A stretch of DNA of 64,000 bases from Morinoia aosen (lineage: Eukaryota; Arthropoda; Malacostraca; Amphipoda; Talitridae). The translations under genes and the position numbers were made by a program. The stretch is from NCBI GenBank assembly GCA_030386875.1, contig CM059563.1, positions 31,038,139 to 31,102,138 of the forward strand, written 5' to 3'. The notes beneath the pieces are model-generated. The model ran no database searches, was not told where the DNA came from, and saw nothing but the letters and a program-made list of their open reading frames with translations. Positions 1 through 64,000 of this stretch are shown piece by piece (position 1 is the stretch's first letter; every line of letters begins with the position of its first letter).

Positions 1-996
1 TTCGAAGCCAACGCGTTTCGTAAAAGGGCTGCATTCATACTTCAGCTGTGGAGCAATTTTCCCCAAATTCTCTAGATCTTCAATTGACAGGGATCTTCCA
101 GCAAAATATTCTAAAATACAACACAAGGCATGAGACATTTTGTCGGTTTATTATTACTTCCTCAGCTACACTTAACTTTTATACAAATATACGAAGTCGG
201 GAGGAGACAAAGTGAAGTGAGAGACGCGCTGCTGTTCGAATCCTAGCTCAGGTGAGGATGAGGATGAAGAGTCTTCCATTTCGTTGTCCAGAGCTGCTCA
301 CTTGCGTCCAATTGTGCTGCGCTGGTTGTAATAAATTCTTACGAGTTATTATATTCCCCATCAACCGCTTTTACCATACATTATTGCGACTTTAGAATTA
401 TACTGCCAGTTTTTACGCTTCATTTTTGAGTTTCTGCCTGCATGACGGATGGGTATCAAACATTTGATCGAATTCCTACTTATGCGCAATTGCGCAAGTA
501 TGATATTCTTATATTCTCCACTTCTTTTTCTTTGTTCACCAGGAAATATTGGTACGAAAAAAGTGCCCCACAAGACTGAAGCCTGATTACTGCTTTATAC
601 AGCACTAAGATTATCATTTGTGTGATAATCTGAGTTATAAATTAGACACTGTCAGTTCTATCGAGGGGTATTTGCTCACCTGTGTTGCTTGCGGCTAATA
701 CATCATAATTGGGGGAAACTAATTCTAATGCATCAGTTATTGGGTGAAAATTCCATTGAAATAAATGGCTCTCTGTCTGTAGAAGGTTGGTTCAGCTTCG
801 AAAATATGCGTTTAGTGTCATCGGTGCAAACGATCATATGACGGTACTGATCGTATGTCGTATGTCGGCTCAAACGTGCGTTGGCCGCAGAAGTCTTGCT
901 CTAACGACATCTGGTTTCTAAACTGCAATTCTTGTTGCCTCAGGAACCGATTGTAGCACTGAAATGCCCGCAGGAGCAGCGTATCGTTCAGCTAAC
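1..996. other. Intergenic, nothing recognised
   Basis: AT-rich DNA with short open frames only (70 codons at most). None resembles a known family. I see no tRNA fold around the GTTCGAATCC string near 236, because the flanking bases cannot pair as a T stem. Confidence 0.5.
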
Positions 997-1659
997 TTCA
1001 CGGCGACCACTGCCCCTGTAGCGTTGGACTGAATGGCCACGGCGACCACTGCCCCTGTAGCGTTGGACTGAGGAGCCACGGCGACCACTGCCCCTGTAGC
1101 GTTGGACTGAGGAGCCACGGCGACCACTGCCCCTGTAGCGTTGGACTGAGGAGCCACGGCGACCACTGCCCCTGTAGCGTTGAACTGAGGAGCCACGGCG
1201 ACCACTGCCCCTGTAGCCTTGGACTGAGGAGCCACGGCGACCACTGCCCCTGTAGCGTTGGACTGAGGAGCCACGGCGACCGCTGCCCCTGTAGCGTTGG
1301 ACTGAGGAGCCACGGCGACCACTGCCCCTGTAGCGTTGGACTGAGGAGCCACGGCGACCACTGCCCCTGTAGCGTTGGACTGAGGAGCCACGGCGACCGC
1401 TGCCCCTGTAGCGTTGGACTGAGGAGCCACGGCGACCACTGCCCCTGTAGCGATGGACTGAGGAGCCACGGCGACCACTGCCCCTGTAGCGTTGGACTGA
1501 GGAGCCACGGCGACCACTGCCCCTGTAGCGTTGGACTGAGGAGCCACGGCGATCACTGCCCCTGTAGCGTTGGACTGAGGAGCCACGGCGATCACTGCCC
1601 CTGTAGCGTTGGACTGAGGAGCCACGGCGACCACTGCCCTTGTAGCGTTGGACTGAGGA
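997..1659. repeat. 39-bp minisatellite, 17 copies
   Basis: The string GCCACGGCGACC recurs at 1036, 1075, 1114 and then every 39 bases up to 1621. The first unit, at 997, begins TTCACGGCGACC. The unit length never changes (17 x 39 = 663 bases); copies differ only by single substitutions, such as ACCACTG against ACCGCTG or ATCACTG. Because 39 is a multiple of three, the three minus-strand frames each give a 13-residue periodic peptide, for example VAVAPQSNATGAV. The array is GC-rich in an AT-rich setting. I read it as a minisatellite rather than a gene: no start context, signal peptide or family is visible and the frames simply run off both ends. A coding role on the minus strand is not excluded. 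Confidence 0.95.
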
Positions 1660-1864
1660 GCCCCGCATCAAAGCGCGCAGCCTCACGGCGCGCCTGCCTA
1701 ATGAACCACATGTACGCCGCGTCCCTTTGCCTGCGACGCAGTGCGCCCGAGATACGGCGTGGCTTGTGCAATGCGCTGCCTTCATTCAAACTCGTGTAAC
1801 ACTGGACAAAATGCTCCCAGCTTTTCTTCTGGCTAGTTCCAACCGCAGTAAAAATATCGACATT
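1660..1864 (-). other. Unrecognised open stretch running into the 39-bp array
   Basis: Reading the minus strand down from 1864 gives an uninterrupted frame that starts just after a TAA at 1865-1867 and continues into the minisatellite. It contains SQKKSWEHFVQCYTSL, then an Arg-rich part with LRRRQRDAAYMWFIRQARRE. Composition and GC content are more protein-like than in the surroundings, and the basic, aromatic pattern could suit a retroelement or transposase linker. I cannot assign a family. It could equally be a chance frame in GC-rich DNA flanking the array. Confidence 0.2.
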
Positions 1865-1866
1865 TT

Positions 1867-4800
1867 AGAACGAGGTTGCAATGTTTTACTGTAAGGATAT
1901 GCGTGAAGGTTCCCTGAACCTTTGAACTTCTTGGTTTGATGGCGAATAAAGGGTCGGCGGAGTCTTGTGTTAGAGATTACTGCCCGTCACCGCTCTTGTC
2001 TCGTAGGTATTGCACTGGCTTTGGATACTTTGCTTTTCGCTTGTATGTATTTTGCAGATTTTCAAGACGGAGCTCAGGGATAGAATTTTTAATATCATCC
2101 TGAATGCTTGCAGCTCAAGTCTGGATTTGATATCGTGTGATGGTTCGTGGTGTGCTTTTCTCTTTTGCTCACACTATTGCTTGGTTTTGCTCACTATGCC
2201 TTATGCCTACTTCACTGTTTCATTGATCCTCTTTCAAAGTTTTGTTATGCATACTTCAGCGTTTCATGACGACTCAGTTTTATCACGTTCACTGTATTAG
2301 GCTTTTATGCTGATCCTTTCCTACAGTGTATTCTCAATGCTATTAGATCCGTTTCAGCTAATACGTTTATGCATTCACACATTTTATTCATGTAACCTCT
2401 AAGGATGTTTATTTCATATTTTTATACTCTGTTCACATACTTTAAAAACAACGTCATCAGTTTCTCCATTGTTTTGAGCAGCCAATATTCCTATCAGCGT
2501 GAGCAGAGTGCAGAGCTCGCCATTTTCCTGCTGTAAGGATTTGTTAGCGACAAAAATACAGTTTCAAAATACCTTAAATTGAGAATTTGAAGGTAAATCC
2601 TTTTCTCAATTTATGTCCAGATTGTAGCCGAGCGACGAACGGCATTCATTCTACTTGTTCTTCTCTGCTTCTGATATTCGTGACGCTGGCAAGTGCTGCT
2701 TGAGGCTATGATTTCTTTTTTTACTCATTATTATATTTTTTGATTAATTGATGTGTCGTGATATTATAGTATAGTTCTGAAGTCAAAGTTCAGTTGTTTA
2801 TTGTTTCTGGTTTGTTCTAGATTTTCTTTATCCTCTCACTCTTCCTCACTCCGATGAACCGGTTCAGTATTGCTCGTTAACCTCAATATTAATATTTTAG
2901 GATATTTCAGAAACTTACGGAAGTCTAGATGACAGTGGTGTACTCCCAAGTACTTGAATTTAATTATAGTGATATCCAATTATCCTTTATATAAAAGTTG
3001 GAAGCTATCCCTTAAGTAAAGTTAGAAATAATAGTTGGCTTGTTCCTTCGTTATTCATCATCCTTTCTGCATTGTAAATCCTCACAACGATCTAAAGACG
3101 GAACAAATCTAAACACGTGCCTCGCCGCTCTGCGTGGCCAGAGTAGAGAAGTGGTTACTGTATGTAGATCACCGCTGTCTTTGTGTGTCAACACAAATAT
3201 CTCTCCTCTTCGCGCTCAGTTTCCTACATATTCCCCACGCGCGCTACCGCCTTGCACCGCTCGCTCTCCCGCCATCTCTCGCGTGGACATACAGTCTTCC
3301 TGGCACACGTTCTTGTTCAGTTTCATCAAGCGGGACTGCGACCACCGAGATTGGATCTGCAAAACATGATTGTCGTGTGACGTCGTTGACGGATTCAGGG
3401 CAAGTGTTATTGTAAAATGGGGCTTAACATCGCAAGCGTCTCGATCGCACGCTCCTAATCTTTTGTTCCTCGCTCTCCCCTCGCAAGTCCCCGAGTGACG
3501 ACGCCTCCACGAGCGCATCCTCACTGCTCTGTTTCATGAGGCACAAATGGGTGATGGCGTCACGACGATTTGGCGGTCCTTGATTGGAGCTGCTTACTCC
3601 CAGCCGCCGCTGCTGCACTTTATAGGCGTCCGACTCCTCTTGAATTTTTAATTAAAACCACAGCTCGCATATTGTGTATCGTCACATTTGTGCCAGCGTG
3701 CGAGTGAGCTCATTGTCTGGGGTGTGTAAATCCGGAGGGGATGTGCGCTAGTAGCTTCAGCCGCAGAGTTATGCTTTAATTTCCAACAACACATGTTACG
3801 CGGATTTTCGAAAACGGTCGCGTAAACTGGGAACTCGCTCAGCGCCGTTCCTGTGCGAGTCGCAGTTATTCTAGTTAACTATCTTTCATTTGTATTCGTA
3901 GCAAAGGTATTTTAGTTGCATACTTAAATGTTGAATAAATGATGTCAATGTTTACAAAGGTTTTACGTTTGCGAATGAATTTATTGAAATGAATAGTTCA
4001 TGAATCAAATATTACATGGACGCATTTCACGGGAATGAGCCATAGGTCTCGGGAACTCAACTCTCCTCAATGACGACATGATATCTGCACTGTACAGAGC
4101 GCAACATTCATGAGTTTGCTGCAGTTCCAGCGCTGTTGATGCGACGCTGCTCTACTTCTTGTTGACACGCCTGCTTCTTCTTTTAGTTTTGTCCATCGCC
4201 ACCACCGCTGTACTGCAGGAGCTTGTCAGACAAGCGCAGTACAAGACAAGTGTGCACACTTAAACATCGTCCTACTTCATCTATGAATTGCATTAGCGCC
4301 CTATAATGTGGGTAAAATTATTTATGGACTTTAGGATACCATGATTTAATTCTCTGCTAAATTACTTCTGCGGTGTTAAAATTTATGATTTACTATTGAT
4401 TTACTCGTACAATACTCCACACTCCGTTGCCTGTTCATATGATGTCTCAGTTAGTTCCATGATCAATGTTGATTTTAATGCAGTGTTAAATAAGTTAGCG
4501 ACTTTTTAAATGCGAGCTGGAGCTAACTGTAACCTCAATTCGCCTAATGCCCAGTCTCATGCAAACACATTCTGCCGTCTCATTATAATGTGCTCCAACT
4601 TAACTGGTGTCGATTAACTGGTGTAGCAGATGCCGTGGGTACAATTCTGCCTATAGCTGGGAATAGCCACAGTTGATTAAAAAGTTAATAAATTGCAGAT
4701 CTTTCGCTCACGCTAGCTGCCAAATTAAGTGAACTCAATGCAAAGAATTGGAACGTAAGAAGTTGCAGCATCTAACGGTTCTCATGCCACAATGATTACA

Positions 4801-7259
4801 CTGCAGGTTCTTACATCGCCCTCTAATTGTTATGCAAATATTGCGTGCGATGGCTCCATGCATTCGGCCGTATCAACATCTGAAGAGTCTTCTTGCGATC
4901 GTAAAATTAGCGCTGATGGTTACGTTGGTCGCGAAGCAGCCTGCGGTGAACATAACACAGCGCGCCGTGTATATGGTATCGTGGCAGTACTCGAAGATGT
5001 GCCGGCATGTCTAATGCTCTTGTGCTGTAATTTCCCGTCAAATTACGAGTGATCGAGAAGTAACATGAAAGAAAAGTTTTATTTTTATAGTCCAGTATAG
5101 TGAGCTTTATTCAGTACATTTTGTACGCTCATTTTGGGAGTTACACGGAGCTTAAAATTTGGTTGAGCTCAGCGACATGTTCTGAATACACTGCTTTCCT
5201 TTGATGCTGTGCCAGCTTGTCCGACCTCTTCTTCTGAAGTCCGATGCTTGTTTGGTCAAGCCCGGGCTTGTTGTGACGGCACTGCTCGAAACCCTGAAAA
5301 ATTGCCTGGAAAAGCAGCTACTTTATCTCAAGCGTCCTTAACGAATAAGCGTTGCGTGGCATGAAGTATTTGACGTGACCCTCTTCGTATGCCAGAGCTA
5401 CGCTCTCTCCACGTCCCGCCTGGCCTCTTCATGTAGTGTATGAGAACTGCTGAGCCGCATCCCCTCGTGTACTCGGCCGTATTTGAGGGCCTATTTATGT
5501 TACTGCATGCTGCTTTATTTCGCATTTTGGGAGTGTCTTCCATTCCATTCTTTTTTTATAACTTCATGCACTTTCGAATCAATGCTCGTGTTTTTGAATA
5601 CGCATTTGAATGAAACAGAGCGAATCTCGTGAGTTTGATCGCTTTTCTATTCTAAATATATTTGCTGAAAAGCACGTGAGCTGGACATTTTGATGGAGTA
5701 GTAAGAGGTTAAACCTCAGATAAGTAGCCTCGGATCAAAAATGCTAACTTCCAAGTCATACTCGGGCGAACTTGTATCCCATGCTTTCCATCAGCACTTC
5801 ATGCAAGCCTCCTCCAGTTCTTTACACATCATGCACTATATCACATGATTAGGTTTTGGTATAATTATTTTAGGGGATGCGATTTGATTATCTTATCCAT
5901 CAGAAGTTTTTATACCATCTACGGGTGCAAAATTTCCTGAAAGAAAGCAGTTCTACAACTGCATAACTTAACGAGATCAAATAATGGTAATTTTTTGTCA
6001 TTATATTTAAAATCTTTTCAAATTACGCGTTTTTAAACTCGTTTCAATTTTGTGTTCAGGTCAAGTGTCAGTATTTTTAAGACAGACGATTGTTAGCCGT
6101 GCGATAATTGAATTCGGTATTCCCTTAACCTTTTAAAAAGCTAGCATTCATTCTTCAGTATGTTACTGTACACAAGTGAGAAAATTGGACGTAACAAACG
6201 TGGATTAACCTGCAGACCTCATAAGCTTGAAATCATGTGAAGAGGCCCCGCTGGAATCTTTTCTGCGCGCATACTAAAGCTGTCGAGCTCGAAATTTGGG
6301 ACTCAATTTTGGTGTGAGGCGACTTTAATTAGCTTGATTTCCACGCCCTCGACCCTGCTTGCTTAATTAATTGGCGCTGGCAGATGCAGCAACCGCACCT
6401 CATTAACTTTTCTTGCATATTCATTAACTTAGGCTGAACATTTCCTCTCACTTGCCACCGCTGAGGTTTTTCAAGGCTCCAGCGAACCATTGCCGTTTTC
6501 CTGCGTAGCCGCTCACCGCTTCTGCGTTGAACAGCGAGGACTTCATGAGTTTGTTTATCTCCCGTACTTAAAGAGCTTTGTATTGAGAGTAACTTGAAAA
6601 TTGTGCTTCCTCATTAATTTGCTTCCGTGTTGTGTGTTTTCAGGCCGTCTATTGACAGATGCAGAATGAAATTGGTTCCGTAATAACGCTGAATGTAACA
6701 CTTTGTTCAGTATTTACTTTGTTCACTTTGTTCTGAGTACATACTGAACTCACTTTGTTTGTTCTGAGGCTTGCTGATGACTCGTGTGCGTAGGGAAAGC
6801 GTGTTATTGGCTTGAGAATATTTCTTGAAACATAATAAACATCAACGAAACCCAGTAGTCTCATCCGTAGTTCGCATTGATTGTGTGAATGACGTGAAAT
6901 TAATTAGGTTTTGCGAGTACATTTGCTTAAGAACAATTTTAGTTCCATATTCATGCATTATACATTTTGAACTGATTGTTCGATCTTTAGTTAGCATTTA
7001 GGAAGCCATTGATTCGATCATTAAGGCTGAAATATAGGTACCAAGCGTTACAAGAATTGGACATAAAACTGAAGGAAAAATTCCCTAAACTAAATAATTT
7101 CTCAATTCTGTACAACTAGCAACATTTACACAATATCTTCCCATTCAAATCCATGTATACATAGAGTGAACGGCACTGTTTTGAACGAACTTCAACATAA
7201 GATTTGGACCGTTGAAATAAAGACTTTTCACTTGAAAATGCTTCGTTACAATTAAAGAG
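1867..7259. other. Intergenic, no gene recognised
   Basis: Mostly AT-rich DNA. The part from about 3100 to 3660 is richer in GC and CpG, and overlapping short frames there (64 to 109 codons) are not family-like. Around 6320-6440 there are several homeodomain-type cores (TAATTA at 6326-6331, TTAATTAATT near 6363, repeated CATTAAC), which could reflect a cis-regulatory element. No splice-linked coding exons could be argued for. Confidence 0.4.
6320..6435. promoter_or_regulatory. Possible homeodomain/POU site cluster
   Basis: Within roughly 115 bases there are TAATTA, TTAATTAATT, two CATTAAC and a GCATATTCATTAAC string, interspersed with more complex sequence than the flanks. Such cores are bound by homeodomain and POU factors in animals, but they are common by chance in AT-rich DNA. 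This is inference from motif density only. Confidence 0.15.
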
Positions 7260-7520
7260 CTGCAAGGTCTTGCATGGTCACCAAGATCTCCTGATGTTAC
7301 GCACCTTGATGGCTTTTTCCCGGGACATTTGAAGAGTTTGGCGTACGAAACACCGATTCATTCAGAAGAAGTCTTCATCGGTAGAATTGGTGAAGCCTTC
7401 GCAAGGATTCGCGAAACTCCTGGTGCCTGCGATCGCGTCCTGCACTCGTTGCACCGGCGTTTGAACGCGTGCATCGCAACACATGGGCGTCATTTAAACC
7501 ACTTTCAAACGATGTAAACA
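7260..7520 (+). mobile_element. Tc1/mariner-superfamily transposase, C-terminal remnant
   Basis: One open frame of about 86 codons reads LQGLAWSPRSPDVTHLD, then FFRGHLKSLAYETPI, then RIGEAFARIRETPG, and ends in LNACIATHGRHLNHF before a TAA at 7515-7517. This order matches the end of DDE transposases common in arthropod genomes: the block holding the third catalytic acid (usually SPDLxPLDFFLWG), a conserved LK(S)xVYxxP segment, an IRxTPG motif and a closing CxxxxGxHFEHL motif. Here SPDVTHLD keeps the acid, but the following Phe-Leu-Trp is altered to Gly-Phe-Phe-Arg. The N-terminal DNA-binding half and the first two catalytic acids are not visible upstream, and I found no terminal inverted repeats. 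The element is a 5'-truncated, inactive DNA-transposon relic whose surviving end is still in frame. Confidence 0.8.
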
Positions 7521-9264
7521 ATTTATTTACCACAAGTGATGCGGCAGTATATTGTTCATTAAGTCTAGTACAATGGACACACGTTCTTGAAGACGTTGAA
7601 CATCTTTTATAAATACTCTACTTAATTTAAAAATCTGTTGCTTGTGGTCCTAATAATTAAAACTGTTATTCTGTTTCTTGTACTCGTATTAAAAATTAAT
7701 TATCTTTCTAATTTCTGCTTTCCATTTCCCTGCCATTCTCAAAACGCAAATTTTTCTCGTATATGTTTCAAAATTTAAGTCCTCGTAACTTTTTAATGAA
7801 GCATTTTCAACCACACAGTAATTGAGTACAAAGTGTTTATTTCAACTGTCCCAACCTTATTTTAAAAATTTTCTTACAAATTGCCGATAACCCTGTATTT
7901 TCGACCATTCTGCAATTCTCTCGTAAAGTTCTCTGAAACAAAAACCGGAAAAAATTTTCATATTCAAATCACTTGATTATTATTTAAAAGAGGTTTGTAT
8001 ATGAGTGCAAATGATTAGTGATTCTTAAATCTGGAGTTGTAGTGCATCTTGAGCTATGAGGAATGGTTGAGAAATTGAAAATTTTGTATGGGTGATTCGA
8101 ACTGTTTCAATTATCTCCTATTGCCCCAGGGGAAGAGCTGTGTCTGGACGGCTCGTTCTGTGAGAACTACCCGAGTGTTGCTGTGGCGGATCAATTGCTG
8201 GAGAGCGGCGCTCCCGACGTATGATTGCAGGCAGCAATCCCGCTAGTATACCAGTGCACACCACCACTACCCAGAACTTTTCTTTCGCTCTCCTCTGCGC
8301 GTAAATGATGCGAGGTTGTTTCCGTAAAACTTTTGCGCGTGAATAGAGGTATATCAGGTGCGAATCAAGGGCAACGGTTCTTTCCTCACCTTTGTGTTCA
8401 AGTATTACATGTACAGAAGCCCAACGATAGCTTTTTTTTTTGCTGCGTACTAGAATTGTTGAAGGGGACATTTTTAGCTAAGAGCCGTTTTGACTGGGGA
8501 TCTGCAAGACTAGTACATGTAGATGCTTAGCAGGTATTGTCAGTGTTATAGTACAATTGTGATCAAAAAATTGTTTTAGTTTCTTAATTTTTGATTTAGC
8601 ATGCAATACATTTCCACTAATACAATTGGCATATTTTATGTCAAAAGGATAATGTTTATCTCATTGCGCAATGTTGAGAGAAGACAAACACGATGTCAGT
8701 TGGTTACAGAATGCCGTCATTTGCTTTTAGTTGTAAATAGTTGAGGCGACGCTGTGAGTGGTAGAGTGAGCTGAGTTATTGTACTATGCTAAAACCTCAT
8801 TATCACGTGATTTTATCTCGGTCTATATGAAAAGTTGTTTCAATAACGTAATCATTTCATTTTTACAGCTTTTTTGCTACGTGTAAGCCAGAGGCGTAAC
8901 CCAATTTATTTGTACCATCCTATACTGAACTATTGTCGTTTTTTCAGAGACGTCAACATAGTGTAAAAGACTTTCTGTATTTGACTTGATGTCACACGTA
9001 AACTCATCACGTACTCTTGTTCGAACGCTGAAATACTTCACGCTCAAATTCCATGGAGTTCGAATAACTGGGGGGAAAGACATGAGTTCAAGACGCGAAG
9101 ACGAGCAGAAAAACTGTATTGTTGTCGTGAGTTGAAGGTTTCAACCACTCTGTTTTTCGCTGCCATTACTGCAAAGAGCGTAATTTGGGCCGACGATGGA
9201 GGCGTCTCTTGAAGCACCGCAAAAACTATCTTTCGAGCGAGTGTAAATGATCTCATTATCTTAG
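7521..9264. other. Intergenic, nothing recognised
   Basis: AT-rich. It includes a 117-codon minus-strand frame at 8118-8471 with one hydrophobic stretch (VVVVCTGILAGLL), but no family resemblance, no good start and an overlapping frame on the other strand. Confidence 0.4.
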
Positions 9265-9334
9265 GGAGAAGTTTAGCTCAGTCGCTAAGGACGGCGATAT
9301 TCTCTGTAGAGCGGTAGATATCGAGTGAGAAGTG
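9265..9334 (+). repeat. tRNA-like stretch, possible decayed tRNA-derived SINE
   Basis: The string TTTAGCTCAGTCGCTAAGG at 9272-9290 closely resembles the A box and D arm of a tRNA (TRGCTCAGTCGGTA..G). About 35 bases further, GATATCGAGTGAG sits where a B box would be but is only a weak match. No complete cloverleaf can be drawn, so I do not call a functional tRNA. A decayed tRNA-derived SINE head is the likeliest source. Confidence 0.3.
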
Positions 9335-12300
9335 AATACATTCTCAGCAGTATTTCTCAGACAGACTGGTCGTCGCTCGCAGCATGACCGGAGTTTTTAC
9401 TTGCAGCAAAGCGATTACCCAACGACTGACTGCGTTCCGGTCTCCAGATTAGAAAGTGTTGAATGAGGATACAGAACACGTTTGCACATCATAAGCTAAT
9501 TGAAGGTTACTCATATGATCGTTTGTGAAACATCTATGTGTTGATCTTCTTAGCAACCTACCACGGAAAGAACAGGCTGAAATATTTAGGTCCTCTGGGT
9601 AGAGAAATAGATAAACTCTTTGCTGCTCTCGACTGAGCAGCTGATTATCTCTGGAGTAGCATGTTGAGCATCATCCATATTTCGTCCACGTCAGCACTCT
9701 GTTTCATGCAATTTTTGGCTTCCTTTATCCATGTGAAACTTTTCCCGTTCAATTGTATGTTTTATGCCTGATGTGCAGTAAAATACTGCAGTGCAACTTT
9801 ATCATGGTTGATGTACCCCATATAGCGATATCTCCATAGCATTCAATTAATATCGATATCGTACATGCTGGCTTAGCGCACACGATAATCGTGCACGTGC
9901 AATGACATACACGCTTGATTTTGACCTTCGTAGTGAATAATCCTTCCTTGCATCTTCACAGTTCTACTTAAGATTTTAGATTTATGTTTTGGCAAGTGTC
10001 ACCTTATTGAGGACCACAAAACAATAGAGAGAAAATTGTTTTTCCAATTTTTCTCAATGAAAACTTCTTCTCTAGAGCTTTTAACGAACCTTGCATTTAC
10101 TCAGTACGAACTATTATACTCTGAGGAAAACTAAGCCTTTAATGGAATTTGACGAGCTAGTTCACAATGCAGACGGTGCTATGTAAAAACTACATAACCA
10201 AAAATTTAATTTTCTAAGGATAGCAACTGATTAGAGCTAAAGAAGCAAATTACGCGGGAAAACCACTTTTGCAAATTAAGATATTCAAATATACTAACAT
10301 ATTACGGCTATTAAGAGTTAGCTTTTTGAGATGAAGTGAATGAAATACTTGGAGATGATTCCGACTCCGCAGGATAACACCGAGCTAAAATTTTAAAGCT
10401 GTCTGGTGCGGCGCTCAAGGTGGTCGCCACTGCCGGCGGGACCTCGGGTGTTCTCCTGTGGGGTGGGCATCAGGGTACCACGGTGGGCTGGCGGCGGAAG
10501 GGACATATCTCGATGTCGAGCTATGCGAGTTGTTGATACACAATTTATCTCCACTCTTGAACTAGTATGTTCTCCCCTCTTTTCATTTTATGTTTTTTGC
10601 GCGACAATGTTAGCTTGTGTATCTCCTTCGGAAAATTGTGTTTTTTATTCTAGGAGGCACATTTTAGTTATCGCATTAACCGCTGTGGGTTAAACTTACG
10701 TTCCATGGTGAACTCAAATTTAAAGTCAATTGCAGTACGCAGTTTTGATAATAGCATGCATTAACTGGATCTTGCCTTCATTTAGCTTTGATTAAATATT
10801 CATGAAAATTGAGTCAGCCACTACTGGTGGGCAACAGCATTATGAAAATTCCCTCCGTGCATTACCGGTAGGTCACACGGCGGTTTACGTTTTAAAAAGC
10901 CTGAATGAATGTGGCTGTGTTTATATAGTTAGTCACTGGAAATTTGTATTCGTCTATTTCAAGTATTCCATTCAGCCTTTACAGTGATTATTTCTGAATG
11001 GTATTCTATGGCAAGGTCCTTACGAAGATACCACACTGATAAGACAAAAAAAAGTCGTCCCTGATTTAAAATATCGAATATTTCTCTCTACTTCTTGTTT
11101 TGAGTGATAAGAATTATGTAGCAGCCCTTGAATATTGCGTAATTTTAATACAAGAAAATGGTAATGCAATCACTGTTCATATTCTAGCATTTCATTCTCA
11201 CCGACATTAAATGTGAATGCCAACTCAAATATTCTCGGTGGCACTGCTGCATCATTCATTACGGTCGATCTGGGCCTTTGGGTCGGAGACATGGCGCAAT
11301 GTTTCTAGTCCTCAGCAGATTAAGTTCGACGTTGCATTCGGTTGATCGATTCCTGTACTAACATAAGTTTTCTTTTAACCTTAGGTCAATTATTGTTGAA
11401 AATTTCATGACTTGTTCTGACTAGCGAAATCTTGTTCAGTATATTTTTTTGGATTTAGCCAGGATGTGTCAACCTATCATTAAGATTTAGAATAAATTGT
11501 CTTTCAATTGTCCTGTTCGAACAAGTCTGCACCTTGTTTTCAGCGTTGTTAGGTATCATAAGAGCAAAAATTAATCTATTGTAATCATTTACGTAAAAAT
11601 AAAAATCCGTCGAGCTTAAATTAACCCCACAGTTTCAAAGGGTCAAAACCCAGGAGTTTGAGATTTTGGAAAGGTAATTAAATACTCAGCAGGATCAAAT
11701 TTGAATTTACGGGTAAATAATTACGCAGTGATCGCTTCTTTACTGCACTGTTGGCCATTTTTGTTAAGGTTTTATGTGAGGGTAAATGCGAGGGCAGGCG
11801 AGGCTTTGTTGGTGGAAGATCGCGGTCGCGGCAGCTGATGAAACTTTTTGGTCGCGGCAGCTGATGAAACGGCTGAACGTTGGTGAGATAAATATGTGAA
11901 TTATCGCCTTAAGTTTCTTCGTCAATTTCGTCTGAAACCTTATTTAGTCGCATAACTCGCATGCTTTACAAATTATAAAGGTATTCAAATTTCATAAGTT
12001 GAACTTCGCCAATTTGGTTGAATTATCTCAAACTTTCGATTCCGGGTCTTTTCTGGCTATTTTCTATTTTGATTCATATTTTACAATGACTCGTCAAGAC
12101 TTAGAACTTTGCCTATTGATGACTTGTTCACTCTTGAAATTTCAAATTAAAATTTCATTGCTGTAATCCAAAATTTTGATTCGAAATTAAAAACACGGTA
12201 TGATCTGTGGCAATTATTATTCAACACGTTGACTACGTATTAGGACGCCAGTGCACCATTCGGTATATTGCTAATTTATGTACCAGTATAAACGAATGGC

Positions 12301-13900
12301 ATTTAAAATAATTCATTTCCTATTACGAAATAAATTTTAGCGAATTAGTTGACATGTTATCGTGCAATTGCATTTTTCGTATGTTTTAGAAAGGTTATAT
12401 ATGTATTCGAGCTATAAAGCATGTTTTTCAATATGTCTTCTTCCAACCTACCCAAACCGACTACAGTAACCACGTAAACGAAGTTAATGTATCAATAATC
12501 GTTGTTCCATTCGCTTCTACAAGTATTTTCTTCGAGAGACAAAATTATTCAAAAATTTTACCCATTATTTTTCTCATGGAGTTTTATACTTTGATAATTT
12601 TTTCTATTGGTTTGATTTGAGAAGACAAATCAATGGTGATGAACTCTAACGACTCTTTACCCTGACCCTAAGCCCTTCTCTTTCTTTATAAGCAATAATT
12701 TCTTCCTTAACTGTAATTCCAAAATGAACGGAAACAAGGCAACTTTGCGCACATCACTATGTGCTATAATAAAAGAACAGTGTTACTTTATGGAGATATC
12801 AGCTTTCCAACTGAATTTTAGCAAAATAAAGCCCTGGTATTTGAACTAGCCCTGCAAAGTTCATTTATCCCGAGTTCTTTTGGGTAAGAATAGTTAGTCC
12901 TACACATAATTTGCATATACAGTTGAGCTCTCCTATTTAGGAGGGATTTATACCGAATGAATTGGAGGCTGGGCAGTAATTCAGGCGGAGTCGTCGATGC
13001 CTACCAGGTGCTGCGATAAGGCCTCTAATGAACACAAGAGGCTCGACTGCGTCCTCCCAGCGACGGTGGCCGGGGAGCTGATGCGCCGCTCCGGCTGCAT
13101 TGCACGCTGATGCCAAACAGCAACGCAACGTACAATGGGAAGCACAAAAACTATTTCCCTTGAGTTAAAAAGGCAACTCGCTTTTATATCATCCCTGTTC
13201 ATCGTGAAGACGACTTCAGTAAGGATTTTTTGAACGCCATCTATTTGTATTTACTAGATGCATTTTCTGCCCGCGATTTCCTTCGCGCAGAACTGAACAA
13301 TTATTTATTTCGCTCATGCGTGATGACATAAGAAAGAGCAAATGCAATTTTTCTTCTTTCTCTTTCTATGATGTTGCATCTAAGTGCAATATAAGGTCCT
13401 CTGTTAAATATCTTCGAAATATATTTTTTATCCAGCTTTATTTACGCGAATTTTTCATTATTTTCTGAACAGTTGCATTTAATTTTCTCCTAAACGAATC
13501 TAGGAAACGTCTTAGATAAATAATTTTCAACTCTCTCCATTGATCTTTTCTTTAGAATTCCAATGTTTCATTTCAACTCTCGCTAGAGCGTTTTGTTGTA
13601 TACATTGTGGTGAATGGTAAAAGAAGTGGCTGCGCGCGGTGCAGGTATGCATATAGATCAGGAAGCGCGCTGGCTCGTCCAAATGGAACTCAATGCGGAC
13701 CTGTATACTAACGCCGCCTGTATTGGAAGGATTGCTTGTACGCTGCTGGTCAGGTTCTCGAGTGAACTCGGCCGTTATGTAGCTGCCTGTCAGTGCTAAC
13801 ACATCATATGACATTTTTGGGACGTAAAGATGATGTACTGTTACAAATTTTATTAAAAAACACGGTATTATTGATGGTAAAAACTTTAATACAATTTTTA
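9335..13900. other. Intergenic, nothing recognised
   Basis: AT-rich DNA with short open frames only. A GC-richer patch at about 10,400-10,520 is open in two plus-strand frames but resembles no family. A short direct duplication at 11,824-11,870 is listed separately. Confidence 0.4.
11824..11870. repeat. Direct duplication of 21 bases
   Basis: The 21-base string beginning GGTCGCGGCAGCTGATG occurs at 11824-11844 and again at 11850-11870, separated by five bases (TTTTT). The copies are identical, so the duplication is recent or the result of replication slippage. Confidence 0.9.
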
Positions 13901-13940
13901 CTGGAGCTTTCGAGCCACCCACAGCTCTTTATCAGTAGTC
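13901..13940 (-). other. Degenerate hammerhead-ribozyme-like motif
   Basis: On the minus strand the segment reads CTGATAA, then AGAGC, an 8-base loop, GCTC, then GAAA. That is the order of a hammerhead core (CUGAUGA, stem II, GAAA) with one change in the first box, and GAGC/GCTC can pair as stem II. Hammerheads are known near the ends of Penelope-like retroelements, whose genomic copies show comparable strings in arthropods. Stems I and III are not convincing here and no reverse transcriptase is visible nearby, so this may be a relic or chance. Confidence 0.22.
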
Positions 13941-14099
13941 ATAAGTAAAACAATAGAAATCTGCAAAGTGTAAAATCTAAAGTGTAGATATATTACATCA
14001 AAATTGCAAAAGATCAAATTAAAATTACGAATGTAAAAACTTAAAAATCATGGGAAAAAAGACACCAGAGTTAACCTGCCATGCGTGCGCACTTGAACT

Positions 14100-14116
14100 C
14101 CCCCCCCCCCCCCCCC
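14100..14116. repeat. Poly-C run of 17 bases
   Basis: Seventeen consecutive C residues, followed four bases later by a seven-base A run. Such a homopolymer is prone to slippage and to length error in assemblies. Confidence 0.9.
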
Positions 14117-15035
14117 TTCAAAAAAAGATAGAATTTTCACTCCCAAACTAAAATACTCAATGGTACAGGCGCGTCTCATTTTAAAGAGTTGGCTTCATTT
14201 GGTGAATTGAAATTCTTTCGGTTTATTGTGAATCAAATAAGTTGGTGTTCCCCGTAACTTCAAGACTAACCTCAAGCATTGGTGGTCGTTTGCGAGAACT
14301 TGTTCATTACTAGAACAACAAGGTAGGCTCGCAGTGCGACTACTTCATTGTGCGGGCAGGAGCACCTAACAGCGCGTGTGTGGGGGTGAGGGGACGCCTC
14401 TCAACAGTGTGGAGCGTCGCGCTGGCAGCGCTATGTTTGCGAACAACGCTGCTTTGCATGGAAGATGGTACCCGATCCTTCACTCTGCATGAACTTTCAG
14501 AAGGGAAATTATTTCGAAAAATAAATTTGATTTGCAATTGCAGGTAGTGCTTACCAGCATTATTAACGATGCATTTATTATGTCACGAGATTTGGCCCCG
14601 CCTCCTTACTAAATTGCTTTAGTAAGAAAATCAGGTTCTCGGAATTGAGGACTTGGCAAACCTCCACAATTGACACAATACTCAAGAAATACAAGAAAAT
14701 ACACAAAAACACAGTTATTAAGGGAAACAATCAACAGATACCTATTCTAAAATTAGGGCTGTACTCACCAATGATTAGAGACCCGACTTACATCAGCGCG
14801 TTTCTGTGCACTATCTGCCTCGATGAAATGTGATGCTAGCGTTAACGGGGGTTTTGAACGCCAGTGAAATGCTAAGAAATTTTTATCATTTAACACCCTA
14901 CTGCAAAACATTATCCGTAAATTACTGGGACTGTAAGTTACACAAATTGACAAAGGCTGCTCTACCTAATTGACCGGTCAATTTCTTTAAGTAAACTACA
15001 CACCGAACACATATAAAGAAATGATGCCTAACTGT
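14117..15035. other. Intergenic, nothing recognised
   Basis: AT-rich sequence with overlapping short frames of about 65 codons on both strands near 14,350-14,540. None looks like a known family. Confidence 0.4.
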
Positions 15036-15132
15036 CGGGGTGGCGCACTCCAACGGCACAGTGGATGGTTATCAGCCTCGGATCACAAATTCATTCGCCC
15101 AAGAGCAGCTTCAGTTCAAATCCCTGTTTCAT
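15036..15132 (+). repeat. tRNA-like stretch, possible tRNA-derived SINE
   Basis: GGCACAGTGGATGGTTATCAGC resembles a tRNA A box and D arm, here trailing into CCTCGG. About 45 bases on, CAGTTCAAATCCCTG matches the B-box consensus GTTCRANNC. Spacing between the two boxes suits RNA polymerase III promoters. Stems are too poor for a functional tRNA. A tRNA-derived SINE head is a reasonable reading; no A-rich tail or target duplication was identified. Confidence 0.38.
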
Positions 15133-15519
15133 ACACAGTGCAGATAATGTCTTTCGACGTTTTTATGCAGAGACCGAACTTGCAAACGAAAAGGAAACCG
15201 CCCTCCTGTAGGACAACAAAATTTACCGATTACTTTGTTTCTACAATTTTCTCATATATATATTTACATATTCGACATTTAATTCAGCTGCACCAATTTT
15301 TTTTTTACGTTATATGAACCTATTGTTTCCAACGGTATCTATCGTAACAAAAGAACGAGTCTCACCCTCCCGGCGAAGCAACTAAGAATTTTTTTCCTAA
15401 GCGACCTCCACGGTACGGGACCTTCTTCCCTCTGCAAAAGTAGATGTGAAATTTTAATCTATTGATTCAAAAAAATGTATCTTAACAAGTTTCACTTCTC
15501 ACTTATTTTTCAACGTATG
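15133..15519. other. Intergenic, nothing recognised
   Basis: AT-rich sequence containing an ATATATATA stretch near 15,255. It may include the body of the SINE-like element just upstream, but I cannot define its end. Confidence 0.35.
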
Positions 15520-15664
15520 ACATTTTAAGTTAACACCTAGTCACGACGCAGAGTATAACATTTTATATTAACACCTAGCCACGACGCAGAGTATAACATT
15601 TTAAGTTAACACCTAGCCACGACGCAGAGTATAACATTTTAAGTTAACACCTAGCCACGACGCA
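15520..15664. repeat. 38-bp tandem repeat, about 3.8 copies
   Basis: Units begin ACATTTTAAGTTAACACC at 15520, 15558, 15596 and 15634, always 38 bases apart, the last truncated after ACGACGC. Two internal substitutions mark the first two copies (AGTCACG in the first; ATATTAAC for AGTTAAC in the second). Confidence 0.95.
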
Positions 15665-18600
15665 CCTTATCGAAAGGCTTTTTAAAACTTACTAACTCTT
15701 GTTCTCCGCGCTACCCAGAGTGTTCTTTGAGGGCTACCCTCTTACCCAATACATGGCCAATAGTACTTCTCCTGCACTTCCAAACACACGTCTACCCCAT
15801 TCCATTGGCTGTTCTGGAGGTCGCACGCATCTTATTCGCTGTGACAATAACGCGACTTATCCCGCCCATCTTTTACGAGTTAATCTTGAAGTCAGAAACC
15901 GTTGCTATGGTTACTCTGTATCTCAAGTACAGCGATTAGTCACTGTCACCCCTCGTGGTTTTTCTTATTACCAGCGTGTTCGGCGAACAAGGCTTCCCAC
16001 GGCTCTACCCTGGACTGGGCCTCTCGGTCAGCAATAAATTTTTGCGTGCGGTTACACACTGCCCCTCTGTGCTCTCGAGGTCTGCTTTCAAAGCAAACAT
16101 TAGCCCTAGACTCGAGTGCACAACTACACTCACACGATACATAAACTTATGTTGAATCAAAACATTCAGGCCTCTAACACACATGTTGTAGCGACCCATC
16201 TGTACCGCTGGAATGCGCCTGAACACAATTTATAAACTCACAATTTTAGTTCAAACAAAAAAAGGTAAATACGCACAACTTATCCCAAAAATTTAAGCAT
16301 GAAAGTATATTCCAATAAAACATGAAAGTATATCCTAACATTTAGGTTTATTCAGACCCTAATTGATGTACGGAATAAGAACATATAATATCTTATTTGG
16401 AAAAGAGGAACTGTTTAAATTGTCACTGTTCGCATGCATCTGGTGTTTAATTACCCTATGCTCTGACTTTTCCGGACATAATCGGAAGATTGCTCTCACG
16501 TGGAAATGATTGATGGCTGATGTGATGCGTGATAAATTGGAGCTCGCCGTTCCTGGGTAATTTGTTCCGCTTCTGCGTTTTTGAAATCAAAAGTCGCTGC
16601 TGCATTGTTATTAGCGCGGATTTTAAGAGCAAGTTCCACCGGGGTCTGCGGTGCCTCATATGAAATTAACGAAGCTGTGATCATGGCGCTATTTTACTGG
16701 ACTCCTCGTTTACTGAAGCCGAGCGTAAATCCGCCGGAATGAAGCTCTCTAGGCGCCAAATCTAAAATGTAAATTGGAACCGCAATTGACGGTCGCGGGC
16801 TCGCCATTACCGTCATGCGCTCGCCGTGCCAACCTGAAGACGTCCGTGACTTATGCGATGCTCTCAACTTTGCTGGGTTCTCTCCATCTCGTGATCGCGT
16901 TTTTCTTCCAGTTGTTCGTTCTTCTTTTTCCTAAAGACATGAAACTATTTAACACATTCCTATTTTTGAATTATGTTTCTACCAAACGTATCATGTTGAA
17001 CAAGATTGTTCTGCAAATCATCATGTTGACTTACGTCTTTAGTTGTAAGTAATAGGAGTAATCTTGATAGTGCATCTTTGCATTTCATTTTCGTCTTTGT
17101 GTTCTTCTACTGAATTCATACTTAAATGGCTTTGCCTCATTTCATTTATTTGAATTTTTATCTTTTTGAAGTACCTCCGATACTGCATCATTTTTTCTAT
17201 TTTCTAATGGGCAATACCATCTGCGTGAAGCGAAATATACAAGCTCTGCGGCACATACCCATTTTCTGTGTGACTAGTTTTTCCTTCTTCCGAATAGCTT
17301 AAGTAGATTTTTGCATTAAATTTAATTATAAGTTTATGTGAACGGCCAGTGTTTCTTAAAAAATCGTTTTTGAAAGAGGGTTGGAATCACTTTTAAATCA
17401 TCATTTTTTTTTAATTTTACCTCACTATTTTGCCACATTATCCCTTTGCTGCTTGTTCAACATTTTTCATTAGGCTTTCAATCCCAGTGAAGTAATTAAT
17501 TACTTAATCAAACTATATGCTTAGTAGAAGGATTGATTTCGTACTGATGGAAGTTATAGATATAACCACAAGTTATCAAGCACACTGCTTGAGCTCCAGC
17601 AGGACCAAATCAGAAGAACTGAGCACTAACAGCGATCAAGCCAAGTTTTTAGCTTCCATCGCGGCAAAAGCTAGAGTGCGACGGTCTTAGCCTGATGTTA
17701 CTGTTCCCGCCAGTGACCAGTGATGTACTCGCCTGAAGCTAAACTTAGGGAGAACAGCGCCAGACGTATTTACACGTCGATTCTCAGCTATTCTAAGCCT
17801 GTCTACTTCTGAAAGGAGTACTCTCGTAAAAATTCATCTAAAGATGAAAATTTCCCCCAATTGCCTTTAATTGCAGGGAAGGAGGAGATTGAACAGCTGA
17901 GTCGTTTATAATAGACTGGAGTGCGGTGTCCGTTCATGAATGAGAGAGGGTGGAATTTTGGCCACGCACTCCTCAAAGTTGAATACGCTGGAATGTTTGT
18001 GTTTGAGTGTTGTGTGTTCCCTTCAAGAACTTAATCATTATTGTCAAACCTCTTTGATAAAGCTGTGAGATCAAATCTGCAGCTGTGTGTTCATTTCGTT
18101 TGTTAAGGGAAGTGACTTTCCAAAGGTTTATTGTCCCACACTTCTTATGAAAATGTAAGGTCCATTTTTAATTGTATAACCGGGAAGGGAAACGGTCCCT
18201 ACCACAAAAACCAATATCACGTTTCAACTTTGTGATAAATTACCTTCGTCATTCTCAAAAAGACCTGAAACATTTCCATAAACTTCATAAGATCCTGTTC
18301 CATAAACTTCTTTCAATCATGCTGCTTCAATGGGCAGGGTGCGTGAGCATATTTTGTGCATAGATTCCTCATTCTCTTAATTCCGTGTCAAATGGTACGT
18401 TCCTCCATTTCACTTCACCATACCTGTAGTGTATTGATAATGACTTGAATGAATTGATAATCTATCTTAATCTGCACTGGAATATAACAATATAAAATTG
18501 CTTTAAAATATTTGTGCCAGTATATTAAGCCCATTCATATTTAGTTGCTGATGGCGCAGAATTCTCGTTAATTGGCCTCAATTTTTATTACTAGCCAAAA

Positions 18601-21312
18601 AGTGAGGATTGATCTTGATGCAAATATCATGAAATTGGCAATGATCCAACTGTTTTTTCACAAATATTCGACGAACGCAATAGAAGCAGACTTATTGCAG
18701 CCACTCCAATAAAACCGTGGATGGCCACTCGACTTTTAAATTGTACGCTGGGAATTTTTTGAGCTCTCCTATCAGAGTAAACAATGACTGAAATCGGATC
18801 GTGTGATGTTTTCTTCGGTTTCCAACTCTATTTCTTGCTTCCTTGGGCCGAAGATGAGAAATGAGGGACGCAGAGGTATTCTCTCGAAGCCATTCTTCAA
18901 GGCCTCGAGAAAAAGAGTCCTGGGACTACGTCGTCGGGATCAACCGTTGTTGATAAATGTCTCCTATCAGTCACGGGAAATCCTCATCGGAATTTAATTA
19001 AGGCGCTGAATTGTTTTTGATGTATTATTCTTGGGGCTCCTTCGTGAGACGCTGCCGGAATTCTGAGATTTATTGCTACTGTCATAAATCTGCACGAGTC
19101 TCCTTCGAATTACGTTGAAGTCTCCCCACACCCTCGTGCACTTGACCACTGAGGTGCGAGTCCTTAACGGATCTTGTGGATATATTTCTGGGACGTTGTG
19201 CGGAAACAGTGCAAGTTTTGCTGTACAATCATCATGGTGCATGGCAGGCCAATTCCTAACATGTGGTGTACAAAATATGCCCATTAGTCAGTATGAAGGG
19301 ATTCTTTCAATTCTGCGTTAACGTGTTTTAAATTATGTTTCCTAAAGTTTAACTCACTTCGTGAAAAGAAGACATTCACAAATTTTTCTATCAGGCAGGT
19401 CATACATTTGGTCTCTTTTAAAATGCCGAATAATTTAACACGACAAGATAAGACTAACTGTACCAGAACGCCTTTTGCTCTACTCTGTATTGCGTTTTCG
19501 GCCTAATGTCATTAGCAATTGAATGATCCTCAAGCTTGTCATCTTGTACAGATTGCGGCGCATTTTTTCGTCGGGGTTTCCTTTCTCAAGCTGCTAGTTC
19601 TGAGCTAGGGTAATCGTTTTATTTTGATCAAATGAATCATGTGAGACATATTTCTCATAATCATTATGCATCAACAGCACATTTGGCTCACAATACTCAC
19701 AAGCCCCCCTTTGATACCGCGCCTGGAGCTACAAGCTTTCACCAAAAGCTGCGAATCTTCGTTTGTGCGAATGTATGTTTTGGGTTTTCCGCATTGAACG
19801 GTTCACCTTACATTTATCTTCAACTTTTATTCAAAAGTTCATGTTTTATTCATCTTTTTTGAATATAAACCTAACGAATTTTGACCCTACTAAAATTTGA
19901 CTGCGGTTGAAAAGGTCGTCGTTGAAATCCGCGGATGAAAGTAGGTGCACGGGTCTGCCTTATGAGAATGCCTGGATGTATAACGTACAGTTGTTCACCA
20001 AAATTCAGCGCCATGTTTGTGAATTAATAAATACTGTTGTGTGGTTCCAATAATGGCTAATCGTTAGCAAATTTTAGAAACATGTTTGAGTGGGAAACAG
20101 GGGCAGCATAGAGAGATCAAAAGGACACAGAATCGTAAGGATTCGAAGTATCGCAAAATACGTTAAAAAAGTTGTTTTCCTGATGGGAATTATCAATGAA
20201 GTTGGTAGCTATTAATTCCGTTCGGAGTTAAAGGATTTCTCAAACCCAGGGCCCACCTCCTCCCAACGCCCGGTGACTGCATGAGTGGTGCCAACTTCTC
20301 AAGTGGCCGAAACTCTGTCTATTACACGTCTCCCTCCTCGTACTTTGAGATAGCCTGGGTCCCCATGCTGTAAAAAAACTCTTCTAATTTGCATTAGACT
20401 TCAGAAACGTCGAGCTCAATTTCTTTCTGCATTTGGTCGATTTTCGTAGCAAAGTTGTGGGACATTTCGTTTAATCCTTGGAATTTCTGTGCCTTTCATT
20501 AGTGCCAGAATTTTTGGTCATTGCAAGACGACGAAAGACATTAAAAGCCAACCTAATTGTTATACTTCGAGAGCTCAGCATCAATTTTGAAAGGAAAATT
20601 GTGAACCTAGCTCTGAGAAGCAAGCTACGCATTCTGCTTCCGGCTTGAAATCAAGGAAAGGCTATGGCGGAAACCAGAAATAAAATCGAGGAAAATGGAG
20701 CAAGCCAAAAACAATGAAGGGCGCCACGGCAGCACGCGCAGGCGCTGCATGCGAGCTCCACCAAATTTATGAGGGCGAGTGCATGAATACCGCAATTCTG
20801 CCCATATCCGCCCTGCAAATTATGAGCCTTTAAATTTTTGTCCTCTTGCAGGAAATTAACCAAAAAGCTTCCTGGTTTATAAAAGGCACTGATCGATTCA
20901 AAGCGAGCGGAGTTAATGGTGGAAGCTTTTTATAATTTAGTCGAAAGCTCTGTTTTCTACTTCTCTTCGAATACTTGATTCAGTTAACCTGACATCGAGA
21001 TCGTATTGGCAAATTTACGAAGCGATCCAGGGTTGACGGTGCCAAGATTTTCGAGGAATGGCCGTGGCCATTGGAAGGGTGGGTAAAACACCCGCAGCGG
21101 CGCTGAGTGTGGCATTTGGCCTGATAAATGACCTGTAAAGACATTACCGGCGGGGAGCCATGACTTCGAGTAGCCCTCAACAGCTCTACCACACCGCCCT
21201 CGTTTGCTCGCTCGTCCTACGTACACGCACGTGCCACTGAAAGCAACTTGCCCTTCTGGTGTCCTCTGCTGCGTGTTACGGGCGTATTTTGTCAGCAAGT
21301 GCTTTAACTTTT
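15665..21312. other. Intergenic, no gene recognised
   Basis: AT-rich DNA with short frames only. The interval 16,680-16,830 is compositionally more complex than its surroundings and could be conserved non-coding sequence, but no motif decides this. No transposase or reverse-transcriptase motifs were noticed. Confidence 0.35.
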
Positions 21313-21932
21313 GTTAGGTTCCCTTATAGTGAGATGGATGGAATATCAGTGCAGACAGGGAGATGTCTGATTTTGTTAGGTGCTCTCGTAGTGAGATGAA
21401 TGGAATATCAGTGCAGACAGGGAGATGTCTGATTTTGTTAGGTGCTCTCGTTGTGAGATGAATGGAATATCAGTGCAGACAGGGAGATGTCTGATTTTGT
21501 TAGGTGCCCGCGTAGTGAGATGAATGGAATATCAGTGCAGACAGGGAGATGTCTGATTTTGTTAGGTGCCCTGGTCGTGAGATGAATGGAATATCAGTGC
21601 AGACAGGGAGATGTCTGATTTTGTTAGGTGCCCTCGTCGTGAGATGAATGGAATATCAGTGCAGACAGGGAGATGTCTGATTTTGTTAGGTGCCCTGGTC
21701 GTGAGATTAATGGAATATCAGTATAGACAGGGAGATATCTGATTTTGTTAGGAGCCCTCGTAGTGAGATGAATGGAATATCAGTGCAGACAGGGAGATGT
21801 CTGATTTTGTTAGGAGCCCTCGTAGTGAGATGAATGGAATATCAGTGCAGACAGGAAGATGTCTGATTTTGTTAGGTGCCCTCGTCGTGAGATGAATGGA
21901 ATATCAGTGCAGACAGGGAGATGTCTGATTTT
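21313..21932. repeat. 62-bp tandem repeat, 10 copies
   Basis: Units begin GTTAGG at 21313, 21375, 21437 and then every 62 bases to 21871; the tenth ends at 21932, so 10 x 62 = 620 bases with no length change. Most variation lies in the ten bases after GTTAGG (for example TGCCCTCGTC against TGCTCTCGTA), while the part from GAATGGAATATCAGTGC to the end is nearly invariant. Each unit carries CAGACA, six bases, then TGTCTG, a six-base-pair hairpin. Confidence 0.97.
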
Positions 21933-24900
21933 TCTATCTCGTAACGTGAGCTTGGCAGAACCATGGACCTCTGCATTCCTATACGGAAGCTTGCTGGGGT
22001 CAAACCACTGCCACCACTAAATTTATTGCTGCCACGTATTTCTTGTGTGTTTCATTTTCATGTATGTTTTTCCTTCATTCACGTTAATTGAAGTGTAATT
22101 TGTTTCTTCATTCATTCAGTATGAATTTTGCATTTTTATTTTAATATGTATACCCATTTCATGTTTCATGTAAAACGATACTTATTTTACTTCGAGCCCT
22201 TTCTACATTGACCAAATATACTAACCATTTACTGCTATCACTTACCTCAGAATTTCTATTGTCGCGCGCATTTTACTCAGGTAAGAAAAACAGCTCCAAA
22301 TATAACTAATTCTTACACTTTTCATGCGAACTTTCCATATGTGCCTTCGTCGCATCGAGCTGTCATTGGAGGCATGCAGGAGCTGTCGTGCCTGCATTTG
22401 CATTAGTGCGAGTGACGAGACTTGGCTGCTCTGATGTTGACAAAGTCACTTTCTTGCTTATTCTGGCATCTGCCCGTCGCCAGCCCCTCCTCAGATTGCC
22501 TCCGAAGCCGCTGCAAATCTCTATTGTCTTTATCAGACGCTTTGTTGTCATTTCCAGGGGGATGTTTCAAATCGCGCACGTCGGGGAAATAAAAAGTCCT
22601 CTTTTTGTTAGCGTATTCCTCGTCGCTTGTCCAGAAAGATTGCATCATTACGCTATTCTTTGTGCAGAAACACAGAAGCAAGGGAGAGATTTTAATTAAT
22701 TTTCCCCCTATTTTTCATCTCCCTCGACAAGAGATTCTTATTATCGCATAAATTTCTTTGTGTCGTTGTGATATCTGTTCATAATACCGTCCTGTAGAAT
22801 GGCAACTTATCCTCCCACAGCGTATCAAGTTACCTGCTTGCAGGCAGCTCATCAAGAATCTGACGTTATCAAAACTGCGCTGATAAATTGTGTTTCGTTA
22901 CGACATCGTGTGTTCTCGTTCATCAATCACATTTGATTAGTTCAGGCCATTGTGCAGAGAGCTGCGTCGTTGATATGCAGGGCATGGCATCGCACATGGG
23001 TAAATACGCTTATAATCTTCAACCGTAAATACGCTTTTTCCTTCCCGTCTTTGGCGTTAGCGTTCAACTTAATTAGTTCATCCATTTTTCTCATAACTTA
23101 TCTCGCATCGCACAGTATCTGAGATTTTGCTTCATTAATGAACATCATTTTCCGACATGAGTTTTGCAATTTATTGGATGTGTGCGAATACAAATTGCCC
23201 TTGACTAAAGTGTGTTCCTCCATTTTGAGCTTCATTCTTGCTCGTGCACTCCGCATTTTGCGATTATTATATTATATATTTTCGAAGCATTGCATAACTT
23301 TGGGCTCTGGGCTCCGGGTTGGCATGGTACCTGAGTTCCTCTCAGAGGAGACGTGATTGTGTCTGTTATGGTAAGCGCCAGTGTTTGAGGTAATGGCACT
23401 CGGACGTGTCCCGAGTTGCCTGCTGTGTGTTGATACCGCACGCATGCGTGAATATGTTCAGCTGTTTGGTATGCTATTTTGACTTTCTTTCCTTTGCATG
23501 CCGTTGAATAACTTCTCAATCAGGTAAGCTTCTTCCACTGGTGATAATTGTTCAAGTCTCTGACATTTTTTTCTGGAACTTTGGAGTCATTGCCTTGATT
23601 TTTTTCTCTTTCTCTTTCTGTTTTGCCTTGTTTTCTTCGAGAAGTAAATAACGAAGATGGTGGCCACTGTTGGTTTGAACGCCTTTGTTCAACTTTCTTC
23701 TCTTAACCAATTCCGGTCGGTCCCTGGATTTCAGTATTGTCGAAATAACTATACTCGATATTTTACTAAACAGACCAGAAATTTGGTGTGATGTTAGCCG
23801 TATATTAGATACGTTTATTTGAGACTATTTCAAACCTATTTTCATTGCCGATGCTCGCAATTGGGAATCCATTGTTGCTTTACATTAGGTGCGAATATCT
23901 ACTGGGAGTAGCGTGGCATTTGGTAGCCACCATTAATTATCAAAGTAGGCCTACCGTGTAGTACCTCTCCCAAACTTCGAGGTACAAAAGGGACAGGAGT
24001 TCCCTCAACTTGATATTAATGATGGTGTTTGTATGAGGGGAGTGCTACGAATGTTCCTTAATTCTTGGATAGAGCGGGCATTTGTTCACGCACATCTGGG
24101 TACATATGGCTCGAAATGGCGCTCACTTGAGCGACTGTAACCTCTTCTTCTCTACAACTGTGGTTAGATGCCTAAATTTCTCATAAGTAAAAAATTCAGG
24201 TAGCCTTGCCTAGTAATTAATTATAAAATTTCTCAATAAGTTATTATATACTGAACCTATATTTTATGAGTGAAAACTAAAATGGACATTGACTATCAGA
24301 AGTCCATTGTCCTCGCTCAATTTTTAATCTTATTCCTACATTATTGTGTGATTTTGATTTATAGCAGACGATATGCTGGACCAGCTTCTACGGTGCTTGC
24401 GTTTGGATGCCAGTCGGGGTTACGCACTGCCAACGAGCAAAGACGCACGACTCCTTGCGAGAGATTGATGGATTCTTCGATAACATTCTGCCGTGCAGGT
24501 TGATGTGAGAGTATTAGAAAACTGTGCCCATAAATATTCGAAGTTTTTTGTAATCTGCCATTTGATGTATAGATGTATGCATGCGGTAATTGTCTATCGG
24601 ATCTAACATGACGCCCATTTTGCGGTTGAGCTACTATTATTCGAGTAGTGAAAATTCTCATCAAATTTACGTGAAGGTACGCGCTAATTCCAACTCAAGC
24701 TGCGAGACCTGTCTGTCCCTTACATGCCGTGGTCCCTCATCTGAGACACAAGTACGCGGACTCGCTCTGTCAAGTTAGCTGGAGGGAGTAACGGTCACAC
24801 ATCGGTGCAGTTGTGGACTGACCCAACAATGTCATATTCCTTCAGATGGATCGAACTCCAGATCTAAGGCTGTTTGTTAGTCCTGGGAGTTGACACAAAT

Positions 24901-27900
24901 TTACGAAAATTTGCATTAATATTTTGTACAAAAGAAATAAAGGTAGCTAATTCTTTTGGCTTCAAATGCCTTTTTTATTGTACTTAGAAAAAGAGAGAGT
25001 TTCTTCAAGGAAATCGATAAGAAAGAAATACGCAGCAAAACTCCAATATTTTTCAGCCATTTCTCGAGGCAAAACTCAAGTCTGCCTCTCGTCGGAGGTT
25101 GCAAACGCAACCCGAGAAGGAACTCGCCCCTCGCTTCCACGTTTCTAACTCCCAGGAATGTCCATCAAAGAGAGCTATTTTCCTTTAGTTTAGCAGCCGT
25201 TTTTCTCGGCAGTGCCATCTTCTGCTCTTTAATGAGTTCAGTAATGCTTCTGTTGACTCATAGCGCACATCCTCTGCTCCCAAACCTGTCATGGGGAAGG
25301 TTTAGCCTAAAATATTGTAATGAGAAAATATCGCCTAACCTAGTCAAGCGTTCCTTTTGGTTATCAGGTCTGTTTCTTTTGCACTTGCGCCGCTCACTTA
25401 TTCTCGTCATGCTTGTATAGTTGTGCATTTCCCATGCGCACTGATTTTGAGTATTCTGTTCAGTTTTTATGACTGAACTTGTCCCTTTTACTCCTAGTCA
25501 TATTTTCTGATAAACTGAGCCGCTTTTTCTTCAGTTTCAATTCCTTCAATGGTGAGCCTCTGCAACTTGTGGCTGAAGTTTTTCTCCCTCGGTTTGCGGT
25601 GGCGGCGATCGCGGAGTTCTAGTAATTTTCTGCTCGAAACAGGGCAGCAATGCTCTCACATTTGTTCCAGATGAGCTACCATGCATCCGTCAAATTTACT
25701 ATGTCTTCCAGCCCGCGTATTTTTAGTTGTGTTAATTTGTACAGTAAATTAGTTGGACTCGTGCGGGTCATTTGTCACTAAAGCGACGACAGCTGGCGCC
25801 AGCCTCCAAAAACTCGAAGAAATGCGCAGGTTTCTTTGTCTGCCATCGGACAACGGTCGCTTTTATATTGAATGGATCCTGAGGCCTTGAAGCAACTCCT
25901 TGGGCTCCTTGTAGACAAATGCGTAGCCTCCTAAAAAATTTCCATGTCCCAGTTTCTGCTTTTTCCAAAACTCTCAATCTCTGGAATGCCTTTCTTCAGT
26001 GACCGATGCTTGAAACTGTGACCCATATTCTTGAATTGGTGATCACAAGAGATTTATTGACCTAGTTCAAATATTGTCCCATACAATCGTCTTTTCATCA
26101 GTAGCAGCCAATGGTGACGTCCAGTTAGTATTTGATAAGTTTGATTCTCGTGCAAAATTTGTAACAACAAAACAATGCGATTAGCTCATTTTGGCGTCGC
26201 CTCAATGTCCTAACCAGGCGATGGCAACAGGAGTTGGTGGGGAGATGGTGCTGTGCTGTTGTCTACGTCACAAAATCGTTTAATCGACGATTAACACCGA
26301 AGTAATTAGGAAACGACTATTGCAATAATGCGGATAAGTTGGGTGAATTTTAAAATTACTCGTGTTAGCAGAAATCTTCCGATTACGTCAGGCTTGCGAG
26401 TTGTGGTCTACATCGACTCTAAGAAGGGACGGATATTTGCCATGAAAAAACATGAAGCAACTTCATCATTGTATTCACTCACTTGAGTAGAAGTTCTTCC
26501 GCTGGAAATAATGTGTTCGTTTGCTCGGTTTTACGGTCTCATAAAAGAGTGCTCTTCTTCAGTAGTTGTGTGATGAATGAGCCTCCTTCTCTCAATATCC
26601 ATTGGATTTATTTTGCTCCTTGATTGGTTTGTTCAGGTCTACAAAAATTAATCATTCGCGTTTTGCTTCGTCCGTTTATTTCTTCTCTTGGTTTTGTGAT
26701 CGTTTTTTTGGAATCGTGGAAACATCGTTCTCTGATCACACTTTTTAAGGCCGCTAAAAATTGTTCGATGGCGCTGCTCGTAATGAGGCCTTATTTTCTT
26801 ACAATTTTTGGATCGCTCTCGTGTCTTTTTCGTCCGTCCGAATCGAAAAGGACACGAGCAAAGGTGCTCTTGAAAAGTTGCTCTACTTCTCCTCGGTGGC
26901 AGGCTGATATTGTTTGATATTTCGGACGCATATTTGTTTGGAGCGCTCTAGTTAATCCAGCAGCCTCGGTACGCTAGATTTCAGGCGCTTAGAGCAAGTG
27001 ATCGCTTAACATTCGCCTTCTCTTGTTAGAATAAAACTCTGGCATTTGGATTGAGCTCCTAAATGGCCTTGCATTAGAGTTTAGTGCACAATTGATAATT
27101 GTGTGTTTGCATGACTTGTTTCTCACTCATTTATTATATTATCATAAAATAATGTGTTGATCCGTGGTAGAAATTTCAAGATTAAAATTTTTGTAGGTTC
27201 TCTCATAATATTGAAGGTATCATTCAAAGTTGAAATTTAGACTCCTACCCAGTTGTGCATTACCTGAATCCAGTCGTTGGATTCAATAATCTTATAATAA
27301 TATTGATCTAACAATTTCCAAATCAAACATTCTGGTGACGCGCTACTCACAAAATTAACCAAAAATCTGTGATGAAATTTATTCGGCTGAGTAGCAACAA
27401 GTAAACGGCGTGTAAGAATGGAAATGAATTTAATGAAAAGTTAACAAAAGGTGGGGACGAACATATTTCACGTGCAAAATTGTCTCTTGCATGTGCAGAA
27501 AATAGCTCAACGAGCACAGCACGCAGCGCAGCACAGATACGCCGCTTGGTGCTCGTGGCGTGACGTCACGGGCACACCTCGGTAGAGAGAGCACAGCTAA
27601 GAAAGGCAACCACTTTATTCCAATAAAGGTGATGCAAAAGTCATCAGTTGTTCTTAAAATAAAAAGAGCGCTGAAGAGAAGTTTGTTTTGCTGAAGTCCC
27701 CTCATGAACTGCAATGTCTCAGAGTATGGAGACTATGTTTTGTTACGCTATTTATTTCTAATATTTACAGTTAAATTGATCCCGGTACGGGAACGAAAGA
27801 AAATTAATTACCTTACTTATACAGTAGAAAACGTAGCTTCAAGGCAAGGTTCGACGAAATCATTTTGCCCTGAATATTTCTTTTTGACAAAACTCACTCA

Positions 27901-30900
27901 CTGAATGTTCTCAATGAGAATGAAGGTAATTTTTACTTTAGATTTTATACTTGCAGTGAGTTTCTACCCTGTCTTCGCTTCATATAACTTTCTGGCAGTG
28001 ATGATATGATAGAGCGAAATTTTATTTTTCCTTCCTTCGGACCCCGCGTTCAAAAATCGTATTTCATCTTGAAGTCCCATTTTCCTATTGGTTAACTTCT
28101 GTTGAAATGCGTAGTACACGTCCGATTCCGGTAGATCTATTTTCCCTACATTTCAGGCAAGTGCACATCAAATAATTTTAAATGCCACTCTTTCCGCCTG
28201 GTGTTTCTAGGGAAATTCCTGCCGGCTCAGATTCTATATGATGCCTTTGAGTCCTTGTGATGGCTTCGAGTTCAGCCCTTGATCACTGGGCGCGTCGACT
28301 GTCTTGTGCAGCCTGCAAAATCCTCTTTGGAAATGCATTAGTCTGCCTCTTGACGGAGCCTTCCGTGTGTTTACGGTTAGCGGCCGTCGACGACTGCAGC
28401 GCTTCCCAGGGATGTTCGGCGCCAAGCCTTGCCCTCGCCTCAGAAATGCACAAATCTGAGTGTTATGGGGCTGGGTACGGCACGTTCGAGGCGTCTTGCA
28501 TCCATGCGGCCATTCCAGATGATCTTCAAAGCCTCGTTCGTTCACTTCTGCCCGTGTGGGTCGTGCTGGAGTTTGCTCTTATAAACCTTGGTTTAATATA
28601 ATTCAACACATAATGTAGAGAAAATGTATTCGAAGTTATTAAAATATCTTTGTGTAGTTTTATATTTATTCTTTTTGTTGTTTCTCACTGATAGTTAAAC
28701 TTCCATTCAATGTTAAAAGCGCGCTTCTGCAATTTTTACTGTACTTCCTGGAAAATTATTTACATTTATTCTACAGAAAGAATAATTTACTCACCAGATT
28801 TTGTTACACTTTACTCACTTTTATTTATGAGTCTGATTACTAAACCAAGATAAGACCTCGGTGCATCTCAGTGCAATCAAAACAATTAATGATTTAGAGA
28901 ATTGCCCACTCTCGTAAACTTTTAAATTTCAGTTTTTTTATTAAATGTCTGAGTAAGTAAGTATTTACGACTCACTAATGTACCGTTAGTTTTGAGATGA
29001 AGGCAAGGCCCGTACCGCCTCTCGCACGAGCCTCGCAGTGGCACGGAGCTGCCTCGCCTCTCCACGCGCACACAAAGAATTATTTTAGCCTGGTATCCCC
29101 ATTATTCCGTCAAACTTGAGAAGTTGTGTTGTAAATAACTGAACTCAACAAGGCTCAATACCTTACGCTGAAGGAGGCTCAGCGTCGTCTTCTTTGGCGA
29201 GTAATTGGGCACCGCCACAGAAGCTCTCAGCGCGCTCTCAGCGTCGCCTTTGAAGGCGTCCTGTGCTGCAGATGCTCTCTAATTAATCGCATCAAACGTG
29301 CCTGAATGTATCCTCCATCAACAACACCATGCCACAATACCTTCTTGCTTCACTCTGTAATTACGCCATCTTTTGTGATCCTCGAAACCAGACGCAATTT
29401 TCTCATCGATCATCCAATTTCCCTCGGAATGTTTAACATTAACGTCAGTCTCAAGTGTGATACAAGACTCCAGACGTAATTTTCTAATCGAGCTTAAAAG
29501 TGCTCGTGTAATTAACGTCGGTTTGAGTGAACTATGACGTGGTAAAAACATTCTTTACTCTTTTTCGCAAGCACTAGATGATTTTAATGAAACATTTTGC
29601 ATCTGAAACAAATTTTAACCCTAATCAATTCTAATTCTGGATCTGCTCTGCTCTGCCTCAGCTTCCATTTTGTTATACTCGGAAGCCACATGTTCTCACA
29701 ACATTATTGAGCATAGCACCGGTGTGTTCCTAGTTATATTTATACGTAAAATACATCACTTTCCGTTGCCAAGCAAAAGTCAAATTTCTTTGTTCTTTTA
29801 TAAATCTTTGGAGAGTCTTCAGATTCTTATTTCTTTCTTCAGGACTGTCACACAAATGCACTTCTATTGGCTGAGCCGGAGTACTAGCTGCTGTCAGCAA
29901 CCTCAGCCATGGTTGAGGTCCAAATTATTTCTCAGATTCCTAAAAGAAGTGCGCTGGAGCTGCAGCTCTGTTGTGCTCGTCTACATCTCTGCAAGCTGAC
30001 AAAAGCAGCGCCAAGTTCGGCGTTATTACGGGCGCACTTAAACGTCGGCTGCATTCTCACGTCGGTGACGAAGATCGCTCTTGTTGAACACGTTACGGTG
30101 TCTGCGCGTGGCACAATAGGCTCGGTTGAGTTGAAAATAACAGAATTGAAAAGCCGTCTTTACTGCTGAATTACATTTTTATCATTTCTAAGAAGCGGAA
30201 AAAATATAATTGCACGATAACATTTTAACTTGCACACCTTAGTCTAGTTTTAGTAAAGGTAGTGAAGTAACTGAAATGCTATTAATTGATACTGATAGGT
30301 AATTAGCAATTTGCCTAGTAGCACACATAAGTACCAATACGCATTAACATTTTCAAGGAGGATCAAGAACATGAAGACAATTGTACATGGCAATACGACT
30401 CAGAATTCCTACGAAAACTGTGCGCGAAAATGAGAGGCCATGTCTCATGGAAGTGTGCTGAAAGGTTATTCTTCTTCTTCTTCATGTGAATTTTAACTAA
30501 TGTTGCGTAAGCGATACCTGGAAAACGCATGTATGAGTTGTAAAAATATGCAGGTGAGCTTATGTTGGTTGACACCTATAATTGTGCATGCATATACACG
30601 TGTGTGTTTGTGTGTACTCATTCTGGATTGTGTGTAGAATTATCAGCTCTTGTAAATTTCCAGTGTTATCACAGTATAGAGTTACCGAATACAGCAAGAA
30701 AACTTGTGTACATTCCTTCAAATATAACGGTGAAAGCTGCCGTCATAAAATATTACTGAAGAGCAGCTGAGATTCAAGCGATGGATGTCACTAGAACGTT
30801 CTTGTGTTGAGCGCGTATCGGCATTGCACATCTCCGGGCGTGGTTCTGGTACCCTGGACCGCATTTAATGTCTGCAAAAAGCGGGCGACCTGCGAACCAA
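21933..30900. other. Long intergenic stretch, no gene recognised
   Basis: About 9 kb of AT-rich DNA. The longest frame is 154 codons at 24,956-25,420 (plus), with one membrane-like segment (LAAVFLGSAIFCSLMSSVML) but no family match and a long antisense frame over part of it. Overlapping 103- and 114-codon frames on opposite strands at 28,234-28,601 fall in a GC-richer patch and are also unrecognised. A B-box-like string is present on the minus strand near 24,850 without a matching A box. Confidence 0.35.
27559..27570. promoter_or_regulatory. Perfect 12-bp palindrome containing a CRE
   Basis: CGTGACGTCACG is a perfect palindrome containing the full cAMP-response element TGACGTCA, in a locally CpG-rich stretch. 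CREB/ATF-type bZIP factors bind this octamer in animals. No linked gene is visible, so function is inference. Confidence 0.3.
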
Positions 30901-31075
30901 AGAGGTCGGCGCCTGCGCTGCCACGTCGGGGTTACCTGCACTTGAAGACTCGCATTCCATTTCTCGCTTAGGTCTGGTCCCCGCACCGGGCCCGTCCTCG
31001 CCTGCCCTGACTGGCCCGGCACCCCTGACGGGGCCGCGACGCACGCGCCCCGGCCGACCCAAGGCGCTCTAACAA
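30901..31075. promoter_or_regulatory. GC- and CpG-rich patch
   Basis: A sharply bounded stretch of high GC with many CpG dinucleotides, including GACGGGGCCGCGACGCACGC, inside DNA that is otherwise AT-rich. It is open in two overlapping minus-strand frames (82 and 65 codons), giving Gly/Arg/Pro-rich peptides that look like by-products of composition. A CpG-rich promoter or an inserted fragment are both possible. Confidence 0.25.
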
Positions 31076-34000
31076 ACGACCTCTCAAACGGCCCTCGGTC
31101 GATGGACTATCAATATCCGCTTCGGCTGCTGCCAAGAAAAATGCTTGTTATATCTGATGGTAGACCGCAGGCCACCTCACTGAATCCCACAAGCGGCTTC
31201 CGTTAAGTTTCTCCCTGGAATGTCATCTGGTCCTTAAGTTATTAGGCGCCACAGTTGGCTCTAGCTTTCCAATCCTTCGTACATGCGAGTTCGTCTACTT
31301 TTTTGTCATTGAGCGCATTATTCTAAATTTGAGTCTGTCGTGTTTGCTGAGTTTCAGTATTCGTTTAGCTGATTATACGACCTTCTTTTCTTTCGTAAGC
31401 AATCATCAACCTTGTGACCTCAGATCTTTCTTACTTTTCTGGAAAATCTTTTCTATCATTGAGTTATGAAGAAATAATTTCTAGAGTCAGATTATCGATC
31501 GAAAAACTTGAAACGCTTATTTTCCTCATTTGAATTCACGGTTCGAAATATTCTCGTCTTGTTCAAATAATATTCCTTTTCGTTGCGAGGATTAAATAAA
31601 GCTTTAACTGGCACTACCCAAAAAATGAAATATATTTGCAATTATACAGATCAATATAATAAATTCAATGAACAAGTAACGTGAAAGTTGGCTCTGAGTA
31701 AAAGCAAGGCAAATGGTGAGCGAATGCCGAACGTTTGGTAATCGAATCTTAAGCGTAGGGGAAGCGAATGATCAGAGTGGCCCAATAATATCATTCAAAA
31801 GCCACTCTTTTTATGTACATATAATCAGTTATTTTTAGCGTTACAAAATAACGTTGGTAGCTTTATCTATTCGAGCAATTATCTCTCACTTTTCTCTCCA
31901 TTCTCTGTGTCTTCTTTTCTTAAACAAACGGTTAACAAAACACTATAAATTCGACATTGATGAGAAATTGGCTGTATGAGAAATTCATCCACCGAACACA
32001 ATACATGCACCTAAAGGGGTCGGAATACAGGTAACTGGACACAGAACAAGTTATCAGAAACGCTCAACTTTGAGGCGGAATGACGCGGTCGGTAGACAAG
32101 CTTTCGTGGTGAAGAATTTTCCATGGCATTCATGACCGACGTAAGTCGTCACAGGACACCGAAAGTCACAATGACTAAGAATGATCGTTGTGGTTGGATG
32201 ATGTGACCTTCTCTTAGTGAAATTCAAGGCATATATGCTTCATTGATTAAGCGCTCGCAGCCGTAGAGGCTGGAGAAGCTATGAGCTAGGAGAAGAATCT
32301 AGGAGAAGCTATCGCAGGCATCCCAGCTGGCATCTCCAGCGAGGGAAGCAGGCCGCCGCTTCTCAGTGTGTCTGGGTCAAAATCCAAACGACTCTTTGTG
32401 AAAATAAATTGTGAAATTTCTAATGGAAAATCTTTCTAAGTTAATCAAAAAATTTGTAAAGGAATTCTACGAATAATCTTTACAAGGAAACGCAATTTTT
32501 AACTTATTATTTTTTTTTTAAATGAGATTTAAATATTGATCGAGATTCGGAGCACCTTCTGATGGTGTATCGATGCTGACCTATGGCAATGGATTAACGT
32601 GTAGAAGTTTAGAGAGCAAAGCTTTACCGATGCTTCAAGGTCCCCACTGACGGTAGAATTTCTTGTACTTTCAGCCCGATTATTTTGAAACTTAATTATG
32701 GAATGACGTGCTGGCCAGTCACATCTCCATGTTCCTAGCGTAATTTTGGATTGCAGATCGTTGATAGTTATGAGTAACCATAACAAATCTAACCATTCAT
32801 TTTAATGAATTCTTCTTTGAAATCGATAGTTAAGTGAAATATATATACGTGTTTCCAATAAATTCGAGCTCGTTCAGACTTCATTGGTCGCATCTATTCC
32901 AATATACATAAATTTTAAAATGACGATACCTTCCGCCTTACTCATCAATGAACCTTCTTTCTAAATTCAATCAGTTTCTCATGTGTTCTGAATTTTTACT
33001 CAATTTTTAGCGTGTTAAATACAACCATGACAGCTGAAATTTAGTTCTGTACCTAAATTCCAGTGCTTGTCTATCATAGATGTACCAATCATTTTTTAAC
33101 CATTAGTTCATTTATATCGTTCAATTAGGTTGCTTCTTGAGAAGCATTGAATTCCTTGTCATCCGCCATGCTGCCCGACTCGCGTGCTGCGCGCGCCCGT
33201 CTCCACCGCCCATTTCGTATGCTGAACAAGTTGCCTAAATTGCGACTGCGGGCTAAATCAAGCAAGAAGAGCTGTCATCCCATTGCCGAATAACAAGACA
33301 GCGACTTTAACAACTTATTGAACTCTTCCCCTAACTTCGTTGATATGCAATTTTGCATTGGCCCGTCACGAGTTCCCGAATAAAAGAGGCCACGCTGACA
33401 CTGTGCGCTGATGTTGATGTTCCTCCAAGTCTCGGAATAATTTATGTCTAAGCTTGTCATTCAGTCTTTACTCAAGTCGCATTTTTCTGGTTTGGGTGCT
33501 CAATATTGCTCTCCTCGGTGCACTTCACGAGCACACACAACTCTTCAACGTGTCTTGTGTGGGAGGAAAATTGTTCCGCACATATTCTTTGAAAACAATT
33601 TTTGTGCGCATTGAAAGGCATTCGTTGTTAGGAAAATTATCATAAATCTCGTAAAATAATAACGTTTTTGTTCGCAGGAATTCTTTATTTTCTACAACAT
33701 TTTATTCCTTACGAGTTGTATATTCTGAATCTCTACGTCCTATCTAAAAACAATCAAAGTCCATGCTCCATTTGCGCTCTCTCGGAGTGAGTGCACGCTT
33801 GACGTCAGCGCAGAAGTGGACGGCTCCGCTGGTAATAACACACTGCCATTTATTCTGGCAGTGCGCTCAGCTTATGTGAGGCGCAAAAGGATTCTCAGTT
33901 CAGCTTCATTTTTAATGAATTATTTTACGAATGAGAAAGACCTCTTGTCGTGAAAGTTTCTTCTTCATTTAAATCTCAAAATCTCACTTAGGAATTGAAA

Positions 34001-35149
34001 TTCGTAAGGAATTAATTGTGAGAAAATGACAGTGCTTCATAAAATGTGTCTTGAGTAGCCATTTAAAATTACTCTTCCTCTAAATTTATTTGAGGTAATT
34101 GCGCGAGGCAGTTTCTCTTCAGATATCTTCGCATTATTTCAACAAATTGTTTTCAATTTACTGGAATACACTTTTCCAAATTTCGAAAGAATGTAATGTA
34201 AAATATCTAGCTAACAACCTAGATTCCAAGTAGTCTGCCCACGTGCAACTGTACGAGTCTGTTCTACGATACGTCCAAAGCTATATGCAAAGGTTATATT
34301 GGAAGGGGAAATGGAAACTATCGGTGGCAAATAGCTAATGTATGAGACCACCTTATCAAAAACACTACGAATAATTCTCTTGAAATGACAAGGCACAGAT
34401 TCGATGTTGTGTTATTCGTAAAAAAAATAATTTTTAGCTCCCCAGTGCCAGACTGCGAATAATTTATTTTATGTATCAAATGGTTTTCTGTGTATCAAAT
34501 ATATAAATTGATTATCCAAATGGGCAAAAATAAGTTACTTTATGTTACTTAAAGAGCTGCAATAACCAAAATAATTTCTGTAAAGGTTTCACCCACTGTA
34601 ATTACACGGTGATAAATCGTGACCTACGAATAGTTAAGAAAGCCATCGAAAATAAACGTTTTACCGGTATAATTAGAAACTACATCAATAAAAGTAAGAT
34701 GTATTCCATAGATATGAGAATAATTGCAATGGTCGATAAGAAAATGCCTCTGTGAAGCAGGAAAGCTATGTTTGACGCTGCTGGCGTTGGTGGAGTTTGC
34801 CGTCCGACTCTTAGTGCTGCTCTACAGAAGCAGGGAGAACTTGCCAAATCAAGGCTAGACAACTAATAAAGCTGTGGAATGAAGCGAAAAGAGCTTCATG
34901 TGCCAGAAAATCTCTATGGACGAGTGTTGCACTTCGCTAGACAAACTATACCACCGGTCGAAAGGTTCGATTGTTCATCACAGATCTTTGTCAGTGAAAC
35001 TCAGGCGACAGCAGGAGAAATATGAGATGTGTTCTGAGCAGAAACTGTAAGGGAGAAGCTGGTTGGGCTGTTTAGAGTACCAGTGGGAGTTAGATTGAGT
35101 TAGCACGCATTCATCGAATTATTGACGATCAACTTCCTCTCATGGAAGT
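31076..35149. other. Intergenic, nothing firmly recognised
   Basis: AT-rich DNA. The interval 33,170-33,230 is GC-rich and a CRE octamer lies at 33,800. The part from about 34,760 to 35,150 has more balanced composition and may be the decayed upstream part of the Tc1-like element that follows, but I could not align motifs there. Confidence 0.35.
33800..33807. promoter_or_regulatory. CRE octamer TGACGTCA
   Basis: A full TGACGTCA palindrome in a locally GC-richer stretch. It is one of two consensus CREs noted in the window. No gene start can be tied to it. Confidence 0.22.
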
Positions 35150-35338
35150 ACTGATCACAGAGTAGGTCATTCAAGTGAAAATGTTTTATTTTGTATATGA
35201 TAATGCACGTGCTCATTTTCAAGGCTCACGAGGGAATTTTTAGCCTCAAAGTATACTAAAAAGGATCGTTTTAGGAAATTGTTTTCTTTGTTTTGTGACT
35301 TCAACTGTATTGAAGACTTGTCGAATAGGATCAGTTAA
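35150..35338 (+). mobile_element. Tc1-like transposase relic, C-terminal catalytic region
   Basis: VKMFYFVYDNARAHFQG at about 35,175-35,225 matches the second-acid block of Tc1-type transposases (usually DNARPH). Shifted by one frame, REFLASKY and then CDFNCIEDLSNRIS follow and end at a TAA (35336-35338). These correspond to the xREFL helix and the SPDLNPIEHLWDxI block, with SPDLNP eroded to CDFNC and the catalytic Glu retained in CIED. A frameshift between 35,216 and 35,235 and an in-frame stop in the first frame show that it is inactive. It belongs to a different branch from the remnant at 7,260. No terminal repeats were found. Confidence 0.5.
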
Positions 35339-35997
35339 CGTATATCAAGTTAAAAAGAATTTATATGTAAAGAATGTATGACAATCACTTGCGACAACTT
35401 AGATCCGTTTGTTTTTCCAGACTCACTCTCTTCAAAACTCCACCCCCTCCACTGTGATGGTAATTGAGAAAAAAGTAATTCTATTAACAGATAAATTATG
35501 TCTAAATTAAATAAATGGGTGCTGTCCACCATGTTAATGTTCTATTTTATCACAATAATTATTTTATTGAACTTTTGTTACCCTCTACCAAGAAAACTGG
35601 GCGGCATAATACGATTAGCTCCGGATCCTCCAAAGTCAGCTTTTTGTTGTAAATAAGAAGACATGAAATCTGCACTTGCGTCATTTTGAGATAGCGACAC
35701 TCATTCCTGAAATATCAGCTGTAAGCGGCCAATGGTGTTCATTGCCTGTCTGCTAGGTGTAGTTTAATTGACTGGTGTGAGGATGTACGTAGTTTCTTCA
35801 AATAATTTTCAGCATCATTTCGCATAATACCTTTAACTGCGCTTTCAGTTCCCTGTTAACCGTTATTCCTCCGTCCTGACGCAACATACATTGCCTATTT
35901 AGTTAGCGTGCAACAATCATTAATTGGTTTTTAAGAGCAGGATTACTTGATGACAAGTGATCCAGTAGGGTGAAGAGATTGATTTTCCTTTGGAAAA
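35339..35997. other. Intergenic, nothing recognised
   Basis: AT-rich DNA between the Tc1-like relic and the satellite array. No feature supported. Confidence 0.4.
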
Positions 35998-38900
35998 CTT
36001 TTGTACGTCTCATACCTGGTAAATCTTTTGTACGTCTCATACCTGTTAAATCTTTTGTACGTCTCATACCTGTTAAATCTTTTGTACGTCTCATACCTGT
36101 TAAATCTTTTGTACGTCTCATACCTGTTGAATCTTTTGTACGTCTCATACCTGTTAAATCACAACTTTCAAATCTTTTGTGCGTCTCATACCTGTTAAAT
36201 CTTTTGTACGTCTCATACCTGTCAAATCTTTTGTACGTCTCATACCTGTTAAATCTTTTGTACGTCTCATACCTGTCAAATCTTTTGTACGTCTCATACC
36301 TGTTAAATCTTTTGTACGTCTCATACCTGTTAAATCACAACTTTCAAATCTTTTGTACGTCTCACACCTGTTAAATCTTTTGTACGTCTCATACCTGTTA
36401 AATCTTTTGTACGTCTCATACCTGTCAAATCTTTTGTACGTCTCATACCTGTTAAATCTTTTGTACGTCTCATACCTGTTAAATCTTTTGTACGTCTCAT
36501 ACCTGTTAAATCTTTTGTACGTCTCATACCTGTTAAATCACAACTTTCAAATCTTTTGTACGTCTCATACGTGTTAAATCACAACTTTCAAATCTTTTGT
36601 ACGTCTCATACCTGTTAAATCTTTTGTACGTCTCATACCTGTTAAATCACAACTTTCAAATCTTTTGTACGTCTCATACCTGTTAAATCACAACTTTCAA
36701 ACTTTTGTACGTCTCATACCTGTTAAATCTTTTGTACGTCTCATACCTGTTAAATCTTTTGTACGTCTCATACCTGTCAAATCTTTTGTACGTCTCATAC
36801 CTGTTAAATCTTTTGTACGTCTCATACCTGTTAAATCTTTTGTACGTCTCATACCTGTTGAATCTTTTGTACGTCTCATACCTGTTAAACTTTTGTACGT
36901 CTCATACCTGTTAAATCACAACTTTCAAATCTTTTGTACGTCTCATACCTGTTAAATCACAACTTTCAAACTTTTGTACGTCTCATACCTGTTAAATCTT
37001 TTGTACGTCTCATACCTGTTAAATCTTTTGTACGTCTCATACCTGTCAAATCTTTTGTACGTCTCATACCTGTTAAATCTTTTGTACGTCTCATACCTGT
37101 TAAATCTTTTGTACGTCTCATACCTGTTTAATCTTTTGTACGTCTCATACCTGTTAAATCACAACTTTCAAATCTTTTGTACGTCTCATATCTGTTAAAT
37201 CTTTTATACGTCTCATACCTGTTAAATCTTTTGTACGTCTCATACCTGTTAAATCACAACTTTCAAATCTTTTGTACGTCTCATACCTGTTAAATCTTTT
37301 GTACGTCTCATACCTGTTAAATCTTTTGTAGGTCTCATACCTGTTTAATCACAACTTTCAAATCTTTTGTACGTCTCATACCTGTTAAATCTTTTGTACG
37401 TCTCATACCTGTTAAATCTTTTGTAGGTCTCATACCTGTTTAATCACAACTTTCAAATCTTTTGTACGTCTCATACCTGTTAAATCTTTTGTACGTCTCA
37501 TACCTGTTAAATCACAACTTTCAAATCTTTTGTACGTCTCATACCTGTTAAATCTTTTGTACGTCTCATACCTGTTAAATCTTTTGTACGTCTCATACCT
37601 GTTGAATCTTTTGTACGTCTCATACCTGTTGAATCTTTTGTACGTCTCTTACCTGTTGAATCTTTTGAACGTCTCATACCTGTTAAATCTTTTGTACGTC
37701 TCATACCTGTTAAATCTTTTGTACGTCTCATACCTGTTAAATCACAACTTTCAAATCTTTTTTTCGTCTCATACCTGTTAAATCTTTTGTACGTCTCATA
37801 CCTGTTGACTCTTTTGTACGTCTCATACCTGTTGAATCTTTTGTACGTCTCATACCTGTTGACTCTTTTGTACGTCTCATACCTGTTGACTCTTTTGTAC
37901 GTCTCATACCTGTTGAATCTTTTGTACGTCTCATACCTGTTGACTCTTTTGTACGTCTCATACCTGTTGAATCTTTTGTACGTCTCATAGCTGTTGACTC
38001 TTTTGTACGTCTCATACCTGTTGACTCTTTTGTACGTCTCATACCTGTTGAATCTTTTGTACGTCTCATACCTGTTGACTCTTTTGTACGTCTCATACCT
38101 GTTGAATCTTTTGTACGTCTCATACCTGTTAAATCTTTTGTACGTCTCATACCTGTTGAATCTTTTGTACGTCTCATACCTGTGAAATCTTTTGTACGTC
38201 TCATACCTGTTAAATCACAACTTTCAAATCTTTTTTACGTCTCATACCTGTTAAATCTTTTGTACGTCTCATACCTGTTAAATCACAACTTTCAAATCTT
38301 TTGTACGTCTCATACCTGTTAAATCTTTTGTACGTCTCATACCTGTTAAATCTTTTGTACGTCTCATACCTGTTAAAACACAACTTTCAAATCTTTTGTA
38401 CGTCTCATACCTGTTAAATCTTTTGTACGTCTCATACCTATTAAATCACAACTTTCAAATCTTTTGTACGTCTCATACCTGTTAAATCTTTTGTACGTCT
38501 CATACCTATTAAATCCTTTGTACGTCTCATACCTGTTAAATCACAACTTTCAAATCTTTTGTACGTCTCATACCTGTTAAATCTTTTGTACGTCTCATAT
38601 CTGTTGAATCTTTTGTACGTCTCATACCTGTTGAATCTTTTGTACGTCTCATACCTGTTAAATCTTTTGTACGTCTCATACCTGTTGAATCTTTTGTACG
38701 TCTCACACCTGTTAAATCTTTTGTACGTCTCATACCTGTTAAATCACAACTTTCAAATCTTTTTTACGTCTCATACCTGTTAAATCTTTTGTACGTCTCA
38801 TACCTGTTGAATCTTTTGTACGTCTCATACCAGTTAAATCACAACTTTCAAATGTTTTGTACGTCTCATACCTGTTAAATCTTTAGTACGTCTCATACCT

Positions 38901-41646
38901 GTTAAATCACAACTTTCAAATCTTTTGTACGTCTCATACCTGTTAAATCTTTTGTACGTCTCATACCTGTTAAATCACAACTTTCAAATCTTTTGTACGT
39001 CTCATACCTGTTCAAATCTTTTGTACGTCTCATACCTGTTAAATCACAACTTTCAAATCTTTTGTACGTCTCATACCTGTCAAATCTTTTGTACGTCTCA
39101 TACCTGTCAAATCTTTTGTACGTCTCATACCTGTTAAATCACAACTTTCAAATCTTTTGTACGTCTCATACCTGTCAAATCTTTTGTACGTCTCATACCT
39201 GTTAAATCACAACTTTCAAATCTTTTTTACGTCTCATACCTGTTAAATCTTTTGTACGTCTCATACCTGTTAAAACTTTTGTACGTCTCAGACCTGTTAA
39301 ATCACAACTTTCAAATCTTTTGTACGTCTCATACCTGTTAAATCTTTTGTACGTCTCATACCTGTTAAATCTTTTGTACGCCTCATACCTGTTGAATCTT
39401 TTGTACGTCTCATACCTGTTGAATCTTTTGTACGTCTCATGCCTGTTGAATCTTTTGTACGTCTCATGCCTGTTAAATCTTTTGTACGTCTCATACCTGT
39501 TAAATCTTTTGTACGTCTCATACCTGTTAAATCTTTTGTACGTCTCATACCTGTTAAATCTTTTGTACGTCTCATACCTGTTAAATCACAACTTTCAAAT
39601 CTTTTGTACGTTTCATACCTGTTAAATCTTTTGAAGGCTCATACCTGTTAAATCACAACTTTCAAATCTTTTGTACGTCTCATACCTGTTAAATCTTTTG
39701 TACGTCTCATACCTGTTAAAACTTTTGTACGTCTCATACCTGTTAAATCTTTTGTACGTCTCATACCTGTTGAATCTTTTGTACGTCTCATACCTGTTAA
39801 AACTTTTGTACGTCTCATACCTGTTAAATCTTTTGTACGTCTCATACCTGTTGAATCTTTTGTACGTCTCATACCTGTTAAATCTTTTGTACGTCTCATA
39901 CCTGTTAAATCTTTTGTACGTCTCATACCTGTTAAAACTTTTGTACGTCTCAGACCTGTTAAATCACAACTTTCAAATCTTTTGTACGTCTCATACCTGT
40001 CAAATCTTTTGTACGTCTCATACCTGTTAAATCACAACTTTCAAATCTTTTTTACGTCTCATACCTGTTAAATCTTTTGTACGTCTCATACCTGTTAAAA
40101 CTTTTGTACGTCTCAGACCTGTTAAATCACAACTTTCAAATCTTTTGTTCGTCTCATACCTGTTAAATCTTTTGTACGTCTCATACCTGTTAAATCTTTT
40201 GTACGCCTCATACCTGTTGAATCTTTTGTACGTCTCATACCTGTTGAATCTTTTGTACGTCTCATGCCTGTTGAATCTTTTGTACGTCTCATGCCTGTTA
40301 AATCTTTTGTACGTCTCATACCTGTTAAATCTTTTGTACGTCTCATACCTGTTAAATCTTTTGTACGTCTCATACCTGTTAAATCTTTTGTACGTCTCAT
40401 ACCTGTTAAATCACAACTTTCAAATCTTTTGTACGTCTCATACCTGTTAAATCTTTTGAAGGCTCATACCTGTTAAATCACAACTTTCAAATCTTTTGTA
40501 CGTCTCATACCTGTTAAATCTTTTGTACGTCTCATACCTGTTAAAACTTTTGTACGTCTCATACCTGTTAAATCTTTTGTACGTCTCATACCTGTTGAAT
40601 CTTTTGTACGTCTCATACCTGTTAAAACTTTTGTACGTCTCATACCTGTTAAATCTTTTGTACGTCTCATACCTGTTGAATCTTTTGTACGTCTCATACC
40701 TGTTAAATCTTTTGTACGTCTCATACCTGTTAAATCTTTTGTACGTCTCATACCTGTTAAGACTTTTGTACGTCTCATACCTGTTAAATCTTTTGTACGT
40801 CTAATACCTGTTAAATCTTTTGTACGTCTCATACCTGTTAAAACTTTTGTACGTCTCATACCTGTTAAATCTTTTGTACGTCTCATACCTGTTAAATCTT
40901 TTGTACGTCTCATACCTGTTAAATCTTTTGTACGTCTCATACCTGTTAAATCACAACTTTCAAATCTTTTGTACGTCTCATACCTGTTAAATCACAACTT
41001 TCAAATCTTTTGTACGTCTCATACCTGTTGAATCTTTTGTACGTCTCATACCTGTTAAATCTTTTGTACGTCTCATACCTGTTAAATCACAACTTTCAAA
41101 TCTTTTGTACGTCTCATACCTGTTAAATCTTTTGTACGTCTCATACCTGTTAAATCACAACTTTCAAATCTTTTGTACGTCTCATACCTGTTAAATCACA
41201 ACTTTCAAATCTTTTGTACGTCTCATACCTGTTAAATCACAACTTTCAAATCTTTTGTACGTCTCATACCTGTTAAATCTTTTGTACGTCTCATACCTGT
41301 TAAATCACAACTTTCAAATCTTTTGTACGTCTCATACCTGTTAAATCTTTTGTACGTCTCATACACGTTAAATCACAACTTTCAAATCTTTTGTACGTCT
41401 CATACCTGTTAAATCTTTTGTACGTCTCATACCTGTTAAATCTTTTGTACGTCTCATACCTGTTAAATCTTTTGTACGTCTCATACCTGTTAACTCTTTT
41501 TTACGTCTCATTCCTGTTAAATCACAACTTTCAAATCTTTTGTACGTCTCATACCTGTTAAATCTTTTGTACGTCTCATACACGTTAAATCACAACTTTC
41601 AAATCTTTTGTACGTCTCATACCTGTTAAATCACAACTTTCAAATC
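35998..41646. repeat. 5.65-kb satellite: 27-bp unit plus 14-bp spacer
   Basis: The array is built from a 27-base unit (core GTACGTCTCATACCTG, opening CTTTT and closing TTAAAT) and a 14-base module, CACAACTTTCAAAT, inserted at irregular intervals. From the lengths I estimate 180-190 copies of the unit and several dozen spacers. On the minus strand each unit reads MRRTKDLTG and contains its own ATG, but the 14-base module shifts the frame at every insertion, which argues against coding. Common variants are TTGAAT or TTGACT for TTAAAT, and TGTCAAAT. Both ends are abrupt: the left abuts GGAAAA, the right stops after a spacer at CTCCAGTG. An 825-base higher-order duplication is noted in the findings. 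Confidence 0.97.
39204..40755. repeat. 825-bp higher-order tandem duplication inside the satellite
   Basis: Diagnostic variants recur 825 bases apart. TCTCAGACCTG occurs at about 39,289 and 40,114. A TTTTTTACG variant lies just upstream of each. The unusual junction TTGAAGGCTC is at 39,631 and 40,456. The order of 27-base variants and spacers between these marks is the same in both halves, with only a few substitutions, so the duplication is recent relative to the array. Confidence 0.8.
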
Positions 41647-42420
41647 TCCAGTGCTGTTCGTTTCCGACTCCTGTCATGTGTTAACGGCGAGAACATATAT
41701 GATACAAATTAGTTACATCAGTTAATAACAGAGTTCATTGAGAATGGTTATCTTCAAACAAATCGTTGGTGCCTGAAATTTGAAGGCATTGCTTGAGGTG
41801 CCAAATGTTTGAGTGGCGATTCCAAAACTTTACCATAGTCAGTCATATTGTCTAATACTGTAGAAATTAGCGAATAACCTTAGCCTTAAAACGTGTTTGA
41901 ACAGAATTTTTGAGATGAATATACCTAAACTTTGCTTGTGCCCATAATGTTGTTATTAAGCTCATATTTCTATGTTAGGATCGGCCTTTTAAATTGTAGC
42001 ATAAAATTAAGTCACCCAGGCCTCTCTTTCTATGTTGCTCTGCTATTTAGGATTTCCTTTTCTTAAAAGGCTATGAAAATTCATGACTTGATCTGCCCCG
42101 AAATTAGTGTGCGTTGAAGAGAATCGTTTCTGGCGAGAAATTGGTCAAGGCTTGAAGTTCGAGTTTAGTCGGGCCTGGTTTCCAATTAACCGAAGAAGAC
42201 TAAGAGCTCTCGAGTCTTGTAATGGGAAGTCATCATTTACAGGGACGGCTGCTTCATTTTTTGGTGCTTCTCGTGATAAAGAAGCTGAGCTCCCCTAAGT
42301 TTGGTTCCTGTCCCTTATCCTGACGACGGCCTTATCGTTCAAGAACATCGCACGCTCGGGCCTTCCCTAGCGCGTCTTGCCTACACGTCCGCTCCTGACG
42401 CCCGCCTTGTTAGGCGCAAC
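41647..42420. other. Intergenic, nothing recognised
   Basis: Flank of the satellite. It has overlapping short plus-strand frames (63 and 88 codons from 42,107) but no family resemblance. The second of these frames runs into the degenerate repeats. Confidence 0.35.
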
Positions 42421-42790
42421 CTCGTGACTTCTGGGTCTCGTCACATGAGCTCTCGAGGCACTTTTGGTTCTCGTGGGACTGTTGCCTTTTTCGGGATTGT
42501 GAGAAGTGGAATGCCTTCATCTCTTGTGAGGCTTTTGGGCCTAGCGAGACGTTTGGTGGAGTTGTGAAGTGTGGAATGCCTTCATCTCTTAAGAGGCTTT
42601 AAGCTCTCGCGGGACTGTTGACTTTTACGGAATTTGAAGGTGTTGATGCCTCCATCTCTAATGAGGCTTTTGGCCCCAATGGGACTGTTGGCTTTTGCGG
42701 GATTGTAAGGTGGGAAATGCCTTCGATTCTTGGGAGACTTATGGGCCTAGCGAGACGGTCGACTCTTGTGACGGTTCACGCTTATGTGGC
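42421..42790. repeat. Degenerate tandem repeats of about 70 bp
   Basis: The string ATGCCTTCATCTCTT or close variants recurs at about 42511, 42576, 42646 and 42717, and GGGACTGTTG at 42475, 42611 and 42681. Spacings are 65 to 71 bases. Copies have diverged by substitutions and small indels. Weaker echoes (GGACTTGAG, TTTGCGGATCTTG) continue to about 43,000. Confidence 0.75.
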
Positions 42791-44789
42791 TTTCAGCTCC
42801 TATGGAACTAACAGGCTTCCGTTGAACTCTTCAGGCTTTTCAGACATTCAGGTCTTGTTATTTTTTTGTTCAAGCCGAATTTTCAGATTTTGTGAGACTT
42901 TTTGGCAGTGAGGGGCTTTGGCTCGAAAGGGACTTGAGAATTACTTAATTTGCGGATCTTGTGCGAATTTTTACTCTTGCGGAATTTGCAGCTCTTGCCC
43001 AACATTTGGACTTCGTCTAAATTATATCAATTTTGTATGGCGTGTGCCTTTAGGCTCTGGTGATGTGTTTTAGGTCTCATGCGTAGTTTATTCTATACCT
43101 AGTGCGATAATTAATTATGCTGGAACTTTCGGCGGTTGTAGAGACTTTTGAGCCTTGAATGACTCGTACAAATATGTGTAAGGCATATTCATATGATGCA
43201 ATGTTAAGGAAGTGTTTCTACTCTTCCTCTCTATCCTAAGGCTTGCCATATTCCACGGTGGAAGCTCCATTAAGCTTCGTGCTGTTTTTTAAGCCATTAA
43301 AGCCTACTTGATTTTTGTTTTACGTGTGTGGATGCCTCGCTTATTGTTTATCGAAAGAATTCTTTACCGACGCTTAATTCTATCGTTTTTAATAAAGATG
43401 ATGAAGGAATTTAAATAATTGAACGGCGTATTGAAAATTATGATTATAAACACCTTGAATTTTTTTCATAGTCTCCAGTGCCAATACATGAGTCGGAAAA
43501 TCTTCGTAAGTTGTAGGTAACGCGGAAAAACACTACAGGTAGTTTCGTTTTACATTTTAGTGCATTAGTCTGTCATTGACTTTTATCGGAATAAAATCAC
43601 TATGGTAATACTGTACTCATTACAACACGTTAAATTTGAATTAACTCTGCCTAGGATAAGAGTTCTCCGACTTTCACGCTCGATGTTAACTAACTCGTTG
43701 CAGTGCTCTGGCTTCGACACCAGTTGAGGATGATGCGCAAGTGGCTCCTGTCTCCTTGAAAAACTGGGAAGAAGAAATGATACTTCAACGGCCGCGGGGT
43801 CCTGATGAGCGCGAGTGCGTGGGCCTCATTTGTCTACAAAGTACTGGACCGTATTTCACTTGGAGCCCCTGGGCGGCTGTAGTAAAACATGAAGTCCCTG
43901 TCTCGACTCTCTGACTACTGTTAAAAATAATTTACCGAGTGAAATTTGTATCTTGATAGAAATAAAGTTATAAGAAAAATAATGAAGCCATACCGAGTTG
44001 TTATTTTATTAGGTCTGAGTGAGGGACACCAAAGCTTCATTTGTTGTTTTGCTGACTCGTTCTTCGTCTGTCTGACTGGAGCAGGCCTATAGCCTAGTGT
44101 AACAGATGCTCCTTCCATCCCGCCAACTTTACTGCCGCAGCAGCCACACTTGAAGACTTTATTGAACGCTGTTTTAATTGAAGGCGTCTTGTGGCCCGAC
44201 TCCGCCTGATGAACGAACGTCGAGAGCTCTCCATGAGGCCGTTACGTTTCGGTCGCGGGCATGTCAGACTCTCTTCTGTTCGAAGTCTCGCTTTGACGTG
44301 CATAGCGTTTTTTTCAGCTAATGTTCACTCGTTTTTTTTGCTTGCCAAACTCCATTTCAATCTTTCGCTAGTGGCTGACAAATGGTTTCGTTTGTGTATG
44401 TTGATTCAAGTCCTGGAGCTTAAGATTTTCCCCTACATTTGCTCACCAACCGAATCGAAGTGTATAATTCTGGCATACTCTAAATTTCACATGTGAACGT
44501 GTAAAAAATGCATTTTATGCTCGTATCACTTATACATTACACATAGCGCGCATTAATCATAGTTTCTCTTGTCTCAAACATCAAAAACTTTGTCTTGAAC
44601 AAATCAGTGACTGTATTCTTTACATTCACACACATCATCATGCCGCATGTTGATCACTCGCGCTCATATTATAAAATCACGAAACGAATTTCGAAAACAA
44701 TATTCGTATTTCGTCCGGCGCAATGTTTCAAGATGTTGCTCACGCATGACACCAAATCATGAAGGGACTCTGCACGTTACGCTAAAGTG
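42791..44789. other. Intergenic, nothing recognised
   Basis: AT-rich DNA, with faint echoes of the 70-bp repeat at its left edge. Frames of up to 101 codons near 44,100-44,500 occur on both strands and are unrecognised. Confidence 0.35.
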
Positions 44790-45010
44790 AGTCTCGAGTG
44801 TGAGGGAGGAAGGAAGAGACGTGCCGGACGAAGTGAGGGCCCTTCCCTCTGAAGCGGAAGCCCTCGGTCGTCACGTGCGTGCCTCCCGCCGACCGTGCGC
44901 GCACCCGACCGTGCGCTGTTGACTCAAGCGCTGTGGACGGGGCGCGTCTCGTGTACGGCGGCCGGGGGCTGCTGCCGGGACACGACCGTTCCTGCCTCGC
45001 TCTCCCTCCA
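44790..45010. promoter_or_regulatory. CpG-rich patch with E-box and AP-1 consensus
   Basis: High GC and many CpG, including GACCGTGCGCGCACCCGACC. It holds a palindromic E-box CACGTG (44872-44877) and an AP-1 core TGACTCA (44920-44926). Two plus-strand frames of about 75 codons overlap here and look compositional. A promoter-like element is possible, but no downstream coding exon is recognised. Confidence 0.25.
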
Positions 45011-48000
45011 TTTAGGCCATTTATTCCACTCGTTCGAAGTGAATTCGTGTCAAGGAATCTTGATCAACGACGAATGCCCGCCTGTGCAGAATGCTCAACA
45101 TGACCCCTACGTTCCAATCCCGTGGTAAAAATCCCTTGCTATCTTGACTATCTGTTCGCTCAATTTACTAGTATGTTGCGTTGGAAAATTGAGGCATGGG
45201 GGAAGTAGAGTCTTGGAAAGCATTCATGAGAAATATGTTGCATTGAAATTCGATGTTTTTGCGGTATATCTCACTGCTGCCTTTTGTCACTCATTGTGTC
45301 TTCATCGGGTCCATCGCAACTGATGTCCCTCTGAGCTTCATTTTAAATTAAGGGACGCTTAATATATGCTTAGGACAAAAGACGACTCGTCTCTTTTACA
45401 TGTAACTCTATTTCAGATTCACACTTGTGAACTTAGAGGGGCTCGATGAAAGCTTGTTTTCAAAATTTTGCCTTATGGACCAATAAAATGTAAATATTAC
45501 AATTAGTGATGAGAACCGTACTTGTTCCCTCCTAGTTTAAAATTCATCGTATTGTGTAATTAGTACAAAATACGAATAAATTTTACAGTTGAATGTTCTA
45601 CTAAAAATAGCTTAACAAATTACAACATTGCATGTTGAAAAAATACTCTTCTTACTTTTAGGTCTGCTTTTCAAAACTGGTCTTATTTATGCAATGGTAT
45701 CGAAACTAAACCATGAATTTTTTATCTTGCTCCATCACTGTTCACAATTCTAGCGTAAGCCTTTAACATAGTGCGATGTTCTGGTGCCCGATCTCAAGTC
45801 ACTTGCAGGCTGTGCCGTAGAGCATGCTAAGGTCGTAAGCATTGCGCGCTGCTCTGCACTCGGCGACCTGTTCGGTCTCGCAAATACCAGCCCACCTTTG
45901 TGCGCGCTGTAGAAGTAATCGAATGTATCGGTTACTTTTATGGCCTTAAACCTGGTATTTTATCACCTAGGGGTCGTTTGATTTCAGTGACCCTTTCATA
46001 ATTTTATCTGCAGCCGGTATTTGTCATTTCCTCTTATTTTCAATCGGTTTTTAGAACTTTGAAGTAGCACTTTTCCCCCTCCCTTCCCTGAGAATTTTTA
46101 ATTGTCGTTTCACTATTTGTGCTGAATAAATTAATTAGCGTCTGTCAGCTATATCCATTTCCCTGTGCCCATATGCTTCACACTAAATTGAATAGAGCCC
46201 ATGTTTTCGAGTCAAGCTGCGCGTAAAGTCGGTATAATAATGGCCATTAAGGCTCGCCCTAAGCCAAGCTGAACACTAATGTGTCCATCCCTCAGCTGTA
46301 CCTGAGGCGGGCTACAGCCCAGCACCTTCCTTCCGTCTGAGCATTTTTAGCGGCCTTTGCAGCCATCTGTGTTAACGCTACTGCTTCTGCCTTCATTAGG
46401 AACCCTAAACCCAGTAATGGAGGCACATCCCTCACTCGCGCTCTCTCCCTCCAGCTCTTATCTCTCCTCTATCTCTATTGCTATCCTACGACCTATTCTT
46501 CCCAGCTCTGGGCACGTCAAGATGACTTAGTGAAGAAGTATTTTTAACCCTGAAGCTTACCTAATTTCACTTAGTTGTCTGCTGTTTTCGGTTATTTTGA
46601 TTTAATTTAATTTCCCTGTGGCCGGTTGGGCATAGATTTGAACTTCGTCATTAGGCGGCTTGTCGTTATTCCAAGTTATGCCTGAGCCAATTTATTCGTA
46701 ACAAACCCTCATGATCCTTTTTGAGTTACTACCTCTACAAGGATACAAATTCATTTCCTCCCAAAGAAAATGGTATCACAAAGCTTCCCATGAGCTCAAC
46801 TGACAAAAACGCGAGTCTTGTGGATTTGAGCGGAAGGTGGCATCATGACAGCCTTGCCTTATGCATATTAATGACCAGCTTGTTTATATGGGAGCCTGAG
46901 ACACGCTCGTAGCTGTCGAGGCGCCTCCAGAGTTACGAGGAGCTCGTTGTGTCGTATTTCATCTGTGTTTAAGTCACGAAGTAACACGTCTTTCTGTTTA
47001 TAAAGTTGTCGTCGCCTGCGACTGCGCGGAAGAGCTTTGTGCTGCTCTCGGTGGCAGGCCGCCTTCAAATAAGTGTCCTATAAACGTCGCCCGCTGCTGC
47101 CAAGTGTAAACTTCGCGCCTCTCGTAGCGTTTCAGAGAAGCTACTTCATGCCCTTATGCTCTAAAATCACTTCGATTGCATGTGCTGGATTCCCAAGGTG
47201 CGCTCGGGCCTGTGGGAGTCACCAGATTTTCCTACAAACGGCTAATGCACTTTGCTGCAGCATGCAAGAATGTGACGCTGCGCTAACCTCGACCTACCAT
47301 TTCTCTGGAATTGTGTGCCAGGGTGTGCTCTTAATTCTTTTCTTGCCATCAAGAGTTGACCGTTTATCTGAGGTCTATAAATATTTCCAAAGCATGGAAG
47401 TTTAGTATTCGGAGTCTAAAATGCGTCAATGTATGATCTCTACACGAGAAGCCAATCCATTTTTATACTTTTGCAATAACTCATTAATAACTTGATTTCA
47501 AATAATTAATAATGCAATTATTAATTTTCAATTAATAATTGCAATAACTCTTGATTTCCCAGAAATCAATCTATTTCATTTAACTCATAAAATATTATTG
47601 TTGATCTGACAGTATTGGTCTCTCCCAGCCATTTGTTTTAAGGATGCTTGTGACTTAAAAGCCCGTTGAGCTTTATTTTCAGCGACGCCATTAGTTCTGT
47701 TTGGTCGACTGGATATATCAAATTCTTTCCCAATCAGGCACTCTCTAATTTTTGTTTGCTATTAATGTAAGTTCCGAAGTCCTTCCTGTGTTATGAAGTT
47801 TAAATGACTAAATTTTGTTGAATTTTATAGCTGATGAAAACAGTTATTTTGTTTGAAAAGCTACCATCCTACTTTGTTATTACCAGTCCGTTTTTTATTT
47901 GAAGGTTTGTCTATAATCGCACGATGTATATGTCCACTATGCCAACCAGTTCTGAGCTTGACCCATAACTGCTTGGTTTCTTACTTAGCTGTACAACTGG

Positions 48001-51000
48001 TATCAGCATCAGGTTTTCACCAACTTCAGAATAGGCATGGAACTGCCACTCGGTAGTGAACTTTAAATAACACATTAAGGCACGAATTTGTCGAGAAGCC
48101 ATATATGGGAGCATTTTCATTGAGTGTGCCATTTATGGTACGTACGTGTACGTATGGTATGTACGAGTAGATTAATGCATTCCGAAAACCTCAATTAAAG
48201 CTATCTGAATTTATTTTTGAATTAATTCTCTGCACATAGTATAAGGAAAATTGTACACATCTACTGTGATATAGACTATTTGGTGCTCAAAGTAGGTGAA
48301 AATTTCCCATTATTTTTGTTAATGAGCCTTGTTATTTGTTCCTTTATTTATTTTACTTAACCTTACCTTATTGAACGCATCGTCCCTATCGCGTGGTAAT
48401 GCGTGGAAATTTTTGCGTTCTATTTTCCACGCTTGTACTTTTTTCGTTCTAATTTCGAATTTTTCAGTAATTCTCTGAGCAATTTTGAGATAATGAAGGA
48501 CGCAATATAAAACAATCTAAACTAATCGCGATAAAATGAAAGCCTAGGATCTGTGGCGTGCAGCGTTCTAGTCTCTACGTGCTGCAGTCTTCTGTTAAGG
48601 TATTGAAACTGAGTCAGTGGTTCTCTTCTCTCGAGATTCCCAGGTCGTTTGCTGCAGCGTGAAGAGCCTTGGGTCTCAAGTATTGTTCTCCGAGGATTTA
48701 CATTGAGTGCTCGAAGCTAGTTGTTCACGCCCGCTCACGACTGAGGATAGCCTTCTTTTCTACCCGTCCATTGCTTCAGAGCTGCTGCGAACAATGCTCA
48801 CGTGTCAATTAGAAAAGACGCGCTAGCCTCGACCTGTCATGGCCATGTTTTGCAGACACGCAGCGAACAAATAAGTCCGTGTGTGTATTCAGCTCTGCCG
48901 CTTGTGAGGTATTGTCTTTCATATCCATTCTCTCCGCGCGCTGTGATCACTTCTCTTCTGAAATGGTTTCAGTTGTGCGTTAAAATTTTCTCTTCAATTA
49001 GCGACCGTCATGACAAACAAAGCTTATTCGCTCCGTCGTTATTCGCGCATAACAGATTTCAATTTTGTTGAAGCTTACTGTGTCACTTGGTATTTGACTA
49101 ACTGAATTTGATCGAGGTGACGACCTGCTAAATATTGAGTGCTGAGTATGCACATCAGGAACTTCCCTTGCTGTTATTGAGACTTCGTACTTCGTTGGTG
49201 TCATTCTTTTATGTGATAAACACATCGGAATGAATTTCAAGACAATAGAACGTGCACTTTCTTTTCAACAGTTGACCGTGCCGTGTACCGTATATGAGAT
49301 ACAGCTATGTGGCGCTAACTTATTGCGATCTCTGCTGTCACGATCAGCGTGCTGAAACTTCTGATTCCATGTGTTCCACGCCCTCGTGCTTTACGAGCTC
49401 CATTTAAGTTTTGCCGTTTAACTGGCCTGATTAAGTTAAAATTTTTCCATTAATTTGCATCACAGCTTGAGTGGAATTTTGGGTATGAACATATGTTGTT
49501 GTGTATTTTAAATGTAAATTAAATGAATTTGAAGAACGTTACCACATATGCATAACTTTTGCGCTAGCGGAACTTCAGTAATTTTTATTTTTACGTTGAG
49601 TTCTTAGAGAATGTTATTGATGTGGGATTTGTTTTTGAATTCTGGGTTTTGAAGTGGTACAATTTGCATGAACACATTTTAACTGAACGAATGAAGAATC
49701 GTTCATAAGTGGAAACATGTTTTTACAATTTGAAAATATGACAACTATCATCATTTCATCATTAGCAAAAGGCCCTTGTAGAGTACGCAATTCTGTTTTT
49801 TTACGCGAACGCCACGAGAGCGTGCAAACGAACACAGATTGCTGTAGCGACCGAGCAGCGATGGCCGTATTAAGAGAATCTTGGTTGCAATGACTACAAT
49901 CCCACTCCATCTCCGGCGCACGCCAATAATCTCGAGCTTTTCGTTTCATTTGAGACCTGTGTGAATGTACGTGCTGTTCTTGTGTTTGCACTGCACTGCT
50001 GATCCCTTGCCCAACGGGTGCCAGTGCGCAGAATGTTATTCGCTCGAGCTCCGAATTAGATTTACAGTACTCCGGCCGCTGTGCTTGGCAGCGTTACAAT
50101 AGTGTATTCCTTTAGGATTATCACACTGAGGGTTCATCACTTTTCTTGTTCTCATGCATCCAGCGATCAAAGGGAGTGTGCGAAATGCATTAGGTGGGGC
50201 AATTTCTAGGTGTGTCGCAGACGCTCGAGACGGCACTTGGTGTGATGGATAGGGGAGGAGAATGCGCCTCCGTGTTGCGTGATCTACGACCGTAAAGAAG
50301 CGTTAGGTGCTCCATCGCCTTGTGGACTGATCACTGAATTGCGCGCTGACAGCCCCTGTCATTCACTGTCCTATCTCTTGCATCTTCTGTGTCTGCATCA
50401 ATACTTCAGCATCTTCGTGAGGTGCCTCAACGGGCTAACCAAATAGGAAAGTTCGCTCCGACATACAACCCTATATTGCTGTCTAGTCTCTGAGATTTAT
50501 AGTTTTTTCACAAACTCGAGCTTACAGTATTATACTTCTATAGCCTTTCATGCTCATTGCACACTCTGCGTGTAGGTATACGCTAGAAAATCATTCGCGT
50601 TTTATCAATCTTTCATTTTAATTTATGTCGATTCTTTTACTTGGTGTAGACTGCTAATTGAATGTAATTGTAATCAATGTAATTTTCATGAAATTATTGT
50701 TATCATACATTTTCGATAGATATAAGCCTAACATCGCACACTTGTTGAAATAACGTGGAAATATACTCGCGCTAGCGTGAAGCCAGTCATTCATGAGATC
50801 CTGTTCAGTTTGCCCCAGTTGCTGCGGCCGTGTGAGAGTGGCTCCGTTACAAGCACAATTATCAACGAACCTTCAGTATTTCTACTGATATAGTACCCAA
50901 AAATGATTCAACATCGAACAGTTTCCTTTTATTGTGGCAAAACTTCTGATTGGTGGAGACGTCGACTATAAATAAAAATGGAATCGTCGTTAGTTCCTAT

Positions 51001-51802
51001 AAATTATTGTCTGCAGTCAAGCAGGCGACTGGAATGGGATGACCGTAATTCTTCTCATGTCGAAAACTCGAACGAAGTGTTGCGAGTTCTTATCATAAGG
51101 GACTTATGTTGATAGATACTTTTGTTATTTGCTTGATGTAACATGAAGGTTATAAATTTTCTAGTGCACACGCTAATTACTTTGTTTGTTCAGTCGCTGT
51201 AATTAGAACATACGAGAAATTTTTATACTTTGCTGCCCGATGACAGAATTGCTGATCTGATTTATCTGCGGTGCAGTAGTCAGGGACGTATTAAGTACAT
51301 TTCTTTTGAAGCACTTTTCTGAGTAGAGCAAATCAGAAAAAAGTTTATGGTAAAATCGCTATAGAAATGCTTGATGACCTGCATCTCTGTATCCTGTGAC
51401 AAGCCTTTTCATTTCATTAAAAGCGAATGAAGAAATTCCTTAAATTAAATAGAAAGGGAATATGCAATAAAGATCGATAGGGTTTTACCAATGTAAAAAA
51501 CTCATCGCGATAAAAATGACGCACATAACATTACGTCGCGACGTTAGTCGGTCCGTGGCAGCAATACCGTAACTCGGCCTGCATTTCCTGGACATTTGGG
51601 GATTGTGCAGCCCCGCTAGTGCTCACCAACACGCTTCGAATTTGGTCATCAATTTAGCATCTATGAGGCAACAAAAATGTTTCCAGACATGTCCATCTGT
51701 GATCATTAGGACAGATTGGAGGGGCTCATTTGAAAAGAGTCCAGGATATACCTCAAGACGTTAACTGCGGCGAGTTAAAACTGAAATTATTTAAGGTTAT
51801 GG
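45011..51802. other. Long intergenic stretch, no gene recognised
   Basis: AT-rich DNA. Frames of 110 codons (47,073-47,405, plus) and 125 codons (49,614-49,991, minus) are open but show no family motif. The segments 46,120-46,400 and 49,370-49,480 (with ATTAATTTGCAT, an octamer-type POU site) look more complex than the background and might be regulatory. Confidence 0.35.
47504..47526. repeat. Palindrome, 10-bp arms and 3-base spacer
   Basis: AATTAATAAT, then GCA, then ATTATTAATT: a perfect 10-base-pair inverted repeat. It lies within a stretch where ATTAATAA and GCAATAACTC are each repeated. AT-rich palindromes arise easily, so functional weight is low. Confidence 0.85.
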
Positions 51803-51905
51803 TAGAATGAACACCTGGCCTGCCCCGTCAACAATATTTGTTGACTAAGTAGTTCTTAGCGGGGCCGCGTCAATAATATTTGTTGACCTCTAATTGTTCA
51901 TTCTA
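51803..51905. repeat. Nested inverted repeats, foldback-like segment of 103 bp
   Basis: TAGAATGAAC (51803-51812) pairs with GTTCATTCTA (51896-51905). Inside, GCCCCG (51822-51827) pairs with CGGGGC (51860-51865), and CTAAG (51845-51849) pairs with CTTAG (51855-51859). The 19-base string GTCAACAATATTTGTTGAC (51827-51845) is itself an inverted repeat with a TAT spacer and recurs with one change at 51869-51887. A small foldback or MITE-like element, or a paired protein-binding site, would fit. Confidence 0.7.
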
Positions 51906-53630
51906 AAGCCGGCAGTAAACTTTATACCCATCCTATGCTATTTCTGAGGCACTAAATACCAGCAGCGCTTAGTGGATGTCCTTCCTCTTGGGCCAATGTC
52001 TGGTGTAGAAGTGAGAAAAGGAACGAAATAAAAAGGAAAAAAACAGGAATGGAGTTTGATTCAACTGATGTAAGTAATTCATTTGATTATTTAGCATCAC
52101 CTGATTTTTTTTTCAGGATCCACACTTTTTTCCTCATATTGCTTTGGATTTTCTGATACCATATAGGGAAAATAATATTGTTACTTTTTTGTCTCAAAAC
52201 AACTGAAGAAAAATGATCAGTTATAATTTAAAAAAAAGTTGTAATAGAAAACATCGGTTATGATATTATTACTAAAAAAAATTAACTGCGTGAATATGTA
52301 TTTATAATGAAAAAGTAGTAAAACAGATTGCTTGACGAGAGTATATGTCGACATGGTCTCTTACAGCTACCTGTATCTAAAGCCCTGACTAGCTACGATT
52401 ACGTTGCTTCTGTGTGATGTGAATTAGGTAAGCAATTGGAAAAGAGCTATATTTATGTTTCATGTTAGATAACTTATGAAAATTACCTAAAAATACAAAA
52501 AACTAGCGACAACAACATATATTGATGTTACTAAATGTGGCAAATGAGATATTTTCCGCGCTATTTCACAGCAGTCAATGGCGATTTGTTTTAACTATCA
52601 TATACATTTTCAATTCCATACAAATTTGTGAAAACTTTTTTTGGTGACCTCATTGACATAATTCTTGAAAACCAGCTTGACAGTCAGCATCTTGAGACTA
52701 ATTTCAGCATTCAACTTTCAAATGAATGAAGAATTAATTGAAAAGGGCCATCTTCTAGCTTAAGTTAAAAATCAATAAGAATGCTATTTGTGACAACTGA
52801 TGAGTCACCCACGTAATGAAAATCCCAGTGACCACTGGTGTTCAGCAAGCAGTGAACATGTTAATTCCAGACGTAGATTTGTACGAGGTTCATCTCAGAG
52901 AATGTGAAGACATTTGAGTTCGTATGTTGATCGGCGAGTCCTCCCCCTACACCAGTGTAAACAGATTCAAGAGAGACGATAGCGCTGTTTGCCAGCATAC
53001 GTGGCTCGGGAATATATTCGCGCTTATGCCCTTTGAAAACAAACCAGCTTATGCCCTTTGAAAGATCAGATACGAAAACACGTGAGCTAATTCTCCCCCA
53101 CTTAGTATGCATATCTAAATTTATGAACTCTGAATTGCGTACCGCAGTATTTGGCTCTTCTCAAAAAAATTTATTACCTTTGAATGTCGCTTATCTATAT
53201 TTAATTGTTTAAATGATAATGCATGCGGCAATTACTGACGTAAAAATTGGTGAAATAAAGCAGTTACTACGATGATACTCTGGACGATTAAATTTCCTAT
53301 TTTGCTGAACTGAGCGAAATGTTCAACGAAGTAAACTGCTCAATTGCTCACTCTTCAAAAACTTTGTTATCCTACGAATTTTTGTACTTAAAATGCTTTA
53401 GAAGCCTATCGTGTTGTCCCACGACTATTTTGATTATTTTTTAACGTAATGAAATTAACCCTCTTTCAGTTAGTTGAAGAAATTATGATGTTCTTGTCGC
53501 AGGCTCTTCCATAAAAAGCTGAAGCGTCGATCTAAAACTATTTTATGATTCTCTGAGGTAATCCTTATTGATGCACGGTACTGCTGGGGTGAACGATAAG
53601 CTCTCGGGCCTCTTCTGTTCCCACAGCAAA
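51906..53630. other. Intergenic, nothing recognised
   Basis: AT-rich DNA. A 17-base string, GCTTATGCCCTTTGAAA, occurs twice, at 53022-53038 and 53047-53063. Confidence 0.4.
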
Positions 53631-55246
53631 TGGTGTGCACCGCGGTATACTGTGGTGTGCACCGCGGTATACTGTGGTGTGCACCGCGGTATACTGTGGT
53701 GTTCACCGCGGTATACTGTGGTGTGCACCGCGGTATACTGTGGTGTGCACCGCGGTATACTGTGGTGTGCACCGCGGTATACTGTGGTGTGCACCGCGGT
53801 ATACTGTGGTGTTCACCGCGGTATACTGTGGTGTGCAGCGCGGTATACTGTGGTGTGCACCGCGGTATACTGTGGTGTGCACCGCGGTATACTGTGGTGT
53901 GCACCGCGGTATACTGTGGTGTTCACCGCGGTATACTGTGGTGTGCACCGCGGTATACTGCGGTGTGCACCGCGATATACTGTGGTGTGCACCGCGGAAT
54001 ACTGTGGTGTGCACCGCGGTATACTGTGGTGTGCACCGAGGTATACTGTGATGTGCACCGCGGTGTACTGTGGTGTGCACCGCGGAATACTGTGGTGTGC
54101 ACCGCGGTATACTGTGGTGTGCACCGCGGTATACTGTGGTGTGCACCGCGGTATACTGTGGTGTGCACCGCGGTATACTGTGGTGTGCACCGCGGTATAC
54201 TGTGGTGTGCACCGCGATATACTGGGGTGTGCACCACGGTATACAGTGGTGTGCACCGCGGTATACTGTGGTGTGCACCGCGGTATACTGTGGTGTGCAC
54301 CGCGGTATACTGGGGTGTGCACCGCGGTATACTGTGGTGTGCACCGCGGTATACTGTGGTGTGCACCGCGGTATACTGGGGTGTGCACCGCGGTATACTG
54401 GGGTGTGCACCGCGGTATACTGGGGTGTGCACCGCGGTATACTTTGGTGTGCACCGCCGTATACTGGGGTGTGCACCGCGGTATACTGTAGTGTGCACCG
54501 CGGTATACTGTGGTGTGCACCGCGATATACTGGGGTGTGCACCATGGTATACTGTAGTGTGCACCGCGGTATACTGGGGTGTGCACCGCGGTATACTGTG
54601 GTGTGCACCGCGGTATACTGGGGTGTGTACCGCGGTATACTGGGGTGTGCACCGCGGTATACTGAGGTATGCACCGCGGTATACTGTGGTGTACACCGCA
54701 GTATACTGTGGTGTGCAGCGCGGTATACTGTGGTGTGCACCGCGGTATACTGTGGTGTGCACCGCGGTATACTGGTGTGTGCACCACGGTATACTGTGGT
54801 GTGCACCGCGGTATACTGTGGTGTGCACCGAGGTATACTGTGGTGTGCACCGAGGTATACTGTGGTGTGCACCGCGGTATACTGTGGTGTGCACCGCGGT
54901 ATACTGTGGTGTGCACCGCGGTGTACTGTGGTGAGCACCGCGGTATACTGGGGTGTGCACCGCGGTATATTGGGGTGTGCACCGCGGTATACTGGGGTGT
55001 GCACCGCGGTATACTTTGGTGTGCACCGCGGTATACTGGGGTGTGCACCGCGGTATACTGTGATGTGCACCGCGGTATACTGGGGTGTGCACCGCGGTAT
55101 ACTGTGGTGTGCACCGCGATAAACTGGAGTGAGCACCGCGGTATACTGTGATGTGCACCGCGGTATACTGGGGTGTGCACCGCGGTATACTGTGGTGTGC
55201 ACCGCGGTATACTGGGGTGTGCACCGCGGTATACTGGGGTGTGCAC
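53631..55246. repeat. 22-bp satellite array, about 73 copies
   Basis: The 22-base unit is TGGTGTGCACCGCGG followed by TATACTG. It repeats from 53631 to 55246 with point changes only. It carries three palindromic hexamers in a row (GTGCAC, CCGCGG, GTATAC) and two CpG. As 22 is not a multiple of three, every frame cycles through all three phases of the unit; none of the six contains a stop, giving spurious frames of up to 519 codons. The peptides they predict (such as VHRGILWCAPRYTVVCTAVY on the plus strand) are by-products, not proteins. The unit variant with CTGTGG predominates on the left, CTGGGG becomes common after about 54,300. Confidence 0.97.
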
Positions 55247-56024
55247 TTCTGAAATGTAGCATCTTATTTTCTGGTTATCCTCGCCTCTTCACTTCACACT
55301 TGGTGCCAATGCTTTTATAGTTTTTTCAATCATAACATTAGCACGTTTCATTATAACATCTGAATTTTGACATTGTGTAGGACATTACAAATCTATTGTT
55401 TCGCTTGTGAATTACCGCGAAGTCTTCATAATTGGTCATAGCAAGGGCATGAAAAATATTTTCCATCGCAACCTATTTTGTTGTGTCTGTTTGCATTATG
55501 ATTTACGCTTGTGTTCTGTCATAGTGTTCAAAGCGAGAAATACAAGCTCAGTTTCATAAAACATGGCCGTATTCCAAAGCTAATATTCCCTACAAAACAG
55601 GACCAATCTCTCTACGCTTGTATTTTTTCTCTCTTTCGAAGTCTTAAAAAACTGTCCTGGTCCCACTCCTAGTTAGGTGAAAACTTTGTTTTAGCGTCGA
55701 ACGCTCTGCGATAGGACGAGGAGTGCGTGCCGCACCGCCACTTGAACTCTAACGTAGGCTTCCCTTTGGACGGGTTTCACTTGGCGCAACGGCCGCTTTG
55801 CATGCTCCACTCAGCCGAACTTGACATCTTTATGGATGGCCTTGTTGTGCCGCAAGAGGACGCGTCGTGCCGGTCGCGACTTGGCTCTTGTTTTGGCCGC
55901 TCGCTACGACCGTGCTACCGATCCCTCGCATTTGCCGTCATGTCTCCTTGAAAGAAGTGTCCCAGGCGTCCTCCGCCTTCCTCAGCCTTTTTTAGTCTGC
56001 CTAGTTACAGAAATACATTCCTCG
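55247..56024. other. Intergenic, nothing recognised
   Basis: AT-rich, then GC-richer from 55,690 to 55,980. Two plus-strand frames overlap there (74 and 113 codons), the longer running into the 18-bp repeat. Neither is recognised. Confidence 0.35.
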
Positions 56025-56165
56025 GTAGATAGACATCACGCTGTGGATAGGCATCACTCAGTGGATAGACATCGCACAGGAGTTAGACACCGCTCAGTGG
56101 ATAGACATCACTCGCTCATCACTCAGAAAGACATCGCACAGGAGTCAAGTATCACGCAGTAGAAA
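56025..56165. repeat. Degenerate 18-bp tandem repeat
   Basis: The unit GTGGATAGACATCACTCA starts at 56025, 56043, 56061, 56079 and 56097, then continues with an indel to about 56,165. One plus-strand frame reads VDRHHS-type hexapeptides across it. Divergence between copies is about 10-30%, so it is older than the 22- and 27-bp arrays. Confidence 0.85.
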
Positions 56166-56787
56166 GCGTAACAGAGCGTCTGCTAGTGTAATTTAGCAGG
56201 GAAGATTAAAGCTAAAAAACTTGGTTTTGTAGGTCTGGAGGTAGCTGCACTTTATGGGCATCATGTCAGTTGAAAGAACTGATGGCATTTGGCAAGTCAT
56301 ACGTGATTTCTATGCTGTCGTAAAAAATGAACTTAATTGAGTGCGGTTTTAATTTGAATTGTTCACCTTTGATTTATCGGTCTTTAATGGTATGTAAACT
56401 TCAACTTCCAGAATTTTTAACATACTAGTTTGACTAACTTAATATTTTAGACCAGCAAATTTAATCTGCCTACTCATACAAGGAGCTTGCTTTCCAAAAG
56501 AGCTAATAAAAATTCGGACACAGCTGTGTATGCAGCGTCACTCAGTTTCCGTATAGCAGTGGGCATACGTAAAAATATCACCTCGTTGCAAGACTGTTTC
56601 ATTGCTTCATAACGTTATTCATATGAGTAACAATATATACAAGCAGGACCCGCGGAAATTCGACAAACAATGCCATCGTTACGCTAGGTGGACCCGTGAA
56701 AAAATTTCGGTCAACATTACCTTACCAATTCCGACACAACATATTCTAACCTAACCTAGCATATCCTAACCGAACCGATCCTGATAT

Positions 56788-56980
56788 GTCGTACAATATT
56801 ATTGTACGACTTGTACCATTTAAAAGTTAACATATATAATTATATATTTTACAATATTGCTTATATGATCAAATATATCGTTGTTATATATGATTGAATT
56901 TTAGGAGGCCTAAAATTTGACTACTTCTGTGTTTATACGACTTGACTTGAACATGAACTATCTAACCTTATATTAGATAG
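56788..56980. repeat. Cluster of perfect inverted repeats
   Basis: There are three hairpins in 193 bases. GTCGTACAAT / ATTGTACGAC lies at 56788-56810 with an ATT spacer. ATATATAATTATATAT at 56832-56847 has no spacer. CTATCTAA / TTAGATAG lies at 56958-56980 with a 7-base spacer. The first is not simply AT-rich and is unlikely by chance. The cluster lies about 700 bases beyond the end of the Cys-rich frame. Confidence 0.7.
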
Positions 56981-57316
56981 CTCACATTTATTGATGAAGA
57001 CATACAGCGCATTTTTGACTGTACGTCACCTGTGATACTGTTGTGATAGCTAGCCGTTTTACACACCGCATTTTTCCAGTCACAAATGCTTAACCCCTAG
57101 AGCAATTTGTTTTCAATTGAAATATTAAATGCTCTCTTTTAAACACGTACCAAAATTAAGGTAAATCGAAAGAACGCATTATACGCATTAATTACTCAAG
57201 TGAAAAAAAAGAGCCTAAAAATAGCCCCATATTTTGAGCAGCCCCCAATACTGCAATAACGAACCGTTATATTCTCGAGCGTTTATTTGCGACAAATGTT
57301 GACGTGACTATATTAC

Positions 57317-57335
57317 ATATATATATATATATATA
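57317..57335. repeat. (AT)n microsatellite
   Basis: Nineteen bases of alternating A and T. Confidence 0.9.
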
Positions 57336-57603
57336 ACTGTTACACCCATGCCGTCAACAATTACGGAATTATTTACAGATCCGGTAGCATCAGCTCATCA
57401 AACAATGCACATGAGTCAAAAATATTTTTTTTTTGTGCGCTAACGATTCAGATACTGACACGAAATTTCGTTCTGTAATGTGCATGTTACCTGAGAGCAC
57501 GCAAAGCATTTACTTCTGTTGGTGATGTGACGATACTCATGTGTGAGGATTCATATTTTCGGAAAATACGGGATGATAAAAACTCCCAGTAATAGATGTA
57601 TTA

Positions 57604-57609
57604 TTTATT
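57604..57609 (-). promoter_or_regulatory. Polyadenylation signal AATAAA for the Cys-rich frame
   Basis: AATAAA on the minus strand, 60 bases beyond the TGA at 57669-57671. Position and strand suit a 3' end for the Cys-rich locus, though this hexamer is frequent in AT-rich DNA. Confidence 0.35.
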
Positions 57610-57668
57610 TTCACTCACATATCATCGGCATGAAGATAAGGAACAGCTAATCGTAATTAGATATTTTC

Positions 57669-59051
57669 TCAGTTCCGGCACTCGCTTCTGTGAGACTCGT
57701 CATCGTCAATTTTGAAGAAATTGAATTACTTGCAGATGAAGCCACAGTCCCCTGGGGAATCTGTACTTTCAGTTGTCTTAGTAGAGGTCGAGCACTGGCC
57801 ACAGTCGAAGGATGGCGCAGAAGTTCCACACTGAGAAGAGCAGGTCGGCGCTTCGCATTCGCTGGTGCTGGTGCTGGAGGTGTCCGACGAGCTGCACTGC
57901 GGCAGCGAGCACCTGCAGCAGCTCCTGGGGTAGCCGCAGCGGCAGAGCGAGCGCAACTTCGTGTTGCTGCGACTGCTGGCTCCCGAGCTCGTACTGCACG
58001 ACGACTTGCACTTGCGACGGCTTTCGCTTGGCGTTGCACATTGGTCACAAGAGTCCAAGACCAAGAGTTTTTCACTACTGCTAGTCGTATCTGTACAAGT
58101 GTAGCTTTTTGATCCTCCCGTTGAAGTGCACGACGCCTCTACACATTAACATTTAAGCTTCTTCGGCAAACAGCACTTTGCCTTGTTGCTCAAACACTGT
58201 TTTTGTGCAGCGCATTTTAAAGCTATCGTGCATTGCGATGGACATCCTGAACTTGAACAATCGCTGGAATATCGAGAAAGTTGACCACACTTCTTGCACA
58301 GGGAACTTGATGTCGTACATTTATTCAGAGGGGCGCTTTCGGATTCGTCAATGGTGCATTTCGAGGAACACAATGACGAAGCGGATTAGGCCAGTCCTTG
58401 GAAAGCACATGCAGATAGGACAGCGCACGAGGAGTCTTCGGTCGTAGAACACTCAGTCTTACCAGCGCTTGCAACTTTTTCTGTGTTATAGGAACAGGAA
58501 GGGTTCCGTTTGTTTGTGAATTTACCGTCAGACCTTTTAGTTGCGACTGAACAAGATGTTAGATTGTCTTACCGGAAGACTTTTTGAGCTTCACGCTCAG
58601 AGGCTTTCACAAGATTGCTAATCCGATCGTTGATGCTCTCTTCCCCTCTGTCGGACGATTCACAGTCAGAACGATTATCTGAAGGTTCAACAGCTTTTTT
58701 GTGACAACTCAATTTCACAGACTGGTCTGGGCAGCAACACCCCATTGCACAAGTGAAGTTGTAATTACACTGAGGTACGGCTTCCTCTTCACACTTCTTT
58801 ACAGTGGTGCACGCTTGGCTTACGTTCCTTTGAAAAACTTTTAGAAGCTTCGACTTCACGTTTTTACTTTATTTCACTTCCTTCTGTGCACATGAACTGC
58901 ACACGTTATTTTCATTTGAACTTGAAGTGCTGCAAGTGCTTTCTTCGTATCTTTTCTGACATTAGCAACAAGTTTTCAACGCCTTAATTTCATTGGTGCT
59001 TGAACTCGTACTTGTAGAGGTCTTACATTTACCTTTAAAGGCCTTTTCCAT
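57669..59051 (-). CDS. Cys/Ser-rich protein frame with six in-frame TAA codons
   Basis: From ATG at 59049-59051 (context GGAAAATGG; TAG codons lie in frame upstream) one frame runs 460 codons to TGA at 57669-57671. About 55 of 454 sense residues are Cys, and Ser, Thr and Lys are abundant, as in CKTSTSTSSST near the start, GCCCPDQS at codons 104-111 and CRCGYPRSCCRC in the last third. TAA lies in frame at codons 30, 61, 161, 222, 302 and 442 (58962, 58869, 58569, 58386, 58146, 57726). There is no TAG, TGA or frameshift inside, and composition is the same on both sides of every TAA. No signal peptide or membrane segment is visible, and I recognise no family; Cys spacing is irregular, unlike metallothioneins. 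GC content rises sharply below about 58,040. It may be a recoded or readthrough gene, a young pseudogene, or a spliced gene whose introns mimic coding sequence. Confidence 0.5.
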
Positions 59052-62000
59052 TTTCCTTAGGCTTCGTGTTATCTAGTAACAGAACTAAAGTTTAGTATTT
59101 CTTCTCAGCTTTAAAAATTTGGTTTTCGAGCGTGGCTTTGTACTCCTGCGTAAACATGATACCAATTCCGAATTTCTATCGATAAATTACCGAATTAAGA
59201 AAAAGGCGTTCCACGAGAACGAATTATTTATAATCATCATACAATGTGCAAAAAATAGTGTTAGTTTTGGATCTTTCTACAAGTTAAGAAATGATAATAG
59301 CTTCAGAGGTTTCAATTTTTACCGTCGTCTGGTCAAACATTGGAAGAGTGCCGTCGTGAAGTACACTGAGCAGAACGATCGCAACCAAAAATTTGGAGCA
59401 ATAAGCTGCTCTGGCACATTTGCTCTGCATTACTGTTTCCTTCGTTGTAAAAAATTTTGGTTAAGACTTTTACGAGCATTCTGTCCTGACTTTCATTATT
59501 TTACCTTCATGTTTTGCCACAGTAATGCATCTAAAAATTTAAATATGAAGTAAAATTACACTTCCTCAGTTACACGGTATAGTATTTCCGTAAGCGTTTT
59601 ATCTGTTGAGGATAATGATATTTGCTCGCGTTTTGTGGCCAACTTTGAACTATCAATTTGCTTTATGAATGACAAATGTACTAACTGCAGAATTTACATG
59701 CGTTTGTCAAAATTTATGATGCTAAAGGATTCCTGATTAGCTGTAGGGCCTGGCACTGCATCGATGCTAATGCATGGGTAAAATGATATGGTTTACAGGT
59801 GTCATTGCTCATTTCTGTTAATATACCCAATCGTTTTTGCGCGTCGTCCTCGAGAGCCTATATTTACGTACGCACGATAGTCTGCTATTTGGTCTGGCTC
59901 CATGGCCGCCACATCTCCTTGACTCCAACTATGCACTCTCGGCCGAGGAACATTTACCATTAATTTCGTAAAGTTCTGGACCAATCTATCTGACTGGCAG
60001 TGGCGTGATCAGTTTGGGTACGGTGCACTTATAGTTGCCCGTATTCTAACTTTTGGCAGTCACTTTCTAGTCACTCACCTACCAAGTTTTTATGATAATG
60101 GAACGTACTCATCAAAAACTATTGCATTTAAAACTACTTTACTTTAGATTATAGATACGTGTAAGGAGTGATGAATATGTACTAACATGAGAAAACACAC
60201 GAATAGTCCTGTGTTTTACCTAACTTTTTATGAATAATAAAGTATTTCATTTGAGCAAAACATACCGTGACTCCCAAGCTCCTACACCTGCCTCAAATGT
60301 GTAGGAAACTTTCATTTTCGTAAAAAAATATTTTTCAATTTTTTATCCATCAATGGAAGGGAACTGAAGAAATGATGAATAATCTGTAAATATTTTTGTA
60401 AATAATTCCTCTGTTCTCTACTTGTTTCTTCAGCCGAAACCATGTGATGTTTTAGCTACAGTAAAAGCATTCTTTTTCTTCTAGGTGGTTTCTCTTTTGA
60501 AATGATGTCTGCAGTGCGTACTAACTTCGAGCATTCAGTTACCACTAGTTCTTATTTTTGTGGTATTAAATAGCTTTAAATGCTGATATGTTAACTGTTT
60601 TAAATTCGTCGCTCTGATGCTTGACACCATCATTTACCTCGTCCATTGCTGCAGTAAGGCCTGCTGTTACGAGTTAAGTGAGGACCAAAATTTTCTAAAT
60701 ATATTTTCATCTTGTAACAAACGTTACTCTACCACGCCCGAGTGAATTCCATCATTCTTTACGGTACTGCTGTGGTAATCACTGGTTTTTGACCCATATT
60801 TTCATTCACATGCGCTTATTTTCCCTTTGTAGGTGCGAGCTTCTTTCATCAAGGGGTTTTATCAGGTCAATTCTACGCGCTGTGCGGCGCCCTAGTGCCT
60901 GCGTAGAAGAGTTTATAGCTTCGAATTGTTACTTGGCAGACCGACTCGACGATCGCCCATCAGGCGTCCTGTAATTTTGGATGCTGCTACAATTACGTCC
61001 TTTTGTAGAAAGCCTGATGGACCGCGTGTGATGACAGCGGGCGCACGCAACTCCGCCTCGCTTGCCTGTGCCACTCCGGGCTGCTTGCCTGGAAACTGGA
61101 CTTCAGAATCGGAGCACAGCTTCTGCCTCGACTGCTGACCCTTGGCTGCTCGGTTCAGGATCCTCAACTCTACACGAGTGCAGGAAGTGCATTGCGCATT
61201 ATTATTCAACTGATTATATTTGCAGATATGAGAAGAAAATCAATTTTGCTGGCTTTAACATAAGGTTCCGTGTATGAGGGTGCTGATTCAGGTCTTCACC
61301 TTGACAATCCTTAAGGAAATTTTAACCTCTAAATTCATATACAAATTTGTACAGGACTCGTCCTAGGCTCCCCTGTTGACCAAATGTAACGAAACACTGT
61401 GTAAGATTCACGAAGGTTATTCCCATTAAGATGACGTTTGGTGTTTACTTTCCGCAGACAAAACTTCATTGTTGAAGGCAGAGTATGTACAAGTCCGAAA
61501 AGTTTATCGTTTTTGTTTACTTTGAGATTTCGATTCATTCGAAGTTAATACGCAGTTCGACTGTCTATTGTTTGCGCGACAGGAAATGCCTGTAGGGTTC
61601 AAGCTGCATAAGGCCATTGTAGGGCCGCTAAACCACTCTTAAGACATGTGTCCTCCATGAACTTATTGAAAACTTTGTACGTGCAGTGCAGTACCAACGC
61701 TCAAATGGCAGCTCCAGGTATTAGATTCATGCCCTGAACACTATTGTGTTCCAACATACTGTGGTCTCTGAAATTACAAATTCATCGGATGTAAATGACT
61801 TTGAAGTTCTGTGCTTCTTTTACTAATTTTTTAAGCTACCAAATTCTTCCAAAATGCGATGTGTCATTGCGTGCAAATTTGAAATAATTTCATAGCCCCA
61901 TTTTCCATTTTTGCTCCAGGTAGCACATTCAACTTGAGCTCCAGCTCTCATGCCCCTAAACTTGCACCGCGTTGGCAGCATCTTTAGAAAGACCAAATCT

Positions 62001-64000
62001 CTCGTAATCAGCTTTCATGTTTTTATATGCATTTAAAATGGCCTTTTCTCAGCGCACCATTCAATATGAGAATGTGCATCTTTGTTTCGAGATGTCAGCA
62101 TTTGTTTTCCATGCAGTGCTGCGTGGCTGGTCGTAAGCTTCTTTGATCGCCTTACATGTAGAGATCCTTTCACTGCTCGCTAAGACCCCTTCAGTTTACT
62201 TGAGCTGGTCTGATTTCATGCACGAATGCGAGTCTGCACCTTAATTCTAACTAAACACAATGAACTGAGCGACGTCTTCAACGCGTAATTAAAATTGAAT
62301 ATGTCGGTGTATTTTTACTGTGTCGCAAAAGAGCTAATGCGGAGAATAACAATGATGTTATTGTCATGTGTGTGTATTCTCTGATATCACAATAATTACC
62401 ACTCAATCGCTCATTGACATTTTCCCGTTTTAATGAAGTGATACCTCTGGAGTCTCCCTCAAGATGATTGAGATGAAGCGATATCGTGAGGCACATTGGC
62501 GATTGATTACAGATGGATTGGAGTAGATGTATCACCTATACGAGTAGATGCAGAGGTTTTAAAAATGAAACCGAGCTGAACGGAATCTTAAACTGTTAAG
62601 ATCATACAATATGATGGCATAAAGTATCTAGTGTGGAAGTATACATTGAAAAATGTTGGAGCCGATCGTTTTCTTATGAATGTTGTTTGCTAGTTGGAAG
62701 TTGGTTATGGCTGGTAAATTTTAATGCTAATGACCAAAGTTTTCGTTTGTTCTTGATTGTGAAAAGGATTCAAAAGTCCAATGCTCGGTCATCGTTTACA
62801 TCTGAGATGCTTGTTTTTTATTTGTTGTTATATTCTGATTATTGAAAAGCGTTCAATTGTAAACTGTATACATAGCATGGCATTTCAGCACCTATAGCGT
62901 TAGTAAAATTTCTGTCATGTATTCATCGAAGAAATTTAGACATTTGGTGGATGATAGTTTGGTCATACGATTATTACGAGGCTGAAAAAAATGTCTGGAC
63001 TCAGTAGGAATTTTCCATAGAACCGGTGAATTAGCCTCAGGGAGATGTGCCGGTAGTGGCTGTCTTCGTCCGTATGCCTTTGTCAACTAGAACTCCTCGC
63101 TGGTAACCCTAAAGTTACTCTCTAGAAAATCAGCCACACTTGTTGTGTTGCGGGTGTAGATTCGTGGTTAGTTAAGCTTTGACTACATAATTCTTCACTT
63201 CTCTTTTTAATTTTTAGGAAAGGCCGACTTGCGATACCATCCTCTTGCACGAGTGCTTTCGTCTTTGTCACTCTATTATCGTTTCACTATACCGTCATAT
63301 CGATATCCTTACTTGTACGATACTTTTGTCAGCAAAGCGAGCTGTGCCAACTGAGACTTGAAATTTTGCGCCCTTGCGCGCCTCTTGAACTTCACTGAAT
63401 TTCTCTGCGATAATCACTTAACTGACCGGAAGCGGAGGCAACACTCTAACTAAATAAATGAATGAACAAATAAATCTCGTGACATCTCTCCGTGAGCTCC
63501 CTCGATGTAGCGAGGGGTGCCCGGACGCCAAGTCGCGCATAATTCACTCCCCGCTCCACTACCTCCCCATACTCGGCTGCTCCCACGTCCTGGGAAAACA
63601 TCATCGTGCGTAGCACAGTATTTACGACGGTAGGAAACCTAAGCCAGCTACGCACATACTGAGAAATTTCTTAAAGCATCGTCATTATAGGATTTTTTCT
63701 TAAAGGGCTGTGTGGAGTCAACGTGGAAAATGAGGGGAAAGCTACCGAGAAAATGACCCTGACGAAGAACGAGAGAGGGAGAAGGAATGGCAGCGAAAAT
63801 ATAAATGCTGCTTTCAGCGTTTTTTCATTGATGTGAAAAGCTGAGAAACATTCGACGGAATGAGCATCAAATCTTAACAGAACAATTTTCTTCAATTAAC
63901 GAACATTTTTATTCCCACGGTATCTAAAGTTACGGAAATTAAAAGTCTTGTGTACCGCCAACGTAACCCAAAACAGGGCACCAGAATATTTTACCAGCTC
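59052..64000. other. Intergenic, no gene recognised
   Basis: AT-rich, with GC-richer patches near 60,880-61,150 and 63,480-63,600. A 144-codon plus-strand frame at 59,119-59,553 and a 48-codon minus-strand frame at 59,284-59,430 (signal-peptide-like start) are open but unrecognised. No promoter for the Cys-rich frame could be fixed. Confidence 0.35.

Follow-up and report, generated by a model that had tools for sequence, protein, structure and literature searches.

The minus strand of the window (the whole stretch of 64,000 nucleotides analysed here, C8:31038139-31102138 in a Morinoia aosen assembly that comprises 29 contigs and 1.99 Gb) carries a Cys/Ser-rich frame of 460 codons that contains six TAA codons and no other internal stop. 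We read it as an orphan gene that is dead or dying stepwise, at a probability of roughly 0.6. The frame was formerly coding and TAA is an ordinary stop in this genome. Comparison with decayed relatives elsewhere in the assembly indicates that two of the six stops are old, and next to these relatives the absence of frameshifts and other stop kinds is still unusual.

The frame runs from an ATG at 59051 to 57669 (461 codons counting the end codon), with TAA at codons 30, 61, 161, 222, 302 and 442, no TAG, no internal TGA and a terminal TGA at 57671-57669. A recount thus bears out the frame described in the earlier note, which left the strand unstated, and its figure of some 55 Cys codons is exactly 55 (29 TGT and 26 TGC). 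The open stretch begins already at 59072 (467 codons), and the only in-frame ATG codons are codons 1 and 103. The features are as follows, where L014 to L019 denote related sequences elsewhere in the genome.

57669..59051, minus strand: the whole Cys/Ser-rich frame, with 460 codons, six internal TAA and the final TGA (from codon count and frame comparison)
58743..59093, minus strand: 5′ part, pieces of which recur as fragments L014-L018 (on C19, C6, C9, C16 and C20; DNA search)
57669..58482, minus strand: 3′ part, matched by the decayed relative L019 on C6 (differences in excess at third positions)
59049..59051, minus strand: ATG of codon 1; third base A in L015, L017 and L018
58962..58964, minus strand: TAA1, codon 30, flanked by Cys codons; also in L015, L017 and L018, CTA in L014
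58869..58871, minus strand: TAA2, codon 61; also in L014, L015 and L016
58743..58745, minus strand: ATG of codon 103, a possible later start; retained in L016
58569..58571, minus strand: TAA3, codon 161, within a donor-like GTAAGA; region outside the coverage of all relatives
58386..58388, minus strand: TAA4, codon 222; AAA in L019
58146..58148, minus strand: TAA5, codon 302, flanked by Cys codons; likewise TAA in L019
57726..57728, minus strand: TAA6, codon 442, probably the natural stop; CAA opposite in L019
57604..57609, minus strand: AATAAA, candidate polyadenylation signal, 62 bases past the first base of the terminal TGA

The contexts of the six TAA codons are unlike one another, and the spacing of Cys codons continues across TAA1 and TAA5. 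The constant composition that had been claimed across the stops holds apart from codons 121-180, which contain 2 Cys only, and the 18 codons past TAA6, which contain 1. Because these last 18 codons differ in appearance, TAA6 is probably the natural end of the frame. A scan of 59040-64000 for upstream exons, at one threshold and in one phase, returned no candidates.

That the frame was formerly coding follows from the distribution of its Cys codons and from the way in which an old relative differs from it. The frame holds 55 TGY codons, compared to 6 and 14 in the other two sense frames, and none of 2000 second-order Markov sequences reached 55 in any sense frame. In each of the seven segments between stops Cys codons are most numerous in this frame, the narrowest margins being 5 versus 4 (codons 162-221) and 1 versus 0 (the last segment). 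Between the window copy and L019, 103 of 251 third positions differ, compared to 140 of 504 first and second positions (p 0.0002), and this excess therefore implies that one line or both were under coding selection for some period. The scarcity of stops is in itself weaker evidence than the Cys-codon bias: among 2000 first-order Markov copies of this region, 2 contained 460 or more codons in a row with no more than six stops, and the window holds another long stretch (422 codons, 6 stops, 22088-23353, plus strand) outside the four tandem arrays that were masked for this search.

The earlier note had raised the possibility that TAA is read as an amino acid. The ciliate-type code is NCBI table 6; if TAA is read, this frame opens and ends in TGA, as in that code, while the frame differs in having no TAG and the genome in stopping at TAA. 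Among histone genes (best 150 of 712 candidates scored, 30 loci extracted for end counts), TAA is the end codon in 30/30 H3 and 13/13 H4 genes. A genome-wide reassignment is excluded by these 43 ends, and, judged from these other genes, TAA serves as an ordinary stop in the nuclear genome, of 1.99 Gb. A very narrow pattern for a Gln-like suppressor tRNA gave 0 matches in the genome. Contamination by an organism with another code, also raised earlier, was discarded, since a 69 Mb contig surrounds the window and the relatives are on other chromosomes. The scored histone candidates (best 150 of 712) hardly differ from one another and form arrays at intervals of about 10-25 kb on C4, C22, C23, C26 and C27.

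A DNA search of the genome, which scores best candidates only, returned six places beyond the window itself. Five short ones match the 5′ region: L014 (C19; 144 bases at 95% identity), L015 (C6, 80%), L016 (C9, 85%), L017 (C16, 83%) and L018 (C20, 75%). The sixth, L019 on C6, matches the 3′ part at 68%. L014 has a 13-base direct repeat at its very ends, where 500 random pairs gave at most 11 bases; in L017 a 7-base repeat goes with an A-rich 3′ end; the 10-base repeat of L015 lies outside the fragment ends; and L016 and L018 have no flanking repeats of at least 6 bases. Owing to the flanking repeats and the A-rich end, L014, and less surely L017, look like bits of transcript inserted by retrotransposition. 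A dispersed repeat of about 350 bases (75-82% identity) also occurs near several fragments (L016 5258-5594 and 8420-8775; L018 1493-1837; L019 765-1375) and is perhaps a short mobile element.

TAA1 is present in 4/5 sequences that cover it and TAA2 in 4/4. Because both are carried by fragments that differ by 5 to 25%, the alignments indicate that these two stops existed before the dispersed fragments arose. None of the three fragments that cover codon 1 has an ATG there and, since the third base is A in all three, the ATG is probably new in the window copy. Where relatives differ from a window TAA, the opposite codons are CTA (TAA1, L014), AAA (TAA4, L019) and CAA (TAA6, L019). The TAA that L019 has at TAA5 was not accepted as proof of shared ancestry, as, by rough estimate, the odds that at least one of three TAA codons would agree by chance are about one in five. 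As regards a stop conserved with coding selection on both sides, TAA1 and TAA2 are shared, the 5′ fragments carry no coding signature, and the agreement at TAA5 is maybe coincidence.

Comparison of the window copy with each of the five 5′ fragments gave no third-position excess (p 0.29 to 0.86). The eight 5′ changes assigned to the window copy fall 4, 2 and 2 by codon position, again without a third-position bias; here ties in the ancestor were resolved toward the window copy, a rule that the relative-rate tests do not use. In these tests (alignment A2), changes proper to the window copy and to the fragment numbered 2:18 and 6:16 for L015 (p 0.05 for 6:16), 2:11 and 8:12 for L017 (p 0.50 for 8:12), 6:23 and 8:17 for L018 (p 0.11 for 8:17), and 0:6, 0:3 and 1:4 for L014 (p 0.03, 0.25 and 0.38). 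All retained rows lean to fewer changes in the window copy, although some are non-significant and sites are shared among rows. Rows with L014 as outgroup were dropped as invalid because L014 is the nearest relative, and those from a wider alignment (A1; among them L016, 7 versus 11, p 0.48) were dropped for ends that are not homologous. Taken together, these counts suggest that the window copy has changed more slowly than the fragments, its 5′ part included.

The relatives also provide a yardstick for the kinds of lesion that decay brings. In the register of the window frame they gained 5 TAA, 1 TAG and 7 TGA of their own, along with 26 frameshifts (1 in L015, 3 in L018 and 22 in L019), as expected from the earlier argument that a decaying gene should collect TGA, TAG and indels as well. 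With this sample of 39 lesions, six TAA out of six has a probability of 0.003, which upholds the claim that six stops of one kind are unlikely under decay, and six lesions without a frameshift (26 frameshifts against 13 own stops) likewise have a probability of 0.003. With TAA1 and TAA2 set aside as old, and TAA6 as natural, only three lesions count, and the probabilities become 0.057 for all TAA and 0.045 for no frameshift. Simulation under four mutation models, with frameshifts at 26 per 281 substitutions (281 being the estimated share of 340 differences that fall on the relatives' side), gave 1258 runs with six stops, 6 of them all TAA and none of these 6 free of frameshifts. A search of transposons for calibrating stop kinds was uninformative, the best 150 of 14424 candidates all being without stops. 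The window copy thus has six TAA only, without the frameshifts and mixed stop kinds that are typical of, if not required for, a decayed pseudogene; their absence lowers the odds of decay.

Stepwise death would order these observations as follows. The 5′ part would have lost its start long ago, before the fragments arose, and TAA1 and TAA2 would then have stood in RNA unread in this frame and been harmless because the start was already lost. The 3′ part, perhaps from the ATG of codon 103 to TAA6, would have remained under selection for longer and acquired TAA3, TAA4 and TAA5 late; these would work as ordinary stops, with the full-length protein no longer made. Such a history explains the shared stops, the missing ATG of the fragments and the presence of a third-position bias in the 3′ but not in the 5′ part. 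The AAA and CAA of L019 opposite TAA4 and TAA6 are as expected if these stops came late, and the decayed state of the fragments and L019, with all three stops and frameshifts, was counted in favour of a dying gene. The TAA-only run without frameshifts would be due in part to inheritance, in part to the short time since death and in part to the picking of an extreme by the scan; since a scan picks extremes, the absence of frameshifts is less telling. Several points stand against stepwise death. No frameshift occurs in 460 codons, and what is left over here is moderately unlikely; all six stops are TAA, an improbable outcome for six and less so for the three late stops; no in-frame ATG follows codon 103; and the 5′ part of the window copy has changed slowly where no coding constraint is expected, which under stepwise death would need some use of the 5′ RNA.

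It is the frameshift lack and the slow 5′ change for which a living gene, its TAA codons read through by the ribosome, accounts better than stepwise death does. Such a "pseudo-pseudogene" would read through five or six stops to give a Cys-rich protein of 441 or 460 residues. Besides the TAA-only frame free of frameshifts and the slow change of the 5′ part holding TAA1 and TAA2, it gains from the Cys spacing, unbroken over TAA1 and TAA5, and has a precedent, going by the text available from PMC5615767, in a Drosophila receptor with a premature stop that is read through. Yet the histone genes of the same genome end in TAA, the six stop contexts differ, and the relatives have no common residue at the TAA codons; the fragments do not share the start ATG, the 5′ changes have no third-position bias, and stops reported as read through are usually TGA (PMC5100048, in the portion available). 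In our judgement it is unlikely that a crustacean-like animal has here a living gene whose every full-length product requires readthrough of at least five TAA, two with Cys codons on both sides, and whose frame was kept while two of these TAA have been present since before the fragments.

Removal of the TAA codons by splicing from a living gene is a still weaker candidate, and we consider it improbable. Sites resembling donors (59032, 58572 and 58462) and acceptors (58547 and 58264) do allow frame-keeping pairs that span 486 bases over TAA1-3 and 309 bases over TAA3-4, but the two overlap and so are mutually exclusive, and TAA5 and TAA6 lie outside every pair that passed the thresholds. Compatible introns over each internal TAA were thus not found with this scoring, which was rough and relied on hand-typed matrices. 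Moreover, TAA1 and TAA5 are directly flanked by Cys codons, and the alignments of L014 and L015 run through TAA1 and TAA2 with gaps of just 6 and 1 bases. A gene of foreign origin, from a donor that reads TAA as sense, inserted repeatedly in pieces with the window copy the youngest, would explain why TAA codons are shared and why a clean young copy stands beside dirty older ones. Against this, the frame has zero TAG beside 16 CAA/CAG and 6 TAA codons, CGN makes up 12/19 of its Arg codons, unlike ciliate Arg codon usage, and GC3 reaches 0.83 in codons 361-420. Two viral scans and one prokaryote scan, with one frame piece each, also gave no confirmed relative, and we regard a foreign origin as very improbable.

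Stepwise death sets the frame beside known decayed pseudogenes with dispersed retro-fragments, with which it shares in-frame stops, relatives that bear all three stops and frameshifts, and the 13-base direct repeat flanking L014; it differs in being TAA-only and free of frameshifts. According to the portion of PMC5100048 available, readthrough is abundant both in insects and in the single crustacean examined; Anopheles has 35 double and 5 triple candidates. Those insect and Daphnia genes resemble the present frame in having in-frame stops followed by coding sequence, and in multiple readthrough, whereas here the stops number five or six and are all TAA, and there they are usually TGA and strongly conserved. 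Ir75a of Drosophila sechellia, as presented in the available part of PMC5615767, likewise has a pseudogene-like sequence with a premature stop, but a single one whose translation was demonstrated, while the present frame is known from sequence alone. The literature searched, available in part, yielded no animal gene with six TAA codons read through, which is no proof of absence.

If the frame is ordinary, an orphan gene has been caught dying, and its fragments of different ages give the genome's own lesion spectrum. If it is read through, it holds more read-through stops than any animal gene met in the literature searched, the fragments would show that stops were long kept, and multi-stop readthrough in crustaceans becomes directly testable.

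The gene appears to be an orphan, the searches made with pieces of it having turned up no relative beyond this genome. With its stops replaced by X, the frame had no Pfam or NCBIfam match above a curated cut-off, and five of its seven pieces had weak matches below cut-off (E 0.085 to 0.54); a search of solved structures gave a single match (E 0.36). Weak protein matches on C4, C17, C16 and C12 (E 0.48 to 7) were put down to chance, the one on C16 alone being inspected.

Several repeats elsewhere in the window were recorded. A 5.6 kb array at 35994-41647 mixes a 27-base unit with 41- and 68-base variants and has a GC skew of about -0.3 to -0.37, a strong C-poor/G-poor skew on one strand. At 53631-55246, a GC-rich 22-base tandem repeat (73.5 copies, 93% matches) leaves both strands with long open frames, the longest with a start codon being 519 aa, and its Pfam matches are weak and repeat-driven. 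Minisatellites lie at 999-1662 (39 bases, 17 copies, 97%) and 21309-21932 (62 bases, 10 copies, 94%). The mitochondrial COI (L023) resembles an amphipod crustacean's. In the assembly at large, C27 has 14 of 24 COX1 matches, 11 of which have no in-frame stop under the standard code, unlike mitochondrial copies, and this COX1-bearing sequence may be bacterial. A full-length COX1 of mitochondrial type occurs five times with equal score (twice on C26, twice on C28 about 18 kb apart, and once on C29); the assembly therefore contains several copies of mitochondrial DNA.
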